The position numbers and the translations under genes are program-made. A model generated the notes under the pieces. It saw only the letters and a list, made by a program, of their open reading frames with translations, was not told the DNA's origin and did no database searches. From positions 62,001 through 126,000 of the forward strand of contig CACORJ010000001.1 in the NCBI GenBank assembly GCA_902629575.1: DNA of 64,000 nucleotides, read 5' to 3'. Origin of the DNA: an uncultured Pelagibacteraceae bacterium. GTDB taxonomy: Bacteria > Pseudomonadota > Alphaproteobacteria > Pelagibacterales > Pelagibacteraceae. Numbering within the stretch: position 1 is the stretch's first letter; each line of letters opens with the position of its first letter. This document shows, one piece after another, positions 1-64,000 of the stretch.

Positions 1-379
1 AAATATAAATTTTAGCTTTGTTTTTTTCGTATCACCTAAAAAAATAAATAAATTAATTCCTTACCTCAAATACTATTTTTATGACCGGAAAATACTTATA
101 TGTAGAGAAATTTCAAAATATTATGAAGAACTTATAAGAGCAGATTTAGCTAAATTAGAAGAGTTTAAATTCGAACCAAAAGGGGAGTTAACCTTAGTAA
201 TTTCAGAAAAGAATATAAAAAAAAAATCACAAAATTTAAGTGAATCAGATAAAAGAATTATAAATATGATAATTAAAAAATTAAGTGTAAGGGAAATCAC
301 AGATTTGATTAGTCAAATTAGTAAAACTCCAAAAAAAAAAGTTTATGATTATTGTTTGAAATTAAAAAATGAAAAATAG
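1..379 (+). CDS. rsmI: 16S rRNA 2'-O-ribose methyltransferase RsmI, C-terminal part
   Basis: The first 125 codons of the window, read from base 2, are the C-terminal part of RsmI, which methylates the 2'-O of C1402 in 16S rRNA using SAM. The 5' end lies outside the window. Visible are the family's F-x-S-P-K-K stretch (FFVSPKKINK, equivalent to the ESPHR region), the ICREISKYYEE segment (equivalent to LARELTK), the E-P-K-G-E-L turn and a basic helical tail. The following gene starts inside its last codons (ATG at 369, stop TAG at 377-379), so the two are probably co-transcribed. An rsmI-BON-lipoprotein neighbourhood is also known from enterobacteria (rsmI ... dolP), which supports the call. 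Confidence 0.88.
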   Translation, partial: NINFSFVFFVSPKKINKLIPYLKYYFYDRKILICREISKYYEELIRADLAKLEEFKFEPKGELTLVISEKNIKKKSQNLSESDKRIINMIIKKLSVREITDLISQISKTPKKKVYDYCLKLKNEK

Positions 380-962
380 ATTTATAATAATTTTTTTAAT
401 GGGAGTAATTCTTACTGGTTGCGCTGGAGTAGCTTCTAAGGGTATTTTTGGAACTGGAGTAAGTATAGCATTTGATCCAAGGTCAGTCGGCACACAAGTT
501 GACGACTCAATAATGCAAAAAAATTTATTAGCAAGAATTGTTTTGATGGATAAAAAATATTTATTGTCAGTAAAATCAAAAGTACTAGATGGTAGAATTT
601 TCCTTACAGGTAAAGTAGATAATCCCGAAGAAAAACTAAAACTTACAAAACTTGCATGGGAAACTGATGGGGTCAGATCAGTAAGAAATGATATAAAAAT
701 TAAAGAGGAATTTAATTTTCAAAAGTCTGCAAAAGACATTCTTATGACTTCTCAACTCAAATCCTTATTGATCTTTAATAAGAATATAAAAGCTACAAAT
801 TATCAAATTGATACTTATAAAAAGAAAATTTATATCTATGGTATTTCCTTAACTAGTGATGAAAAAAATTTAGTTATTAATAAAGCTAAAGAAATTAAAG
901 ACGTTGAGGATGTCATTGCTAGTATTATTCTTGTTGATGATTTAAGAATTCAAAAAGATTAA
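369..962 (+). CDS. BON-domain outer-membrane lipoprotein (DolP/YraP-like)
   Basis: A 197-aa lipoprotein. The N-terminus is a lipoprotein signal with a hydrophobic stretch and lipobox L-T-G-C, making Cys18 the predicted lipidated residue. The mature part holds two BON-like repeats (about residues 45-115 and 120-190) with the usual V-x-G-x-V pattern (GRIFLTGKVDN; KKIYIYGISLTSDE). BON domains bind phospholipid; the E. coli relative DolP is a dual-BON lipoprotein that supports outer-membrane integrity. Its start overlaps the end of rsmI, matching the enterobacterial neighbourhood. It converges with the malic enzyme gene with a 4-bp overlap. The family is clear, but orthology to DolP is inferred from architecture and context. 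Confidence 0.8.
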   Translation: MKNRFIIIFLMGVILTGCAGVASKGIFGTGVSIAFDPRSVGTQVDDSIMQKNLLARIVLMDKKYLLSVKSKVLDGRIFLTGKVDNPEEKLKLTKLAWETDGVRSVRNDIKIKEEFNFQKSAKDILMTSQLKSLLIFNKNIKATNYQIDTYKKKIYIYGISLTSDEKNLVINKAKEIKDVEDVIASIILVDDLRIQKD

Positions 963-3244
963 TATTTTTTATATTCTATTACATCTGCAGAATAGGCTGC
1001 TATCGATGCTAAATTAATTATTTCTGATGTTGAGCTTCTAAGGGGGGCAATTTCAATAGGCAAACCTAAACCAATCAAAAGTGGGCCAATCACTTTTGTA
1101 TCTCCTAAAGTTTTCATCATTTTATAAGATATTGCAGCGCTGTGTTGGCCTGGCATTATAAGAATATTCGCATTTCCAACTATTTCTGAAAAAGGATATA
1201 GACTTTTATATTCCTTGCTTAAAGCCACATCTGGTTGCATATCACCATCAAATTCAAAGTCTACTTTTTTAGCTTTTAAAATATCAACTGCTTCTCTGAT
1301 ATGTTTAGTTCTACTAGTAAGGGGCTGACCGAAAGTTGAATGTGAAACAAAAGCAATTTTTGGATCAAAACCAAACAATCTTACAACACGTGCACTAGAT
1401 ATTGCTATTTCTGATAATTGTTCTGAAGTCGGATATTCATGAACACTTGTATCCCCAACAAATATAGTTCTGCCTTTATGGACAACCATATTTAAACCAA
1501 ACATTATCTCTCCTGGTCTTGAATTTACTACTTGCATGATTTTTTTTAGTGATGCACCAAATCTTCTAGTGTTACCTGTCACGGCACCATCCGCATCCTC
1601 ACATGCCACCATACATGAAGCCCAAATAACTCTGTCATTTCTAACTAGACGGTCACAATCCCATTCTAACAACCCTTGTTCTCTTTGAAGTTTTCGGAAT
1701 AAGTACTTAACATATTTTTGTCGTTTAGACTTATCTTTAGAGTTGGTAATCTCTATATCAAAATTTTCGTTATAACCAATTTTTTTAATTTGCTCTTTAA
1801 TTTTTTCCTCTTTACCTACTAAGATTGGAGTTCCTAATTTTGAATTTTTAAATGCTATAGCTGCCTTTAGAGTATTTTCATCTTCACCATCAGCAAAAAC
1901 AATTTTTTTTGGATTCTTTTTTATATAATTATTTATACCTTGCATAATGGTTACCGTTGGATCTAATCTTTGTTTTAATTGTTCTTGATATACATCAAAG
2001 TTTTCAATTTTTTTTCTAGCCACACCAGTTTTCATCGCTGCTTTAGCAACAGCAGCTGGAATAATACTTATTAGTCTTGGATCAAAAGTTGATGGAATGA
2101 TGTAATCTTTACCATAATGAGGTCTATCACCTCCCATTGCAGCCACAACTTCATCAGGTACATCTTGTCTTGCAAGTTTTGCAATAGCATCTGATGCTGC
2201 CATCTTCATTTCTTCATTTATAGTCTTTGATCTAACATCTAAAGCTCCTCGAAATATGTATGGAAAACCAATAAGGTTGTTAACCTGATTAGGATAATCC
2301 GATCTTCCGGTAGCAATTATTGCATCATTCCTTACCTCCTCTACTTCCTCAGGGGTAATTTCTGGATCTGGATTTGCACAAGCAAAAATAATTGGATTTT
2401 TAGCCATTTTTTTTACCATACTTTTTGTTAAAGCCCCTTTTGCTGAAAGTCCCAAAAACACGTCAGCATTTTTAATAGCGTCATCCAATGTTCTATTGGA
2501 AGTTTCGATTGCATGCATTGATTTCCACTGATTTAATTTTTCTCTTCCTTTATAAATAACTCCAGTTCTGTCGATCATTGTAATATTTTTTTGTGACACA
2601 CCACTTCTTTTAAATAAGTTTGCACAGGCCATAGCAGACGCTCCAGCACCATTAATTACAACTTTAATTTTTTTTATCGTTTTTTTATTTATATCAAGGG
2701 CATTTATTAAAGCCGCGTTTGTGATTATTGCTGTCCCATGCTGATCGTCATGAAAAACTGGAATATCTAAAATTTCTTTTAGTTTTTCTTCTATAATAAA
2801 ACAATTTGGAGCCGCAATGTCTTCTAAATTAATACCACCGAAAGAAGGAGCAAAATTTTTAATAGAATTAATAATATCCTCTGAGTTTTGAGAATCTATC
2901 TCTAGATCAATTGAGTCTATATCAGCAAATCTTTTAAATAATATAGCCTTTCCTTCCATAACAGGCTTAGAGGCTAAAGCTCCTAAATTTCCCATCCCAA
3001 GTATTGCAGAACCATTGCTTATTACCGCAACTAAATTTCCCTTACTCGTATAATCATATACTGTTTCTGGATTTTTACTTATTGCTCTTACAGGGGCGGC
3101 AACGCCAGGAGAATAAGCTAAGGCAAGATCTCTTTTAGTTGTCATATTTTTTGAGGAAATAATTTCTATTTTTCCTGGTTTTTTATCAGTATGAAATTCT
3201 AATGCCTCTTTTTCGGTGTAGTGATCAGTCTTTGTTTTTTTCAT
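959..3244 (-). CDS. maeB: NADP-dependent malic enzyme with phosphotransacetylase-like domain
   Basis: 761 aa, the usual length of the bacterial multidomain malic enzyme, which oxidatively decarboxylates malate to pyruvate with NADP+. The N-terminal malic domain shows [16 protein letters not shown] near residues 42-57 and the metal/substrate motif DDQHGTAI near 167. An NAD(P)-binding Rossmann segment ([15 protein letters not shown]) follows near 198. From about residue 430 the protein turns into a phosphate acetyl/butyryltransferase-like domain ([33 protein letters not shown]), which is regulatory rather than catalytic in studied MaeB proteins. It is divergent from murJ, with a 50-bp spacer holding both promoters. 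It supplies pyruvate and NADPH, linking to the pyruvate dehydrogenase genes further along. Confidence 0.95.
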
Positions 3245-3294
3245 TTTAAGTATTTAGATGTACAAATGGGGTAAATTTAAGACTAATATGATTT

Positions 3295-4824
3295 ATGAAC
3301 TTAATTAAGTCAACAGGCACTTTTAGTTTTTTTACAATAATAAGCAGATTACTTGGTTATCTAAGAGATATTCTAATAGCTATATTTTTAGGCACAAGTT
3401 TTTTAGCTGACGTATTTTTTGTGGCATTTAGAATACCAAATACTTTTAGACGATTATTTTCTGAGGGAACTTTTAACGCAGCCTTTGTTCCAAGTTACTC
3501 TTCTGAATTATTAAAAGGAAAAAATAATTCTAATAAATTTGCTAATGATGTTTTTAATTTATTATTTTTGATACTATTTTTTTTAGTTTTATTAGCACAA
3601 ATATTTATGCCAATATTTGTCTCTTTAATTGCCCCAGGTTTTATCGGAGATCATGAAAAAATGAGTTTAGCGATCAATCTTACAAGATTTACATTCCCTT
3701 TTTTATTATTGGTATCTCTATCATCCTTTTTTTCTGCAATACTTAATTCACATAATAGATTCGCTGCTGCTGCAGCTGCACCAATCATATTAAATATTAT
3801 TTTAATTGTTATTTTATCAATATCCAAAATATTAGGAGATGAATTAGTTTACTATTTATCATATGGGGTAACTTTTTCAGGAATATTGCAAATTATATTT
3901 TTATATTATTTTGTAAAAAAATATTTTAAGTTAGAATTTGAATTTAAGGTTAAAATCTCATCTAAAGTACGAATATTTTTTAGAAAATTACTCCCAAGTA
4001 TTTTTTCGTCCGGTGTAACTCAAATAAATATCTTAGTTGGAACAATCATTGCCTCATTTCAGGCTAGTGCAGTATCCTATCTTTATTATGCTGATAGAAT
4101 TTATCAAATTAATTTAGCAATTGCTGGTATCGCTATTGGAGTTGTAATTCTTCCACAATTATCTAAACACATTAAAAAAAATAATAAAAAAAAAATTGAC
4201 TTAATTCAAAATAAAGCATTAGAATTAAGTTTATTTTTAAGTTTACCAGCTTCGGTAGCATTATTCATAGCATCAGAGGAAATAATTTCAGCTCTTTTTG
4301 GATACGGAGAATTTAACAGAAATTCTGTATTAAACTCATCAAAAGCTTTATATTATTTCAGTTTTGGTTTACCTGCTTTTGCAATGATAAAAGTTTTTAG
4401 TAATTTCTTTTTTGCTAATCAAGATACTAAAACACCTTTTTATATTTCCTTGGTATCTGTCATTATTAATATTTTAATAAGTCTATATTTCTTTAATTTG
4501 ATTGGTTTTATAATTATTCCTATAGCAACCACAATTTCATCTTGGTTTAATCTAATAATTTTATTCCTTATTCTTCGAAATAGAAAATTATTTACATTTA
4601 ATGAAATTTTTATAATGAGATTTTTTAAGATAGTATTTTCATCAATTGTTATGGGCTTATTTTTTAATTATTTATTGATATTATTCGATTACCAATTATC
4701 TTTTGATAATTCTTACAAACCAATTTATTTAGTTCTTTCAGTTATTTTAGGGCTTAGTTTTTACTTATTTGTATCTTACTTTATCAAGGCTTTTCAATTA
4801 GATGATATTAAATTAAAGTACTGA
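3295..4824 (+). CDS. murJ: Lipid II flippase MurJ (MviN)
   Basis: 509 aa, almost entirely hydrophobic, with about 14 predicted membrane segments, matching the MOP-superfamily lipid II flippase that moves the peptidoglycan precursor across the inner membrane. Family signatures include the N-terminal TFSFFTIISRLLGYLRDIL segment and the AFRIPNTFRRLFSEGTFNAAFVP loop, whose Arg residues and R-R-L-F-x-E-G are hallmarks of MurJ. The start at 3295 opens directly on this motif. The trpS ATG follows after one base, so the two genes should be in one transcript with nfu and the glucosaminidase gene behind them. Confidence 0.96.
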   Translation: MNLIKSTGTFSFFTIISRLLGYLRDILIAIFLGTSFLADVFFVAFRIPNTFRRLFSEGTFNAAFVPSYSSELLKGKNNSNKFANDVFNLLFLILFFLVLLAQIFMPIFVSLIAPGFIGDHEKMSLAINLTRFTFPFLLLVSLSSFFSAILNSHNRFAAAAAAPIILNIILIVILSISKILGDELVYYLSYGVTFSGILQIIFLYYFVKKYFKLEFEFKVKISSKVRIFFRKLLPSIFSSGVTQINILVGTIIASFQASAVSYLYYADRIYQINLAIAGIAIGVVILPQLSKHIKKNNKKKIDLIQNKALELSLFLSLPASVALFIASEEIISALFGYGEFNRNSVLNSSKALYYFSFGLPAFAMIKVFSNFFFANQDTKTPFYISLVSVIINILISLYFFNLIGFIIIPIATTISSWFNLIILFLILRNRKLFTFNEIFIMRFFKIVFSSIVMGLFFNYLLILFDYQLSFDNSYKPIYLVLSVILGLSFYLFVSYFIKAFQLDDIKLKY

Positions 4825-4825
4825 A

Positions 4826-5827
4826 ATGGGTAAAAAAATATTTTCAGGTGTTCAGCCTACAGGCAATTTACATTTGGGAAATTATTTAGGTGCAATAAAA
4901 AATTTTGTTAAGCTTAATAACGATAATGAAAATGATTGTATATTTTGTGTGGTTGATCTTCACGCAATTACTGTAAAACAAAATTTTGAAGAGCTGCGAA
5001 ATAATATAAGAGAAACTGTAGCGACGTTTATTGCATGTGGAATTAATCATGAAAAAAGCATCATATTTAATCAATCTGCTGTACCAGCACATTCAGAGGC
5101 AGCTTGGATATTAAGTTGTGTTGCTAGGATGGGTTGGTTAAATAGAATGACACAATTCAAAGAAAAAGCTGGTAAAGACAAGGAGAGAGCAAGCATTGGA
5201 TTATATTCCTATCCAATATTAATGGCAGCTGATATTTTATTATACGACTCAAGTCATGTACCAGTAGGAGAAGATCAAAAACAACATTTAGAATTGTGTA
5301 GAGATATTGCTCAAAAATTCAACAATGATTATAGTGTTGGAACTTTTTTTAAAGCTCCAGAGCCTTTAATACAAAAACAATTTGCGAGAATAATGAGCTT
5401 GAAAGATGGAACGAAAAAAATGAGTAAGTCTGAATTATCAGATTTAAGTAGGATAAACTTAACAGATGATAAAGACGTAATGGTTAACAAAATTAAAAAA
5501 GCAAAGACGGATGCTCTACCTATACCGGGTAGTATAGATGAACTTAAAAAAAGACCAGAAGCAAAAAATCTTTTAGGTATATATTCTAGTTTAATGGACT
5601 TAACACTTGAAAAATCTATTTATGAATTTGAAGGTAAAAATTTTTCAGAATTCAAAAGTAAACTTTCTCAAGTTTTAGTTGAAAAAATAAATCCAATTTC
5701 ATTAGAGATAAAAAAGCTGATCAATGAAAAAAAATTTTTAGACAAAATTCTTTTTGACGGCCATGTAAAAGCTAACAATATTGCATCCAAAAAGTTAAAA
5801 AAAATCCACGAAATTATAGGTTTTTAA
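4826..5827 (+). CDS. trpS: Tryptophanyl-tRNA synthetase
   Basis: 333 aa, the standard size of a class I TrpRS, which charges tRNA-Trp. The HIGH-type motif is within PTGNLHLGNYLGA at residues 11-23. The KMSKS loop is present unmodified (KKMSKSE near residue 198). The conserved GEDQKQHLELCRDIA segment, which contacts the substrate, is near residue 149. The gene starts one base after murJ with no separate promoter visible. A 52-bp AT-rich gap separates it from the nfu gene. Confidence 0.97.
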   Translation: MGKKIFSGVQPTGNLHLGNYLGAIKNFVKLNNDNENDCIFCVVDLHAITVKQNFEELRNNIRETVATFIACGINHEKSIIFNQSAVPAHSEAAWILSCVARMGWLNRMTQFKEKAGKDKERASIGLYSYPILMAADILLYDSSHVPVGEDQKQHLELCRDIAQKFNNDYSVGTFFKAPEPLIQKQFARIMSLKDGTKKMSKSELSDLSRINLTDDKDVMVNKIKKAKTDALPIPGSIDELKKRPEAKNLLGIYSSLMDLTLEKSIYEFEGKNFSEFKSKLSQVLVEKINPISLEIKKLINEKKFLDKILFDGHVKANNIASKKLKKIHEIIGF

Positions 5828-5879
5828 GTCTTTTTTTTAAAGAAGTTTAAATTTATAAATTATTGATTATATATTAATA

Positions 5880-6419
5880 ATGTTTGTTCAGACTGAGATA
5901 ACACCAAACCCTAATTCATTAAAATTTTTGCCAGGGAAAATAGTCTCTAATAATGGGTCTTTTGAAATCACAAAAAAAGATGAGGTAAAAAACGAGCTTA
6001 TTAAAAATTTGATATCTGTAAAAGGAGTAGAGGGTATTTTCTTAGGTAAAGATTTTATTTCTGTCAACAAATATGACAATATATCTTGGGATGAAATTAA
6101 ACATATCATAATATCTTTCATTAATGATTTTTACTCAGGTGGAAAACAATTTGTTATTGATAAAAGTCCATTTGAGATTGATGAAAATCTTGGAGAAATT
6201 GAAACGAAAATTGTTAAAATTTTAGATCAAAAGATAAAACCTGCAGTGGCTAGAGATGGTGGTGATATCAAATTTAAAGGATTTAAGGACGGTGTAGTGA
6301 CCGTTCAACTGCAAGGTAGTTGTTCAGGATGTCCAAGCTCAACTATAACTTTAAAACAAGGAGTTCAAAATCTTCTATGTCACTATTTACCTGAGGTAAA
6401 AGAAGTAATAGCAGTATAA
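5880..6419 (+). CDS. Nfu-type Fe-S cluster carrier protein
   Basis: 179 aa with two domains. An N-terminal Nfu_N domain (about 1-87) opens with the family signature QTEITPNPNSLKFLPGK. The C-terminal NifU-like domain (about 105-175) ends in GSCSGCPSS, with the cluster-coordinating CxxC at Cys148 and Cys151. This is the architecture of mitochondrial NFU1 and alphaproteobacterial Nfu, which pass 4Fe-4S clusters to targets such as lipoate synthase. That is relevant here because the window also encodes lipoylated dehydrogenase subunits and MiaB. The next gene's ATG begins at the base following its stop codon, so translation is probably coupled. Confidence 0.93.
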   Translation: MFVQTEITPNPNSLKFLPGKIVSNNGSFEITKKDEVKNELIKNLISVKGVEGIFLGKDFISVNKYDNISWDEIKHIIISFINDFYSGGKQFVIDKSPFEIDENLGEIETKIVKILDQKIKPAVARDGGDIKFKGFKDGVVTVQLQGSCSGCPSSTITLKQGVQNLLCHYLPEVKEVIAV

Positions 6420-7505
6420 ATGAGAAAAATTTTTAAAAACAAAAAAATAAAAGTTTTTAAAACTCTAGATGAAAATAATCTTGGACCTCTTGCAAGAATT
6501 TTTTTAAGTAGTTTTGTAATCATTTTTATATTTTACTCATTGCCCATAATTATAAATTTTACTGACAATAATATTTTAAATACCAAGGAATTTAGAAATA
6601 ATTCAAAAACTGTACTAGCTTATGCCTTAGATAATCAGAAAAATAAAATTTTTGAAAAAGACGAAAATTATGACGAAAGTGATTTGTTAGTTGATATTTA
6701 CAGTTTAAATGAAAAAGAAACCGACGCGGTTAGACTTGATGCCACAACAATCAAGCAACTTTATGAAGATACTGGTTATAAGTTAGATGACATTAGAAAA
6801 AATAAATTAGTGAAACCAGTTGCATTAGACTCTTTCCCTCGTGAAATTAAGATGATTGAAAATACAAAAAAAAGAAAAGAGTTTTTTATACAAATAGTGT
6901 TACCTTTAATACTTCAAGAAAATAATAACATTAGACTCGATAGAAAAAGATTATTCAGCATTATAAACAAGAGTAATAATTCAGATCTCGAGAAAAAATG
7001 GTTAGATAAAAAATATAAACAATATGGAATTCCATCTAAAGATTTGTCCACATTAAAAATAAGAATGGATGAAATTCCAGTATCTCTTGCATTAGCGCAA
7101 GCAGCAAAAGAAACAGGCTGGGGTACTTCGAGGTTTGCACAAGAGGGTAATGCACTATTTGGCCAATGGACTTGGTCTGGTGAAGGGTTAAAACCCAAAG
7201 AGGCTGATGAAAGCAAAGGACATAAAGTAATGAGATTTAATGTTCTTCAAGCATCAGTAAGGGCGTATCAAAGAAATCTTAATACTCATAAAACTTATAA
7301 GGAATTTAGAATAGCTAGAGCTTATCTAAGGGATTCAGGAAAATCCCTAGATAGTATTATTCTATCGCAATACTTAGATGAATATGCTGAGACAGGACAA
7401 CAATATGTCAAAACTTTACAAAAAATTATTGAGCAGAACGACTTAAAGGATTTTGACAATGCAAAACTTTTACCATCAAGTCTCGAGTTAGAAAGCCTTA
7501 TTTAA
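6420..7505 (+). CDS. Bax-like glucosaminidase (GH73 family)
   Basis: 361 aa. A single hydrophobic segment (about residues 27-46, FLSSFVIIFIFYSLPIIINF) anchors it to the inner membrane with the rest in the periplasm. The C-terminal half is a glucosaminidase domain with AQAAKETGWGTSRFAQEGN, where the Glu near residue 231 is the expected catalytic acid. It continues with LFGQWTW and a Y-x5-F-R-x-A-R region typical of the Bax / GH73 group. The predicted role is cleavage of N-acetylglucosamine linkages in peptidoglycan during growth. It is immediately downstream of nfu, and its 3' end meets the opposing deacetylase gene with a 4-bp overlap. The domain is clear; the exact substrate bond is not established by sequence. 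Confidence 0.86.
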   Translation: MRKIFKNKKIKVFKTLDENNLGPLARIFLSSFVIIFIFYSLPIIINFTDNNILNTKEFRNNSKTVLAYALDNQKNKIFEKDENYDESDLLVDIYSLNEKETDAVRLDATTIKQLYEDTGYKLDDIRKNKLVKPVALDSFPREIKMIENTKKRKEFFIQIVLPLILQENNNIRLDRKRLFSIINKSNNSDLEKKWLDKKYKQYGIPSKDLSTLKIRMDEIPVSLALAQAAKETGWGTSRFAQEGNALFGQWTWSGEGLKPKEADESKGHKVMRFNVLQASVRAYQRNLNTHKTYKEFRIARAYLRDSGKSLDSIILSQYLDEYAETGQQYVKTLQKIIEQNDLKDFDNAKLLPSSLELESLI

Positions 7506-8563
7506 TTCTCCATTATTATAAATTGAGTTCCAAACCACCTCCATTTACCTTCATCGTTTAACGAACAATTTATTCTTCCTCTTCTAGGTTTGAAAGATTC
7601 TCTAAATTTAATTTTTACAACATTACTATCATGTACTATTTGAGATTTCTCCCATTTACCTCCCTCATTAGAATAACAAGAAATACTTTTAATATTTTTT
7701 TGATTTTTAAAAAATTCTACAGAAAATTTTGGTGGATTTTTTTGCTTATCAATTTTTTTTTCAAAAGGATATAAATTTTTATATTCCAGTGGATATGTTT
7801 TAATTATAGACTTAAATCTTTTTAATTCTCCATAATTCTCGTTGATTGGAAATCTAGGAAGTTGAAATTTTTCTTTATTAACATCTATTACCCCAGAGTG
7901 TTGACCAAAAGCTAAATCAAAATTATTTGAAATGTAATTTCTCATAAATTCACTATATTCTCCAAAAGGATATGAAAATAAATTAGGCACGTAACCAAGT
8001 TTGTCTTTAAAAATTAAATTTGCTTTTTTTATATCTTTAATAAATTCATCTTTACTTTTCTCAATTAAATATTCATGTGAATGAGAATGATGGCCGATTA
8101 CAGCAAAACTTTCTTTTGCGACTTCATTTATTTGTTCCCATGTCATATAACCTTTATGACCAACAGGCTCAGTTGAAATAAATAAAAGGAAAGGAATTTT
8201 ATTCTCTTTTAAATAGGGCCATGCAAAATCATAAAATGATTGAAAACCATCATCTATAGTCAAGAGTATTTTTTTTTGTTTTTTGGGACTATCAAAATTT
8301 TCTTTAAATTTATCTGGGTGAATAAATTTATAATTCAAATCTTCTATCAATCTTAAATGTTCTTTAAAGACGTTCATTCGAATATTTGTAGAAGGGTATT
8401 TATTTTCATTAAATCTATGGTACATAATAGACAATACACCTTCATCTTCTGAATATTGTTTGATATTATTTTGATCTGCTTTAGAGTTTGTTGAAATTAA
8501 AAAAAAGAAAATGAATAATTTGATAATTGATGCTGCTAATAAAAAAATATTTTTAATGCTCAT
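7502..8563 (-). CDS. Secreted polysaccharide deacetylase (NodB/CE4 family)
   Basis: 353 aa with an N-terminal signal peptide (hydrophobic residues 6-23, cleavage predicted after S-K-A near residue 29). The CE4 fold is marked by IMYHRF near 46, the catalytic/metal motif TIDDGFQSFYDFAWPYL near 100 (first Asp pair) and the metal-binding H-x3-H in GHHSHSHEYL near 156. The C-terminal ~90 residues form a separate region without a recognisable family. It likely removes N-acetyl groups from peptidoglycan or an exported glycan. The start codon at 8561-8563 places 53 bp of the gene inside the 5' end of divergent tsaB. No later in-frame Met precedes the catalytic domain, so the overlap appears real unless a rare start codon is used. 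Confidence 0.83.
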   Translation of the reverse strand: MSIKNIFLLAASIIKLFIFFFLISTNSKADQNNIKQYSEDEGVLSIMYHRFNENKYPSTNIRMNVFKEHLRLIEDLNYKFIHPDKFKENFDSPKKQKKILLTIDDGFQSFYDFAWPYLKENKIPFLLFISTEPVGHKGYMTWEQINEVAKESFAVIGHHSHSHEYLIEKSKDEFIKDIKKANLIFKDKLGYVPNLFSYPFGEYSEFMRNYISNNFDLAFGQHSGVIDVNKEKFQLPRFPINENYGELKRFKSIIKTYPLEYKNLYPFEKKIDKQKNPPKFSVEFFKNQKNIKSISCYSNEGGKWEKSQIVHDSNVVKIKFRESFKPRRGRINCSLNDEGKWRWFGTQFIIMEN

Positions 8564-8897
8564 TAAAGATAAGAATGTTTATAGTGTTAGTTATGAAAAT
8601 AGTAAAACTAATTATGAAAAATTAACAATTTTAATTCATGAATTTTTAAACAATTATAATCTTAAATTAAATGAAATTTCGAGATTATATATAAATCGAG
8701 GCCCAGGGAGTTTTGCAGGTATTAGAAATTCTATAGCTATTGCAAAAGCTTTGCATGTTGCAAAAAGTATTGACTATTATTGTTTTAGTTTTGATGATTT
8801 TGATCAAATAAATAACAATAAATATGAAAATATTCCAAATTTATGTGATAAAATGAATATTAAAAAAAATTTGATTAATCCCATTTATTTAAGTTAA
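8511..8897 (+). CDS. tsaB: TsaB-like t6A biosynthesis protein, short form
   Basis: 128 aa. The N-terminal ASKHA signature (NLIIDAANKKIFLML) and the R-G-P-G-S-F-A-G-I-R-N-S-I motif near residue 64 identify TsaB (YeaZ), the partner of TsaD in making N6-threonylcarbamoyladenosine on ANN-decoding tRNAs. Typical TsaB proteins are around 200-230 aa; this one stops after the first ASKHA half. The next gene starts 8 bp later, so no remnant of the second half remains. This suggests a reduced TsaB keeping the TsaD-dimerising lobe, not a frameshift. The rimI gene that often follows tsaB is absent. The 5' end overlaps the divergent deacetylase gene by 53 bp. Confidence 0.82.
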   Translation: MNNLIIDAANKKIFLMLIKDKNVYSVSYENSKTNYEKLTILIHEFLNNYNLKLNEISRLYINRGPGSFAGIRNSIAIAKALHVAKSIDYYCFSFDDFDQINNNKYENIPNLCDKMNIKKNLINPIYLS

Positions 8898-8905
8898 AAT
8901 TAAGT

Positions 8906-9331
8906 ATGACAGATAAATTAGAGCAAAAATTCCAGAGAAAAGGTCTTAAATTAACTGACCAAAGAAGAACAATAGCAAAAGTAATATTAGAGTCGAAGGA
9001 AGAATACGGAGAGTCAGATCATCCTGATGTTGATGAGTTGTATAATAGGGTTTCTAAAATTGATCCCAAAATAAGTATCGCTACAGTTTATAGAACTGTA
9101 AAACTTTTTGAAGAAGCAGGAATATTAACTAAACATGATTTTAAAACTGGAAAAGCTAGGTATGAATTAAATGATGATCATAATCATTTGATAGATATAA
9201 AAACTGGAGAAATTATAGAATTTGTTGATGAAGAAATTAACCAAATTCAGCAAAAAATTGCAGAAAAGTATGGATACTCTTTAGTAGATCATAGATTAGA
9301 GCTCTATGGTGTTAAAAAAAAATCTCAATAA
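8906..9331 (+). CDS. fur: Ferric/manganese uptake regulator family protein (Fur/Mur)
   Basis: 141 aa Fur-family repressor with an N-terminal winged helix (KLTDQRRTIAKVILES ... SIATVYRTVKLFEEAGIL, residues 15-75) and a C-terminal dimerisation domain. Metal-site residues are seen in YELNDDHNHLIDIKTGEIIEF. The CxxC structural zinc motif of enterobacterial Fur is missing, as is usual for alphaproteobacterial Fur/Mur proteins that respond to iron or manganese. It sits between tsaB and miaB; its stop is directly followed by the miaB ATG. A second Fur-family gene of the Irr type is encoded at 24.8 kb, giving the window both of the usual alphaproteobacterial iron regulators. Confidence 0.92.
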   Translation: MTDKLEQKFQRKGLKLTDQRRTIAKVILESKEEYGESDHPDVDELYNRVSKIDPKISIATVYRTVKLFEEAGILTKHDFKTGKARYELNDDHNHLIDIKTGEIIEFVDEEINQIQQKIAEKYGYSLVDHRLELYGVKKKSQ

Positions 9332-10657
9332 ATGAATCAAAAAATTTTTATAAAGACATTTGGATGTCAAATGAACGAATATGACTCAAACAGAATTTAT
9401 GACACTGTTAAAAAAATTGGTTACGTTAAAACTGATAGATATGAAGACGCAAATTGTTATTTATTAAACACATGTCATATAAGAGATAAAGCTAAAGAAA
9501 AAGTTTACCATGAAATTGGTCGAGTAAAAAAAATTTTTAGATCAAAAAAAAAGCCTTTAGTAATAATTGCTGGATGTGTTGCTCAGGCAGAAAATGAGGA
9601 AATGTTAAAAAGGGAACCATATATAGATTTAGTTATTGGACCTCAAGCATATCATAAGATAAATGACTCGATTTTAAATTACACATATAGAAAAAAAATT
9701 GAGGAAACAAATTTTGATGCTGTAAGTAAATTTGAATATTTGAGCAGAATAAAAATTCAATCAAGTAAGTCTTCATCATTTTTAACTATCCAAGAAGGTT
9801 GTGATAAGTTTTGCCATTTTTGCGTTGTTCCTTACACAAGGGGTCCAGAATATTCAAGACCATTTAAGCAAATTATAGATGAAGCAAAATATTTAGCTGA
9901 TCAAGGAACAAAGGAAATAATTCTTTTAGGTCAAAATGTAAATGCTTATAAAGATGGTAATCTAAAACTTTCAAATTTAATTTCTGAAATAGAAAAATTA
10001 GATGAAATTAAAAGAATTAGATATACTACTTCCCATCCAAGAGATATGTCAGATGACTTGATTGGAATATATAAAGATACAAAAAAACTTATGCCTTTAG
10101 TACATCTACCAGTTCAGAGTGGTTCTGATAAAGTTTTAAAACTTATGAACAGAAAACATACAATAAAAGAATATCTCAAAATTTACGAAAAATTTAAAAA
10201 AATTAATTCATCAATTGAATTTTCAAGTGATTTTATTATTGCTTATCCTGGAGAAGAAGAACAGGACTTTAGAGAAACATTAGATCTAATAAAAGAGGTA
10301 AAATTTATAAATTCATTTTCTTTTATATTTAGCCCAAGACCAGGTACAGTAGCAGAAAACCTTGAAATTATTGATAAAAACATATCAAAAAAAAGATTAA
10401 ATACAGTCCAAGAAATATTATTTAAAAATCAACTTGATAAAAACAAATCTTTAGAGAGCAATACCATTGATGTTCTGGTTGAAAATAAAACTAAAGATGA
10501 AAAGAGACTATTTGGAAGATCTGAGTATATGACATCGGTATTGATTGATGGCGATGATGATCTTATTGGAAAAATTGTGAAGATAAAAATTTTGAATAGT
10601 AATCAAAATACATTATTTGGGTATGCTGTAGATCAAAAAAAACTTAAGGTGGCCTAA
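9332..10657 (+). CDS. miaB: tRNA-2-methylthio-N6-dimethylallyladenosine synthase MiaB
   Basis: 441 aa radical-SAM methylthiotransferase acting on i6A37 of tRNAs reading codons that start with U. It has the UPF0004 domain with three auxiliary-cluster cysteines (KTFGCQMNEYDS at Cys12, LNTCHIRDKA, AGCVAQAE). The radical-SAM CxxxCxxC motif is GCDKFCHFC near residue 150, and a C-terminal TRAM domain occupies about 375-440. Length and motif spacing match MiaB rather than MtaB or RimO. It begins one base after fur ends. Both of its clusters depend on Fe-S supply, consistent with fur and nfu in the vicinity. Confidence 0.96.
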   Translation: MNQKIFIKTFGCQMNEYDSNRIYDTVKKIGYVKTDRYEDANCYLLNTCHIRDKAKEKVYHEIGRVKKIFRSKKKPLVIIAGCVAQAENEEMLKREPYIDLVIGPQAYHKINDSILNYTYRKKIEETNFDAVSKFEYLSRIKIQSSKSSSFLTIQEGCDKFCHFCVVPYTRGPEYSRPFKQIIDEAKYLADQGTKEIILLGQNVNAYKDGNLKLSNLISEIEKLDEIKRIRYTTSHPRDMSDDLIGIYKDTKKLMPLVHLPVQSGSDKVLKLMNRKHTIKEYLKIYEKFKKINSSIEFSSDFIIAYPGEEEQDFRETLDLIKEVKFINSFSFIFSPRPGTVAENLEIIDKNISKKRLNTVQEILFKNQLDKNKSLESNTIDVLVENKTKDEKRLFGRSEYMTSVLIDGDDDLIGKIVKIKILNSNQNTLFGYAVDQKKLKVA

Positions 10658-10659
10658 CA

Positions 10660-11658
10660 TTGAGTATTAATACAAAAAAAAAATTTGATGCAAACTTAAA
10701 ATTTGTATACTCAGATAATGATACATTGAGCGTCATATTTCATGATAACGACTTGCTTATGGGAGTAGTCGGCGAATTTAACAAAAACCTAAAAGAGTTA
10801 GAAAAGATTACTTCATCAAAACTTTACTCCAGAGGTAACTCAATTCTAATTAAATCAACCTCAGAAAAAAATGAATTGGTAAAAAATGCAATACAATTTT
10901 TAGTTAATCAATTTATTAATAATGGAAATATCGAAAACAAAGACATATTATCATCTATAGATAAATTTATGATAAATGAAAAAGTAAAAAATCAAAATGT
11001 TACTGATATAATTAAGACACCAAAAAAATCTATAATTCCCAGGTCTGAAAAACAAAAGAAATATGTAAGAGCTTTAAGGCAAAGTGATATTGTCATTTCC
11101 GCTGGACCAGCAGGTACTGGAAAAACCTTTTTGGCTGTAGCAGTAGGTTTAACCATGCTTCTTGAAAAAAAAATTGAGAGAATTATTTTATCTAGACCAG
11201 CTGTTGAAGCTGGTGAAAGGTTAGGGTTTTTACCTGGTGATATGAAAGAAAAAGTCGACCCATATCTAAGACCTTTATACGATTCATTATATGATTTATT
11301 TCATTTTGAAAAAATACAAAGAATGATTGAAATTGGCGACATAGAAATAGCTCCGTTGGCATTTATGCGTGGTAGAACTTTAAAAAACTCTTTTGCTATT
11401 CTTGATGAAGCTCAAAATGCTACAGATACTCAAATAAAAATGTTTTTAACAAGAATTGGTGAAAATTCTAAAATTGTTGTCAATGGCGACCCATCTCAAA
11501 TAGATCTAACGAATAAAAATATGTCTGGACTTAATAAATCGAAAAAACTTTTATCTCATTTAAATGAGATTGCAGTTGTAGATTTTGATCATTCTGATGT
11601 TGTTAGACATCCTCTAGTTTCTAAGATTGTTAAGGCGTATAGCAATCAAAATGATTAA
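10660..11658 (+). CDS. PhoH-family ATPase (PhoH-like, YbeZ type)
   Basis: 332 aa. A KH-like N-terminal part (to about 110) precedes a P-loop ATPase with Walker A SAGPAGTGKTFLAV near residue 148 and Walker B FAILDEAQNA near 245. The predicted start is TTG at 10660, two bases after miaB, with AAGGTGG upstream as a plausible ribosome binding site; no suitable ATG lies nearby. The order miaB-phoH-ybeY-lnt is highly conserved in proteobacteria. PhoH-like proteins of this type interact with YbeY in RNA metabolism and ribosome quality control. The phosphate-starvation link in the name is historical. Confidence 0.93.
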   Translation: MSINTKKKFDANLKFVYSDNDTLSVIFHDNDLLMGVVGEFNKNLKELEKITSSKLYSRGNSILIKSTSEKNELVKNAIQFLVNQFINNGNIENKDILSSIDKFMINEKVKNQNVTDIIKTPKKSIIPRSEKQKKYVRALRQSDIVISAGPAGTGKTFLAVAVGLTMLLEKKIERIILSRPAVEAGERLGFLPGDMKEKVDPYLRPLYDSLYDLFHFEKIQRMIEIGDIEIAPLAFMRGRTLKNSFAILDEAQNATDTQIKMFLTRIGENSKIVVNGDPSQIDLTNKNMSGLNKSKKLLSHLNEIAVVDFDHSDVVRHPLVSKIVKAYSNQND

Positions 11659-12112
11659 AATTGATGTACTGTCAGAAGATAAAAATTGGTCAAAAAAAAT
11701 AAAAAAAAAAAATTATTTTTTTAAATCGATTTGTGAAGCATTTCCAAAAAAATATCAGTTTTACAACAAAAAAGTATTTTTATCCTTACTGCTGTCTAAT
11801 AATAGAAGAATTAAAAAATTAAACAAAGATTTTAGAAATAAGAATAAAGCAACGGACATACTTTCTTTTCCTTCTGAAAAAAAAATTAAAATTAAAGATA
11901 ATAGATATATTGGGGATATTATAATTAGTTATGAGTTTATGAACAGGCCAAAAAATCAAGGTCTAGAATTATTTAAAGACAAAGTAATAAAAACTTTTAT
12001 ACACGGATTTTTACATTTGCTAGATTTTGATCATACAAAAATGAAGGATTACAAAAAAATGTTTAATGAAGAAAAAAAAATTTATAATTCAGTAATAAAG
12101 AAAATTTATTAA
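11651..12112 (+). CDS. ybeY: Endoribonuclease YbeY (rRNA maturation factor)
   Basis: About 153 aa from the ATG at 11651, which overlaps the end of phoH by 8 bp; a slightly earlier in-frame start at 11627 would add residues inside phoH that do not resemble the family. The zinc-binding signature H-G-x-L-H-L-x-x-x-D-H is seen as HGFLHLLDFDH near residue 117. The conserved NKDFRNKNKATDILSFP stretch, typical of the family, is upstream of it. YbeY is a single-strand RNase that helps mature the 3' end of 16S rRNA. Its TAA stop is followed after one base by the lnt start. Confidence 0.94.
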   Translation: MIKIDVLSEDKNWSKKIKKKNYFFKSICEAFPKKYQFYNKKVFLSLLLSNNRRIKKLNKDFRNKNKATDILSFPSEKKIKIKDNRYIGDIIISYEFMNRPKNQGLELFKDKVIKTFIHGFLHLLDFDHTKMKDYKKMFNEEKKIYNSVIKKIY

Positions 12113-12113
12113 A

Positions 12114-13649
12114 TTGAAAAATAAAAAATATATAGAGTTTCCTTTTTTGATTTTGTTAGGAATTATAACATCATCAAGTTTACCACCTTATAATTTTGTT
12201 TTTATAAATTTTATTACTTTTAGTTTGTTTTTCTATTTTCTTTATATAAAAAAAAAGTCTTTCAAGAGGGATAATATTTTTCTTTTTGGTTGGTTGTTCG
12301 GTTTTGGTTATTTTTTATCAAATTTATATTGGATCACTTTTTCATTAGAATTTGACGATAATTTTGAATTTCTAATTCCGCTAGCATTGATATTAATTCC
12401 CTCATTTCTTGCAATATTCTATGGGATTGTTACTTATTGTTTTTTTTTGATAAATCTTAAAAATGCATTAAGTAATTTAATGTTATTTTCGCTATTAATT
12501 GGATTAAGTGAATTTTTAAGAGGGCTCGTTTTTACAGGTTTTCCTTGGAATTTAATCGCATATAGTTTTTCAAATAATATTGAAATATTACAGATTATAT
12601 CTTTGTTAGGTACTTATGCATTCAATGTTATTTGTATTTCTTTTTTTTCGAGTCTAGCAATATTTTTTTTAAAAAAGAATAAAAAGGAAATTTTGTTTTG
12701 TATTATTTTATTACTTCTACCAATTATATTTTACGTGTATGGATTTTACAAAATAAAATCCTTTCAGTTATTAGAAAAAATTAAAAATGACCGCTTGATA
12801 AGAGTGATTGGTTCAGAAATTGAAATAAATAGATTTTTTGAAAATACTAACACAAAGACGGTTATTGATGAATTAATTCAGCTTAGTGATCCTAATCCAG
12901 ATACTAAAACACTGTTCATTTGGCCTGAAGGAATAATTCCACAAATAAATCAATCAGATTTAAAAGATTTTGAATTTTTATTTAATAAAAGATTCAACAA
13001 GAATCATTTAATAGTAATTGGAATTAATCATTTTGATAATATTAGTGGTAAAAATAAATATTATAATTCTTTTTCGTTGTATGATCATAAGCTTAACGTA
13101 GTTTCAGCATATAATAAGGTTAATCTTGTTCCTTTTGGTGAGTTTTTACCTTTTGAAAAGATTTTATCTAATTTCGGTTTAAAATCTCTAACAAATAATT
13201 ATCAATCCTATACAAAAGGAGACAAAAGAGAAATTATTACAGTAAAGGATGATGACTTTATAATAAAGATATTACCACTCATTTGTTATGAGATAATTTA
13301 CTCTGGTAAAATTTTTGATAATGATAACTTTGATTACATTGTAAATATTTCCGAGGATGGTTGGTTTGGTGACTCCATAGGCCCTTATCAGCACTTTACT
13401 CACAGTATTTTTAGAGCGATTGAAAGTGGCAAGTATGTGATTAGGTCTGCTAATAACGGAATAACAGCAATCATAAGTCCAGTAGGCTCAGTTGAAAAAA
13501 AAATTTCTTTAAGTAATTCGGGTTACATAGATTTTTATGAAAAAAGAGTTTCAAATAGCACTTTGTTTTCAAAACAAGGTAATAATATGTTTTTAATTTT
13601 AATTTTGTTGTATATTTTTTTGATGTTTTCATTTAATAGAATTTCATAA
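12114..13649 (+). CDS. lnt: Apolipoprotein N-acyltransferase
   Basis: 511 aa. Several membrane helices in the first ~200 residues are followed by a periplasmic nitrilase-like domain. All three catalytic residues of the family are visible: Glu in [10 protein letters not shown], Lys in [16 protein letters not shown] and Cys in [10 protein letters not shown]. The last ~20 residues form the closing membrane helix. Lnt adds the third acyl chain to lipoproteins at the inner membrane, needed for export of lipoproteins such as the BON protein and LptM encoded here. The start is a TTG at 12114, one base after ybeY. The stop overlaps the metK ATG (TAATG). Confidence 0.95.
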
Positions 13650-14818
13650 TGAGTAATTTAAAAAATTATCTTTTTACTAGTGAGTCTGTTTCTGAAGGAC
13701 ACCCAGATAAAGTTTCAGATAGAATATCTGATATGGTTGTAGATAGTTATTTATCAAAAGATCCAGTTTCTAGAGTTGCATGTGAGACACTTACAACCAC
13801 CAACAAAGTTGTACTTGCCGGTGAGATTAGAGGTCCTGAAATCAAAAATGAGGATCTAATTCTAAAAGTAAGAAATTGCATAAAAGATATCGGATATGAT
13901 CAAGATGGATTTACCTGGAAAGATGCAACTGAAATTCAATGTCACCTTCATTCGCAATCAGCTGATATAGCTATGGGTGTGGACTCATCTGGTAATAAAG
14001 ATGAGGGAGCAGGAGATCAAGGAATAATGTTTGGATACGCCTGCAATGAAACTAATGAATTAATGCCAGCTCCAATATATTATTCTCATAAGATTTTAAG
14101 ATTAATGGCTGAGGATCGTAAATCTGGAAAATTAAAACACATTGAACCTGACTCTAAAAGTCAAGTTACCTTTGAGTATGAAAATGGAAAACCTAAAAGA
14201 GTTAAATCTGTTGTGATTTCATCTCAACATTCCCCTGAGGTTGATCAAGCTAAAGTAAGGGAACTACTTAGACCTTACATGTTAAAAACAATTCCAAAAA
14301 TTTTTTTAGAGGGATTTAATGAAAATGAATTTTACGTTAATCCAACAGGTAATTTTGTTATAGGAGGGCCAGATGGTGACTGTGGTTTAACTGGAAGAAA
14401 AATAATTGTAGATACTTACGGTGGTGCTGCTCCTCATGGAGGAGGGGCATTTTCTGGGAAAGATCCAACCAAAGTAGATCGATCTGCTGCTTATGCTTCT
14501 AGATATATAGCAAAAAATATTGTTGCATCAAAAATCTCTGATAAATGCCTAATACAACTTGCATACGCAATTGGTGTATCAAAACCTTTATCTATATACG
14601 TGGATTTATTCGATAAAGACTTAGAAAAAAACAAATTTGTTGAGGAAAAAATTAAAGAAAATTTTGATTTAAGCCCGAGAGGAATTAGAGAGATGCTGCA
14701 ATTGAACAAACCAATTTATGAAAAAACATCAGCTTATGGTCATTTTGGAAGAACGCCTGAAGATGATGGAGCATTTTCTTGGGAAAAAACAGATAAAACT
14801 TCAGTTTTTTCGAAATAG
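13649..14818 (+). CDS. metK: S-adenosylmethionine synthase
   Basis: 389 aa, full length. It catalyses ATP + methionine to SAM. Signatures are [14 protein letters not shown] at residues 15-28 (catalytic His18), [12 protein letters not shown] near 120 and the P-loop [16 protein letters not shown] near 265. It starts on the lnt stop codon. In many SAR11 genes methionine metabolism is under SAM riboswitches, but no leader is possible here because metK is translationally joined to lnt, so control must act on the whole cluster. It supplies SAM to MiaB, UbiE, RsmI and the TylF-like enzyme. Downstream is the nusA leader. Confidence 0.97.
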
Positions 14819-14824
14819 TTTCTA

Positions 14825-14852
14825 TTGAATTAAAAAAAAACTTTAATATATT
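14825..14852 (+). promoter_or_regulatory. Candidate sigma-70 promoter for the nusA-pnp block
   Basis: A TTGAAT hexamer (14825-14830) and TATATT (14847-14852) are separated by 16 bp, a good match to a vegetative promoter, in the 59-bp-plus gap after metK. Transcription would begin near 14859 and produce a very short leader leading straight into the hairpin at 14875. The call rests only on sequence match in an AT-rich genome, where chance matches are common. Confidence 0.45.
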
Positions 14853-14874
14853 ACCGTTACATTATTGGATATTC

Positions 14875-14901
14875 AAAATGGGCTTGAGCCCATTTTTTTT
14901 T
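14875..14901 (+). terminator. Intrinsic terminator / attenuator-like hairpin before nusA
   Basis: Nine base pairs (14875-14883 with 14888-14896) enclose a TTGA tetraloop, with core GGGC/GCCC, followed directly by nine T residues (14893-14901). This is the most G+C-rich stem in the neighbourhood and the textbook form of an intrinsic terminator. It lies after metK and just 16 bases before the most likely nusA ATG, with the GGAG ribosome binding site starting right after the T-run. It may end metK transcripts, or act as an attenuator for transcripts starting at 14859. In enterobacteria the nusA operon is also controlled by leader termination. Confidence 0.8.
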
Positions 14902-14916
14902 GGAGCAGACAAAAAA

Positions 14917-16470
14917 ATGTTAAATAAAAGAGCAGATAAACTGGAGTTATTAAGAATTGCTGAGGCCGTTGCATTGGAAAAATCTATTGATAAAGAATTG
15001 ATAATAAGCTCAATGGAAACAGGAATAGCAAAGGCTGCAAAATCAAAATTTGGTCAAGATAATGATATTAAAGTCTTGATAAATCGTGAGAATGGTGACA
15101 TTGAATTATTTAGAAAACTTATAATTTCAGAAAATCCTGACAACACAAATACAGAAATAAATCTTAAAGATGCAATTTTGTTAAATGAATTAAACAAAGA
15201 TAAAAAAATTGGTGATGAAGTTCTACAACCACTTCCATCATTTGACTTTGGCAGAATAGCAGCCCAAACAGCAAAACAAGTTATTAATACTAATGTAAGA
15301 GAAGCTGAGAGAGAAAGACAATATAATGATTTTATAGATAAGAAAGATACAATTTTAAGTGGAATAGTTAAAAGATTAGAATTTGGAAATGTCATTGTGG
15401 ATCTTGGAAGAACAGAGGGAATTATTCAAAAAAATGAGATGATACCAAGAGAAAATATTAAAGCGGGCGACAGAGTAAAAGCTTATTGCCATGATGTGAG
15501 AAGAGAACCGAGAGGTCAACAAATATTTTTATCAAGAGCACATCCAAAGTTTATGGAAAAATTATTTGTCCAAGAAGTTCCGGAAATTTATGATGGTTTG
15601 ATTGAAATTAAATCTTCATCACGAGATCCAGGAAGTAGAGCTAAAATATGTGTTAAAGCAGTAGACACGTCAATAGATCCCGTTGGAGCATGTGTGGGTA
15701 TGAGAGGTTCTAGAGTACAAGCAGTAGTAAATGAATTACAAGGTGAAAAAATTGATATAGTAAATTGGTCCGATGACCCAGCTATGTTGGTTTCAAACGC
15801 ATTATCTCCAGCTGAAGTACAAAGAGTGAATGTAGATTTAGAGAGAAAAAAATTGGATGTAATTTTAACAGAGGAAAATTTAAGTAAGGCAATCGGTCGT
15901 AGGGGTCAAAATGTTCGATTGGCTACAAAACTTCTCAATTATGAAATAAACATAATGACAGACCAAGAGGATTCTGAGAGAAGACAACAAGAGTTTAAAG
16001 AAAAAACTGAGAACTTTGTAAAAAATTTAGAACTAGATGAAACCCTTGGGCAGCTATTAGTAGCTGAAGGATTCTCAACGATTGATGATATAAAAGATAG
16101 TAAAGCTGAAGATTTAACAAAAATTGAAGGTATTGAAGAAGATACTGCAAAAGCCTTGATTGAGAGAGCAAACGAATTTTATGAGAAAGATCAAGAGGAT
16201 ATTTCTCAGAGAATTAAAGATCTTGGTTTAGATGAAGCTTTGATAAATTTAAAAAGTTTAACTCCTGGAATGCTTGTTACGTTGGGTGAAAAGAAAATTC
16301 TCACTCTTGAAGACTTTGCTGATTTAGCATCTGATGAATTAACTGGTGGATATGATGTTGTAAAAGGCGAAAGGGTAAAAATACAGGGATATCTTGAGGA
16401 TTTTGCTTTATCAAAAGAAGAGGCAGACGAATTAATAATGTCTGCTCGAAGTATTGTTTATAAAGATTGA
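14917..16470 (+). CDS. nusA: Transcription termination/antitermination factor NusA
   Basis: About 517 aa from ATG 14917, preceded by GGAG at 14902-14905. An earlier in-frame ATG at 14878 would run the coding sequence through the terminator hairpin and add 13 residues foreign to the family, so the later start is preferred. Order of domains: RNAP-binding N-terminal domain (residues 1-125), S1 (about 135-200, GIVKRLEFGNVIVDLGRTEG), KH1 and KH2 (about 205-345, VGACVGMRGSRVQAVVNEL and AIGRRGQNVRLA). Two acidic C-terminal helix-hairpin-helix-type repeats (about 360-515) follow. It binds RNA polymerase and modulates pausing. rimP, normally just upstream, is missing here; infB follows after 10 bp. 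Confidence 0.95.
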   Translation: MLNKRADKLELLRIAEAVALEKSIDKELIISSMETGIAKAAKSKFGQDNDIKVLINRENGDIELFRKLIISENPDNTNTEINLKDAILLNELNKDKKIGDEVLQPLPSFDFGRIAAQTAKQVINTNVREAERERQYNDFIDKKDTILSGIVKRLEFGNVIVDLGRTEGIIQKNEMIPRENIKAGDRVKAYCHDVRREPRGQQIFLSRAHPKFMEKLFVQEVPEIYDGLIEIKSSSRDPGSRAKICVKAVDTSIDPVGACVGMRGSRVQAVVNELQGEKIDIVNWSDDPAMLVSNALSPAEVQRVNVDLERKKLDVILTEENLSKAIGRRGQNVRLATKLLNYEINIMTDQEDSERRQQEFKEKTENFVKNLELDETLGQLLVAEGFSTIDDIKDSKAEDLTKIEGIEEDTAKALIERANEFYEKDQEDISQRIKDLGLDEALINLKSLTPGMLVTLGEKKILTLEDFADLASDELTGGYDVVKGERVKIQGYLEDFALSKEEADELIMSARSIVYKD

Positions 16471-16480
16471 GTGATGAGTT

Positions 16481-18700
16481 ATGGAAAACAAAAAAACAAA
16501 ATTAACGATTTCAGGTTCAGCCAAAAAGTCTATCAAAAATTTAGATTTAATTAAGTCGCAAGGAAAAAAATCAATTGTAATTGAAAAGTCTAAAAACAAT
16601 TTCACCAAAAAAGGATCTACTTTCAAACCCTCTGGAGCAGGAAATAGACAAAAAAACTTATCATCATTCAATCGTGGAGCTCAGTTTAAAACATCATTTG
16701 GCTTTAAGTCTACACCGGTTATCAATGATTTCGAAAAAAGAAAACTTGCTGAACAAAGGGCTACAAAAAGACTAAAGGGAGAAAGTGAAAATAAAAAAAT
16801 TAAATTAGGCACAAAAAAAAGAGAAACTAAGTTAACTGTGTCCAGAGCATTAAGTGATGAAATAGAGGCTAAAGAAAGAAGTTTAGCGTCTGTAAAACGA
16901 GCGAGAGAAAAAGAACAAAAAAATCTTAACAAAAATGACAATCAAGATAGTTTAAAACCTGTCAAAAGAGATGTAAATATCCCAGAGGCCATAACTGTTA
17001 GAGAGCTTGCAAACAGAATGGCTGAACAATCTAGCAATGTAATTAAACATCTTTTTGGGATGGGGGTGACAGTAACAATTAATCAAACTTTAGCTGCTGA
17101 TACAGCAGAATATTTAGTTAAAGAATTTGGCCATAATCCAATACGTGAAGAAAAAGCTGAGGAAATAATTAAAAAAATTAAAGCAACAAGAGTTGAAAAC
17201 TTGAAAAATAGACCACCGATAGTGACGGTGATGGGCCATGTTGATCATGGAAAAACTTCAGTTCTCGATGTCTTGAGAAGTGCTAATGTAGTTTCAGGTG
17301 AATTTGGAGGTATTACACAACATATTGGAGCATATCAAATTGAGAGTAATTCTAACAAAATCACATTTATTGATACGCCCGGTCATGCTGCTTTTACTGA
17401 AATGAGGGCAAGAGGATCAAAATTAACTGATGTCGTAGTTTTAGTAGTAGCGGCAGATGATGGGGTTAAACCACAAACAATTGAGTCAATAAAACATGCT
17501 AAAGCAGCAAATGTTCCAATAGTAGTTGCAATTAACAAATGTGATTTGCCAGAAGCTGACCCAAAAAAAATTAAAAATCAGTTACTTGAACACGAATTAA
17601 TTGCTGAGGATTTATCAGGAGATACATTAATGGTTGAGGTCTCTGCTAAGACTAAATTAAATCTAGATAAATTAGTTGAAGCAATAATACTTCAAGCAGA
17701 AATCTTGGACTTAAAAACTGATTTTGATTCTAAGGCAACAGGGATTGTATTAGAGTCGAAAATTAATGTAGGTAGAGGCCCGGTAGCAACAATTATTGTA
17801 ACAACTGGAACATTGAAAAAAGGAGATTTTTTTGTAAGTGGATTAAAATGGGGAAAGGTAAGAGCAATAATTGATGATAAAGGAAAAAACATTGATCAAG
17901 CTACTCCATCAACTCCTGTAGAGATTTTAGGTATTAATGGAGCAGGTAAAGCAGGAGATGATTTTATTGTTTTAGATAATGAAAAAGAGGCAAAAACACT
18001 AAGTGAAAATCGAGCTGATGAAGCAAAAGTTGGTAAAAATCCATTGACATTTGCAACACAAGAATCTGCCTTTTCTAACAAATCTACTGAGGAATTAAAT
18101 TTAATTATTAAATCTGATGTTCATGGTTCATCAGAGGCTATTAAAAATGCAATTAGCCAAATAAATCATGATGAAGTTAAACCAAAAATTATATTAGCTG
18201 ATGTTGGGATGGTAACTGAAACCGATGTTACTCTAGCTAAAGCTTCAAATGCTGTTTTAATCGCTTTTAATGTAAAACCAAGCAAAGAAGCAAAAAAGCT
18301 TGCAGAAAATGAAAATATAAAAATATCAGCTTATAATATTATTTACGAAGTCTTAGATTATATTAAGAAAAAAATGTCTGGATTACTTACACCTGATGTT
18401 GAAGAAACAATTTCTGGAACTGCAAAAATTCTTGAAATTTTTAAGGTCTCAGGAGCTGGAAAAGTTGCGGGATGTAAGATTACAGAAGGAGAAATAACTA
18501 GTGTTTCGGAAGTAAGATTGATCAGGGATGGATCTATTATTTTCACTGGAAAAGTAGGCTCTTTATTCAGAGAAAAAAATCAGGTTAAAGAGGTAAGTAA
18601 TGGCCAGGAATGTGGAATTACGATAAAAGACTATATGGATTTTCAAAAAGACGACGTTATAGAGGCATTTAACATTATATCGAAAGAGAGAACAATCTAA
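16481..18700 (+). CDS. infB: Translation initiation factor IF-2
   Basis: 739 aa. The lysine-rich, low-complexity N-terminal region (about 1-160) is followed by the IF2_N domain (AITVRELANRMAEQ, near 170), the GTPase domain with G1 GHVDHGKTS near 252, and domains II-IV to the C-terminus. The G-domain motifs DTPGHAAF and NKCD are intact. It is shorter than the E. coli alpha form, in line with genome streamlining. It brings initiator tRNA to the 30S subunit. It follows nusA closely without an intervening ylxR and overlaps the rbfA start by one base (TAATG). Confidence 0.97.
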   Translation: MENKKTKLTISGSAKKSIKNLDLIKSQGKKSIVIEKSKNNFTKKGSTFKPSGAGNRQKNLSSFNRGAQFKTSFGFKSTPVINDFEKRKLAEQRATKRLKGESENKKIKLGTKKRETKLTVSRALSDEIEAKERSLASVKRAREKEQKNLNKNDNQDSLKPVKRDVNIPEAITVRELANRMAEQSSNVIKHLFGMGVTVTINQTLAADTAEYLVKEFGHNPIREEKAEEIIKKIKATRVENLKNRPPIVTVMGHVDHGKTSVLDVLRSANVVSGEFGGITQHIGAYQIESNSNKITFIDTPGHAAFTEMRARGSKLTDVVVLVVAADDGVKPQTIESIKHAKAANVPIVVAINKCDLPEADPKKIKNQLLEHELIAEDLSGDTLMVEVSAKTKLNLDKLVEAIILQAEILDLKTDFDSKATGIVLESKINVGRGPVATIIVTTGTLKKGDFFVSGLKWGKVRAIIDDKGKNIDQATPSTPVEILGINGAGKAGDDFIVLDNEKEAKTLSENRADEAKVGKNPLTFATQESAFSNKSTEELNLIIKSDVHGSSEAIKNAISQINHDEVKPKIILADVGMVTETDVTLAKASNAVLIAFNVKPSKEAKKLAENENIKISAYNIIYEVLDYIKKKMSGLLTPDVEETISGTAKILEIFKVSGAGKVAGCKITEGEITSVSEVRLIRDGSIIFTGKVGSLFREKNQVKEVSNGQECGITIKDYMDFQKDDVIEAFNIISKERTI

Positions 18701-19068
18701 TGGCTGATAGAATAGGTAAACCAATCACACAGAGACAATTAAGAGTTGGAGAAATGATAAAACAGTCTTTAAGTATGATTTTTATAAAAAATGAGGCGAA
18801 GCTACCTAATTTGGAAACAAACATGATTACTGTAACTGAAGTAAAAATGAGTCAAGATTTAAAAATTGCCAAAGCTTATGTATTACCGCTTGGCGGTAAA
18901 GATGCGGATGAGATAATTAGCAGATTAAAAGAATACTCATTTTTGATAAGAAAAATTTTATCAAAAAAAGTTATTGTAAAATTTTTACCAAAACTACTTT
19001 TTAGGAAAGATGAGTCTTTTGAGTATGCAGAAAAAATTGAGAATTTAATCAAAGAAACAAACAAGTAA
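18700..19068 (+). CDS. rbfA: Ribosome-binding factor A
   Basis: 122 aa, typical length. Family features are the N-terminal RQLRVGEMIKQSLSMIF stretch, the ITVTEVKMSQDLKIAKAYV core of the KH-like fold and the PKLLFRKDESFEYAEKIENLI ending, which corresponds to the P-x-L-x-F-x-x-D-x-S motif. It acts in 30S maturation, binding near the 5' helix of 16S rRNA, and helps in cold adaptation. It starts on the infB stop codon. The truB gene that usually separates rbfA and rpsO is not present; rpsO begins 12 bp later. Confidence 0.94.
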   Translation: MADRIGKPITQRQLRVGEMIKQSLSMIFIKNEAKLPNLETNMITVTEVKMSQDLKIAKAYVLPLGGKDADEIISRLKEYSFLIRKILSKKVIVKFLPKLLFRKDESFEYAEKIENLIKETNK

Positions 19069-19080
19069 GGGAAATAAAGT

Positions 19081-19329
19081 ATGACAAATAAAGTTAAAGA
19101 ATTAGCAATCCATGATAAAGACACAGGTTCTTCAGAAATACAAATTGCATTGCTAACTGAGAAGATAGAAATTCTATCAAAACACATCAAACAATTTAAA
19201 AAAGATAAGCACTCTTCAGTTGGATTGTTAAGAGCAGTTAATAGAAGAAAAAAATTGTTGGAATATTTAAAAAAAAATAAAGTGGATTCCTACAAAAATG
19301 TACTGTCGAAATTGAATTTAAGAAAGTAA
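19081..19329 (+). CDS. rpsO: 30S ribosomal protein S15
   Basis: 82 aa; the E. coli protein is 89. The S15 signature is clear: HDKDTGSSEIQIALLTEKI and the HSSVGLLRAVNRRKKLLEYLKK helix that contacts 16S rRNA. The ribosome binding site AAGGGA lies just upstream of ATG 19081. It is followed at 48 bp by pnp, the conserved rpsO-pnp pairing. A few residues are missing at the N-terminus relative to longer homologs, not at the rRNA-binding surface. Confidence 0.96.
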   Translation: MTNKVKELAIHDKDTGSSEIQIALLTEKIEILSKHIKQFKKDKHSSVGLLRAVNRRKKLLEYLKKNKVDSYKNVLSKLNLRK

Positions 19330-19351
19330 TGATCAAAATAGATAGAATTGA

Positions 19352-19371
19352 ACGAAACGAAACGAAACGGA
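19352..19371 (+). repeat. ACGAA pentamer repeat in the pnp leader
   Basis: Three exact copies of ACGAA (19352-19366) and a fourth variant ACGGA (19367-19371) occur in tandem, ending seven bases before the pnp ATG at 19378. The run overlaps the position expected for the ribosome binding site, whose GGA core is in the last unit. Such purine-rich repeats are single-stranded and could affect translation or serve as an RNA-binding site; pnp is autoregulated at its leader in E. coli. Any function here is inference. Confidence 0.55.
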
Positions 19372-19377
19372 AATGAA

Positions 19378-21447
19378 ATGTTTAAAATATATAAGAAAGA
19401 AATTGAAGTAGCAGGAAAAAAAATTAGTTTAGAAACAGGTAAAGTAGCAAGACAGGCAGATGGAGCAATTATTGCAACATGCGGTGAAACAGTTGTTTTA
19501 GCAACTGTGGTTGGAGCAAAAAAAGTTAATCCAGATGTAGATTATTTTCCATTATCAGTAAATTATCAAGAAAAATACTATGCTGCAGGAAAAATTCCAG
19601 GGGGATATTTTAAAAGAGAGGCAAGACCAACTGAAAGTGAAACATTAATATCAAGACTTATTGATAGACCGATTAGACCTTTGTTTCCTGATGAATTTAA
19701 AAATGAAGTACAGTTATTACCGACAGTAATTTCTTATGATAAGGAAAATGAAGCAGATATTTTATCAATTACAGCTTCATCAGCAGCATTAGCTATATCA
19801 GGAATGCCATTTATGGGTCCTGTAGGAGCTTCTCGAGTTGGATATATAGACGGAAAATATATCTTAAATCCATCTAAAGTAGAATTAGAAAAATCCAAAT
19901 TAGATTTAGTTGTAGCAGGAACAAAAGATGCCGTCTTAATGGTTGAGTCTGAGGCAAGTGGTTTAACTGAAGAAGAGATGTTGAATGCCGTTAAGTTTGG
20001 CCATGAAGGATTTGTCCCAGTCATTGAAATGATAGAGGAGCTTGCAAAAGAATGTAAAAAGCCTGACTGGACTGTTGAAAAAAAAGATTTATCTGAAGTT
20101 AAGAAAAAACTTGAAGAAACATTTACAGATGATCTTAAAAAAGCATTTGCCACAAGAGATAAACAAGATAGATCAAATCAAATATCTGAAATCACTGATA
20201 AAGCCAAAAAACTTTATGATGAAAATGAAAATTACACTGATCTTGACGTTAATAGTCAGTTAAAAAATATTGAGAAATCTATTGTAAGAACAGATATCCT
20301 TAAAAATAAAAATAGAATTGATGGAAGAGGATTGTCGGATGTAAGAGCTATTTCATGTGAGGTTGGTGTCTTGCCAAGAACACATGGATCTGCCTTATTT
20401 ACAAGAGGAGAAACGCAAGCAATTGTTACAGCTACCTTGGGTACATCTGATGATGAACAAAGAATTGAGAGTTTAGATGGACTCCAAAGGGAACGGTTTA
20501 TGCTTCATTATAATTTTCCACCATTTTCAGTTGGAGAAACTGGCAGAATAGGAACTGGTAGAAGAGAGATAGGTCATGGTAAATTAGCATGGAGAGCTAT
20601 TCACTCCTCATTACCTTCAAAAGAATCATTTCCGTATACTTTTAGAGTTGTTTCAGAAATTACTGAGTCTAACGGGTCATCTTCAATGGCTACAGTTTGT
20701 GGAACTTCACTCGCTTTAATGGATGCAGGAGTGCCAATTAAAGAGCCAGTTGCAGGTATTGCAATGGGATTGATTAAAGAAGGTGATGATTTTAGTGTTC
20801 TTTCAGATATTTTAGGTGATGAGGATCATTTAGGTGATATGGACTTTAAAGTTGCTGGAACTAAAGATGGCATCACTTCACTTCAAATGGATATCAAAAT
20901 TACCGGTATAACTTTTGAAATTATGGAACAAGCTTTAAGCCAAGCCAAAGATGGCAGGGTTCACATTTTGGGTGAAATGAATAAAGCGCTATCTGCATCA
21001 AGATCAGATGTTGGAAAGCATACTCCAAAGATGGAAAAAATTAATGTTGATAAAAAAGATATTGCTGCGGTAATTGGTAAAGGTGGTGCAACAATTAGAG
21101 AGATTGTTGAAAAATCAGGTGCAAAAGTTGATGTAAATGATGAGGGAGTTGTAACTGTTGCTGCTCCAGACGAAGAGTCTAGAAATATTGCTATGCAAAT
21201 GATCAAAGATATTACTGCAAAAGCAGAACTAAATAAAGTTTATCAAGGAAAAGTGATGAAAATTATGGAGTTTGGTGCTTTTGTAAATTTCTTAGGAAAA
21301 CAAGATGGATTAGTGCATATTTCAGAGCTAGCTGATAAAAGAGTTGCCAAGGTCTCTGATGTAGTTAAGGAGGGTGACGAAGTTAAGGTAAAGGTAATTG
21401 GATTTGATAGAGGTAAAGTGAAACTATCTATCAAACAAGCTGGTTAA
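19378..21447 (+). CDS. pnp: Polyribonucleotide nucleotidyltransferase (PNPase)
   Basis: About 689 aa from ATG 19378; an upstream in-frame TTG at 19348 would translate the ACGAA repeat and is rejected. Two RNase PH domains (about 5-230 and 315-540) flank the helical linker. They are followed by a KH domain ([20 protein letters not shown], near 562) and an S1 domain ([20 protein letters not shown], near 635). The phosphorolytic site residues lie in the second PH domain, including the D-x3-D pattern in [14 protein letters not shown]. It degrades RNA 3' to 5' and is a degradosome member where RNase E is present. It ends the nusA-pnp block. Confidence 0.97.
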
Positions 21448-21459
21448 TTTTTTACTTTT

Positions 21460-22215
21460 ATGTCAAAAAATTATCTTCAAAAATTTAAAAGAGTCAGAAG
21501 AAGATATATGATGCCTTTTTTATCAGTGATAAAAAACACTCTTAATACATTAAAACAGTATGCTTTACCTGATTACAAAAGACCACAATCTATATTTCAA
21601 ATGTATGAAAATGAGGAGATACAGAAATGTTATATTAATTTTAAAAAACATTTTAAAACATCACTATTCTTAGATACATGGAAATTAAGAGAACATGCTA
21701 TCAATAAAGCCATTGATAATGATAAAAACCTTGAAAAGACCTACATAGAATTTGGAGTTTTTAGTGGATCATCTATAAATTTTTTTTCTAAATTTCTTAA
21801 AGAAAAAGAAATTTATGGTTTCGATTCATTTGAAGGTTTAAAAGAGGATTGGGTCGGTACCTCAGTAACAAAAGGTACATTTGATTTAAAAAACAAAATT
21901 CCAAAACTAGAAAAAAATATTATTCCGGTAAAAGGATGGATAGACCAGACTTTACCTAGATTCTTAAATGAAAAAAATCCAAAAATAAATTTTATGCATA
22001 TTGATGTAGATACTTATGAAACCACAAAAATAGTTTTAGAGCTTACAAAAAAATTCCTTGAAAAAGGCGCGGTGATTGTATTTGATGAATTATATAATTT
22101 TCCAGGATGGGATGTAGGAGAATATAAAGCTCTTAAAGAAATTTTTAATGATGAAGATTACATATTTTTATCATTTGCAAAAAATGGTCAACAAGCTACA
22201 ATTCAAATAAATTGA
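21460..22215 (+). CDS. TylF/MycF-like class I SAM methyltransferase
   Basis: 251 aa. The SAM-binding glycine motif is YIEFGVFSGSSINFF near residue 92. The metal/substrate region MHIDVDTYETTKIVLEL near 170 and the FDELYNFPGWDVGEYKAL segment near 206 match the macrocin O-methyltransferase (TylF) group, which methylates sugar hydroxyls. In marine alphaproteobacteria such genes are generally linked to surface polysaccharide or unknown glycans; the substrate cannot be told from sequence. It lies 12 bp after pnp on the same strand and converges with fabI, one base between stop codons. Confidence 0.78.
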   Translation: MSKNYLQKFKRVRRRYMMPFLSVIKNTLNTLKQYALPDYKRPQSIFQMYENEEIQKCYINFKKHFKTSLFLDTWKLREHAINKAIDNDKNLEKTYIEFGVFSGSSINFFSKFLKEKEIYGFDSFEGLKEDWVGTSVTKGTFDLKNKIPKLEKNIIPVKGWIDQTLPRFLNEKNPKINFMHIDVDTYETTKIVLELTKKFLEKGAVIVFDELYNFPGWDVGEYKALKEIFNDEDYIFLSFAKNGQQATIQIN

Positions 22216-22216
22216 T

Positions 22217-23002
22217 TTAACTTATATTTTTTGGGTCAGGCATCCCAACTTTGTTATATCCTGCGTCAACATAATGTATTTCACCAGTTACCCCATTTGC
22301 AAGCTCGCTTAATAAGTATAAAGCTGAATTACCTACATCATAAATATCAACATTTCTTTTTAAAAAAGAGTGATCTTCATTCCATTTATATAAAAATTTA
22401 GCATCACCAATTGCTGAAGCGGCAAGAGTTTTAATTGGACCAGCACTAATCGCATTTACTCTTATACCCTTTGTTCCAAGATCTCTAGCTAAATATTTAA
22501 CACTTGCTTCTAAAGCTGATTTACAAACGCCCATCACATTATAATTTGGAATTGCTTTAGTAGACTCATAAGTAAGGGTTAATAAGCTTCCACCTTTTTT
22601 CATTATTTTTGATGCTTCTTTTGAAACTTCAGTGAATGAAAAACATGATATCAACATACTTCTTAAAAAATTTTCCCTAGTTGTATTTAAATATTCTCCT
22701 GATAATTCTGATTTATCAGAGAAAGCTACAGCATGAACTATAAAATCAATTTCTCCCCATTTTGATTTAATACTTTCAAATAGTCTTACAACTTCATCTT
22801 TTTTTTCCACATCACAACTGAATGTAACTTTTGAATTTAATTTTTCAGCAAGCGGAATAACTCTTTTTTTTAAAGCATCTCCAAGATAAGTAAATGCGAG
22901 TTCAGCTCCAGCCTCAGCAAGTTTTTGTGAAATACCCCAGGCAATAGATCTTTCATTTGCTACACCCATGATCAATCCTTTTTTACCTTTCATTAAACCC
23001 AT
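22217..23002 (-). CDS. fabI: Enoyl-[acyl-carrier-protein] reductase (NADH)
   Basis: 261 aa, full-length FabI of the short-chain dehydrogenase fold. The N-terminal NAD-binding segment GLIMGVANERSIAWGISQKL is characteristic. The catalytic pattern Tyr-x6-Lys appears as YNVMGVCKSALEASVKYLARDLG (Tyr near 156, Lys near 163). It performs the last reduction in each round of fatty acid elongation. It is last in the fabA-fabB-fabI operon, two bases after fabB. This clustering of the three genes beside an Irr-like regulator is a known alphaproteobacterial arrangement. Confidence 0.96.
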   Translation of the reverse strand: MGLMKGKKGLIMGVANERSIAWGISQKLAEAGAELAFTYLGDALKKRVIPLAEKLNSKVTFSCDVEKKDEVVRLFESIKSKWGEIDFIVHAVAFSDKSELSGEYLNTTRENFLRSMLISCFSFTEVSKEASKIMKKGGSLLTLTYESTKAIPNYNVMGVCKSALEASVKYLARDLGTKGIRVNAISAGPIKTLAASAIGDAKFLYKWNEDHSFLKRNVDIYDVGNSALYLLSELANGVTGEIHYVDAGYNKVGMPDPKNIS

Positions 23003-23004
23003 GA

Positions 23005-24216
23005 TTATACCTTTTCAAAAATTAAAGCTGCATTAGTTCCACCGAAACCAAAACTATTAGACATAACACTATTTATACTTGCCTCTCTTTCGTTTTCAGT
23101 AATTATTGGAAAATTTTTAGCTTCTTCATCCATTTCGTTAATATTAGAGGATCCTACTATAAAATTATTTTTCATCATTATTAAACAATATATAGCTTCG
23201 TGAACTGAAGCAGCGCCTAAAGGATGTCCAGACAAAGATTTTGTTGAACTAATTTTTGGTATATTATCTCCAAATGTTTCTTTAATAGCTTTTAATTCTG
23301 TAATATCTCCTACAGGAGTAGAAGTTCCGTGTGTATTTATGTAATCAATTTTATTTTTAGAGGTTGTCATTGCCATTTTCATACATCTGACTGCGCCTTC
23401 ACCTGATGGAGCGACCATGTCATATCCATCTGATGTAGCACCATAACCCGTTAACTCTGCATATATTTTGGCGCCTCTTGCTTTGGCATGTTCATATTCC
23501 TCTAATACTAAAACTCCACCACCTCCTGCGATCACAAAACCATCTCTTGTTTTATCATAAGCTCTTGATGCTGTTTGAGGTTTATCATTATATTTTGAGG
23601 ATAACGCAGTCATGGCATCAAACATTGCAGTCATAGCCCAATGTATTTCCTCACTACCACCAGCAAAAACAATATCCTGTTTACCTATTTGAATTAATTC
23701 CATTGAATTACCAATACAATGTCCACTAGTTGCGCAAGCTGAACTCATTGTGTAATTAATCCCTTTTATTTTGAAAGGAACAGCTAAAGTTGCTGAAGCT
23801 GTACTAGCCATAGTTCTTGGTACTACAAATGGCCCCATTAGTTTAGGAGTTTTAGCTCTTGTCTTGTCTGCTGCTAGAATTACATTTTCAATTGAAGGTC
23901 CTCCTGAACCCATAACTATTCCAGTTTTAAAATTGCTAACATCTTTTTCCTCTAAACCTGAGTCCTTGATAGCTTCTTTCATAGCAACATAATTATAAGC
24001 AGATCCTGAACCCATAAATCTTATTGTTTTTCTATCTATATGTTCTTCAAGTTTTATATTTGGTTTTCCATGGACATGGCTCTTAAGGTTGTGTTCTTTA
24101 TATTCTTCAGCAAAAGAGATTCCTGACTTTGAATTTAATAAAGATTGATAAACTTCTTCCTGATTATTACCTAAGCAAGAGACAATTCCTAATCCTGTAA
24201 TTACAACTCTTTTCAT
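23005..24216 (-). CDS. fabB: 3-oxoacyl-[acyl-carrier-protein] synthase I
   Basis: 403 aa. The catalytic triad of KAS I is visible: Cys in [14 protein letters not shown] near residue 163, His in [10 protein letters not shown] near 295 and His in [15 protein letters not shown] near 330. The C-terminal [10 protein letters not shown] loop completes the active site. KAS I elongates cis-unsaturated acyl-ACP produced by FabA. Paired with fabA it makes this the anaerobic-type unsaturated fatty acid pathway. Its start codon lies two bases after the fabA stop. Confidence 0.96.
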
Positions 24217-24218
24217 TA

Positions 24219-24719
24219 TTATTTAAACAATCCTACTTTTAAGCTATCAGCTGAATAAATTTTTTTTTCATCCGCAAAGACTACACCATTCGCCAAACCT
24301 ACAGTAGTTCCTCCAGGGGCCATAATTTTCTTCATATCAATTTCATACTTTACTTGTTTAACATTTTGCAGAACTTCACCTGTAAATTTTACTGTCCCTA
24401 CTCCTAAAGCCCTTCCTTTACCCGGATTTCCAATCCAACCCAAGTAAAAACCAACTAACTGCCACATCGCATCAAGCCCTAAACATCCCGGCATAACTGG
24501 GTCATCTTTAAAATGACAATTAAAAAACCATAGATTTTTTTTAATGTCTAGCTCAGCTTTTAAAGATCCTTTTTTAAATGCACCCTTATTATCATTAATT
24601 TCAGTTATTCTGTCAAACATGAGCATTGGAGGAAGTGGTAATTTTGCATTTCCAGGTCCAAAAAGTTCACCATTGCCACAATTAATGAGCTCGTCGTAGG
24701 TGTATGAGTTTTTTTTCAT
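24219..24719 (-). CDS. fabA: 3-hydroxydecanoyl-ACP dehydratase/isomerase
   Basis: 166 aa, typical of FabA. The active-site His is in [24 protein letters not shown], followed by [19 protein letters not shown], both diagnostic. It dehydrates 3-hydroxydecanoyl-ACP and isomerises the trans-2 to a cis-3 double bond, the committed step to unsaturated membrane lipids. First gene of the fabA-fabB-fabI operon. The 94-bp spacer to the divergent irr-like gene holds a long inverted repeat (24766-24801) that could control either direction. Confidence 0.96.
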
Positions 24720-24765
24720 ATAATTGAATACTCTTATTACTTGATTTTATAAGCTAATAATATAC

Positions 24766-24801
24766 TTTTTAAAGTTGTTTGAACAATTGTTACTTTAAAA
24801 A
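24766..24801. promoter_or_regulatory. Inverted repeat in the fabA/irr divergent promoter
   Basis: Ten-base arms TTTTTAAAGT (24766-24775) and ACTTTAAAAA (24792-24801) are perfect inverted complements around a 16-base centre that itself contains the palindrome AACAATTGTT (24782-24791). The structure ends 12 bp before the GTG start of the Irr-like gene. Such symmetry in a divergent promoter suggests a binding site for a dimeric regulator, possibly Irr itself, but the arms do not match the usual Irr box closely. AT-rich arms raise the chance of coincidence. Confidence 0.45.
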
Positions 24802-24813
24802 AATATTATTGTC

Positions 24814-25212
24814 GTGAAATATACTGAAAAATTGAGAAATTCTGGACTTAGACCAACTAAACAAAGAGTACAAATATGCAATGCTTTGTTTGACGAAAAG
24901 AAAACTTTTCATTTTACTGTAAAAGATTTAGCAAAAAAAATTCAAAATAAAATAAATAGCCATATTTCTTTAGCGACAGTCTATAATACCGTTCATGCTT
25001 TTGAAAAAAAAGGGTATTTAAAACAAATACCAATCAACTCTAATAAAATATATTTTGATACGAATGTTTCTGAACATCATCATTTTTATGATCTTGATAA
25101 AAATAAATTAATTGATCTGAATAAATGTGATGTTGGACCAATTAATATTAAGAAAAAAATTAATGGTAAAAAAATAAAATCGGTCGAGGTTCTAGTTAAA
25201 CTAGAGAATTGA
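24814..25212 (+). CDS. irr: Irr-like Fur-family regulator
   Basis: 132 aa, with a GTG start at 24814 (no closer ATG fits the conserved N-terminus). Winged-helix residues LRPTKQRVQICNALF and SHISLATVYNTVHAFEKKGYL define a Fur-family protein. The C-terminal half has NVSEHHHFYDLDKNKLIDL; the His triplet corresponds to the H-x-H heme/metal site of Irr rather than to the Fur zinc site. Rhizobial Irr represses or activates iron-dependent genes according to heme supply. The gene is divergent from fabA-fabB-fabI, an arrangement known from rhizobia, and upstream of katG. The heme regulatory Cys-Pro motif of Bradyrhizobium Irr is absent, as in most other Irr proteins. Confidence 0.83.
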   Translation: MKYTEKLRNSGLRPTKQRVQICNALFDEKKTFHFTVKDLAKKIQNKINSHISLATVYNTVHAFEKKGYLKQIPINSNKIYFDTNVSEHHHFYDLDKNKLIDLNKCDVGPINIKKKINGKKIKSVEVLVKLEN

Positions 25213-25234
25213 TTTTTGAGAAAGTTTTTACTAA

Positions 25235-25261
25235 TTGACAGCTTTTTAGAATCATTATAAA
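25235..25261 (+). promoter_or_regulatory. katG promoter with Irr-box (ICE)-like dyad
   Basis: A consensus -35 TTGACA (25235-25240) is followed after 15 bp by TATAAA (25256-25261). The sequence TTTAGAATCATTATAAA at 25245-25261 fits the Irr box / ICE pattern TTTAGAA-N3-TTCTAAA with the left half exact and the right half matching five of seven positions. It covers the spacer and -10 element, a position where a bound regulator would block RNA polymerase. The Irr-like gene ends only 32 bp upstream of the dyad. The consensus is from rhizobial work; transfer to this organism is inference. Confidence 0.55.
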
Positions 25262-25285
25262 CTACCTTTATTAAGGAGATAGATA

Positions 25286-27523
25286 ATGAGCATTGAAAGT
25301 TTTAAAAAAAAATCTTTCAAATCAGAACAAATTAGTAAATGTCCGTTCACTGGTGCAGGTACACCTGCGAAATATTCTGCGGGAAGAGGTCAAACAGTCA
25401 GAGATTTCTGGCCTAATAGTTTAAATCTAAAAATTCTTAGTCAGCACTCTAATTTATCTAATCCCATGGATAAGAAATTTGATTATGCTAAAGAATTTAA
25501 AAAATTAAATTACAAAGCCCTCAAAAAAGATTTGAAAAAATTAATGACAGACTCACAAGAATGGTGGCCTGCAGATTATGGTCATTATGGTCCATTATTT
25601 ATTCGATTAGCTTGGCATGCTGCAGGAACTTATAGAACTGGCGACGGAAGAGGTGGCGCAGGGACCGGTAATCAAAGATTTGCTCCGTTAAACTCTTGGC
25701 CAGATAACGTGAATTTAGATAAAGCAAGATTGCTTTTATGGCCAATCAAAAAAAAGTATGGAAGAAAAATTTCATGGGCTGATCTATTTATATTAGTTGG
25801 AAACGTAGCTTTAGACTCTATGGGTTTTAAAACTTTCGGTTTTGGAGCAGGTAGAACTGATATTTGGGAACCAGAGGATGACATTTATTGGGGCTCAGAA
25901 AAAGAAATGTTAGGAGTAGAAAGATATAGTGGAAAAAGAGATCTAGAGCAGCCACTAGGTGCCTCACATATGGGTTTAATTTACGTTAATCCACAAGGAC
26001 CAGATGCAAATCCAGATCCATTACTAGCAGCACACGATATTAGGGAGACATTTGGAAGAATGGCAATGAATGATTATGAGACAGCAGCTTTAGTAGCCGG
26101 AGGACATACATTTGGAAAATCTCATGGAGCAGCATCAGAGTCTCACAAAGGCCCAGATCCAGAAGCTTCGAGACTTCAAGATCAATCTACTGGATGGAAT
26201 AGTGGATATAAATCTGGAAAAGGTGTCGATACAATAAGTAGCGGTATCGAAGGTGCTTGGACTCAAAATCCTATTAAGTGGGATATGGGTTATTTAGATT
26301 GTTTATACGGTCATGATTGGGAGCTAACAAAAAGTCCAGCTGGAGCTCATCAATGGACTCCAAAAAAAAATGGTCAAAAAATTAAAATGGTCCCTGATGC
26401 ACACCAAAAAGGTGTCCTTCATCCACCAATGATGCAAACAACAGATATATCAATGAAAGTTGACCCAAGTTATGGACCAATTACAAAGCATTTTCATCAA
26501 AATCCTAAAGAGTTCCATGATGCATTTGCTAGAGCTTGGTTTAAATTAACTCACAGAGATATGGGTCCAAGAGCTTGCTACTTGGGTAGTGAAGTTCCAA
26601 AAGAACAATTAATTTGGCAAGATCCAATTGATAAACCAAAGTATAAACTTAAGTCCAAAGATATAAAAGATTTGAAAAATAAAATTTCTAAATCAAAAAT
26701 ATCAATTTCAGAGTTAGTTACAACTGCATGGGCATCAGCTTCAACTTTTAGGGGTTCAGATAAAAGAGGTGGTGCTAATGGTGCAAGAATAATGCTAGAA
26801 CCGCAAAAGAGTTGGGCTGTAAATAATCCTAAAAAACTTTCCATTGTGATAAAAGCTTTAAAAAAAATTAAAGATCAATTTGATAATAAGAAGAAAAATG
26901 TCTCAATGGCAGACTTAATTGTCTTGGCCGGGGGTGTTGGAGTTGAGATGGCTGCTAAAAAAGCAGGTCACAAGGTTAATGTCCCATTCTCAGCAGGTAG
27001 AGGAGATGCAAGACAAGATCAGACTGATATTCATTCTTTTGGTCTTCTTGAACCTCAGGCAGACGGTTTTAGAAACTATCTGAATGAAGGAGCTTCAAAT
27101 GTTTCAGCAGAGGAAAAATTGGTTGATAAAGCACAACTAATGGGTCTAACTGGACCAGAAATGACAGTGCTTATAGGTGGCATGAGGGTCTTAAATACTA
27201 ACTTTGATGGGTCAAAATATGGAGTATTTACAAATAAACCTGGTTATCTTACTAACGATTATTTTGTAAATCTATTAGATATGAATACTACATGGAAAGA
27301 AGATGATAAGTCTGAACAAACATTTTTAGGAAAAGATAGAAAAACTCAAAAAACAAAATGGAAAGCAACAAGAGTTGATTTGATTTTTGGTTCAAATTCT
27401 CAACTAAGAGCTCTTGCAGAAGTTTATGCTTGTGAAGACTCAAGTGATAAATTTGTTAATGATTTTATTGCTGCATGGGTGAAGGTAATGAACTCAGACA
27501 GATTTGATCTTAAATTAAATTGA
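25286..27523 (+). CDS. katG: Catalase-peroxidase
   Basis: 745 aa bifunctional heme enzyme that removes hydrogen peroxide. The N-terminal catalytic domain has the distal [18 protein letters not shown] motif (Arg-Trp-His near residues 110-114) and proximal heme ligand His in [12 protein letters not shown] near 276. All three residues of the KatG-specific Met-Tyr-Trp adduct are present: Trp in LAWH, Tyr in [11 protein letters not shown] and Met in RMAMNDYET. The second, heme-less domain (about 440-745) is intact. A strong AAGGAG ribosome binding site precedes ATG 25286. The gene stands alone behind its own promoter. No signal peptide is apparent. Confidence 0.97.
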
Positions 27524-27545
27524 TTTTAAAAATTAGGCACTATAT

Positions 27546-28004
27546 TCATTTGATTTCACCCCAAAGATCATTTTTGTCAATCCACCCCTTGATATGATCT
27601 GTTTTTACTTTACACCACTTATCTTCGCACTTTTGAATTATTAACAATCGCCCTTTTTTGATTTTTGCAATTGGTTTTGAAAATATTGAGGATTTTTTAA
27701 ACATTATTTTATCTTTTGTAGTAATTACAGAATTAATTTTTTTTAACTGGGAAATATGTATCCATCCACTATTTTTTTTGTGATCAATTATTCTTCTAAA
27801 ATTTTCTTTTTGATCGATTTGTTTTAAAGGAAGATTTTTTTTTTGATAAGTATATTTAATCGGAAATTCAAAACTTGGCCCATATCTGACATTAACTTTA
27901 TTTTTTTTCAAAGATAAGTATTTTTCACTACCATATGATATATGAATTTGTGAAACTGTCATAAAGATTATTAAAAATAAAAAATTAATTTTTAACAAAT
28001 ACAT
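27546..28004 (-). CDS. Secreted bacterial SH3-domain protein
   Basis: 152 aa. An N-terminal hydrophobic stretch (about residues 3-20) with a small-residue end near S-Y-G suggests a signal peptide. The mature part contains two SH3_3-like units: LKKNKVNVRYGPSFEFPIKY near 32, matching the N-V-R-x-G-P pattern, and a second around IKKGRLLIIQKCEDKWCKVKT ending in GWIDKNDLWG. Such modules bind peptidoglycan or partner proteins; the specific role is unknown. The gene start overlaps the end of the MoeB/ThiF gene by 13 bp, so it is part of the ubiE-to-27.5 kb operon. Confidence 0.8.
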   Translation of the reverse strand: MYLLKINFLFLIIFMTVSQIHISYGSEKYLSLKKNKVNVRYGPSFEFPIKYTYQKKNLPLKQIDQKENFRRIIDHKKNSGWIHISQLKKINSVITTKDKIMFKKSSIFSKPIAKIKKGRLLIIQKCEDKWCKVKTDHIKGWIDKNDLWGEIK

Positions 28005-28744
28005 TTTTTTCTTTTTCGTATTTCTGCTTTTCTAAATTTTAGATTAAGAAGATCTAATATAAGAATTTTATTATTTAAGTTTTTTCCTATACCTAAAATT
28101 TGTTTTAATATCTCATTAGCCTGTAAAGTACCAATAATACTTGCAATAGTTCCTAATACCCCTTCGTATTCACAATTTAAGATATCATCTGAAACTATAT
28201 TTTCTTGAAAAAAACACCTTAAACAAGGTGTCTTTTTAATTTTAAAATTATAAGTTAAAACATGACCATCAAATTTATTTATAGCACCAACAACAAGATA
28301 TTTTTTTAGTTTAAGAGAAAAGTCATTAATTAAAAATTTTGTTTTAAAGTTATCGCTACCATCAACAATAAAATCGTATTTTTGAATTAATTTATAGGCA
28401 TTTAGATTGTTTAATCTTAATTTATAAGTATTTAGTTTTGTGTTTCCATTTATCTTATTTAGCTTATTTTTAGCACATATAACCTTTAATTTTCCTAGGT
28501 CATTTTCATTGAAGAGGCTTTGTCTGTGTAAATTTGATAAACTAACTTTGTCATCATCTACTAAACCGATTAGACCAGCCCCTGCCCTTGTCAGGAATTC
28601 CGCAACAGAGCATCCAAGTCCACCAACCCCGATTATTAAAATTTTAGCCTGTTTAATTTTTTTTTGACCTATATTACTAAAATTTTTTAATATTATTTGT
28701 CTTGAGTATCTCTCGATTTCTTTTTTACTAAGTCTTATGTTCAT
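27992..28744 (-). CDS. HesA/MoeB/ThiF-family adenylyltransferase
   Basis: 250 aa E1-like enzyme. The ATP-binding GVGGLGCSVAEFLTRAGAG (near residue 38) and DDDKVSLSNLHRQSLF with its key Arg (near 62) are the family signatures. They indicate activation of a sulfur-carrier protein C-terminus (MoaD or ThiS) by adenylation. The first zinc CxxC is present (PCLRC near 178), but the second pair at the extreme C-terminus is compressed to C-I-C followed by the stop, unlike the CxxC of MoeB. Substrate (molybdopterin or thiamine path) cannot be decided here; no moaD or thiS gene is in the window. It overlaps dut with an ATGA junction. Confidence 0.87.
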   Translation of the reverse strand: MNIRLSKKEIERYSRQIILKNFSNIGQKKIKQAKILIIGVGGLGCSVAEFLTRAGAGLIGLVDDDKVSLSNLHRQSLFNENDLGKLKVICAKNKLNKINGNTKLNTYKLRLNNLNAYKLIQKYDFIVDGSDNFKTKFLINDFSLKLKKYLVVGAINKFDGHVLTYNFKIKKTPCLRCFFQENIVSDDILNCEYEGVLGTIASIIGTLQANEILKQILGIGKNLNNKILILDLLNLKFRKAEIRKRKKCIC

Positions 28745-29178
28745 TTTCCTGTTGAGCCAAATCCACTATCTCCTCTCATTGTTATTGGGAGATTATCGGT
28801 TTCCTCAAATTCTATTTTTGCAACAGGAGTTAAAACCATTTGTGCTATTCTATCTTTATTATTAATTATAAATTCATTGTTTCCGTGATTATAAAGAATT
28901 ACTTTTAACTCACCCCTGTAATCACTGTCTATTGTGCCTGGTGTGTTTAAAACTGTAATTTGTTTTTTTGATGCTAGTCCTGATCTTGGTCTTATTTGTA
29001 CTTCAAAGTCACTTGAGAATGCAATAGAAATTCCTGTAGGCACCAAACATGAGGAATTTGGTTTTAAAACTATCGGTTCTTTTATGAGTGCCATTAAATC
29101 CATTCCTGAAGCACCATCAGTTTTATAAGCAGGTAATTCAACTGTAGGATCTAATTTTTTGATAAGAACTTTTGCCAT
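28741..29178 (-). CDS. dut: Deoxyuridine 5'-triphosphate nucleotidohydrolase
   Basis: 145 aa trimeric dUTPase. All five motifs are visible in order: DGASGMDLMA, PRSGLASK, GTIDSDYRGELKV (catalytic Asp), RIAQMVL and RGDSGFGSTGK at the C-terminus. It hydrolyses dUTP to dUMP, preventing uracil incorporation and supplying thymidylate synthesis. Its ATG overlaps the coaBC stop (TAATG), and its TGA overlaps the MoeB/ThiF start, so three genes are translationally coupled. dut next to coaBC is a common bacterial pairing. Confidence 0.97.
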   Translation of the reverse strand: MAKVLIKKLDPTVELPAYKTDGASGMDLMALIKEPIVLKPNSSCLVPTGISIAFSSDFEVQIRPRSGLASKKQITVLNTPGTIDSDYRGELKVILYNHGNNEFIINNKDRIAQMVLTPVAKIEFEETDNLPITMRGDSGFGSTGK

Positions 29179-30383
29179 TATTTCAATTGATGAATTATTC
29201 TATCAACTATTTCATCAGAAATTTCAGATTTTTTTTTATAAGAAAGTTTTTCTCTTATTAAATCTTTATTCTTATAATGAATTGTAACTTCATTGTAGTC
29301 TGAGTTAAATCCTATATCTTTATTAGAAACATCATTAGAAATAATCCAATCACAATTTTTCTTGTTTAATTTTTCTTCTGCATTTTTCACAATTTCATTT
29401 GTTTCTGCTGCAAATCCTATAACCATTTTAGGTCTCATCGAATTATGATTGGAAACATAATTTAGTATATCCAAATTCTTCTCTAGATTTAAATTGAAAT
29501 TATCTTGCTTCTTAATTTTGTTTTTAAATGTTTTGTTTATTTTAAAGTCCGCTACAGCTGCTGAAAAAATTGCTACATCAACCGGTAGGTTTTCTTGGGT
29601 TGCGATTAACATTTCATCTGCTGTTTCAACTTTAATAAGATTGATTTCATCGTTTATCTTAAGATTAGTTGGACCAGAAATTAGTGTTGTATCAAATCCC
29701 TTTTTGGATAATGATTTAGCTAGTTCGTATCCTTGCTTACCACTAGATTTATTAGTTATAAACCTAACAGGGTCTATATATTCGTTTGTTGGCCCAGCTG
29801 TAATTAAAGCCTTAAATTTTTTGTTATTAATTTTACCTAAAAAATAATCATCAATTTCTTTTGCAATCTTTAAAGGTTCTGACATTTTGCCCTCTCCATA
29901 TTCTCCACATGCCATATCACCGATTTCTGGACCAATTGTTTTATATCCAAATTCTTCAATCTTCTTTAAATTCAATTTAGTAGTTAAGTGCTCCCACATT
30001 CTTACATTCATAGCAGGAGCTAAAAAAATATCTTTATCTGAAGCTAAAACAACAGTTGATGCTAAATCATTAGTGATACCTTGTGCTAACTTTGAAATTG
30101 TATTTGCAGTTGCTGGTGCAATTAAGATTACGTCGGCCCATCTTGAAAGTGAGATATGATCCATCTCTGCCTCATTTTCCACACTAAACAAATTGTAGTA
30201 AACTTTGCCTTGAGAAAGAGAGGTTATAGACAACGGGGTAACAAATTCTTTGGCACTTTCGGTAAGAATAGTTTTGATTATTGCGCCGTTTTTTTTTAAT
30301 ATCCTAATTGTTTCTAAGCTTTTATATGCAGAAATCCCCCCACAAATTATGAATAAAATTTTTTTATTTGAAAGATTTTTCAT
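29178..30383 (-). CDS. coaBC: Bifunctional phosphopantothenoylcysteine decarboxylase/synthetase
   Basis: 401 aa fusion of two coenzyme A steps. The N-terminal flavoprotein decarboxylase (CoaC, about 1-185) starts KKILFIICGGISAYKS and has the catalytic-region motifs PAMNVRMW near 130 and ACGEYGEGKM near 155. The C-terminal CTP-dependent synthetase (CoaB, about 190-401) has AGPTNEYIDPVRFITNKSSGKQG. It converts 4'-phosphopantothenate plus cysteine to 4'-phosphopantetheine. Nine bases separate it from ubiB. CoA made here feeds the thiolase, acyl-CoA synthetase and pyruvate dehydrogenase reactions of this window. Confidence 0.96.
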   Translation of the reverse strand: MKNLSNKKILFIICGGISAYKSLETIRILKKNGAIIKTILTESAKEFVTPLSITSLSQGKVYYNLFSVENEAEMDHISLSRWADVILIAPATANTISKLAQGITNDLASTVVLASDKDIFLAPAMNVRMWEHLTTKLNLKKIEEFGYKTIGPEIGDMACGEYGEGKMSEPLKIAKEIDDYFLGKINNKKFKALITAGPTNEYIDPVRFITNKSSGKQGYELAKSLSKKGFDTTLISGPTNLKINDEINLIKVETADEMLIATQENLPVDVAIFSAAVADFKINKTFKNKIKKQDNFNLNLEKNLDILNYVSNHNSMRPKMVIGFAAETNEIVKNAEEKLNKKNCDWIISNDVSNKDIGFNSDYNEVTIHYKNKDLIREKLSYKKKSEISDEIVDRIIHQLK

Positions 30384-30391
30384 CTACAGAA

Positions 30392-31960
30392 TTAAAATAC
30401 TATAAGACCTAAAATTACAAGTAGTAATACACCAATAATAGATTGATTTCTAAATGCTATCATCTCGGATTTTTTGTCATTCAGAGCTGTGTATGAATTT
30501 GAATTTTGAGGTATTTGACCACTCGCTAAATACGTTAGAGCTTGATTGGCTTTATCCATAATTTCAGGAAATTCTGGTAAACGTTTTATTACTTCAGACG
30601 TATTTCTTAATGTTTCATTAAAGTTATTTATTGGATCTTTTGTTTCTTTGAGCCAATTTTCAAGCACTGGTTTTGACGTTGTCCATATATTTGTGTTAGG
30701 GTTTAATTTTCTTGCAACACCTTCGACAACAACCATGGTTTTTTGTAACATTAATAATTGTGGTTGTGTTTGCATATTAAACTTTTCAGTCACATCGAAC
30801 AGCTGTTTAAGTAATTTCCCCCCTGAGATATCTTTAACTTCTTGACCAAATATTGGTTCACCTATTGATCGAAGTGCTTGAGCTAAATCATCAATTGGTA
30901 CATTTTTAGGAACAAGCCCAGCTACAAGGTGAACTTCAGCAACTTTCTTATAGTCTCTCTGAATAAATCCAAATAAAATTTCTGCTAAAAATCTTTTACT
31001 TAGTTTGTCTAATCTTCCCATAATACCAAAATCGATGGGTACAATTTGACCACTATGATCAATAAAAATATTTCCTTGATGCATATCAGCATGAAAAAAA
31101 CCATCTCTGACAGCATGTCTTAAAAAATTTTGAATTATATCTTCAGCAAGTTTGTTTGTGTCTAAATTTTTTCTTTTTAGTTTTTCAACCTCTCTGATTG
31201 AAGTACCGTCAATCCAATCTAATGTCATTACATTTTCGCTAGTAAAATTCCAATAAATCACAGGAACTTTAAATCCAACGTCATTTTTAGTGTTTTCTGC
31301 ATATTCATTTGCCGCTGCAGCTTCAAACCTTAAATCCATTTCAAGATTTGTTATTTCTTTAAGTAAAAAAACAACTTCGACAAGTTTTAATCTTTTTGTT
31401 TTTTTTTTAAAAGACTCAATTATGAATGCAAAAAGCATCATTGCATCAATTTCTTCATTAAATATTTTTTTTATATCTGGTCTTAAAATTTTTATTGCAA
31501 CATCTTTAATAGTTCCATTATCATTTATTTTTGCTTTATGAACTTGAGCAATGGATGCGGCAGCAACAGGTTCACTCAGATCAATTATTGAGTTAAATGC
31601 ATCTCTTCCAAGATCATTCCTAATTATGTCTTTTGCCTCTTGAATGGTAAAAGGTGGTAAGCGATCCTGTAGTTTTTCGAGTTTGGATGACAATTCTTCT
31701 CCTATAATATCTGGCCTAGTCGCAAGAAATTGTCCAAGCTTTATGAAAGTTGTACCCATAGACTCTAATGATTTAGAAAGTTTTTCACCATCATCTTCAA
31801 TTAATTCATCCTTTTTTTTCTTTTCAAATGAAATTGATAATATTTGAAACAATAAAGTTATAGTTAATGGAGGTTTTTTAAATTTAGATGCAATTTTTAA
31901 AATATCAGATCTTGCAATTTTTCTTCCTAACTTGAATAGTGTAATGAGCTTCTTTATCAT
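30392..31960 (-). CDS. ubiB: UbiB-family atypical kinase/ATPase for ubiquinone synthesis
   Basis: About 522 aa. The start at 31960 gives a TAATG overlap with the ubiE stop and is preferred to an in-frame ATG four codons earlier. UbiB hallmarks are the K-x-G-Q-x-x-A-x-R-P-D motif (LGQFLATRPDIIGEEL), the A-rich nucleotide loop AAASIAQVHKAKI and the catalytic HADMHQGNIFI and DFGIMGRL motifs. One or two membrane helices close the C-terminus (IIGVLLLVILGLIVF). It is required for ubiquinone biosynthesis, where it is thought to extract lipid intermediates from the membrane. With ubiE and coq7 it gives three ubiquinone genes in the window. Confidence 0.95.
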   Translation of the reverse strand: MIKKLITLFKLGRKIARSDILKIASKFKKPPLTITLLFQILSISFEKKKKDELIEDDGEKLSKSLESMGTTFIKLGQFLATRPDIIGEELSSKLEKLQDRLPPFTIQEAKDIIRNDLGRDAFNSIIDLSEPVAAASIAQVHKAKINDNGTIKDVAIKILRPDIKKIFNEEIDAMMLFAFIIESFKKKTKRLKLVEVVFLLKEITNLEMDLRFEAAAANEYAENTKNDVGFKVPVIYWNFTSENVMTLDWIDGTSIREVEKLKRKNLDTNKLAEDIIQNFLRHAVRDGFFHADMHQGNIFIDHSGQIVPIDFGIMGRLDKLSKRFLAEILFGFIQRDYKKVAEVHLVAGLVPKNVPIDDLAQALRSIGEPIFGQEVKDISGGKLLKQLFDVTEKFNMQTQPQLLMLQKTMVVVEGVARKLNPNTNIWTTSKPVLENWLKETKDPINNFNETLRNTSEVIKRLPEFPEIMDKANQALTYLASGQIPQNSNSYTALNDKKSEMIAFRNQSIIGVLLLVILGLIVF

Positions 31961-32664
31961 TAAATTTTCCATCCACTGTGAATCGAAACAATACCCCCAG
32001 AAAGATTTCTATATGAACATTTATGGAAATTATTCATTTCCATAAGTGACACTAACTCATCCTGATTGATAAATTGTTCAATACTTTTTATAAGATATTC
32101 ATAAGGCTCCTTTTCTCCGACTACAAATTGGCCTATGAGGGGAATAAGTTTTGAGTAATTTTTATATATAAAATTAAGATTTGAATTTTGAATTTTTGAA
32201 AATTCTAAACACAAATAACGACCACCAGGTTTTAAAACTCTATAGGCCTCTGATATTGCTTTTTTTAAATTCTTGGTATTTCTAAGACCAAAACTTATTG
32301 TATAATAATCAAAGGAATTGTCAGGAGTTGGTAATTTTTCCGCATTTGCTAAAATCCATTTAATATTTTTATAATTTGATAATTTTCGCTTCCCTTCACT
32401 GATCATCCCCTTGTTTGGATCAACACAAGTAATTTTATTATTTTTGTTAGTATTATCTAAAAATAATTTTCCAATATCACCTGTTCCACACGCAACATCT
32501 ATTAATTCTCTGTTGGATCTTGGGTTCATCATATTAATGAGACTTTTTTTCCAATATCTATGAACGCCCATAGACATGAAATCATTCATTAAGTCATATT
32601 TATTGTAGACTTGATTAAACACATTTTGCACAAGTCCTTTTTTATTTTGAAGATTTTGTTGCAT
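31960..32664 (-). CDS. ubiE: Demethylmenaquinone/demethoxyubiquinol C-methyltransferase UbiE
   Basis: 234 aa SAM-dependent methyltransferase. UbiE-family signatures are YDLMNDFMSMGVHRYWKK near residue 23, the SAM motif DVACGTGDIGKLFL near 57 and the characteristic ISFGLRNTKNLKKAISEAYRVLKPGGR near 125. It methylates the quinone ring carbon in ubiquinone biosynthesis. It is the promoter-proximal gene of a six-gene leftward operon and diverges from mutM with only 29 bp between starts. Confidence 0.96.
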   Translation of the reverse strand: MQQNLQNKKGLVQNVFNQVYNKYDLMNDFMSMGVHRYWKKSLINMMNPRSNRELIDVACGTGDIGKLFLDNTNKNNKITCVDPNKGMISEGKRKLSNYKNIKWILANAEKLPTPDNSFDYYTISFGLRNTKNLKKAISEAYRVLKPGGRYLCLEFSKIQNSNLNFIYKNYSKLIPLIGQFVVGEKEPYEYLIKSIEQFINQDELVSLMEMNNFHKCSYRNLSGGIVSIHSGWKI

Positions 32665-32693
32665 AAAAAATTATATATTGAATATAGTATTAA

Positions 32694-33557
32694 ATGCCAG
32701 AATTACCAGAAGTAGAAATTGTAAGACAATCTTTAAACCAAAAGATCAAACAAAAAAGTATTAAAAAAGTAATAATTAGAAACAGAAATTTAAGGTTTAA
32801 AATAACAGAAAAGTTTGAGAATTATCTTACATCAAAAAAAATAATCAAAGTTGATAGATTTTCAAAATATCTGATAATCCATTTTGAAAATGGTTTTATA
32901 TGTATAATTCATTTAGGAATGTCAGGAACCATTCATATTTTAGATCAAAATAATCCTGTAAATTTTACTAATACAAGTTTTTATAATTCTCCTTCATTAC
33001 CAAAAAAACATAATCATGTTGAGTTTATATTTGATACTTTCAAATTAATTTATAATGATCCTAGGCGTTTCGGTTTTTTTGAAATAATGAAAAATGAAAG
33101 TGAATTAAAAAAAAGATTTAAAAATTTAGGACCCGAACCCTTTAATAAAAGATTTAATTTAAATTACGTGATAAATTATTTTAAGCATAAAAATAAAGAT
33201 ATAAAAAGTTTCCTTATCGATCAGAAATTCGTATCTGGAATTGGCAACATATATGCGAGTGAAATTCTTTTTGCAGGAAAGATTAATCCCTTTAAAAAGG
33301 CAAGGTTATTAAATTTAAGAGAATGTAAACAAATTATAACTAATTCTAAAAAGATACTTCAAAGAGCTATAATAAAAGGAGGTTCAAGTATAAGAGATTT
33401 TAAAGATGTTTTAGGAACACAAGGTAATTATCAAAAGGAGTTTAAAGTTTATCGACAAGATGGTAAAAGATGTAAGCGCTCAAAGTGCACTGGTTTCATA
33501 AAAAAAAAAATTGCATCAAATAGATCAACTTTTTTTTGTATTATTTGTCAAAAATAG
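32694..33557 (+). CDS. mutM: Formamidopyrimidine-DNA glycosylase
   Basis: 287 aa. The N-terminal catalytic MPELPEVEIVRQ is exact: after Met removal, Pro1 is the nucleophile with Glu2 beside it. The helix-two-turn-helix DQKFVSGIGNIYASEILF near 180 follows. The C-terminal zinc finger has four cysteines in C-x4-C ... C-x2-C spacing (KRCKRSKCTGFI ... STFFCIICQK). It excises 8-oxoguanine and formamidopyrimidines. The gene is divergent from ubiE, and rpsT follows, as in many alphaproteobacteria. Confidence 0.97.
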   Translation: MPELPEVEIVRQSLNQKIKQKSIKKVIIRNRNLRFKITEKFENYLTSKKIIKVDRFSKYLIIHFENGFICIIHLGMSGTIHILDQNNPVNFTNTSFYNSPSLPKKHNHVEFIFDTFKLIYNDPRRFGFFEIMKNESELKKRFKNLGPEPFNKRFNLNYVINYFKHKNKDIKSFLIDQKFVSGIGNIYASEILFAGKINPFKKARLLNLRECKQIITNSKKILQRAIIKGGSSIRDFKDVLGTQGNYQKEFKVYRQDGKRCKRSKCTGFIKKKIASNRSTFFCIICQK

Positions 33558-33605
33558 ATGAATATTTTGTTGACCACTATAAATTCTCAAGTTATACCCC
33601 TGCGC

Positions 33606-33866
33606 ATGGCTAATACGAAATCAGCGATTAAAAGAATAAGAAGAATATCAAAGCAAACAGCTGTAAATAAAGCTAGAAGAAGTCGATATAGAAATGCTCT
33701 CAAAAAAATTAACCTTTTAATTGAAGGAAAAAAGAAAAGTGAAGCATTGAAATTCTTGCCAAAATTGAATTCTGAATTAATGAAGATTGCAAAAACTGGG
33801 ATTATAAAGAAACAGAATGCATCAAGAAATGTTTCAAGAATAACAAAAAAAATTACATCGTTATAA
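33606..33866 (+). CDS. rpsT: 30S ribosomal protein S20
   Basis: 86 aa from the ATG at 33606, opening with MANTKSAIKRIRRI, the standard S20 start. An in-frame ATG at 33558 right after mutM would add 16 residues unlike the family. The rest is the three-helix basic bundle (NKARRSRYRNALKKI ... KKQNASRNVSRITKKI). It binds 16S rRNA in the 30S body. It lies between mutM and dnaA, a location for rpsT seen across alphaproteobacteria. Confidence 0.95.
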   Translation: MANTKSAIKRIRRISKQTAVNKARRSRYRNALKKINLLIEGKKKSEALKFLPKLNSELMKIAKTGIIKKQNASRNVSRITKKITSL

Positions 33867-34138
33867 ATGTAATACCTGAAGTTGATTCAACTACAAAGAT
33901 ACGCGTCATATATCAAAATAAATACAGGTAAATCTATATTTAGCTTTTTTAAAAAAAAATAGAAAAAAATTACTCATTTTATTTTATATAAGCTTAGATC
34001 AAAAAAATTTTTTTTGTCAAAACAAATTTTTAATATTTAAAATTTTACACAATCATAGATTTCATTTTTTTTTAATTAAAAAAAATTATTTCTTGCAAAT
34101 TATTTTCATATAGTTCTAACTGAGATTCTTCCGTTTTT
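33867..34138. other. AT-rich intergenic region upstream of dnaA; possible origin-related
   Basis: This 272-bp stretch, the longest gap in the window, has no ORF. It contains a near-perfect dyad AGTTGATTCAACT (33880-33892), outer inverted hexamers TACCTG (33873-33878) and CAGGTA (33925-33930), an A7T8 tract (34001-34015) and one DnaA-box-like nonamer TTTTACACA (34043-34051; consensus TTATNCACA, one mismatch). Long A and T runs follow up to the dnaA start. A clustered set of strong DnaA boxes was looked for and not seen, so an origin role is only a possibility; the dnaA promoter must be here in any case. Confidence 0.4.
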
Positions 34139-35560
34139 ATGAATAACAACTTTACAAGTAAAAATTTAAACAATTTAAAAATAGAAAATTTAGATTGGGC
34201 TCTGATTCAAAATCAAATGAAAAATAAATTGGGAACTGAAATTTATGAAAGTTGGTTAAAAAAGATTAATTTTATCGAAGAATTTAACAATTATATTTTA
34301 TTAACAGTTCCAACTAGGTTTATTAGAGACTGGATTACGTCAAGATATCTAGATCAAATTTTACAAATTGTTAAAGGCTATAAGAAAGAAATAGTAAGAA
34401 TTGAATTCAAAATAATTGACCAGAAATCTGCCAAAAGTGATGATAAAAAAGATAATATTAGAGAGCCGAATAATAAAGAAAATGTCTCCTTTATAAAGGA
34501 TTCATATCTTCAATATAATCGCATTGATCCTAACAAAAGATTTGACAATTTTTTAACTGGATTAAGTAACAAACTTGCTTACGAGGCATCACTAAAAGTT
34601 TCTGAAAATGTTGCATCATATAATCCCTTATATATTTATGGTGGTGTTGGAATGGGTAAGACTCATTTATTAAATGCAATTGGTCTTGAATTGAAGAGAA
34701 ATAGCAAAGTCATGTTCATTTCGGCAGAAAGATTCATGTACCAATTTGTTAAGTCTATAAAATCGAATGACATGGTTAAATTTAAAGAATATTTTAGAAA
34801 TACAGATATTTTGTTAATTGACGACATTCAGTTTATGAATGGTAAAGAGGCTATGCAAGAAGAGTTTTTCCACACATTTAATGCCCTTTTAGACAAAGAA
34901 TCGAAAATTATAGTTTCAGCAGATAGACCCCCTAATAAATTGTCGAGAATACAAGAAAGAATTAAATCTAGATTTTCTGGTGGTTTAGTAGTTGATATTC
35001 AAAAACCCGATTATGATTTGAGAAAGAAAATTGTAATCCAAAAGACAGAGGAGTTAAATAAATTATACTCTGATCAAATTAAAATTTCAAAAGAAATACA
35101 AGACTTTGTCAGTTTAGAAATTACTGCAAGTATTCGAGAGTTGGTTGGTGCTATTAATAGAATAGTTTCTTTTTCAAGAATTTATAATAAGACCCCAAAT
35201 TTGTCTGAAATAAAAGTCGTTTTAAAAGATTTATTAAATTTGTCCGAAAATAAAGTTACCATTGACTTGATACAAACTATAGTTTGCAGGTTTTTTAAAA
35301 TTAGTAAAAATGAAATGTTATCTTCTAGAAGATCAAGATATCTTGTTAGACCAAGACAAACAGCTATATATTTGACTAAAATTTTAACATCAAAATCACT
35401 ACCAGAAATTGGCCGTGAATTTTCAAATAGAGATCATACCACAATCATTCACTCTGTTAAGACGATAGAGAAGCTCAAGGATAAAGATCCAGAAATGGTT
35501 GAGAATATTAATAAGTTAAAAAACCAAATACTATATAATAATAAAGATAATGAAATTTAA
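34139..35560 (+). CDS. dnaA: Chromosomal replication initiator DnaA
   Basis: 473 aa. Domain I (about 15-90), a linker rich in charged residues (about 95-125), the AAA+ domain III with Walker A YGGVGMGKTHLLNA near 170 and Walker B ILLIDDIQFM near 233, and the DNA-binding domain IV from about 375. Domain IV carries SSRRSRYLVRPRQTAIYLTK and the DnaA-box recognition motif FSNRDHTTIIHSV. All functional elements are intact. It overlaps dnaN by 11 bp, the usual dnaA-dnaN arrangement. Confidence 0.97.
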   Translation: MNNNFTSKNLNNLKIENLDWALIQNQMKNKLGTEIYESWLKKINFIEEFNNYILLTVPTRFIRDWITSRYLDQILQIVKGYKKEIVRIEFKIIDQKSAKSDDKKDNIREPNNKENVSFIKDSYLQYNRIDPNKRFDNFLTGLSNKLAYEASLKVSENVASYNPLYIYGGVGMGKTHLLNAIGLELKRNSKVMFISAERFMYQFVKSIKSNDMVKFKEYFRNTDILLIDDIQFMNGKEAMQEEFFHTFNALLDKESKIIVSADRPPNKLSRIQERIKSRFSGGLVVDIQKPDYDLRKKIVIQKTEELNKLYSDQIKISKEIQDFVSLEITASIRELVGAINRIVSFSRIYNKTPNLSEIKVVLKDLLNLSENKVTIDLIQTIVCRFFKISKNEMLSSRRSRYLVRPRQTAIYLTKILTSKSLPEIGREFSNRDHTTIIHSVKTIEKLKDKDPEMVENINKLKNQILYNNKDNEI

Positions 35561-36662
35561 TGTTAATCAGCAAGATTTACAACAATCTTTAAATTATTGT
35601 CAGGGTGTAATTGAAAAGAGAAGTACCCTTCAAATACTATCTAACGTACTTTTAGATGTAAGTAATTCGAGATTAACACTTACTGCAACAGATTTAGATT
35701 TAATATTTATACATCAAATAAAAGACATTGAAATTTTAGAGGAAGGTAAAACTACTACTTCATCGTCAATTATGTATGACATAGTAAGAAAATTTTCATC
35801 AGGAAAAAAAATAAATATATCCTCCTCAGACTCAAATAAACTTCAATTAGAGTCTGAAAAATCAGTATTTAATTTAAATTGTATTAGTTCATCAGAATTT
35901 CCTTTAACAGAAGAAAATTTTAATGAAAATGAATTTTTAATAAATTCCAAGTATCTTTTAAAACTTTTAAATAAGTGTAAATTTTCAGTTTCTAATGATG
36001 AAACTAGACATTATTTAAGTGGAATATATTTGCATCAAACAGAATTTGAAGATAAGAATTATTTAACTGCTGTAGCTACTGACAGCCACAGAATGTCAAT
36101 TTCAAAGATAAGATTAGAAAACAAAATTTCATTTGACCCTATCATATTACCAAAAAAAACTATTTTTCAGCTTGTCTCATTATTAGACAATTACGATGGT
36201 GATGTAAAAATCTCTAATGTAAAATCAAAGATTAAATTTGAGTTAAATAATAGTATTTTAATTTCAAAATTAATAGACGGTAAATTTCCCAATTATATTC
36301 AGGTAATTCCAAAAAATAATCAGAAAAAACTTGAAATAGATCTTAAACTTTTTTTGGGTTCTGTTGATCGTGTTGCCTCAGTGTCATTGGATAAAAAAGA
36401 TGGAGTAAAATTTAGTTTAACAAAAGATGCTTTAAATCTCTCTGTAAATAATACTAATAGTGGAGATGGAAATGAAACATTAAATGTAAAATTTGATCAT
36501 GAACTAGAAATAAGCTTTAATTCAAGATATTTAATTGATGTTGCCTCTCAATTAGATGGTGAAAAAATTGAGATTTTTTTAAATGATACAGGGTCTCCAG
36601 CATTAATAAAAGATCCAGGAGATTTTGATAGCATATATGTAGTAATGCCAATGAAAGGCTAA
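35550..36662 (+). CDS. dnaN: DNA polymerase III beta subunit (sliding clamp)
   Basis: 370 aa, the standard length for three repeated clamp domains (about 1-120, 128-245, 248-370). Typical segments are RSTLQILSNVLLDV near residue 23, the ATDSHRMS motif near 175 and the C-terminal YVVMPMKG, where the M-P-M-x ending forms part of the partner-binding groove. It tethers Pol III and other partners to DNA. Its start lies inside the end of dnaA, and it converges on plsC with a 4-bp overlap. recF and gyrB, often next, are absent here. Confidence 0.96.
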   Translation: MKFNVNQQDLQQSLNYCQGVIEKRSTLQILSNVLLDVSNSRLTLTATDLDLIFIHQIKDIEILEEGKTTTSSSIMYDIVRKFSSGKKINISSSDSNKLQLESEKSVFNLNCISSSEFPLTEENFNENEFLINSKYLLKLLNKCKFSVSNDETRHYLSGIYLHQTEFEDKNYLTAVATDSHRMSISKIRLENKISFDPIILPKKTIFQLVSLLDNYDGDVKISNVKSKIKFELNNSILISKLIDGKFPNYIQVIPKNNQKKLEIDLKLFLGSVDRVASVSLDKKDGVKFSLTKDALNLSVNNTNSGDGNETLNVKFDHELEISFNSRYLIDVASQLDGEKIEIFLNDTGSPALIKDPGDFDSIYVVMPMKG

Positions 36663-37360
36663 CTTATTCTATCTAGCTCAGCATAAATTTGTTTCTGTAA
36701 ATTTTTTAAGAAATCATTTTTTTCAGCTCCATAATCAATACTTGGCATTATAGAAACGGTTATTTGTTTATTCGTTATTTTTGGCCCTTTTTTTGGCCAG
36801 ACATAACCTGAATTAATAGCTACAGGTTGACAACAAATTTTTAGTTCATCATAAATTCTAGCTACTCCTTTTTTAAATGGCAATCTTTCACCTGGTTCCA
36901 GTCTCGTTCCTTGAGGAAATATAATTAAAGGTCTTTTAGCATCTTCTAAGTTTTTTTTTATCTCATTAAAAAAATTAAGATTATCTCTGGAATTTTTACC
37001 TCTTTTAATTGATATTGATCCAATTTTTTTTAAATACCATCCAAAAATTGGGATATATGTCAATTCTTTTTTTAAGATAAAAACAGGAGAATTAAAAATT
37101 GTTTGTAGATAAAAGGTTTCAAACATCGATTGATGCGATGCTGCTATAAAGAATTTTTTGTGTTTGATAATATTTTCTTTTCCTAAAACTTTTATATTAA
37201 CTGATAAAAGGACTCTTAAACAAAATCCTGTCCAGTATCCCATCAATTTTCCTCCGGCCAAAACAAAACTTTTAGGGAGAAAAAATGACGGTAGAAATAT
37301 AATTGAAATAAAGAATATTCCTGAGAAAAAAATTATTGAGAATAATAAATTTTTCAACAT
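36659..37360 (-). CDS. plsC: 1-acyl-sn-glycerol-3-phosphate acyltransferase
   Basis: 233 aa with one or two N-terminal membrane helices (about residues 5-45). The acyltransferase block I is ASHQSMFET, an H-x4-E variant of the usual H-x4-D, seen in other alphaproteobacterial PlsC proteins. Block III FPQGTR and a later P-V-A-I-N-S-G are present. It acylates lysophosphatidic acid to phosphatidic acid at the inner membrane, using fatty acids of the kind made by fabA/fabB/fabI. It is downstream of lysA with an 11-bp gap, on the same strand. Confidence 0.92.
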   Translation of the reverse strand: MLKNLLFSIIFFSGIFFISIIFLPSFFLPKSFVLAGGKLMGYWTGFCLRVLLSVNIKVLGKENIIKHKKFFIAASHQSMFETFYLQTIFNSPVFILKKELTYIPIFGWYLKKIGSISIKRGKNSRDNLNFFNEIKKNLEDAKRPLIIFPQGTRLEPGERLPFKKGVARIYDELKICCQPVAINSGYVWPKKGPKITNKQITVSIMPSIDYGAEKNDFLKNLQKQIYAELDRIS

Positions 37361-37371
37361 TATTTCGAGTC

Positions 37372-38586
37372 TTATAATAACTTTGATAAGTTTTCTCTTT
37401 TATTTATAACTTGAACTTTATTCCTTCTAATTAATATTTCCATTGGTTTGGGTCTAACATTGTAATTTGAGGCTAATGAAGTTCCATATGCACCGACATC
37501 ACATATAACAATAAAATCTTTTTCATTTAATTTTTGAAAATTTTTAATATTAGAAAAGGTATCTGTACTTTCACATATCGGACCTACAAACTCATAATTA
37601 TATATTTTTTTACCTTTTATTTTTTTATAAGGTAAAATTTTATGGTTAGCACCATATAAAGCTGGTCTCATAAAGTCATTCATTGCAGCATCTAAAATTA
37701 CAAAATCTTTATTATAACCCTTTTTAATATATATGATTTTCGAAATTAAGATCGCAGAATTGCCGATTATTGATCTTCCAGGTTCGAATATAATTTTACA
37801 TTTGTTATGTTTAAGAAATTTTTCAATATTTTTTGAATATTTTTTGAAATCTAACTTAGTATTATTATGTTCATAATCAATACCCATTCCACCACCTAAA
37901 TCTATATATTCAAATTTATGATTTGATTTTTTGATTGTATTATTCAAACTCTTAAGCATGTTTTGATAAGGCTTAATATTAAGAATTTGACTCCCAATAT
38001 GCACACTTAAACAATTTAGATTTAAATATTTAGATTTTTTAAGGTAATCAACAAGTCTAAGAAATATTTTTTGATCTACACCAAATTTATTTTCTTTTTT
38101 GCCTGTCGAAATTTGACTTAGAGTTTGTGCATCAGTATTAGGATTTAATCTTATACCTATATTAACTATTTTTTTTTTTGACCTTGCAATTTTTTCTATT
38201 TCAAGAATTTCACTTTTAGACTCTGTATTTATCAATAAAATATTTTTTTTTACGGCAAACTCTATCTCTTTAGTAGTTTTTCCTACTCCTGAAAAAACTA
38301 TTTTTTGAGGTTTAATACCGGCCTTTAAAGCTTTCATTAGTTCACCAATAGATACAACATCAGCACCAAGATTATTTTTTTTTATTTCTTTTAAAATTTT
38401 TAGATTTGAATTTGCTTTAACTGAAAAACAAATAAGTGGATTTATTTTTTTAAAATATTTTTTAAAATTAAGAATATTATTTTTTATTTTATCTAAAGAA
38501 TAGCAATAAATTGGTGTTTTAAATTTTTGACCTAATAAGGCAACATCAAATCCATCAACTTTTAGCCTATTTTTTTGGTAAATCAT
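37372..38586 (-). CDS. lysA: Diaminopimelate decarboxylase
   Basis: 404 aa PLP-dependent enzyme of alanine-racemase fold type, making lysine from meso-diaminopimelate. The PLP lysine is in CFSVKANSNL near residue 57. Other signatures are SVHIGSQI near 197, YIDLGGGMGIDY near 228, FEPGRSI near 265 and VGPICESTDTF near 335, with the active-site Cys. Its ATG overlaps the TGA of the small lipoprotein gene upstream (ATGA), so argH-lptM-lysA appear translationally coupled. Confidence 0.96.
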   Translation of the reverse strand: MIYQKNRLKVDGFDVALLGQKFKTPIYCYSLDKIKNNILNFKKYFKKINPLICFSVKANSNLKILKEIKKNNLGADVVSIGELMKALKAGIKPQKIVFSGVGKTTKEIEFAVKKNILLINTESKSEILEIEKIARSKKKIVNIGIRLNPNTDAQTLSQISTGKKENKFGVDQKIFLRLVDYLKKSKYLNLNCLSVHIGSQILNIKPYQNMLKSLNNTIKKSNHKFEYIDLGGGMGIDYEHNNTKLDFKKYSKNIEKFLKHNKCKIIFEPGRSIIGNSAILISKIIYIKKGYNKDFVILDAAMNDFMRPALYGANHKILPYKKIKGKKIYNYEFVGPICESTDTFSNIKNFQKLNEKDFIVICDVGAYGTSLASNYNVRPKPMEILIRRNKVQVINKRENLSKLL

Positions 38587-38714
38587 GAAAATTTAATTTT
38601 TTGAAAAACAATTATCTCAGAATTTTGACTTTCTTTATAGACTGGATCACCTTTCTTTCCACATGAAAAAAAGATTAAGATACCAAATATTATTACAAAA
38701 ATTTTTTTTTTCAT
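38583..38714 (-). CDS. lptM: LptM (YifL)-like small lipoprotein
   Basis: A 43-codon gene. The N-terminus is a short lipoprotein signal peptide (M-K-K-K, then hydrophobic residues 5-16) with the lipobox ending F-F-S-C, making Cys18 the lipidated residue. The mature start is CGKKGDPVY, the hallmark C-G-x-K-G-P/D-x-Y motif of LptM/YifL, which assists maturation of the LPS transport protein LptD in E. coli. Its ATG overlaps the argH stop and its TGA overlaps the lysA start (ATGA both times). yifL is beside the lysine/dapF genes in E. coli too, and next to argH/lysA in alphaproteobacteria. Confidence 0.88.
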   Translation of the reverse strand: MKKKIFVIIFGILIFFSCGKKGDPVYKESQNSEIIVFQKIKFS

Positions 38715-40102
38715 TTACTTTTTTTATATTTCAATATCATTCTTTTAATGTTTTCAAAAGATGTTCCTCCATAAGATTTTTTTGAATTAATTGAATTTTT
38801 TAAATCAAAAACTTTTAAAACATTAATTGTTAGTTTTGGTTCAATTTTTCTGAGCTCATCAATTTTAAGATCTTTAAGTTTCTTTTTTTTCTTTTCAGCA
38901 AAATTTACAACCTCAGCTGTTTTTTGATATGCTTTTCTAAAAGACATAGAATGATACTTAACTAAATAATCTGCAAAATCTGTGGCAGTTATAAAACTAG
39001 CATCTGCCAATTTATATAATTCTTTTTTATCTGGTTTAATATTTTTTAAAACTTCATTTAAAATTTTTAAACAATTAACTATTGTATCATGAGATTTAAA
39101 AACTATCTCTTTATCATCTTGTAAATCTTTAAAATAAGATAATGGAAGACCTTTTAGAATAGTTAGCATAGAAAATAAATTTCCAACCGTTGTTCCGGTT
39201 TTACCTCTGACATATTCTAATAAATCTGGATTTTTTTTTTGTGGCATTATTGATGACCCAGTAACTATTTTATCTGAAAGATGAACAAGTTTGAATCCAT
39301 CTGAATTCCAAATGATTAGTTCTTCTGCAATTCTTGAAATATGAATAGAACATACAGAAATACAATAAAGAAAATCTAGAACAAAATCTCTATCAGATAC
39401 TGTATCTATCGAATTATTTGTTAAATATTTAAATCCTAATTTTTTAGCAGAATAGTTTCTATCAATATTAAAGGAGGTGCCTGCTAATGCAGCAACACCG
39501 AGGGGACTTTCGTTTAAAATTTCTAAATTATTGTTAAATCTTTTTTTATCTCTTGTAAACATCTCAATATAAACCATAAAGTAATGGGCGAGAGATATAG
39601 GTTGAGCATTTTTTAAATGAGTAAAACCAGGCATGACTGTTTCGATATTTTTTTCAGCAATCTTTAAAGTAGTTTTTATAATTTTATCTAATTGAGCATT
39701 TATTTCCCTATTTGCAGATTTAATCCAAATTTTTAAATCTGTTATGACCTGATCATTTCGTGATCTACCAGTATGAATATACCCAGCGTCATCACCAATT
39801 ATTTCAAAAAGTCTTTTTTCAATATTCATGTGAATATCTTCATATTTTTTATCGAATTTAAATTTTCTTTTTGATATCTCATTATTAATTTTTTGCAGAC
39901 CAAAGACAATTTTATTTTTAATTTTAAAGGGTATTATTTTTTGTTTAAATAACATTTCAACATGGACTATTGATCCAATTATGTCTTCCTTATATAATCT
40001 TCTATCCACATCTATTGAACCTCCTACATTTTGAAAAAGTGAAGACACATTCTTTTTAATTCTAGTTTTCCATACTGGTTGGTTGTTTTTATTTTTAGTC
40101 AT
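38711..40102 (-). CDS. argH: Argininosuccinate lyase
   Basis: 463 aa member of the fumarase/aspartase superfamily, giving arginine plus fumarate. It has YIHTGRSRNDQVITDLKIW near residue 108, TVMPGFTHLKNAQPISLAHY near 150 and the superfamily signature GSSIMPQKKNPD near 283. Length and all three conserved regions are as in the family. The 5' end is 24 bp from the divergent tlpA start, so both promoters overlap strongly. argH next to tlpA, lptM and lysA is a common alphaproteobacterial layout. Confidence 0.96.
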   Translation of the reverse strand: MTKNKNNQPVWKTRIKKNVSSLFQNVGGSIDVDRRLYKEDIIGSIVHVEMLFKQKIIPFKIKNKIVFGLQKINNEISKRKFKFDKKYEDIHMNIEKRLFEIIGDDAGYIHTGRSRNDQVITDLKIWIKSANREINAQLDKIIKTTLKIAEKNIETVMPGFTHLKNAQPISLAHYFMVYIEMFTRDKKRFNNNLEILNESPLGVAALAGTSFNIDRNYSAKKLGFKYLTNNSIDTVSDRDFVLDFLYCISVCSIHISRIAEELIIWNSDGFKLVHLSDKIVTGSSIMPQKKNPDLLEYVRGKTGTTVGNLFSMLTILKGLPLSYFKDLQDDKEIVFKSHDTIVNCLKILNEVLKNIKPDKKELYKLADASFITATDFADYLVKYHSMSFRKAYQKTAEVVNFAEKKKKKLKDLKIDELRKIEPKLTINVLKVFDLKNSINSKKSYGGTSFENIKRMILKYKKSK

Positions 40103-40126
40103 GATAATTACTTATACCCATTTAAT

Positions 40127-40636
40127 ATGAAATTTTTAATAATATTTATATTCCTTATTTCAAAAGCAATAGCAAATGAGACTCCAAATATTAAAAATTT
40201 AGTTGTACATGAGAAATTAAAAACTCATGAAAATATAACTTTTTTGGACACAAACAAAAGACCAATAAAATTGAGTGATTACAAAGGAAACTTAGTAATA
40301 CTAAATTTTTGGGCTACTTGGTGCGCACCATGTAAAGAGGAAATGCCATCTCTGGATGATTTAAAGGAAAATCCATTCTTAAAGAATATCAAGATATTTC
40401 CTATTAATATTGGCAATGATAATAAAGATAAAATACATAAATTCTTTGAGGATACTAAAATTGAAAATTTGGAAATTTTTTACGACAACCCAGTTACTTT
40501 GGCCAAAAAGTTTTCTTTAAGAGGTGTCCCAACTACAATTATATTTAATAAAGATGGAAAAGAATTTGCCAGGATTATGGGTTCGATAGATTTCTTAGAT
40601 AAAAATTTTATTGATTGGATTAAAATATATAATTAG
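40127..40636 (+). CDS. TlpA-like periplasmic thiol:disulfide reductase
   Basis: About 169 aa from ATG 40127; a longer in-frame start at 40079 overlaps argH and lacks family support. An N-terminal hydrophobic stretch (about residues 2-14, FLIIFIFLISKAIA) serves as signal peptide or anchor. The thioredoxin fold has NFWATWCAPCKEEMPSL with active-site CAPC near residues 68-71 and the cis-Pro in LRGVPTTIIF near 140. TlpA proteins reduce cytochrome oxidase or cytochrome c apoproteins in the periplasm of alphaproteobacteria. It converges on the HIG1 gene. Confidence 0.88.
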   Translation: MKFLIIFIFLISKAIANETPNIKNLVVHEKLKTHENITFLDTNKRPIKLSDYKGNLVILNFWATWCAPCKEEMPSLDDLKENPFLKNIKIFPINIGNDNKDKIHKFFEDTKIENLEIFYDNPVTLAKKFSLRGVPTTIIFNKDGKEFARIMGSIDFLDKNFIDWIKIYN

Positions 40637-40836
40637 TTTTTGAAAAAATAAGCAAAGGCTATTAAAAATATAATAGCTATAAATTGTAAAAGGACCCTTA
40701 GCTGCATTAACTTATTTGAGTATTTTTTACTCACTTTTCCTCCTTTAAATAAAGTTCCTATACCAAGGATTAACACAATTCCAACAGCTATTATAAGGAC
40801 TATAGATAAAATTTTAACAAATATTCCTGTAAACAT
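40633..40836 (-). CDS. HIG1-domain twin-transmembrane protein
   Basis: 67 aa, from ATG at 40836, which leaves the upstream esterase start free; a longer frame to 40944 would overlap it. Two membrane helices (about residues 5-24 and 46-64) flank a short loop with GGKVSKKYSNKLMQLRVLLQ. This is the hallmark of the HIG1 / hypoxia-induced domain, where R-V-x-x-Q lies at the start of the second helix. Mitochondrial and bacterial relatives associate with respiratory supercomplexes or cytochrome oxidase. It overlaps the tlpA stop by 4 bp. The family assignment is fairly clear for so short a protein. Confidence 0.8.
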   Translation of the reverse strand: MFTGIFVKILSIVLIIAVGIVLILGIGTLFKGGKVSKKYSNKLMQLRVLLQFIAIIFLIAFAYFFKN

Positions 40837-40885
40837 TATTATATTGTAAAGTGTTTTTAAAAAATAAAAACAAATTTTATTTATT

Positions 40886-41536
40886 ATGACATTTTGTCTT
40901 GATAGCACGATTATAAAACCTGAAAAAAACAAGGATATTAACAATTTAGTTTTATTACTTCATGGATATGGAGGAGATGGAAAAGATATAAGCGTGCTAA
41001 CACTGAATTGGAAAAGATATATGCCCAACACAATCTTTGTTTGTCCAAATGGACATCAATCATGTGAAGTTAATCCTATTGGATATCAATGGTTTGATCT
41101 TACAAAAGATGATGCTGAATATATATTAATTGAAACTTTAAAAGCAGAAGAAAAAATAAACAAATTTTTAGATGAAATAAAAGAAGAATATAATCTTGAA
41201 AATAATAAGATTATTCTGTGTGGCTTTAGTCAAGGATGTATGATGTCAATCAATATTGGGCTTACTTCACAAAAACCATTTAATTGTATTGTGGGTTTTT
41301 CGGGAAAAATTATTAATAGAGACGATTTAAAAAAAAGAAAAAAATGTTCCTCAAATACTTTATTAATTCATGGCGAATTAGACGATATTGTATCTCCAAC
41401 TTATTTATTAGAGGCAAAAGATTTTCTTATAAGAGAAAATGTTGAAGTTGAAACACATTTATTAAAAAATTGTGGTCATCATATTCCTAATGATGCATCT
41501 AGTATAGCTTTAAATTATATGTTAAAAAAAATTTGA
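40886..41536 (+). CDS. Phospholipase/carboxylesterase-family alpha/beta hydrolase
   Basis: 216 aa. The oxyanion region LLLHGYGGDGKDIS (near residue 23), nucleophile elbow CGFSQGCMM with Ser near 115, acid Asp in HGELDDIVSP near 168 and His in NCGHHIP near 201 together give a complete catalytic triad. The fold and length match the carboxylesterase / lysophospholipase group (YpfH-like, Abhydrolase_2). No signal peptide, so cytosolic. Substrate is not predictable. It stands between a HIG1 gene pointing the other way and the HNH gene. Confidence 0.88.
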   Translation: MTFCLDSTIIKPEKNKDINNLVLLLHGYGGDGKDISVLTLNWKRYMPNTIFVCPNGHQSCEVNPIGYQWFDLTKDDAEYILIETLKAEEKINKFLDEIKEEYNLENNKIILCGFSQGCMMSINIGLTSQKPFNCIVGFSGKIINRDDLKKRKKCSSNTLLIHGELDDIVSPTYLLEAKDFLIRENVEVETHLLKNCGHHIPNDASSIALNYMLKKI

Positions 41537-41585
41537 TGATTAAGTAATATTGATATCATTATTTAATTGATGTAAGATTTATTAT

Positions 41586-42155
41586 ATGAATGAATTTGTT
41601 GAGGAAAATGTTTCTTTAGAAAAATGCCCAGCACTTGTGCTTAATGCTGATTACAGACCTTTAAGTTATTATCCACTTTCATTATGGTCTTGGCAGGATG
41701 CAATAAAGTCAGTTTTTTTAGATAGAGTTATTATAGTTAGTAATTATGATCGACAAGTAAGAAGTCCATCATTTAAAATGAAACTTCCAAGCGTAATAGC
41801 ACTCAAAAGTTATATTGTGCCTCAATCTAAACCAAGTTTTACAAGATTTAACGTTTTTTTAAGAGATCGTTTTTCTTGCCAATATTGTGGAAGTGGAGAA
41901 GAATTAACGTTTGATCACTTACTTCCTAGATCTAAGGGTGGCGAGACTAATTGGGATAATGTGGTTACTGCTTGTTCAGAATGTAATGTTAAAAAAGGCG
42001 GAAAGCTTCTTAAGGCCTCAGGAATGAAGCTGTATCAATATCCTTATAGGCCCTCAACAGAAGATCTTCATAAAAATGGAAAACATTTTCCACCAAATTA
42101 TCTTCATAAAAGTTGGATGGACTATTTATACTGGGACGTAGAGTTAGAATCTTAA
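41586..42155 (+). CDS. HNH endonuclease-family protein
   Basis: 189 aa. An N-terminal region opening with PALVLNADYRPLSYYPLSLW is characteristic of a widely conserved bacterial HNH group. The HNH/zinc domain (about 95-145) has FSCQYCG ... LTFDHLLPRSKGGETNWDNVVTACSECN, two CxxC pairs and the catalytic D-H. This group is found as a chromosomal single-copy gene in most alphaproteobacteria and is not tied to mobile elements; its biological role is unknown. Five bases separate its end from the convergent coq7. Confidence 0.87.
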   Translation: MNEFVEENVSLEKCPALVLNADYRPLSYYPLSLWSWQDAIKSVFLDRVIIVSNYDRQVRSPSFKMKLPSVIALKSYIVPQSKPSFTRFNVFLRDRFSCQYCGSGEELTFDHLLPRSKGGETNWDNVVTACSECNVKKGGKLLKASGMKLYQYPYRPSTEDLHKNGKHFPPNYLHKSWMDYLYWDVELES

Positions 42156-42159
42156 TTTT

Positions 42160-42687
42160 TTAAATTTTTTCAGAAATATTTATAGCAATTTTTGAACCTG
42201 TCTTAATTACTTTATCAAGAATCGAATAAAGACCTTTCTTTGTTGCCCCTTTGTCATATGCAATATCTTTATGATCAAGTTCATCTTGTCTAAATTTAAT
42301 TATCTTTTTTTTTAATTCCTTTTCATTTGAACCTAATTGATCTATTTGGTCTTGATAGTGTTTGTCTATCACTTCTTCTACAGAAGCTGTACATAACATA
42401 GCAGCTTTTTTGCCAAGTAAAGTTGAACCAAAACCTAAACCTATTCCTAAAAGATCCCATAACGGGAGTAATTTTGTGGGTGAAATATTCCTCTTTTGGA
42501 TTTCTTTTTCAAAAAATTCACAATGCTCTTTCTCATGAACTTTCATTTCTTCAATAGTTTTTTTTAATTCTTCGTCTTTTACTAAAGTACTCAAAGCAAG
42601 AAGTTGGCCCTCATAAATTTTCACTGCTCCCCTCTCACCTGCGTGGTCAACTCTTATAAATTCTTCAATTCTATTTTTTGTTATCAT
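42160..42687 (-). CDS. coq7: Demethoxyubiquinone hydroxylase Coq7
   Basis: 175 aa di-iron protein of the COQ7/CLK-1 family. Iron ligands are visible in RVDHAGERGAVKIYEGQ (Glu near 19), EMKVHEKEHCEFF (Glu and His near 49-52), SVEEVIDKHY (near 103) and the final E-L-D-H-K pattern. It hydroxylates demethoxyubiquinone in the penultimate step of ubiquinone synthesis and is oxygen-dependent, so it signals an aerobic organism. Its start lies within the end of dsbB (17-bp overlap). Confidence 0.95.
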   Translation of the reverse strand: MITKNRIEEFIRVDHAGERGAVKIYEGQLLALSTLVKDEELKKTIEEMKVHEKEHCEFFEKEIQKRNISPTKLLPLWDLLGIGLGFGSTLLGKKAAMLCTASVEEVIDKHYQDQIDQLGSNEKELKKKIIKFRQDELDHKDIAYDKGATKKGLYSILDKVIKTGSKIAINISEKI

Positions 42688-43156
42688 TATTAATTAAGTA
42701 AATTTTTATTGAAACTATCACCATTAGTAAACTTATAAATATATTATATGTTGTAAGTGATAAACCAAATATTCTTAATGTCACATCTTTACAACTTATA
42801 TTTATTTCTTGTAGTGATTTTAAAATATTTTCTTTTGTTAATAAATCAGCGTTATTAGACCCACATACACTTGACTCATTAATAAGTCCCTGTTCAATAC
42901 CAAGGTGATAAATCGAAATAATTAATGAAAAAGAAAAAATAAGTATCAGTAAAACACTGTAAAAGATTTGATCTTTTTTAAATATATGATTTAAAATCAA
43001 AATAGTAATTGCGATTGAATATGGAATTCTCTCAATAATACATAGATTACATGGTTGGTATCCTAAGATATATTGTATAAAAAAAGCAGCTATTAAGATT
43101 GCTAATGAAGAAATAAATATAAATTGAATATATCTTTGTTTTTTAAAACTAATCAT
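42671..43156 (-). CDS. dsbB: Disulfide bond formation protein DsbB
   Basis: About 161 aa from ATG 43156, forming an ATGA overlap with the DedA-like gene; longer frames intrude further into that gene. Four membrane helices are seen. The first periplasmic loop has the CxxC in YQPCNLCIIERIPY (near 40), and the second loop has a Cys pair (ESSVCGSN ... NISCKDV). DsbB reoxidises DsbA and passes electrons to ubiquinone, linking it to adjacent coq7. Its topology and cysteine arrangement fit DsbB rather than VKOR. Confidence 0.91.
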   Translation of the reverse strand: MISFKKQRYIQFIFISSLAILIAAFFIQYILGYQPCNLCIIERIPYSIAITILILNHIFKKDQIFYSVLLILIFSFSLIISIYHLGIEQGLINESSVCGSNNADLLTKENILKSLQEINISCKDVTLRIFGLSLTTYNIFISLLMVIVSIKIYLINNDNKK

Positions 43157-43743
43157 AAAATATAAAAAATTAAAAAAATAATTAATATTAAAATACCAAT
43201 AATTGTAAACCACCTTTCACCTTTATCATTCATGAAATTTGTAAAATTTGTACCTAGTTTTGACGATAGATAAGAGATAATGAAAAATCTTAGACCTCTT
43301 GAAATTAAGCTAATTAATATAAAAATTATAAAATTAAAATTAATTAACCCGCTTACAATAGTGAAAACTTTGTAGGGTAAGGGGGTAAATCCAGCTAAAA
43401 ATAGAATTCCGAGCCAAGCATAAAATCCATCTCCCTCATTAAGAACTTTTTTTAGATGAATAAAATTTTTTTCATAATTGTAAAATTCAACTATAGTCAT
43501 CGCAAAATCAAAAAAATATAGACCGATTGCATATCCAAAAATCCCTCCTAGAACAGAAAAAATTGTTGCAATCAAAAAAATTTTTTTGAATTCTTCTTTC
43601 TTTGCTATAGCCATTGGAGCTATCATAATATCAGGTGGAATAGGAAAAAAAGAACTTTCCACAAAAGATACAAAAGCAAGAAAATATTTAGAATATTTGT
43701 GAGCAGCTAACTCTAAGCATTTATTATAAAGTTTAGTAAACAT
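43153..43743 (-). CDS. YqaA/DedA-family membrane protein
   Basis: 196 aa with about five hydrophobic segments. Features are SFVESSFFPIPPDIMIAPMA near residue 28 (the E-x-x-x-x-P-x-P-x-D-x-x motif of the DedA/VTT superfamily), an internal G-x-x-x-G-Y-A-I-G, and AGFTPLPYKVFTIVSGL near 118. DedA proteins act in lipid carrier recycling or membrane homeostasis. The YqaA branch is specifically indicated by length and by VESSFFPIP. It is the first gene of the yqaA-dsbB-coq7 operon, followed on the other side by a tRNA gene. Confidence 0.87.
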   Translation of the reverse strand: MFTKLYNKCLELAAHKYSKYFLAFVSFVESSFFPIPPDIMIAPMAIAKKEEFKKIFLIATIFSVLGGIFGYAIGLYFFDFAMTIVEFYNYEKNFIHLKKVLNEGDGFYAWLGILFLAGFTPLPYKVFTIVSGLINFNFIIFILISLISRGLRFFIISYLSSKLGTNFTNFMNDKGERWFTIIGILILIIFLIFYIL

Positions 43744-43808
43744 TTTTTTGGTTTTAATATAAATTTTGTTCTTATACTATTTAAATAATATTTTTATAAT
43801 TAAAGAAA

Positions 43809-43893
43809 GGGCGAATGGCGGAATTGGTAGACGCGCACGACTCAAAATCGTGTTTCGCAAGAAGTGAGAGTTCGATTCTCTCTTCGCCCACCA
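43809..43893 (+). tRNA. tRNA-Leu (anticodon CAA)
   Basis: 85 nt including an encoded CCA end (43891-43893). The acceptor stem pairs GGGCGAA (43809-43815) with TTCGCCC (43883-43889), A is the discriminator. D-loop motif TTGGTAGAC, anticodon stem CACGA/TCGTG around loop CTCAAAA with anticodon CAA, an extra arm of class II type, and the TTCGATT T-loop are all present. The large variable arm fits leucine. It decodes UUG. A TATAAT box at 43795-43800 lies just upstream. Confidence 0.96.
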
Positions 43894-43900
43894 TAACTTT

Positions 43901-45604
43901 ATGAAATTGAATGATTACAAAAACTTATTAGAATTATTCTTTCTTCGATATCAATCTGAAGATAAAAATGAAATTTTTTTACAATCACTTAAAGAAAAAG
44001 ATTTAAGATTTAATTGGAAACAAACTTACGACTGCATTCAAAAGTTGTCTTATTATCTGCAAAAACATATTTCTTCTGGGGACAGAGGTTTATTAATTTC
44101 AGAAAATAGACCAGAATGGTTAATAAGTGATTTATCTATAATGCTTGCTGAAGGTATTACTGTACCAGCTTATACAACATACACAGAGAGAGATTACGAA
44201 TATCTTATAAACGACTGCAAACCTTCAATTATAATAATTTCCAATTCGCTTCAATTTAAAAAGATAAAAAATATTATTTTAAAAAAAGATTTTATAAAAA
44301 AAATAATAAGTTTCGAAGAAGTAAAAGATAAAGAAGTGGAAGTTATAAACTTAAAACATATTCTTAAAGAAAATAATTATTTTGAAAAAAAATTAAAAGA
44401 TATTACTTTAACTAGAAAAGATATATCCTGCATTATTTATACTTCTGGAACTCAAGGAAATCCAAAAGGTGTGATGTTAAGTCATGGAGGTATTCTAAAT
44501 AATTGTGAGGGCTCAACAAAATTGTTAAAAGAAATAATTGGTTATAAACCCAAGTTTCTGACTTGGTTACCATTATCACATTCGTATGAACATACGGTGC
44601 AATTTGTCCAAATTGCTGTTGGAGCAAAAGTATTTTATGCAGAAAGTATTGATAAGCTAATTAAAAATATGAATGATTGTAGTCCTGATATTATGACTGC
44701 TGTACCTAGATTTTATCAAAACCTATATCAGAAAATATCGAACACTTTTAATAAAGCGACTGGCCTAAAAAAATTTTTAGTACAGTCGACTTTAAATATA
44801 GGTAGAAAAAGATTCTTAAATCAGAAGCTTTCCATGTATGAAAAATTTATTAATTTGATTTGTGACAAATTAGTTAGAAAAAAAATAAGATCACAATTTG
44901 GTGGTTTTCTTAAAGCATTCATTTCTGGTGGTGGTGCGTTAGACTATAAAGTTGGAGTTTTTTTAAATTCAATAGGTCTGCCAACCTTGCAAGGTTATGG
45001 CCTTACAGAAACATCACCAGTAGTAAGCTGTAATTCAATAAATGATATAAAAATAGATACAGTTGGAAAGCCATTCAAAGGTAATCAAGTAAAGATTTCT
45101 GATGATGGTGAAATATTAATAAAAGGTGAAAATGTTATGCTGGGATATTGGAAAAATCCTGGTGAGACTGAAAAAGTTTTAAAAAATGGATGGTTGTATA
45201 CTGGAGACATAGGACATTTTGATAATGGATTTTTAAAAATTACAGATAGAAAAAAAGACATAATAATAACACCAGGTGGAGATAATATTTCACCAGTAAA
45301 AATAGAAAATGATCTAACAAAAATAGAATTTATTGATCAAGCACTTGTTTACGGAGATAACAAGCCATTTTTAGTAGCATTATTAGTACTGAGTGAAGAA
45401 AAAAAAGGCATGGATAATAAAACTATAAGCAATGAAATTGAAAAAACTAATAAATATTTAAGTAAAGTGGAAAAAATAAAAAAATTTATTGTTGTAGATA
45501 AACAATTTTCAATTGAAAATGGTTTAATGACACCTACTTTAAAACTTAAAAGATATAAAATAATTAAAGAATTCAAAAATAAATTAGAACAACTTTACAA
45601 TTAA
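43901..45604 (+). CDS. Long-chain acyl-CoA synthetase (AMP-forming)
   Basis: 567 aa ANL-superfamily enzyme. The P-loop-like motif IIYTSGTQGNPKGVMLSH is near residue 175, A4/A5 motifs LQGYGLTETSPV near 364, the YTGDIG motif near 429 and the R-K-K-D-I-I-I-T-P-G-G-D-N hinge near 446. The catalytic Lys near the C-terminus is seen in PTLKLKRYKI. It resembles the long-chain (FadD15/FACL) group, activating free fatty acids to acyl-CoA. It starts 8 bp past the tRNA-Leu CCA end, so it may share the tRNA transcript. Confidence 0.9.
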   Translation: MKLNDYKNLLELFFLRYQSEDKNEIFLQSLKEKDLRFNWKQTYDCIQKLSYYLQKHISSGDRGLLISENRPEWLISDLSIMLAEGITVPAYTTYTERDYEYLINDCKPSIIIISNSLQFKKIKNIILKKDFIKKIISFEEVKDKEVEVINLKHILKENNYFEKKLKDITLTRKDISCIIYTSGTQGNPKGVMLSHGGILNNCEGSTKLLKEIIGYKPKFLTWLPLSHSYEHTVQFVQIAVGAKVFYAESIDKLIKNMNDCSPDIMTAVPRFYQNLYQKISNTFNKATGLKKFLVQSTLNIGRKRFLNQKLSMYEKFINLICDKLVRKKIRSQFGGFLKAFISGGGALDYKVGVFLNSIGLPTLQGYGLTETSPVVSCNSINDIKIDTVGKPFKGNQVKISDDGEILIKGENVMLGYWKNPGETEKVLKNGWLYTGDIGHFDNGFLKITDRKKDIIITPGGDNISPVKIENDLTKIEFIDQALVYGDNKPFLVALLVLSEEKKGMDNKTISNEIEKTNKYLSKVEKIKKFIVVDKQFSIENGLMTPTLKLKRYKIIKEFKNKLEQLYN

Positions 45605-45723
45605 TATCTAAAAACTTCTAATTTAACGCGTAAACATTAACTTTTTTAAACTAATTAAATAAATTTAATTAAAATTTTTTTTAAGAAGAAATTTTTTTTG
45701 TTTTTTTAAATTAAATTTTAGAA

Positions 45724-45752
45724 TTGACATAACTAGTTTAAAAAAATAAAAA
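45724..45752 (+). promoter_or_regulatory. Promoter of the 26-aa basic peptide gene
   Basis: A consensus -35 TTGACA (45724-45729), 17-bp spacer and a TAAAAA -10 (45747-45752, relaxed match) point to a start near 45759. It is the only -35 consensus in this gap and is correctly placed for the short gene at 45805. Confidence 0.55.
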
Positions 45753-45763
45753 TAAACCAATAG

Positions 45764-45780
45764 CGAATCAATTTGATTCG
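45764..45780. repeat. Perfect palindrome CGAATCAA-T-TTGATTCG
   Basis: Eight-base arms are exact inverted complements around one central T. The palindrome lies just after the expected transcription start and about 14 bases before the AGGGAG ribosome binding site of the mini-gene. It can be an operator for a dimeric repressor, or a weak 5'-end RNA hairpin; the single-base loop makes the DNA-site reading more likely. The mixed base content makes chance less likely than for AT-only dyads. Confidence 0.65.
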
Positions 45781-45804
45781 TAAAACTAAAAAAGGGAGCT
45801 AAAG

Positions 45805-45885
45805 ATGCCTAAAAGAAGAAAAAAAGCAGCAAAGAAAACTAAGAAAAAAGCTAAAAAGAAAGCTAAAAAAAGAAGAAGAAGATAG
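45805..45885 (+). CDS. 26-aa hyperbasic peptide, nucleic-acid-binding-like
   Basis: ATG 45805 to TAG 45885 encodes 26 residues: 13 Lys and 6 Arg, with Ala, Thr and Pro, built of K-K-x-A-K-K style repeats and ending R-R-R-R. A strong ribosome binding site (AGGGAG) lies 6-11 bases before the ATG, a TTGACA promoter is upstream and a strong intrinsic terminator is just downstream, so it looks like a stand-alone, well expressed gene. Composition resembles tails of H1-like histones and small basic ribosomal proteins such as Thermus THX (also very short), but no homology is claimed. Probable role: binding RNA or DNA. Reading: seen = gene signals; inferred = function. Confidence 0.75.
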   Translation: MPKRRKKAAKKTKKKAKKKAKKRRRR

Positions 45886-45908
45886 TTACTTAGTTATCTT
45901 TACAAAAA

Positions 45909-45948
45909 ACGCTTCTCATAACATTTTGTGTGAGAGGCGTTTTTTTTA
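45909..45948. terminator. Strong bidirectional intrinsic terminator
   Basis: Ten-base arms ACGCTTCTCA (45909-45918) and TGAGAGGCGT (45931-45940) pair fully with one G-U, around a 12-base loop. Eight T residues follow on the + strand (45941-45948) and six A residues precede (45903-45908), so the same stem can terminate from both sides. It ends the basic peptide transcript at + strand and overlaps the last codon of carD on the - strand. Confidence 0.88.
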
Positions 45949-46839
45949 TTCATCTATAGGCTCTGCTTCGTCATTATCAGCTATGGGTTCGTCTGTTGAC
46001 AAGTCATTTGAACTCGTTTTTGAGGCTGTAACAACTGTTTGAGGTTGTTGACTTCCAGGTAAATTTCTTTTTAAAGCTTTATCCAGTTTTTTCTGCGTAT
46101 CTTCTATTGATAAATTTAATACAATTTGGAATTCAGACAAAATTCTTTCATATGCTTTTTCAAATAATTGTCTTTCACTATAAGATTGATCAACCATTAG
46201 ATCATCACCTTTATTTAGATCCCTTACAACTTCAGCCAATTCATAAATTTTTCCTGATGATATTTTAGCTTCATATTCTTGAGCTCTTCGACTCCACATT
46301 GATCGCTTAATTTTTGGTTTACTTTTTAAGATAGATATACATTTATTAACCTGATTGATAGTTGCTAAGGGACGTAAATGAGATTGTTTATTAACAGGAA
46401 CCATCCCATTGGCTTTATCCTTTTCAAATTTTATAACATATGTTTCAACATCTATTCCACCGATATTAATCTTTTTAAATTCAGTAATTTGGCCAACCCC
46501 ATGTTTAGGATAAACTACATAGTCTTTTACTTTAAATTCTTTTTTTTCAGTCCCCTGCTTTTTTACTTTTTTAATTTCTGGTTTAAGCTCATTAGTTTTG
46601 GAAATTCTTAAATTATCACTTTTTACTTCCGTTACTTGGTCTATTTTCTTAATTTGTTTCTTACTTTCATTTTTTTTTATATTTTTAACCTTTTTTTTAG
46701 AAATTTTCTGGGTTATGGGTTTTATCTTAGTTTTTTTGGTTTTATTTACTTTTTTATTTAAAACCTTTTTTTTATTCTTTTTTTGATTATTTTTTTTAAA
46801 GGTTTTCTTTAAAATATTTTTCAAACTTATTTTGCTCAT
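45946..46839 (-). CDS. carD: CarD/CdnL-family RNA polymerase-binding regulator with lysine-rich extension
   Basis: About 297 aa from ATG 46839; in-frame starts at 46854 or 46881 (GTG) are possible. Residues 1-100 are an extreme lysine/asparagine-rich low-complexity region. From about 101 comes a CarD RID-type domain ([21 protein letters not shown]), then the basic helical part with [17 protein letters not shown] near 185, containing the conserved Trp that opens the promoter bubble. The last ~20 residues are acidic. Typical CarD/CdnL is 160-190 aa, so the N-terminus is added. It stabilises open promoter complexes, especially at rRNA genes. The gene begins inside fdxA (44-bp overlap), in the common fdxA-carD order. 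Confidence 0.9.
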
Positions 46840-47122
46840 TTTTATATTTTTCATGATCCAGCGGAGGATCTTTCTTTTCACTTATGTTAGGCCAGATTTC
46901 AGAATATTTTTTATTGATTTCTAACCATTTTTCGCTGCCTGTTTCTGTGTCAGCTGTTATGGCATCAACTGGACATTCAGGCTCACAAACGCCACAATCT
47001 ATACACTCATCGGGTCTAATTACAAGCATATTTTTACCTTCATAAAAGCAATCAACTGGACATACCTCAACACAGTCCATCAATTTACATTTAATACATT
47101 TGTCATTAACAATGTAAGTCAT
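46796..47122 (-). CDS. fdxA: Ferredoxin FdxA (7Fe type)
   Basis: 108 aa. Cysteines lie in [21 protein letters not shown] and [18 protein letters not shown], giving one 3Fe-4S and one 4Fe-4S centre as in Azotobacter-type FdI and alphaproteobacterial FdxA. The rest (about 70-108) is a family tail with W-x-x-I-N-x-K-Y-S-x-I-W-P-N-I. It is a low-potential electron carrier in the cytoplasm. It is between the TerB-like gene, sharing one base, and carD, which begins within its 3' end. Confidence 0.95.
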
Positions 47123-47538
47123 TATAAATTTTCTTTTCTAATTTCCTCTTTGATATCTCCCATTGTTTTATTATTTATGTAAAGTAAACCGGAAAGTCTT
47201 CTCATAAGGTTAGTTTCGTACATATCCGCATCTTTATTGGAGTAGATAATTCTCCAGAGAGACTTAATAATCTTTATTTTACTGTTTTCATTTAAGTTTT
47301 TAACTTCTTTTGTAAATTCAAGTATTTGAGTAGCATTTTCTTCATTTAACTTTGCTTTAGTAATCAAATTTTCTAATTCAGCTTCTCCCACTCCAAGATC
47401 TAATAAAGTTTTTTTTATTATTTCTTCCTCTTCTTTTGTATATTTTTCATCTATTTTAGCAGCATGAATAAGTAACGCAGCAATTTTTTCTAAATATACA
47501 TTATCTTTATCCTGTTTATTTTTTTTATTAAAAAACAT
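47122..47538 (-). CDS. TerB-like helical domain protein
   Basis: 138 aa. The sequence is an all-helical acidic protein with [26 protein letters not shown] near residue 18 and [29 protein letters not shown] near 90. This is the twin D-x-x-x-x-x-E-x2-x(M) pattern of TerB-family domains, likely metal-binding. The name derives from tellurite resistance, but single-domain chromosomal members are widespread and not resistance genes. It stands where many alphaproteobacteria have an S4-domain protein between helicase and fdxA. Function unknown. It begins 4 bp after the helicase stop. Confidence 0.8.
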
Positions 47539-47542
47539 TTTT

Positions 47543-50023
47543 TTAACTTAAGTTTAAGTTTTTCAATACGCCAAAGGGATTCTCTTTGTAATTTTTTTTA
47601 TTCTCCGTTTTTCTCAATTTTTTTTGAGGTGAATATCTAAAAAATATATCATCATTCTTTTCAAAGACCTTATAATTCATTTTTTTTATCAATTTTTTGA
47701 AATTCTCCTTATTACATCCCAAAAGATTTAGCATTTCAGGTATTAACTTGATCTCTTTGTTTTCATCAGGATTTGAATTTATAATTTGCATAAATAACCT
47801 TTCCAAAATATCAATTCTCACAAAAAAATTATCAAACTTTTCAAATCCACAAAGTAACATAAAATTTTTATTTCTATTATCAACATCCTCAATAAAATTT
47901 AAACCAAAAGTTGGAGGATTGAGTTTAAAATATTTTTGATGATAATTTTTCCAAAGTAAAGTTCTTATTGTCACAGGCTCAGGTTTTATCAATTTATATA
48001 AAAAAACATGATATCTACCAAATTTGACTCCCATTTCCCGTAAAATTTTTCTTTCATTCTGTCCTAAAGATTTTAAATATTCAGAAACATTTTCTCTTAC
48101 AAGAACACCATTGTTCTCATAAAGCTGATATGCTAAGGCTTTAATGGAAGAATTTTTATCTTTAAGATTTTTTAGATCAATTAAACTTTGAAGAACAGTA
48201 TCTATTTTATTTTTTAACCATTTTTTTATAAATGAAACTAACCTTTGTTTCTGATTTACTTCTAAAATATCATCAACGATTAGTTCAAAACTAGGATTTA
48301 GGTAATCATTACCGGGAGTGAGTCTTGCAATAGCAAAATTGTTCCAGTAAATTTTAAAATCATTGTTTAACTGAACTAATTTATTTTCAATTATAATTTG
48401 AATTCTCTTTTCAAGTTCTGGCCCTATAGTTTGTCTAGCAGCTTTTTTAAGTGATTTTATATCAGTTTCTAATGCACCTTTCTTAAGGTCAAGTTCTAAT
48501 TTTAATCCTTTTATTTTTCCAATAAACTGACCATCAATTTTTACTTCATTATTATCTGAAATTTCTGTTTTAAATTCCATATCTTGTTTTAATCCTCTAG
48601 CAAGTATACTTGCTCTTTTATCAATAAATGTTTTTGTAAGTTCTTCATGAAGTCGATCTGATAGTCTGTCTTCTAATAATTTTGTTTTCTCTATCCAATA
48701 ATTTTGATTTTCAACCCAATTATTTTTATTTGAAACATATGACCAAGTTCTCACATTTGCAATTCTATTTGATAAAGAATCTACATTTCCGTCTAATTTA
48801 TCCAGTTTCATAAGCTGTATTTGCATAAAATCGTTAGTAATTTTGCATTTTTTACTCGAAAGAAATTTAAATACGTTTTCAATTACTTCGTAGTGATTTC
48901 CATAACTTTTTTTAACAAAGTCTGGTATCTGACAGCATTCCCAGAGTAACTTTAGTATTCTGTTATCAAAGTTCAATTTTTCAAAATTTTTATCCCTTAA
49001 AAAAAATTTTAAAGCTTTTTCATCCTCACATTCATGAATTTTTCTTAACCATTCTTTATGGGGCCTCTCTTCTAAAGATTTGATCAAACTCTGCGGATTA
49101 TTAAAATTTAAAGCCGAATTTCTCCAATATAAAGTTTTAATTTCCTCAAAATTATGATTTTCTAATAATTCAACTTCTTCAGCGTTTATTTCCTTACAAT
49201 TTCCAGTTATCCCGAAACTTCCATCATTTAAGTATCTACCTGCCCTACCAGCAATTTGCCCTACCTCAGATAAATTTAATCTTCTTAATTTTTTTCCATC
49301 AAATTTTTTCAAATTAGAAAAGTAAACATTATCGAGGTTCATATTAATACCCATACCGATTGCATCAGTTGCTACAAGATAGTCGACATCACCAGATTGA
49401 TATAATTCAACTTGAGAATTTCTTGTTTTAGGACTTAAAGATCCCATTACAATTGCTGCACCACCTTTTTGCCGTCTGATTAATTCTGCAATCGCATAAA
49501 CCTCTTCAGCAGAAAAAGCTATAATAGCAGTTTGTCTATTTATTCTTGAAATTTTTTTATGACCAACGTAAGAAAGTTTTGAAAATCTTTTTCTATTTAT
49601 AAATTCTACATCATCATCCAATTTTGAAATTATATTTTTAATTGTATTAGATCCCATTAACATAGTAAGCTTATTTCCTCTCATATTAAGCAGCCTATCC
49701 GTAAAAATATGACCTCTTTCATGATCTGCACACATCTGTATCTCATCTACTCCAATAAACTCTACCAATTTATCTATAGGCATCGACTCAACAGTACATA
49801 AAAAATATTTAGCACCAGTTGGAATTATTTTTTCTTCACCAGTGATAAGAGCAACTTTATCTTGTCCAACTTTTTTAATTACTTTGTCATAAACCTCCCT
49901 AGCCAAAAGTCTTAAAGGAAAACCAATAATACCACTGTCAAAGGACAGCATAGTTTCGATAGCTAAATGAGTTTTTCCTGTATTAGTTGGACCTAGTACT
50001 GCAGTGACTTTATTTTTACTCAT
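47543..50023 (-). CDS. Suv3-like DEAD/DEAH-box RNA helicase
   Basis: 826 aa. Motif I is AVLGPTNTGKTHLAIE at residues 8-23, followed by motif II VDEIQMCADHERGHIFTDRLL near 93, and motif VI IGQIAGRAGRYLNDGSFG near 260. These match mitochondrial SUPV3L1/Suv3 and its alphaproteobacterial relatives. A long C-terminal half (about 400-826) contains helical domains and a beta segment (about 480-530) without a clear assignment, also a family feature. Suv3 partners PNPase in mitochondrial RNA decay, so a working link with pnp here is possible but only inferred. The helicase-fdxA-carD order is standard for alphaproteobacteria. Confidence 0.9.
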   Translation of the reverse strand: MSKNKVTAVLGPTNTGKTHLAIETMLSFDSGIIGFPLRLLAREVYDKVIKKVGQDKVALITGEEKIIPTGAKYFLCTVESMPIDKLVEFIGVDEIQMCADHERGHIFTDRLLNMRGNKLTMLMGSNTIKNIISKLDDDVEFINRKRFSKLSYVGHKKISRINRQTAIIAFSAEEVYAIAELIRRQKGGAAIVMGSLSPKTRNSQVELYQSGDVDYLVATDAIGMGINMNLDNVYFSNLKKFDGKKLRRLNLSEVGQIAGRAGRYLNDGSFGITGNCKEINAEEVELLENHNFEEIKTLYWRNSALNFNNPQSLIKSLEERPHKEWLRKIHECEDEKALKFFLRDKNFEKLNFDNRILKLLWECCQIPDFVKKSYGNHYEVIENVFKFLSSKKCKITNDFMQIQLMKLDKLDGNVDSLSNRIANVRTWSYVSNKNNWVENQNYWIEKTKLLEDRLSDRLHEELTKTFIDKRASILARGLKQDMEFKTEISDNNEVKIDGQFIGKIKGLKLELDLKKGALETDIKSLKKAARQTIGPELEKRIQIIIENKLVQLNNDFKIYWNNFAIARLTPGNDYLNPSFELIVDDILEVNQKQRLVSFIKKWLKNKIDTVLQSLIDLKNLKDKNSSIKALAYQLYENNGVLVRENVSEYLKSLGQNERKILREMGVKFGRYHVFLYKLIKPEPVTIRTLLWKNYHQKYFKLNPPTFGLNFIEDVDNRNKNFMLLCGFEKFDNFFVRIDILERLFMQIINSNPDENKEIKLIPEMLNLLGCNKENFKKLIKKMNYKVFEKNDDIFFRYSPQKKLRKTENKKNYKENPFGVLKNLNLS

Positions 50024-50194
50024 TTCTATCTTTAGTATACTTTTTTTTTAACCTACCAGATGTTGTTACCGTTGAAGAACAAAAATAGACTAAAACATGG
50101 CCGAATCATTGAATAAAATGTTCTCATTTTAGTTATTAATATTCATATTCTAACATATTTATTAACAATTCTATATTTATTAATATTTGATTTA
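50024..50194. other. Divergent promoter region, helicase / acetoacetyl-CoA synthetase
   Basis: 171 bp with no credible ORF or stable hairpin; mainly A+T with a slightly richer middle (50060-50110). It must hold both promoters. No operator-type palindrome is seen. Confidence 0.4.
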
Positions 50195-52150
50195 ATGAGT
50201 AAAAAAATTTGGCAACCCTCAAAAAATTTAATTAAGAACTCTGAACTTTCGAGTTTTGAAAAATTCATCTCAAAAAAAACAAATATTAATTTTAATAAAG
50301 AATATAAAAAAATTCATGATTGGTCTGTAAAAAAATCCACAGATTTTTGGAGTTATTTTTGGGATTTTTCGAAAATTAAAGGAGATAAAAGTGATAAAAA
50401 AATCAAAAAATCTAAAACATTTTATAAGAATTATTTTCTACCTGGTTCAAAATTAAATTTTACTGAAAACTTATTGTCAAAAAATAATGAAGAAAAAGCT
50501 TTAACATTCATTAGTGAAAATGGTTTTAGAGAAGAAAAAAATTGGAAGGACTTAAATATAAATGTATCTAAATTGACGGATTTTTTAGAAACCATGGGAA
50601 TTAAAAAGGGAGATAGAGTAAGCGCATATTTACCAAATATAACAGAAACTGTGGAGATATTTCTAGCTTCATCAGCTATAGGTGCAATTTGGTCTTCATG
50701 TTCACCAGATTTTGGAGCAAAAGGAGTAATTGAAAGATTTTCTCAAGTGAAACCAAAAATATTATTTATTATAGATAGATATTTTTATAATGGAAAAGAA
50801 ATTAATGTGCAAAATCGATTATTAGACATTGTATCAAAAATATCATCTATCAAACATATAGTCATTGTAAAATATCCTGGTCAAAGGCAATTGATTAAAA
50901 GGTTTAATATTAGAAAAGTTAATATTCACAATTTTAGTAAGATAAAATCCAAAAAAAAGATTATTAAAAAAAAATTTAAAAGGTTTGATTTCGAGCATGA
51001 ATTAGCAATATTATATTCTAGTGGCACTACAGGAAAACCGAAATGTATATGTCATAGAACTGGAGGCGTTTTAATACAGCATAAAAAAGAACATCAATTA
51101 CACTGTGATATAAAAGAGGGAGACAATGTATTTTATTTTACTACTTGTGGATGGATGATGTGGAACTGGCTTATAAGTGTTTTAGCACTCAAAGCATCTA
51201 TTGTTTTATATGATGGTTCACCTGTTTTTAAAGATAATGAATTACTTTTAAAAATAGCTGAAAAAGAAAAAATAACTCTTTTTGGAATAAGTGCAAAATA
51301 TATTGATAGTCTTAGAAAAGTGAAGCCTAAATTAAAATATAAATATTACTTACCAAAATTAAAAACTATTTGCTCAACTGGCTCTCCTCTGTCTATTGAT
51401 GGTTTTAAATATATTTACAATAACATTAAAAAAAGAGTTCACTTAGCTTCTATATCGGGGGGTACAGATATTGTTTCTTGTTTTGTATTAGGTAATTTAT
51501 ATCAACCAGTAAACCTCGGAGAAATACAAAATAAAGGTTTAGGAATGAATGTCGATGTATTTGATGATAATGGAAGATCAATTTTAAATAAAAAAGGAGA
51601 ATTAGTTTGCAAAAGCCCTTTCCCATCAATGCCAATTAAATTTTGGAAAGATAAAAATAACGAGAAATTTAAAAAAGCTTACTTTAATAAATTCAAAAAT
51701 ATTTGGCACCATGGTGATTTTTCTGAAATCACGAATAATGGTGGTTATATAATTTATGGAAGATCAGATGCCACACTAAATCCAGGAGGCGTGAGACTTG
51801 GAACATCAGAAATTTACAATGAAGTAGATAGATTTAAAGAAATAAAAGAGGCAATAGCTATAGGGCAGTCTTGGAAAAATGATGTAAGAATAATTTTATT
51901 TGTTGTGATGAACGATAAGTTTCGTATGAACTTAGATTTAGAAAAAAGATTAAAATTTAGCATTAAAAAAAATGCCTCACCTAGACATGTTCCTGATAAG
52001 ATTTTAGTTGTTAATGATATACCAAAAACAAAAAGTGGTAAAATAGTTGAGTTAGCAGTCAAAAATACTCTTGAAGGAATTCCTATAAAGAATGCAGAAG
52101 CTTTAATTGATCCAACTGTGCTTAATCAATTTAAAAACTTAAAAATCTAA
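50195..52150 (+). CDS. Acetoacetyl-CoA synthetase
   Basis: 651 aa, the length of AacS (acetoacetate-CoA ligase). N-terminal WQPSKNLIKNSELSSFEKF and IHDWSVKKSTDFWSYFWDF fit the family's extra N-terminal region. The adenylation core has LYSSGTTGKPKCICH near 273, TTCGWMMWNWLISVL near 312, and SGGTDIVSCFV near 420. The C-terminal DATLNPGGVRLGTSEIY and PKTKSGKIVELAVK give the hinge and catalytic Lys. It activates acetoacetate with ATP and CoA. With the thiolase 0.7 kb away it could channel acetoacetate to acetyl-CoA, or serve ketone body / storage-type metabolism. Confidence 0.92.
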   Translation: MSKKIWQPSKNLIKNSELSSFEKFISKKTNINFNKEYKKIHDWSVKKSTDFWSYFWDFSKIKGDKSDKKIKKSKTFYKNYFLPGSKLNFTENLLSKNNEEKALTFISENGFREEKNWKDLNINVSKLTDFLETMGIKKGDRVSAYLPNITETVEIFLASSAIGAIWSSCSPDFGAKGVIERFSQVKPKILFIIDRYFYNGKEINVQNRLLDIVSKISSIKHIVIVKYPGQRQLIKRFNIRKVNIHNFSKIKSKKKIIKKKFKRFDFEHELAILYSSGTTGKPKCICHRTGGVLIQHKKEHQLHCDIKEGDNVFYFTTCGWMMWNWLISVLALKASIVLYDGSPVFKDNELLLKIAEKEKITLFGISAKYIDSLRKVKPKLKYKYYLPKLKTICSTGSPLSIDGFKYIYNNIKKRVHLASISGGTDIVSCFVLGNLYQPVNLGEIQNKGLGMNVDVFDDNGRSILNKKGELVCKSPFPSMPIKFWKDKNNEKFKKAYFNKFKNIWHHGDFSEITNNGGYIIYGRSDATLNPGGVRLGTSEIYNEVDRFKEIKEAIAIGQSWKNDVRIILFVVMNDKFRMNLDLEKRLKFSIKKNASPRHVPDKILVVNDIPKTKSGKIVELAVKNTLEGIPIKNAEALIDPTVLNQFKNLKI

Positions 52151-52172
52151 GTTAACTTTCAACACTTAATTT

Positions 52173-52574
52173 TCAAGATTTTATTTTTAAAATTTTCCAA
52201 ACTCCTGATGCAGATGTAATAATTTTACCATCACATTTTAATTCACAAAATAAAAAGATTAAAGTTTTTGTTTTTTTTAGTACTTTTACGTTTCCAATAA
52301 TTTCATCCCCAACTTTTGATGCCCCAATAAATTTAAGATCTAAGGAAATAGTAACACACGGAGCGTTATCTGCTGAACGATGCGCTGCTGTTCCAGAACC
52401 TGCATCCACCAGAGCTGATAAATAACCTCCATGGGTGATGCCTGCGGCATTCAAGTGATTTTCATTAATTTTCGATTTAAACTCATATTCATTTTCCGAA
52501 ATGTTTCTGAAAAAAACTCCACCATTATGTTTCATAAAGCCTGGTTGTAAGCTAATTTGTTTAAATTTTTCCAT
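52173..52574 (-). CDS. PaaI-like hotdog-fold thioesterase
   Basis: 133 aa with a single hotdog domain. The motif LNAAGITHGGYLSALVDAGSGTAAHRS near residue 40, with H-G-G-x-x-x-x-L-x-D, places it in the PaaI/YbgC-like acyl-CoA thioesterase group. It would hydrolyse short or medium acyl-CoAs, fitting the acyl-CoA-using neighbours on either side. It converges with the acetoacetyl-CoA synthetase gene (22-bp gap). Substrate unknown. Confidence 0.85.
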   Translation of the reverse strand: MEKFKQISLQPGFMKHNGGVFFRNISENEYEFKSKINENHLNAAGITHGGYLSALVDAGSGTAAHRSADNAPCVTISLDLKFIGASKVGDEIIGNVKVLKKTKTLIFLFCELKCDGKIITSASGVWKILKIKS

Positions 52575-52583
52575 AATTTTTAC

Positions 52584-52682
52584 TTATAATATAAAAGTTA
52601 AAACTAATAAAATAATAAAAATGATAATAAAAAAATAAATTACAGAAATTTGTAATGAAGTTTTCATTAACCATTTTAACAT
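52584..52682 (-). CDS. Putative 32-aa single-pass membrane micro-protein
   Basis: ATG at 52680-52682 to TAA at 52584-52586 gives 32 residues: a basic amphipathic start (M-L-K-W-L-M-K) followed by about 22 strongly hydrophobic residues, the form of a single-span membrane peptide. AAAGGA lies 7-12 bases before the ATG, a good ribosome binding site. It fills the 123-bp gap between the thioesterase and tRNA-Arg on the same strand. No family is recognised. In an AT-rich genome hydrophobic ORFs of this size arise by chance (TTT and ATT codons), so this is tentative. Confidence 0.45.
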   Translation of the reverse strand: MLKWLMKTSLQISVIYFFIIIFIILLVLTFIL

Positions 52683-52696
52683 TTTTTTCCTTTAAA

Positions 52697-52773
52697 TGGT
52701 GCGCCTGCTAGGAGTTGAACCCAGAACCTCCTGGTCCGTAGCCAAGCGCTCTATCCAATTGAGCTACAGGCGC
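52697..52773 (-). tRNA. tRNA-Arg (anticodon ACG)
   Basis: 77 nt on the minus strand with encoded CCA (TGG at 52697-52699). The acceptor stem is GCGCCTG paired to CAGGCGC. The D-arm has TAGCTCAATTGGATAGAGC, the anticodon stem CTTGG/CCAGG surrounds loop CTACGGA with anticodon ACG, and the T-loop is TTCAACT. A34 is expected to be edited to inosine, reading CGU, CGC and CGA. It diverges from the thiolase gene with a 72-bp gap. Confidence 0.96.
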
Positions 52774-52845
52774 AATTTAAAATTAATTTAATTATAGTAT
52801 ATTAATTTTTAGTGTATTTTAATTATAAGACAAATTTAAAATTTT

Positions 52846-54027
52846 ATGAAAAAAAAATCAATTGAAGTAGTCATTGTAAGTGCAATTAGAACGCCTATTG
52901 GAAGATATAAAGGTTCATTAAAAGAGATGAAGTCTGATGAGCTTGGCGCACTAGTGATAGACCAAGTTTTGAAAAAATCTAAATTTTTTAAAGATGAAAT
53001 TGATGAGGTGATTATGGGTCAAGTTTTAACAGCGGGTTGTGGGCAAAATCCCGCAAGACAAGCAGCTATAAATGCTGGAATACCAATTTCTAAACCATCG
53101 TATATAGTTAATCAAGTATGTGGATCTGGACTTAGAGCAGTTATATCAGGTTATCAATCAATAAAATTAGGGGAGGCTACAAGTGTAATATCGGGTGGAC
53201 AAGAAAGTATGTCTAAAGCTCCTCATTCAATTTTATTTGATGATGAAAAAAAAATTAAAAAAGATGAACTTATTAATACAATGGATAATGATGGTTTAAT
53301 TGATGCATTTAATAATTATCATATGGGCGTGACAGCAGAAAATGTGGCAAAAAAATTTAAAATTACAAGATTTGATCAGGATGAATTTGCTCTAAATTCT
53401 CAAAAAAAAACAGAAGCTGCAATTGAAAATAATAAATTTGATGATGAGCTTATTAAGATAAATCAAAACGGATGTATTTTAAGTAAAGATGAACATCCAA
53501 GATCAGACTTGAAATTATCAGATTTAAATAAATTGAAAACAGTTTTTCAAGATAAAGGAACAGTGACTGCAGGAAATTCATCTGGAATAAATGATGGAGC
53601 AGCTGCGCTGTTATTAACTACATCTGATAATGCAGAAAAAAAATTTGCTAAACCTTTGGCTAGAATAGTTTCATGGGCCTCAGTAGGTGTAGATCCTTCT
53701 TTAATGGGGTTAGGACCCATTGAAGCAATCAGAAAAGCAACAAAAAAAGCAAAGTGGAATTTACACGAAATCGATTTATTTGAAATTAACGAAGCTTTTG
53801 CAGCACAGAGTTTAGCGGTAATTCGTGAATTAGGAATTGATATAAATAAAGTTAATGTAAATGGTGGAGCAATTGCTTTAGGTCATCCAATCGGCGCCTC
53901 AGGAGCAAGAATATTGGTTACATTAGTACATGAAATGAAAAAACAAAAAAAGGATAAAGGCTGTGTTTCACTTTGTATTGGTGGTGGGATGGGAATAGCT
54001 TTGTGTGTTGAGAGAATTAAAAATTAA
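52846..54027 (+). CDS. Acetyl-CoA acetyltransferase (thiolase)
   Basis: 393 aa biosynthetic-type thiolase. The three catalytic residues are visible: Cys in NQVCGSGLRAVISGYQ near residue 91, His in GGAIALGHPIGASGARI near 349 and Cys in GCVSLCIGGGMGIA near 379. It interconverts two acetyl-CoA with acetoacetyl-CoA. N-terminal VSAIRTPIGRYKGSL is typical of PhaA/AtoB. No phaB or phaC is nearby, so the partner is more likely the acetoacetyl-CoA synthetase upstream. Confidence 0.95.
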   Translation: MKKKSIEVVIVSAIRTPIGRYKGSLKEMKSDELGALVIDQVLKKSKFFKDEIDEVIMGQVLTAGCGQNPARQAAINAGIPISKPSYIVNQVCGSGLRAVISGYQSIKLGEATSVISGGQESMSKAPHSILFDDEKKIKKDELINTMDNDGLIDAFNNYHMGVTAENVAKKFKITRFDQDEFALNSQKKTEAAIENNKFDDELIKINQNGCILSKDEHPRSDLKLSDLNKLKTVFQDKGTVTAGNSSGINDGAAALLLTTSDNAEKKFAKPLARIVSWASVGVDPSLMGLGPIEAIRKATKKAKWNLHEIDLFEINEAFAAQSLAVIRELGIDINKVNVNGGAIALGHPIGASGARILVTLVHEMKKQKKDKGCVSLCIGGGMGIALCVERIKN

Positions 54028-54134
54028 TTTTTTCCATATTTTTTTTCTAATAGTATTTTTTGTATCCATATTTTTGTATCAATATTACAGCTTACTTTTG
54101 GCTGAATAAGTGCATTTAATAACTTTTTAATCAT
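54024..54134 (-). CDS. Putative 36-aa hypothetical protein
   Basis: ATG at 54132-54134 to TAA at 54024-54026 encodes 36 residues, beginning M-I-K-K-L-L-N-A-L-I, basic overall (many Lys) with one Cys and one Trp. Its stop shares four bases (TTAA) with the thiolase stop, the tight convergent overlap seen at several real gene pairs here. No good ribosome binding site is visible (AAA runs only), and no family is recognised. Tentative; could be a chance ORF. Confidence 0.35.
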   Translation of the reverse strand: MIKKLLNALIQPKVSCNIDTKIWIQKILLEKKYGKN

Positions 54135-54230
54135 TTTTGTAGCATCTATTTAAAGAGTGTCTAAAATTGGTGCAGAATGTGTTAAAATTAGCGTTTAAGA
54201 AATATTTATATTGTATAAGAATTTAATTTG
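54135..54230. other. Promoter region of the aceE-aceF operon
   Basis: About 96 bp, AT-rich, ending in the aceE start. No operator-type dyad and no terminator hairpin after the thiolase gene were found. Contents otherwise unremarkable. Confidence 0.35.
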
Positions 54231-57200
54231 ATGATTGAAAAATTATTAGTTCCTGACATTGGTGATTTTGAAAATGTAGAGGTGATTGAGATTTTGGTTA
54301 AGTTGGGTCAAGAAATAAAGATAAACGACCCAGTAGTAACAATTGAAAGTGATAAATCTAGTGTAGAGGTACCTTCAACGATTTCTGGAAAAGTAGAAAC
54401 TATTAATGTTAAGATTGGTGATAAAGTTTCAAAAGGAGATTTACTTTTGAATATTCTTAATTTAAGTCAAAATGCTTCATCATCAAAAGTTATACCTAAA
54501 GATACTGAAAACTTGATACAAGAAGCAGAAAATTATCTTGAAAGAAACAAGACGGAAAAATTTCAAAGAGAAGAAACTTTTAAAGAAAAAACTGAAATAA
54601 TTCAAATTAAAAAAGGTGGGGATATAGATCCTTTGGAAACAAAAGAATGGCTTGAGTCTTTATCAGCTGTAATTGAAAAAGATGGGAATCAGAGAGCACA
54701 TTATTTGATTAAGGAGCTAATTAATAAGGCCTACATGGAAGGAGCTAATATTCCTTACACACAAAATACCCCCTATATAAACACAATTCCAGTGAGTGAA
54801 GAAAAAAAGTCTAACGGTGATCAAAATATAGAAAGAAGAATTAGATCACTTATCAGATGGAATGCTGCTGCTATGGTTGTGAGGGCAAATAAAAAGCATC
54901 CAGAACTTGGAGGTCATATAGGAACTTTTGCATCAGCTGCCACACTTTACGATGTTGGCATGAACCATTTTTGGAGGGCAAAAAATAATAAGTTTGGTGG
55001 AGATCTTATCTATTTTCAAGGACACAGTGCGCCTGGTATGTATGCGAGAGCTTTCCTTGAGGGAAGACTTAATGAAAAACAACTTGATAGCTTTAGACAA
55101 GAAGTTAACCCAGGAGGACTATCATCTTACCCTCATCCATGGTTAATGCCAAATTTTTGGCAGTTTCCGACAGTCTCAATGGGATTAGGGCCCATGCTAG
55201 CTATTTATCAGGCAAGATATATGAAATATTTAATTAATAGAGGTTTAATTAAAGATGAGGGAAGAAAAGTTTGGTCATTTTTAGGAGATGGTGAGATGGA
55301 TGAACCAGAGTCGCTTGGTGCTATAGGTTTAGCCGCACGAGAAAACTTAGATAACTTAATATTTGTTATTAATTGCAACCTCCAGAGATTAGATGGACCT
55401 GTGAGAGGAAATGGGAAAATTATACAAGAGTTGGAAGGTATTTTTAGAGGAGCCGGATGGAATGTTATTAAAGTTATTTGGGGTTCTTATTGGGACCCAT
55501 TATTAGCTAATGACAAAACAGGACACTTGATTAAAACAATGAATGAAACTGTAGATGGTGAATATCAAGCAATGAAAGCTAGAGATGGTGCTTATGTAAG
55601 AGAAAAATTTTTTGGAAAGTATCTTGAAACTAAGGAATTAGTATCAAGTCTTTCAGACAAAGATATTTGGAGATTAAATAGAGGTGGTCATGATCCACAC
55701 AAAGTTTTTGCAGCTTATGATAAAGCATCAAAAAATATAGGTAGTCCAACAGTTGTGATAGCAAAAACAATTAAAGGTTATGGAATGGGTAAAAGCGGAG
55801 AAAGTGTAAATACCACGCATCAAACTAAAAAATTAGATATTGACGATCTAATGTATTATAGAGACAGGTTTGATGTTCCATTGACTGATGATCAAGTAAG
55901 AAATATTGAATATTATAAACCTGATCAAAATTCTCAGGAGATAAAGTATATAAAAGAGAGAAGACTTAAACTTGGTGGCTTTATTCCAGAGAGAACTACT
56001 TATGCTAAGCCAATTAAAGCACCTCCAAAAAATATTTTTGATAATATGAAAGAGTCTACTGGTAAAAAAGAAATGTCAACAACTATGGCATTAGTAAGAA
56101 TGTTAACAAGCTTACTAAGAGATAAAAATGTAGCACCAAGATTAGTTCCAATAATTCCTGATGAAGCAAGGACCTTTGGTATGGAGGGCTTTTTTCAAAA
56201 AGTCGGAATTTATGCGCATGAGGGACAAAAATACGAACCCGAGGATTCTGCACAATTGAGCTCTTATAGGGAGGATAAAAGTGGCCAAGTGCTTGAAGAA
56301 GGTATAACTGAAGCTGGTGCCATGTCTTCTTGGATTGCTGCAGGCACATCTTACACTAACCACGATATTGAGATGGTTCCTATTTATTTGTTTTATTCAA
56401 TGTTTGGTTTTCAAAGAATAGGAGATTTTGCCTGGGCAGGAGCTGATAGTCAATCTAGAGGTTTTCTTATTGGAGCAACGGCTGGAAGAACTACCTTGGC
56501 TGGAGAAGGTCTCCAACACCAAGACGGACATAGTCATTTGCTTGCTTCCACGATACCTAATTGTAAGTCTTATGATCCAACATATCATTATGAACTTGCG
56601 GTTATCTTCAGGGAAGGACTAAAGCGAATGCACGAGAAAAAAGAAAATATTTTTTATTATATCACAACCATGAATGAAAATTATCCTCATCCTGATATGC
56701 CAAAGGAAAAATCTTGTGAGGAAGGAATTTTAAAGGGCATGTATAAAATTAAAGACTTTGATAAATACAAAAAAACTAAAATCCAATTTTTAGGTTCTGG
56801 ATCTATTTTAAGGGAAATGATTGCAGGTGCTGAAATATTACAAAAAGAGTACCAAATTGACAGTGAAGTTTGGAGTGTTACTAGTTTTAATGAATTAAGG
56901 AGAGATGGTTTAGAAGTTGAAAGGTATAATCTTCTGAACCCAGATAAAGAACCTAAAAAATCATATGTTGAAAGCTGTTTAGGTAAAACAGAGGGACCTA
57001 TTTTAGCTGCCTCTGATTATATGAGAATGAATTCAGATCAAATCCGACCTTATATAGATAAAAGTTTTTATTCATTAGGAACAGATGGGTTTGGTCGTAG
57101 CGATACAAGAAAAAATTTAAGAAAGTTTTTTGAAGTCGATAAAGAACATATTGTTACCTACGGCTTAAGTGTTTTAGCAAAAGAACAATTAATTACTTCT

Positions 57201-57269
57201 AAATACGTAAATGACGCGATTAAAAAATATAAAATTGATAAAGAAAAACCAATGCCAACAAAATTGTAA
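54231..57269 (+). CDS. aceE: Pyruvate dehydrogenase E1 (homodimeric AceE type) with N-terminal lipoyl domain
   Basis: 1012 aa. The first ~80 residues are a complete lipoyl domain with the modification site ESDKSSVEVPS (Lys42) and the family's G-D-x-V-x-x-G-D ending. A charged linker (80-125) follows, then full-length AceE, starting IDPLETKEWLESLSAVIEKDG. AceE motifs are HIGTFASAATLYDVGMNHFW, the thiamine diphosphate motif FLGDGEMDEPES...NLIFVINCNLQRLDGPVRGN, and the C-terminal RFFEVD-type domain. AceE is normally about 890 aa without a lipoyl domain. It oxidatively decarboxylates pyruvate. ATG 54231 is preferred over TTG 54228. It adjoins aceF (TAATG). Confidence 0.95.
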   Translation: MIEKLLVPDIGDFENVEVIEILVKLGQEIKINDPVVTIESDKSSVEVPSTISGKVETINVKIGDKVSKGDLLLNILNLSQNASSSKVIPKDTENLIQEAENYLERNKTEKFQREETFKEKTEIIQIKKGGDIDPLETKEWLESLSAVIEKDGNQRAHYLIKELINKAYMEGANIPYTQNTPYINTIPVSEEKKSNGDQNIERRIRSLIRWNAAAMVVRANKKHPELGGHIGTFASAATLYDVGMNHFWRAKNNKFGGDLIYFQGHSAPGMYARAFLEGRLNEKQLDSFRQEVNPGGLSSYPHPWLMPNFWQFPTVSMGLGPMLAIYQARYMKYLINRGLIKDEGRKVWSFLGDGEMDEPESLGAIGLAARENLDNLIFVINCNLQRLDGPVRGNGKIIQELEGIFRGAGWNVIKVIWGSYWDPLLANDKTGHLIKTMNETVDGEYQAMKARDGAYVREKFFGKYLETKELVSSLSDKDIWRLNRGGHDPHKVFAAYDKASKNIGSPTVVIAKTIKGYGMGKSGESVNTTHQTKKLDIDDLMYYRDRFDVPLTDDQVRNIEYYKPDQNSQEIKYIKERRLKLGGFIPERTTYAKPIKAPPKNIFDNMKESTGKKEMSTTMALVRMLTSLLRDKNVAPRLVPIIPDEARTFGMEGFFQKVGIYAHEGQKYEPEDSAQLSSYREDKSGQVLEEGITEAGAMSSWIAAGTSYTNHDIEMVPIYLFYSMFGFQRIGDFAWAGADSQSRGFLIGATAGRTTLAGEGLQHQDGHSHLLASTIPNCKSYDPTYHYELAVIFREGLKRMHEKKENIFYYITTMNENYPHPDMPKEKSCEEGILKGMYKIKDFDKYKKTKIQFLGSGSILREMIAGAEILQKEYQIDSEVWSVTSFNELRRDGLEVERYNLLNPDKEPKKSYVESCLGKTEGPILAASDYMRMNSDQIRPYIDKSFYSLGTDGFGRSDTRKNLRKFFEVDKEHIVTYGLSVLAKEQLITSKYVNDAIKKYKIDKEKPMPTKL

Positions 57270-58534
57270 TGTCCAAGAAAAATATTAAAGTACCAAATAT
57301 TGGTGAATTTAAAGATGTAGAGGTCATTGAAGTTTTGATAAAAAAAGGTCAAAAAATAAAAAAAAATGATCCGTTAATAACTATTGAAAGTGATAAATCA
57401 AGTGTAGAGATACCATCATCAGATGAAGGTACAGTAATTTCTTTAAATGTTAAAATAGGAGATAAGGTATCCGAGGGTGATAAAATTATAGAAATTGAAG
57501 CTGAGGAAGAATTTAAAGGTATAGAAGTTGAAAAATCACCGAAAATTCAATTATCAAAAGAGGTAGATAAAAAAGAAATTAAAGAGAACAAAGAAACTGA
57601 AAATATAATAATTAAAAATGTTTTAACAAGAACTTCTGCATCACCAAAAGTTAGGAAATTTGCAAGGGAGCTTGGAATAGATATCAACAAAGTTTCTGGT
57701 AGTGAAAGGCAGGGAAGAATTACCGAAAGTGATGTAAAGTTATTTGTTGCTACAAAATCTAGTAAAAGTTTTAAAAACCAAAATGTAACAGATCAAAAAA
57801 TTAAACTAGAATATTCTCATTCTGAATTTGGAGAAGTAGAAATTAAAGATATTCCAAGAATAAAAAAATTATCATCTAAATATTTAATAAATTCCTGGTC
57901 CAAAATTCCTCATGTAACAAATCATGATGAAGCTGATATAACTGAATTAGAAGAATTTAGAACTTCACTCACAGATATATATTCTGGAGAAAAAAAAAAA
58001 ATTACTCCACTAGCTTTCATCGTAAAAGCATTAACAGTATCATTAAAAAAATTTCCAAATTTTAATACTTCAATAGACGAAATCGAAAATGGTAAAATGA
58101 CAGTTAAAAAATATTTTCATGTTGGTATTGCTGTAGATACTCCTAATGGATTGATGGTTCCAAAATTAAGAAATGCTGATAATAAAAATATTTCTTTAAT
58201 AAGCACAGAGCTAAAAAAAATAAGTCAGCAGTGTAGAGATCTTAAAATTGATAAAAAAGAGTTATTTGGAGGTTCTATGACTATAACTAGCTTAGGAGGT
58301 ATTGGAGGCTCATTTTTCACTCCTATTGTAAATTATCCTGAGGTCGCAATTTTAGGAGTAGGTAGAGCAGAAAAAAAACAAGTATTTATTAATGGAAAAT
58401 TTGTTACGCGTACTATGTTGCCACTATCTTTATCTTATGATCACAGAATTATTGATGGTGCAGAAGCCGCTCGTTTTAATAATGAATTAAAAGAAAACCT
58501 TGGTAAAAACTTTGCATATAAGTTAGCAGTTTGA
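57269..58534 (+). CDS. aceF: Pyruvate dehydrogenase E2, dihydrolipoyl acetyltransferase
   Basis: 421 aa. One lipoyl domain (1-80, ESDKSSVEIPS, Lys43), a charged linker, a peripheral subunit-binding domain (about 125-160, TSASPKVRKFARELGIDINKV), then the catalytic domain (195-421) with IPHVTNHDEADIT and the active-site SYDHRIIDGAEAARF near 390. Its lipoyl domain is very like that fused to AceE, suggesting one arose by copying. It starts on the aceE stop. With E1 it turns pyruvate into acetyl-CoA; the E3 (lpd) gene is not in this window. Confidence 0.96.
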   Translation: MSKKNIKVPNIGEFKDVEVIEVLIKKGQKIKKNDPLITIESDKSSVEIPSSDEGTVISLNVKIGDKVSEGDKIIEIEAEEEFKGIEVEKSPKIQLSKEVDKKEIKENKETENIIIKNVLTRTSASPKVRKFARELGIDINKVSGSERQGRITESDVKLFVATKSSKSFKNQNVTDQKIKLEYSHSEFGEVEIKDIPRIKKLSSKYLINSWSKIPHVTNHDEADITELEEFRTSLTDIYSGEKKKITPLAFIVKALTVSLKKFPNFNTSIDEIENGKMTVKKYFHVGIAVDTPNGLMVPKLRNADNKNISLISTELKKISQQCRDLKIDKKELFGGSMTITSLGGIGGSFFTPIVNYPEVAILGVGRAEKKQVFINGKFVTRTMLPLSLSYDHRIIDGAEAARFNNELKENLGKNFAYKLAV

Positions 58535-58542
58535 TTAAAATT

Positions 58543-59436
58543 ATGTCTAAGAGCGTTTCATTGTTAAGTGCTTTATTGTGCACATTTATTTGGGGAACCA
58601 CATTCATTGCTCAAGATACTGGTATGGATGACATAGGCCCATTTACATTTAATGCTGTTAGATTTTTTGTAGGTTTTTTAGCAATTCTTCCTTTAGCATT
58701 ATTATTTGAGACTAAAAAATTAAGAATAGAGTTTAAAATAGGTTTTAGACATTTTATTATTCTATCTTTTTTAATTGGATTATCATTATTCTTAGGCTCG
58801 GCATTGCAGCAAGTAGCGCTGCTTTATACAGATGTAGCTAATGCTGCCTTCTTTACAATTTTTTATGTTCCTATGGTGCCAATTATTATTTTCATATTTA
58901 AAAGAGACTTATTACATTGGAGTGTATGGCCCTCAGTAATTTTATGCTTAATTGGTGGATATCTTTTAACCAATTTTTATGATGCTAAAGTTAGACTTGG
59001 AGACACATTGGTTGTTCTTGGAGCATTATTTTGGAGCACCCATATTATATTTACTGGCATGATTGTTAAAAAATATAACTTACCTTTAACATTAGGTGCA
59101 ATCCAAACTTTAATGGTAGCTTTATTTTCTTTCATCATTGGTTTGATTTATGAAGAATTTATAATTGAGAATATTTTCAATGAGATAGACTCTATTCTTT
59201 ATGCTGGGATTTTATCAGGAGGTTTTGCATTTGTTCTACAAATTTACGCTCAAAAAAATATAACACCTGCACCAGCAGCAATAATTTTTTCTTTAGAAGG
59301 TGTTTTTGCAACTATCGCAGCATGGTTTTTATTAAGTCAAATTTTAAATTTTAATAATATATTAGGGTGTTTGTTCATCTTATGTGGTGTTTTAATTTCT
59401 CAACTATTACCCTTAATGAGGAAAATAAATTACTGA
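58543..59436 (+). CDS. EamA-family drug/metabolite transporter
   Basis: About 297 aa from ATG 58543, with ten predicted membrane helices in two EamA repeats (about 5-135 and 145-290). The start has CTFIWGTTFIAQDTG, and the second repeat has GALFWSTHIIFTG. DMT permeases export or import small metabolites; the substrate cannot be read from sequence. It begins 8 bp after aceF and may be in that operon by position only. Its 3' end overlaps the convergent uppP by 24 bp. Confidence 0.88.
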   Translation: MSKSVSLLSALLCTFIWGTTFIAQDTGMDDIGPFTFNAVRFFVGFLAILPLALLFETKKLRIEFKIGFRHFIILSFLIGLSLFLGSALQQVALLYTDVANAAFFTIFYVPMVPIIIFIFKRDLLHWSVWPSVILCLIGGYLLTNFYDAKVRLGDTLVVLGALFWSTHIIFTGMIVKKYNLPLTLGAIQTLMVALFSFIIGLIYEEFIIENIFNEIDSILYAGILSGGFAFVLQIYAQKNITPAPAAIIFSLEGVFATIAAWFLLSQILNFNNILGCLFILCGVLISQLLPLMRKINY

Positions 59437-60186
59437 TAATAAAATTAGACCAACTAATATTCTATAAATTACGAATACATTTAAAGAAAAATTACTCACA
59501 TATTTTATAAAATATTTAACTGTGATAAATGAGAAAATAAATGAAAAGGTAATTGCAATTAATAATAAATAATTAAATTCAACAGATTGTTGTATAGCAT
59601 CTCTAAGACCTAAAAAGCTAGCGCCGGCTAAGGCGGGTATAGATAATAAAAAAGCAATTTTACTTGAGTCGACTCTATTAAATTTTAGAAAGCGAGCAGC
59701 TGTTAAAGTTATTCCTGCTCTACTTACACCTGGTACGAGTGCTAAAATTTGAAATAGTCCTATAAATAATATTGTTTTTATATTTAAGTTACTTGATATA
59801 TTTAATTTCATATCTCTTTTGTCTGATAAAAATAGAACCAAACCAAAAAATAAAGTTGTCCATACAATAATTTCTATATTTCTCAAAAGATTTACAATAA
59901 CAGTCGAATATATTATATACCCAAAAATTATAAGAGGTATCGAGCCAATTAAAATCAAAACTAATAGATTTTGATTTTTTCTCAAATTTAGTAAATCTTT
60001 TTTAAAGTAATAGATTATTGCAATCAAAGAACCTAAATGTAGACCAATATCAATAAATAAAGAGCTTGAGCTAAAATCATAAAAATTTGATATCAAGATT
60101 AGATGAGCTGAGGAGCTAATAGGCAAAAACTCAGAAATTCCCTGTACTGCAGAGAGAATTAGGATTTCTATAAAATCTTGAAACAT
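59413..60186 (-). CDS. uppP: Undecaprenyl-diphosphatase UppP (BacA)
   Basis: 257 aa membrane enzyme with about eight helices. Both signature regions are present: QGISEFLPISSSAHLIL near residue 15 and PGVSRAGITLTAARF near 155. Glu in the first and Ser-Arg in the second belong to the active site. It recycles the lipid carrier of peptidoglycan synthesis by dephosphorylating undecaprenyl diphosphate, functionally linked with MurJ. It may confer basal bacitracin tolerance. It overlaps the EamA gene at its 3' end. Confidence 0.96.
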   Translation of the reverse strand: MFQDFIEILILSAVQGISEFLPISSSAHLILISNFYDFSSSSLFIDIGLHLGSLIAIIYYFKKDLLNLRKNQNLLVLILIGSIPLIIFGYIIYSTVIVNLLRNIEIIVWTTLFFGLVLFLSDKRDMKLNISSNLNIKTILFIGLFQILALVPGVSRAGITLTAARFLKFNRVDSSKIAFLLSIPALAGASFLGLRDAIQQSVEFNYLLLIAITFSFIFSFITVKYFIKYVSNFSLNVFVIYRILVGLILLSVIYFPH

Positions 60187-60294
60187 AAAGATGTCGTAAC
60201 TTAAAAAATACTCATTTCAAACAATTCGATTTAATCATAATAGGTATGCAAATAATAAATTTCCTATATTCTATGCTAAATAATGGCAATTATA

Positions 60295-60311
60295 GGTCAT
60301 AATTACTGACC
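60295..60311. promoter_or_regulatory. LysR-type-like dyad upstream of gltD
   Basis: GGTCA (60295-60299) and TGACC (60307-60311) are perfect inverted complements separated by seven bases. The inner TCATAATTACTGA fits the T-N11-A pattern of LysR-type regulator sites. A TATAAT at 60342-60347 gives a predicted start near 60354, so the dyad would be centred near -51, a place typical of activators. It is not an NtrC site (TGCACC/GGTGCA). Confidence 0.5.
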
Positions 60312-60341
60312 CAAATAATAGTTTTATTAATAAAAACAATG

Positions 60342-60347
60342 TATAAT
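60342..60347 (+). promoter_or_regulatory. -10 element (TATAAT) of the gltD-gltB operon
   Basis: A perfect TATAAT lies 23 bp before the gltD ATG. The -35 region, about 60319, is a poor match, in keeping with a promoter that needs an activator, possibly at the dyad 60295-60311. Confidence 0.5.
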
Positions 60348-60369
60348 TTGCCAGAAATTTAGAGATTCT

Positions 60370-61809
60370 ATGACTAATAAAATGTTAAAATTTGTAAAAA
60401 TAGGTCAACAAACTCCACCTAAAAGGGAGACTGTAACTAGAAAAAAGGATTTTAATGAGATCTATGATGAATTCGTTAAGAAAAAAGCTGAGGAACAGTC
60501 GAGCAGATGTTCTCAATGTGGAGTTCCATTCTGCCAGGTACATTGTCCTTTAAGCAATAATATACCAGATTGGTTAAAACTTACAGCTGAAGGGAGATTA
60601 AAAGAGGCCTATGAATTATCTCAAAGCACTAATAATATGCCGGAGGTATGTGGTAGGATTTGTCCTCAAGATAGATTGTGTGAAGGTAACTGCGTAATTG
60701 AACAATCAGGTCATGGAACGGTAACTATTGGTTCAGTTGAGAAATATATTAATGATACTGCGTGGGAACAAGGTTGGGTAAAACCAATTTCTTTAAAACA
60801 TGAGAAAGAGCAAAGTGTTGGAATAATTGGTGCCGGTCCAGCAGGTTTAGCAGCTGCTGAGCAGTTAAGAAAAAATGGATATAAGATTACCGTTTATGAT
60901 CGATATGATCGTGCAGGTGGATTGTTAATTTATGGTATTCCAAATTTCAAACTTGAAAAACATGTTGTTGAAAGAAGAACGAAGTTACTAAAAGATGGCG
61001 GTATAAAATTTGTTCAAAATTTTGAAGTTGGTAAAGATGCAACGTTAGAACAGTTACGAAAAAAACATGATGCAATTTTAATTGCTACAGGTGTATATAA
61101 ACCAAGAGAAGTTGAATTACCTGGTAACGATTTAGCAAATATTTTTCCAGCAATGGAATTTTTAACAGCTTCAAATAAAAAAGGATTAGGTGATAAAGTA
61201 GATTTATTTGACAAAGGAATTTTAAATGCTGAGGGAAAAAATGTTGTTGTAATAGGCGGTGGTGATACAGCTATGGATTGTGTGAGAACTTCTATAAGAC
61301 AGAAAGCAAAGTCTGTTAAATGTTTATATAGACGGGATAAAGAAAATATGCCTGGATCTGCTAGAGAAGTTGCGAATGCAGAAGAGGAAGGTGTGGAGTT
61401 TGTTTGGCTCTCAAGTCCAAAAGAATTTAGAGGAAAAAACAAAATTGAAAATTTAGTTGTTAACCAAATTGAATTAGGTGAACCAGATGAGTCAGGAAGA
61501 CGTAAACCTGAAATTAAAGAGGGTTCAGAATTCAACATAAAGGCTGACATGGTAATCAAAGCTCTTGGATTTGATCCAGAAAATTTACCATCATTATTTG
61601 ATGTACAAGAATTACAAGTAACAAAATGGGGAACAGTTAAAACCGACTTTGATACAATGGAAACAAATCTAAAAGGTGTTTTTGCTGCAGGAGATATTGT
61701 AAGAGGAGCCTCGTTAGTAGTATGGGCGATTAAAGATGGAAGAGATGCAGCTTCTTCCATGAAAACATATTTAGAAAGTATGGAACTAAAAAAAACAAAA
61801 GTAGCATAA
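60370..61809 (+). CDS. gltD: Glutamate synthase small subunit (NADPH)
   Basis: 479 aa. The N-terminal Fe-S region has SQCGVPFCQVHCPLSNNIPDW and CGRICPQDRLCEGNC, cysteines for 4Fe-4S centres. The FAD-binding GIIGAGPAGLAAAEQL is near residue 157, the NAD(P)H-binding VVIGGGDTAMDCVRTSIR near 295 and a final AAGDIVRGASLVVWAIKDGR near 443. It delivers electrons from NADPH to GltB, where glutamine and 2-oxoglutarate give glutamate. It is the first gene of the pair here, whereas enteric bacteria have gltB first. The stop overlaps the gltB start (TAATG). Confidence 0.97.
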   Translation: MTNKMLKFVKIGQQTPPKRETVTRKKDFNEIYDEFVKKKAEEQSSRCSQCGVPFCQVHCPLSNNIPDWLKLTAEGRLKEAYELSQSTNNMPEVCGRICPQDRLCEGNCVIEQSGHGTVTIGSVEKYINDTAWEQGWVKPISLKHEKEQSVGIIGAGPAGLAAAEQLRKNGYKITVYDRYDRAGGLLIYGIPNFKLEKHVVERRTKLLKDGGIKFVQNFEVGKDATLEQLRKKHDAILIATGVYKPREVELPGNDLANIFPAMEFLTASNKKGLGDKVDLFDKGILNAEGKNVVVIGGGDTAMDCVRTSIRQKAKSVKCLYRRDKENMPGSAREVANAEEEGVEFVWLSSPKEFRGKNKIENLVVNQIELGEPDESGRRKPEIKEGSEFNIKADMVIKALGFDPENLPSLFDVQELQVTKWGTVKTDFDTMETNLKGVFAAGDIVRGASLVVWAIKDGRDAASSMKTYLESMELKKTKVA

Positions 61810-64000
61810 TGGAAAATTATAAAAAAAACTTAGAGCTGCTTACAAAAAATCATGTTTACTCTAAAGAAATGGAACATGATGCTTGTGGAGTGGGCTTAAT
61901 TGCATCTACGGAAGGAAAAAAATCTAGAGCTATAGTTGAGTATGGAATTGAGGCTTTAAAAGCTGTTTGGCATAGAGGCGCAGTTGATGCAGATGGAAAA
62001 ACAGGTGATGGAGCTGGAATTCATGTTGAAATTCCAAAAGATTTTTTTATAGAAAAAATACAAGTTACTGGACACGATTACGATAACTCTGAAATCTGTG
62101 TAGGAATGATTTTTTTGCCTAGAAACGACTATTCTGCGCAAGAGAGTTGCAAAACAATAGTTGAGAGTGAACTAACCAAGAATAATTTTAGTATATATGG
62201 TTGGCGCCAAGTGCCAGTTAATCCAAAAGTCTTAGGAGAAAAAGCTCTTCAAACCATGCCAGAAATCATACAAGTTCTTTTTAAATCTAATGATCCAAAT
62301 TTATTAGATAAAAATTTAGAAAGAAAAATTTATGAAACAAGAAAGAGAATTGAAAATAAAGCATTTGATGCTTCATTGAGTAATTTTTACATTTGTTCAA
62401 TTAGTTCAAAATCTATAATTTATAAAGGGCTATATTTAGCAGAAGCAATATCAGACTTTTATCTAGATCTTAAAGATATAAGATTCATTTCAAGATATGC
62501 AATTTTTCATCAAAGATTTTCAACAAACACTGCACCAAGCTGGAGTCTAGCTCAGCCATTTAGAGCTATAGCACACAACGGTGAAATAAATACTTACAAA
62601 GGAAATAAAAACTGGATGAAAGTTCATGAACAGGAGATGAGCAGTCCACTTTTTGATAATATTGAAAATTTAAAACCAGTGATTCAAAAAGGAGTTTCTG
62701 ACTCTGCAGCTTTAGATAATGTGTTTGAATTATTGAATAAATCAGGCCAATCGGCGCCATTAGCTAAATTGATGTTAGTACCTGACGCGTGGTCAAAAAA
62801 AAATAAAACATTATCAAGAAGTCATCAACAATTATTTAATTTTTTGAATAGCACAATGGAACCATGGGATGGACCTGCTGCTATTGCAGCTACAGATAAT
62901 GAGTGGGTTATAGCCGCAAATGATAGAAACGGTCTAAGACCTTTAAGATACGCTATAACAAAAGATAAAATGCTTTTCGCAGGCTCTGAAACAGGAATGA
63001 TAGAATTAAATGAGAAAAAAATTTTAACCAAAGGTAGATTAGGTCCTGGAGAAATAATTGGGGTTAGAATTGAAAAGGGTAAAGTTTTTTCAAATACTCA
63101 AATTAAAGATTATTTAGCAAAAGAATTTAAACATTTTAATTCTCAAATAATCGATTTAGATGATAAATTAACAATCTCTAATGAAAAACACAATTTTGAT
63201 GGCGAAAGTTTAAGAAGAAGACAATATACATTTGGAATAAGTTTGGAAGATCTTGAGCTTATTTTACATCCAATGGCAGAGGATGCAAAAGAAGCAACTG
63301 GCTCAATGGGTGACGATACTCCTTTAGCAGTACTATCTGATAAGTATAGACCGCTTTATCATTTTTTTAGACAAAATTTTAGTCAAGTAACAAATCCACC
63401 AATTGACTCCTTGCGGGAAAATAAAGTGATGAGTTTAAAAACCAGATTTGGAAACTTAGGTAACATTCTTGATTTTGACACTTTAACAAAAGAGAATATT
63501 TATGTTTTAAACAGCCCTATTCTATCAAATTCACAATTTAATAAGTTCACTAATTTTTTTGGAAAAAATTCAGTGACTATTGATTGCTCTTTTTCAAAAG
63601 ATGACAATTTGACGGACTCTATTAGCAGGATTCAAAAACAATCTGAAATTGCTGTAAGACAAGGTGTTACCCAATTAATTTTAAGTGATAAAAATCTCTC
63701 TTCAGAAAGGTTGCCAATGCCAATGATATTATGTGTTGGAGCCATAAACACATTCTTAATACAAAAAAGATTAAGAGGATATGTTTCTATCAATGTTCAA
63801 TCCGGCGAAGCCATAGATACACATTCTTTTGCAACATTAATTGGAGTTGGAGCAACAACAGTAAATCCATATCTAGCTTTTGATAGTTTATATCAGAGAT
63901 ATGAAAAAAAACTTTTTGGCCAATTTAGTTTTGATGAGTGTGTACAAAGATACATAAATTCAGTTAATGCAGGTTTATTAAAGATAATGTCGAAAATGGG
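61809..64000 (+). CDS. gltB: Glutamate synthase large subunit (start only, runs past window end)
   Basis: The first 730 codons of GltB, cut by the window edge; the reading frame is open to 64000. The glutaminase (class II amidotransferase) domain has its nucleophile at Cys26 in DACGVGLIAS, which becomes the N-terminal residue after propeptide removal. Further signs are FHQRFSTNTAPSWSLAQPFRAIAHNGEINTYKGN, the EPWDGPAAIA region and NDRNGLRPLRY. From about residue 490 the central domain begins (MGDDTPLAVLSDKYRPLY). The C-terminal FMN and Fe-S domains would lie outside the window. Full length is expected to be about 1500 aa. Confidence 0.97.
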   Translation, partial: MENYKKNLELLTKNHVYSKEMEHDACGVGLIASTEGKKSRAIVEYGIEALKAVWHRGAVDADGKTGDGAGIHVEIPKDFFIEKIQVTGHDYDNSEICVGMIFLPRNDYSAQESCKTIVESELTKNNFSIYGWRQVPVNPKVLGEKALQTMPEIIQVLFKSNDPNLLDKNLERKIYETRKRIENKAFDASLSNFYICSISSKSIIYKGLYLAEAISDFYLDLKDIRFISRYAIFHQRFSTNTAPSWSLAQPFRAIAHNGEINTYKGNKNWMKVHEQEMSSPLFDNIENLKPVIQKGVSDSAALDNVFELLNKSGQSAPLAKLMLVPDAWSKKNKTLSRSHQQLFNFLNSTMEPWDGPAAIAATDNEWVIAANDRNGLRPLRYAITKDKMLFAGSETGMIELNEKKILTKGRLGPGEIIGVRIEKGKVFSNTQIKDYLAKEFKHFNSQIIDLDDKLTISNEKHNFDGESLRRRQYTFGISLEDLELILHPMAEDAKEATGSMGDDTPLAVLSDKYRPLYHFFRQNFSQVTNPPIDSLRENKVMSLKTRFGNLGNILDFDTLTKENIYVLNSPILSNSQFNKFTNFFGKNSVTIDCSFSKDDNLTDSISRIQKQSEIAVRQGVTQLILSDKNLSSERLPMPMILCVGAINTFLIQKRLRGYVSINVQSGEAIDTHSFATLIGVGATTVNPYLAFDSLYQRYEKKLFGQFSFDECVQRYINSVNAGLLKIMSKM

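Follow-up and report, generated by a model that had tools for sequence, protein, structure and literature searches.

Bacterial histone-H1-like proteins, namely chlamydial Hc1/Hc2, Bordetella BpH1 and the AlgP-type tails, are rich in Lys, Ala and Pro, poor in acidic residues, built from repeats and variable in length. Protamines are very short, consist almost purely of basic residues and condense DNA by charge, and eL41 and THX comprise ~25 extremely basic residues with a fixed length and a fixed ribosomal site. We describe here a 26-codon gene that invites comparison with all three. Its long orthologues are like the H1-like proteins in being Lys/Ala/Pro-rich, acid-poor, repeat-built, variable in length and probably disordered, whereas the short type differs from them by its size (19-38 residues), its stand-alone mini-gene with a leader of its own and the lack of a Pfam match at E ≤ 1. 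The peptide shares with protamines a very short, nearly all-basic chain that would be expected to condense DNA by charge, but it is dominated by Lys (1140 Lys to 482 Arg), bacterial and present order-wide in free-living cells. It is similar to eL41 and THX in size and basic composition, but its length is free.

The gene lies in a compact unit located between an AMP-binding ligase gene (43901-45604, + strand) and carD (45946-46881, - strand) of the window, the 64,000-nucleotide stretch of DNA that was analysed. An earlier note had described a TTGACA promoter, an exact 17-base palindrome, an AGGGAG ribosome-binding site, a 26-codon ORF with 19 basic residues and a strong bidirectional terminator at 45724-45948, and each of these elements was found at its position:

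45724-45729, + strand: TTGACA, -35 element of the presumed mini-gene promoter, 33-35 nt from the hairpin in 83 of 88 short-type loci
45748-45753, + strand: AAAAAT, a weak -10 element after an 18-nt spacer
45764-45780, + strand: 5′ leader stem-loop CGAATCAA-T-TTGATTCG, an exact 8+1+8 inverted repeat near the presumed mRNA 5′ end
45793-45798, + strand: Shine-Dalgarno sequence AGGGAG, 6 nt ahead of the ATG
45805-45885, + strand: 26-codon ORF MPKRRKKAAKKTKKKAKKKAKKRRRR, ATG at 45805 and TAG ending at 45885, frame conserved and under purifying selection
45904-45945, no single strand: bidirectional intrinsic terminator, a 17-pair hairpin common to the mini-gene and carD, directly beside the carD stop
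45946-46881, - strand: carD/cdnL (Pfam PF02559, PF21095), stop codon at 45946-45948, a convergent and constant neighbour outside the mini-gene

The 2-kb region has three terminator-like sites, against 0.3 expected; judged by eye, the stem of the shared terminator is retained with changed pairs in other genera. The promoter stands in part. TTGACA is present and keeps its distance to the hairpin, the five exceptions comprising two loci cut by a contig end and three with an altered right hairpin arm, but the -10 element is poor and promoter-like sites in the 2-kb region are no commoner than in shuffles (10 versus 11.1), and we treat use of this promoter as presumptive. All 88 short-type loci have the Shine-Dalgarno sequence GGGAG with 5-6 nt after it, in the form GGGAGCTAAAG in 69 of them.

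The peptide contains 13 Lys and 6 Arg, which amount to 19 basic residues out of 26, and its ORF has the highest basic fraction among the 596 window ORFs of at least 20 residues (K+R 0.73, runner-up 0.55). The 88 short-type loci yielded 85 unique units and 60 unique ORFs of 20-35 residues, and all 85 units retain the ATG start, the frame and the stop. After the start Met, the short type is composed of 1140 Lys, 482 Arg, 358 Ala, 44 Thr, 32 Pro, 3 Gly and 2 Ser, corresponding to 79% K+R overall and 65-83% per peptide. Asp and Glu are absent from the 85 unique peptides and no GAA or GAG codon occurs, yet the +1 frame reads Glu 397 times.

We compared 28 nearest-neighbour pairs of equal-length ORFs and found 40 of 58 codon differences to be synonymous, a figure that is descriptive since the pairs are related. 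Placing the same base changes randomly gave 26% synonymous differences (sd 5, maximum 46%), and none of 2000 simulations reached the observed value. Each randomised replicate would also acquire ~8 acidic residues and 2.5 stops, whereas neither is observed. The 18 non-synonymous differences exchange Lys and Arg (16) or Ala and Pro (2) only, and differences at codon positions 1, 2 and 3 number 3, 16 and 39, respectively. The peptide is under purifying selection. Reading-frame conservation across relatives, which the earlier note had set as a test, thus holds, and together with the extreme basic content it upholds the earlier view of a self-contained mini-gene rather than a chance ORF.

The same data weigh on the alternative that the unit is a small regulatory RNA, with an ORF that is incidental or an RNA that is dual-function. 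Such an RNA would account for the 5′ stem-loop of conserved sequence, for the terminator and for the folding of the presumed transcript (45760-45945), which is better than that of shuffles (z = -4.6) and in which part of the ORF is predicted to pair with the stretch ahead of the terminator. It is at odds with the codon-level selection, the frame-preserving length changes and the invariant ribosome-binding site and ATG. Rfam at gathering thresholds returned two tRNAs only in the window and no match for the leader or the mini-gene, and, in the available part of Meyer et al. 2009 (PMC2704228), no RNA motif named there adjoins carD and the word CarD is absent. We regard a regulatory RNA as very improbable, although a dual role is conceivable.

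Conservation of the unit extends well beyond the window. It was matched at the DNA level in 30 of 37 same-genus genomes, the window's own included (E ≤ 1e-11; three matches partial at contig ends, in G001, G004 and G005), and lies tail-to-tail with carD in 30 of the 30 that have carD. The seven genomes without the unit also have no carD match, as expected for incomplete assemblies. A scripted scan of 50 carD loci recovered the ORF in 28 of 30 short-type loci and a longer, H1-like ORF in 18 of 20 sister-family loci, the other two of each group being cut by a contig end. In a named collection, 60 of 62 short-type Pelagibacterales loci carry the ORF, with both misses at contig ends, and one further locus carries the long type.

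A strict pattern combining the Shine-Dalgarno sequence and the N-terminus matched 280 of 397 family genomes (113 of the 140 good ones), and a control pattern had no match among the family genomes listed. Inspection of 40 stretches taken from the strict-pattern matches found the ORF in 39 and one false match (L256). From the 117 genomes negative for the pattern we re-inspected 23, plus one sister-family genome, of which 13 had carD and 11 did not. Nine of these 13 carD loci hold a full ATG ORF and one has a GTG start (L280, by eye); of the other three, one is truncated by a contig end but shows the 3′ part, one is broken and one ends inside carD. The frame of L279, a MAG, is broken near its 3′ end inside an A-run, which could be an assembly error. 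No carD match was obtained in 9 of 21 good-quality re-inspected genomes, a set chosen for missing the strict pattern; with contigs often breaking off in this low-complexity stretch, and several assemblies inside the gene itself, the cause probably lies in assembly. The strict pattern matched twice in at least three genomes (G623, G643 and G784), one of the G643 matches being the false one noted above. One 9.6-kb contig of G623 carries two copies of the mini-gene (L262, L263), inverted, 3.4 kb apart and encoding an identical peptide, an arrangement that may be an assembly palindrome.

We also looked for the gene elsewhere. A class-wide search matched carD in 255 of 289 genomes, and the best 30 loci were inspected. 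Beside carD of other Alphaproteobacteria, no comparable ORF was found in 17 loci (one strand, ATG only) or in 27 loci, several of them with short flanks; weak basic-ORF matches outside the order (L142, L198) are unrelated in sequence to the mini-gene peptide. An exact-pattern scan of viral contigs with the common N-terminus forms gave no match. Nine extra lysine-rich places in same-genus genomes were inspected as potential paralogues and none is a second mini-gene: L151-L156 are tails of FecR-like exported proteins and L157 is the N-terminal extension of an acetyl-CoA-synthetase-like protein (both named by eye), and there is no lysine-rich protein at L158 and L159, in the window's own genome. 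The FecR-like tails consist of long KKATKKK-type lysine repeats and occur in several same-genus genomes. Searching the window's own genome with the long form returned no match, a result of little weight with no genome known to match as yardstick. The mini-gene is a true protein gene, as a rule present once per genome, and occurs in almost all examined Pelagibacterales genomes that have the region assembled.

The peptides at this locus form a graded series of lengths. Short-type peptides span 19-38 residues across all loci compared; three genomes of genus g7 encode intermediate forms of 37, 50 and 58 residues with PAK/AAPK-type units; and the sister family has forms of 40-91 residues that start with MEELK or MEDLK and continue with AAPKKKK-type repeats. 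The sister-family forms contain exactly two acidic residues each (19 of 19), both located in the N-terminal MEE/MED. Short, intermediate and long forms have in common the locus, the convergent carD and the TTGAC[AT] ... GAATC promoter element and stem-loop. Length can change between the closest of relatives, as identical CarD cores accompany peptides of 40 and 80 residues in one case and of 58 and 50 residues in another.

We built a tree of CarD cores (35 rows, some forks open, root drawn at the midpoint only), in which the sister family and the outgroups separate from Pelagibacteraceae. The g5/g7 and g6 rows, with peptides of 20-58 residues, fall outside a supported clade (97/97) of the remaining Pelagibacteraceae, whose peptides measure 20-27 residues where intact. 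This topology fits a short form derived by shortening during genome streamlining; the reverse direction is also possible.

Judged by these sequences, the mini-gene family appears as an H1-like series graded along a single locus. The earlier note had likened the peptide to both H1-type tails and the ribosomal protein THX, and the former proves the better analogy because the same locus encodes H1-like repeats of 37-91 residues in relatives. The composition is Lys/Ala/Pro-rich, acid-poor and of low complexity (K+R 79%, the rest being Ala, Thr, Pro, Gly and Ser), and length varies with repeat number from 19 to 91 residues. Pfam, NCBIfam and PHROG gave no match at E ≤ 1 to a described family with either the short or the long form, and the H1 relation consequently rests on composition, synteny and the graded series.

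We consider it probable, at roughly 60%, that the gene product is a minimal (19-38 residues in the short type), disordered and acid-free polycation of the histone-H1-tail/protamine type that binds nucleic acid, probably in the nucleoid. Selection acts for charge and against acidity and leaves length free, as would suit a disordered polycation that works on a polyanion, and the free drift in length suggests a function that depends on charge density rather than on one set binding site. Given the H1-like long forms, DNA comes first among the candidate targets, and RNA, be it the ribosome or the peptide's own leader, is the main rival; DNA would be the principal target on our reading, and the sequence as such fits DNA and RNA alike.

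The same selection for pure charge density and the tolerance of length would suit any polyanion. The peptide might replace polyamines or Mg2+ as a soluble counter-ion, or bind other polyanions such as polyphosphate or RNA condensates, and would then have no specific nucleoid role. The H1-like build of the long orthologues favours DNA over other polyanions, and we view this explanation as improbable.

The palindrome of the earlier note is indeed an exact inverted repeat, but it behaves as an mRNA stem-loop and not as a DNA operator. Of 81 unique hairpin regions, 70 form all six inner pairs, compared with a mean of 0.85 (at most 2) in shuffles, and the other 11 fail mostly at the outermost pair. 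Loop length varies over 4-16 nt, and 14 of the 81 regions have G-U at one pair. TTGAC[AT] followed by GAATC at the expected distance was present in 144 of 144 judgeable leaders (of 146), and minimum-free-energy folding predicts the stem in 111 of 113 unique leaders (median z -3.1). One pair is changed on both sides (A-U to C-G) in 4 of 18 sister-family leaders, and 12 leaders from the window and genera g5, g6 and g234 show two-sided changes at two pairs, one of them in five sequences; the RNAalifold covariation term for those 12 leaders is 0. With TTGACA located 33-35 nt (short type) or 32-34 nt (sister family) upstream, the stem lies near the presumed 5′ end of the transcript.

The motif TTGACA ... 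CGAATC ... GATTC was found in 210 of 297 order genomes (111 of the 150 good ones), and its reversed control matched at least 7 of the order genomes listed. In each of three genomes searched, a shorter stem-loop motif has one site (two of these genomes also contain a match to the reversed control), which gives no sign of a regulon or of a regulon-wide operator. The variable loop, the G-U pair, the two-sided changes and the single motif site rule out a DNA operator as the first choice; an operator for the mini-gene alone is possible. We favour an mRNA 5′ stem-loop as the reading of the palindrome, with modest covariation support from the stem itself. Both stem arms (45764-45780) also contain GANTC, a CcrM methylation site, and the right copy is lost where the arm becomes GATTTG.

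Sister-family leaders (L051-L070; for instance L069:1163-1227) carry a second helix that pairs the Shine-Dalgarno sequence. It is formed in 18 of 18 sequences and varies in one of them, by a compensatory C-G to G-C change. The two-hairpin structure pairs in 98.4% of cells, compared with 46-68% in slid versions, and its number of pairs with two-sided change was reached by 29 of 500 shuffles. Feedback on translation through this helix is possible.

A helix that pairs the Shine-Dalgarno sequence is also a feature of auto-regulated ribosomal-protein leaders, and its occurrence in the sister family, with a compensatory pair, is among the observations that would be explained if the peptide were an RNA-binding or ribosomal component (eL41- or THX-like) or an RNA chaperone instead of a DNA-condensing peptide. 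This alternative would also suit the very strong Shine-Dalgarno sequence, the resemblance to eL41 and THX in size and composition, and the promotion of rRNA transcription by the neighbour's homologue CarD/CdnL in Caulobacter, as stated in the accessible part of PMC5324124. It is harder to reconcile with lengths of 19-58 residues within one family and 40-91 residues in its sister, with the H1-type repeats of the long forms and with the neighbourhood, where none of four proteins tested is ribosomal. The likeness to THX proposed in the earlier note is weak, given a roughly fivefold range of length across the order; the twofold difference between near-identical relatives with identical CarD cores speaks against a fixed ribosomal slot. 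A phmmer search of PDB chains at E ≤ 10 returned none for the peptide, a 26-residue low-complexity query with little power, and the one match of the long form (E 0.52, a putative L29) was judged to be chance. Taken together, we give the ribosomal or RNA-binding explanation a minor but real share of the probability, and retain the nucleic-acid-binding polycation of the nucleoid as our preferred interpretation.

The window belongs to a Pelagibacterales (SAR11) genome: the protein encoded by its carD is up to 89% identical, over the best segment, to named Pelagibacteraceae records, and comprises the CarD RID and C-terminal domains. In SAR11, both families extend the CarD N-terminus by a long lysine-rich stretch. 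Among same-genus loci, 27 of 30 encode an acidic C-tail; the figures are 42 of 61 for the named short-type loci and 0 of 20 for the sister family. CarD/CdnL binds RNA polymerase in addition to its role in rRNA transcription in Caulobacter (PMC5324124, part of text), and the available text of PMC4374960 attributes a DNA-binding HMGA-like domain to myxobacterial CarD. In view of these RNA polymerase and DNA links, the lysine-rich extension and the acidic tail, a functional tie between the mini-gene and the convergent carD is possible.

A cationic peptide of this kind might also be secreted, as an antimicrobial or allelopathic agent. The gene is single-copy and conserved order-wide, which is untypical of bacteriocins, and no hydrophobic segment fit for a signal peptide was seen by eye. 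A relevant precedent is MR-22 (MAKRRKKAKKKAKKAKKRRRRR-NH2), a synthetic antimicrobial 22-mer whose sequence came out of a prediction screen of UniProt; according to the accessible sections of PMC10847306, 4-32 ug/ml of it kill E. coli. The peptide of loci L110/L111 is longer by one lysine, no exact match to MR-22 occurs among the loci compared, and the text of the paper does not contain the words Pelagibacter, SAR11 or marine (PMC10847306). MR-22 differs from the mini-gene peptide in being synthetic, amidated and applied externally, and added sodium (150 mM in the methods, 150 uM in the table; PMC10847306, as far as available) raises its MIC to 256 ug/ml, which makes activity in seawater unlikely. 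We find an antimicrobial role hardly credible; the mini-gene peptides are nonetheless a likely natural family for MR-22, already studied as an antimicrobial.

Our preferred interpretation of a nucleoid polycation predicts the following course. A dedicated promoter would give rise to a short mRNA of roughly 190 nt that begins with the 5′ stem-loop, probably serving as decay protection or as a control site, carries the strong Shine-Dalgarno sequence and stops at the bidirectional terminator common with carD. The peptide, presumably translated and abundant and with a net charge of ~+19, would neutralise and bridge nucleic-acid backbones, most likely in the nucleoid, where it would be an independent equivalent of the DNA-condensing H1-like tails; its length may drift freely. 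A more far-reaching version strikes us as doubtful: the peptide could be the smallest gene-encoded bacterial H1/protamine-like protein, shrunk in streamlining from an H1-like ancestor of 40-90 residues, kept beside carD and self-repressing through its leader, and could set nucleoid packing and, with lysine-tailed CarD, RNA polymerase access.

No family model tested covers the gene; by composition, synteny and graded series it would belong with the H1-like proteins. Such a short gene falls below the usual gene-calling limits, and with Lys or Arg at 19 of 26 positions trypsin would fragment the peptide, so standard proteomics probably misses it. We found no published description of the gene in the accessible parts of the open-licence literature, in which no paper pairs SAR11 with 'histone H1' or Pelagibacter with 'lysine-rich'; a table row in the available part of PMC8707726 concerns a different gene. 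SAR11 is called the most abundant marine group (PMC10308909, accessible part), and the mini-gene is conserved through this order of very abundant ocean bacteria. If the peptide is a nucleoid polycation, it would change the picture of DNA packing in a streamlined cell and provide a testable case of an H1-like protein cut down to ~25 residues.

On the far side of carD, a ferredoxin gene adjoins it, and a TerB-family gene (Pfam; 47122-47538, - strand) lies between this ferredoxin gene and a helicase-like gene (47543-50023, named by eye).
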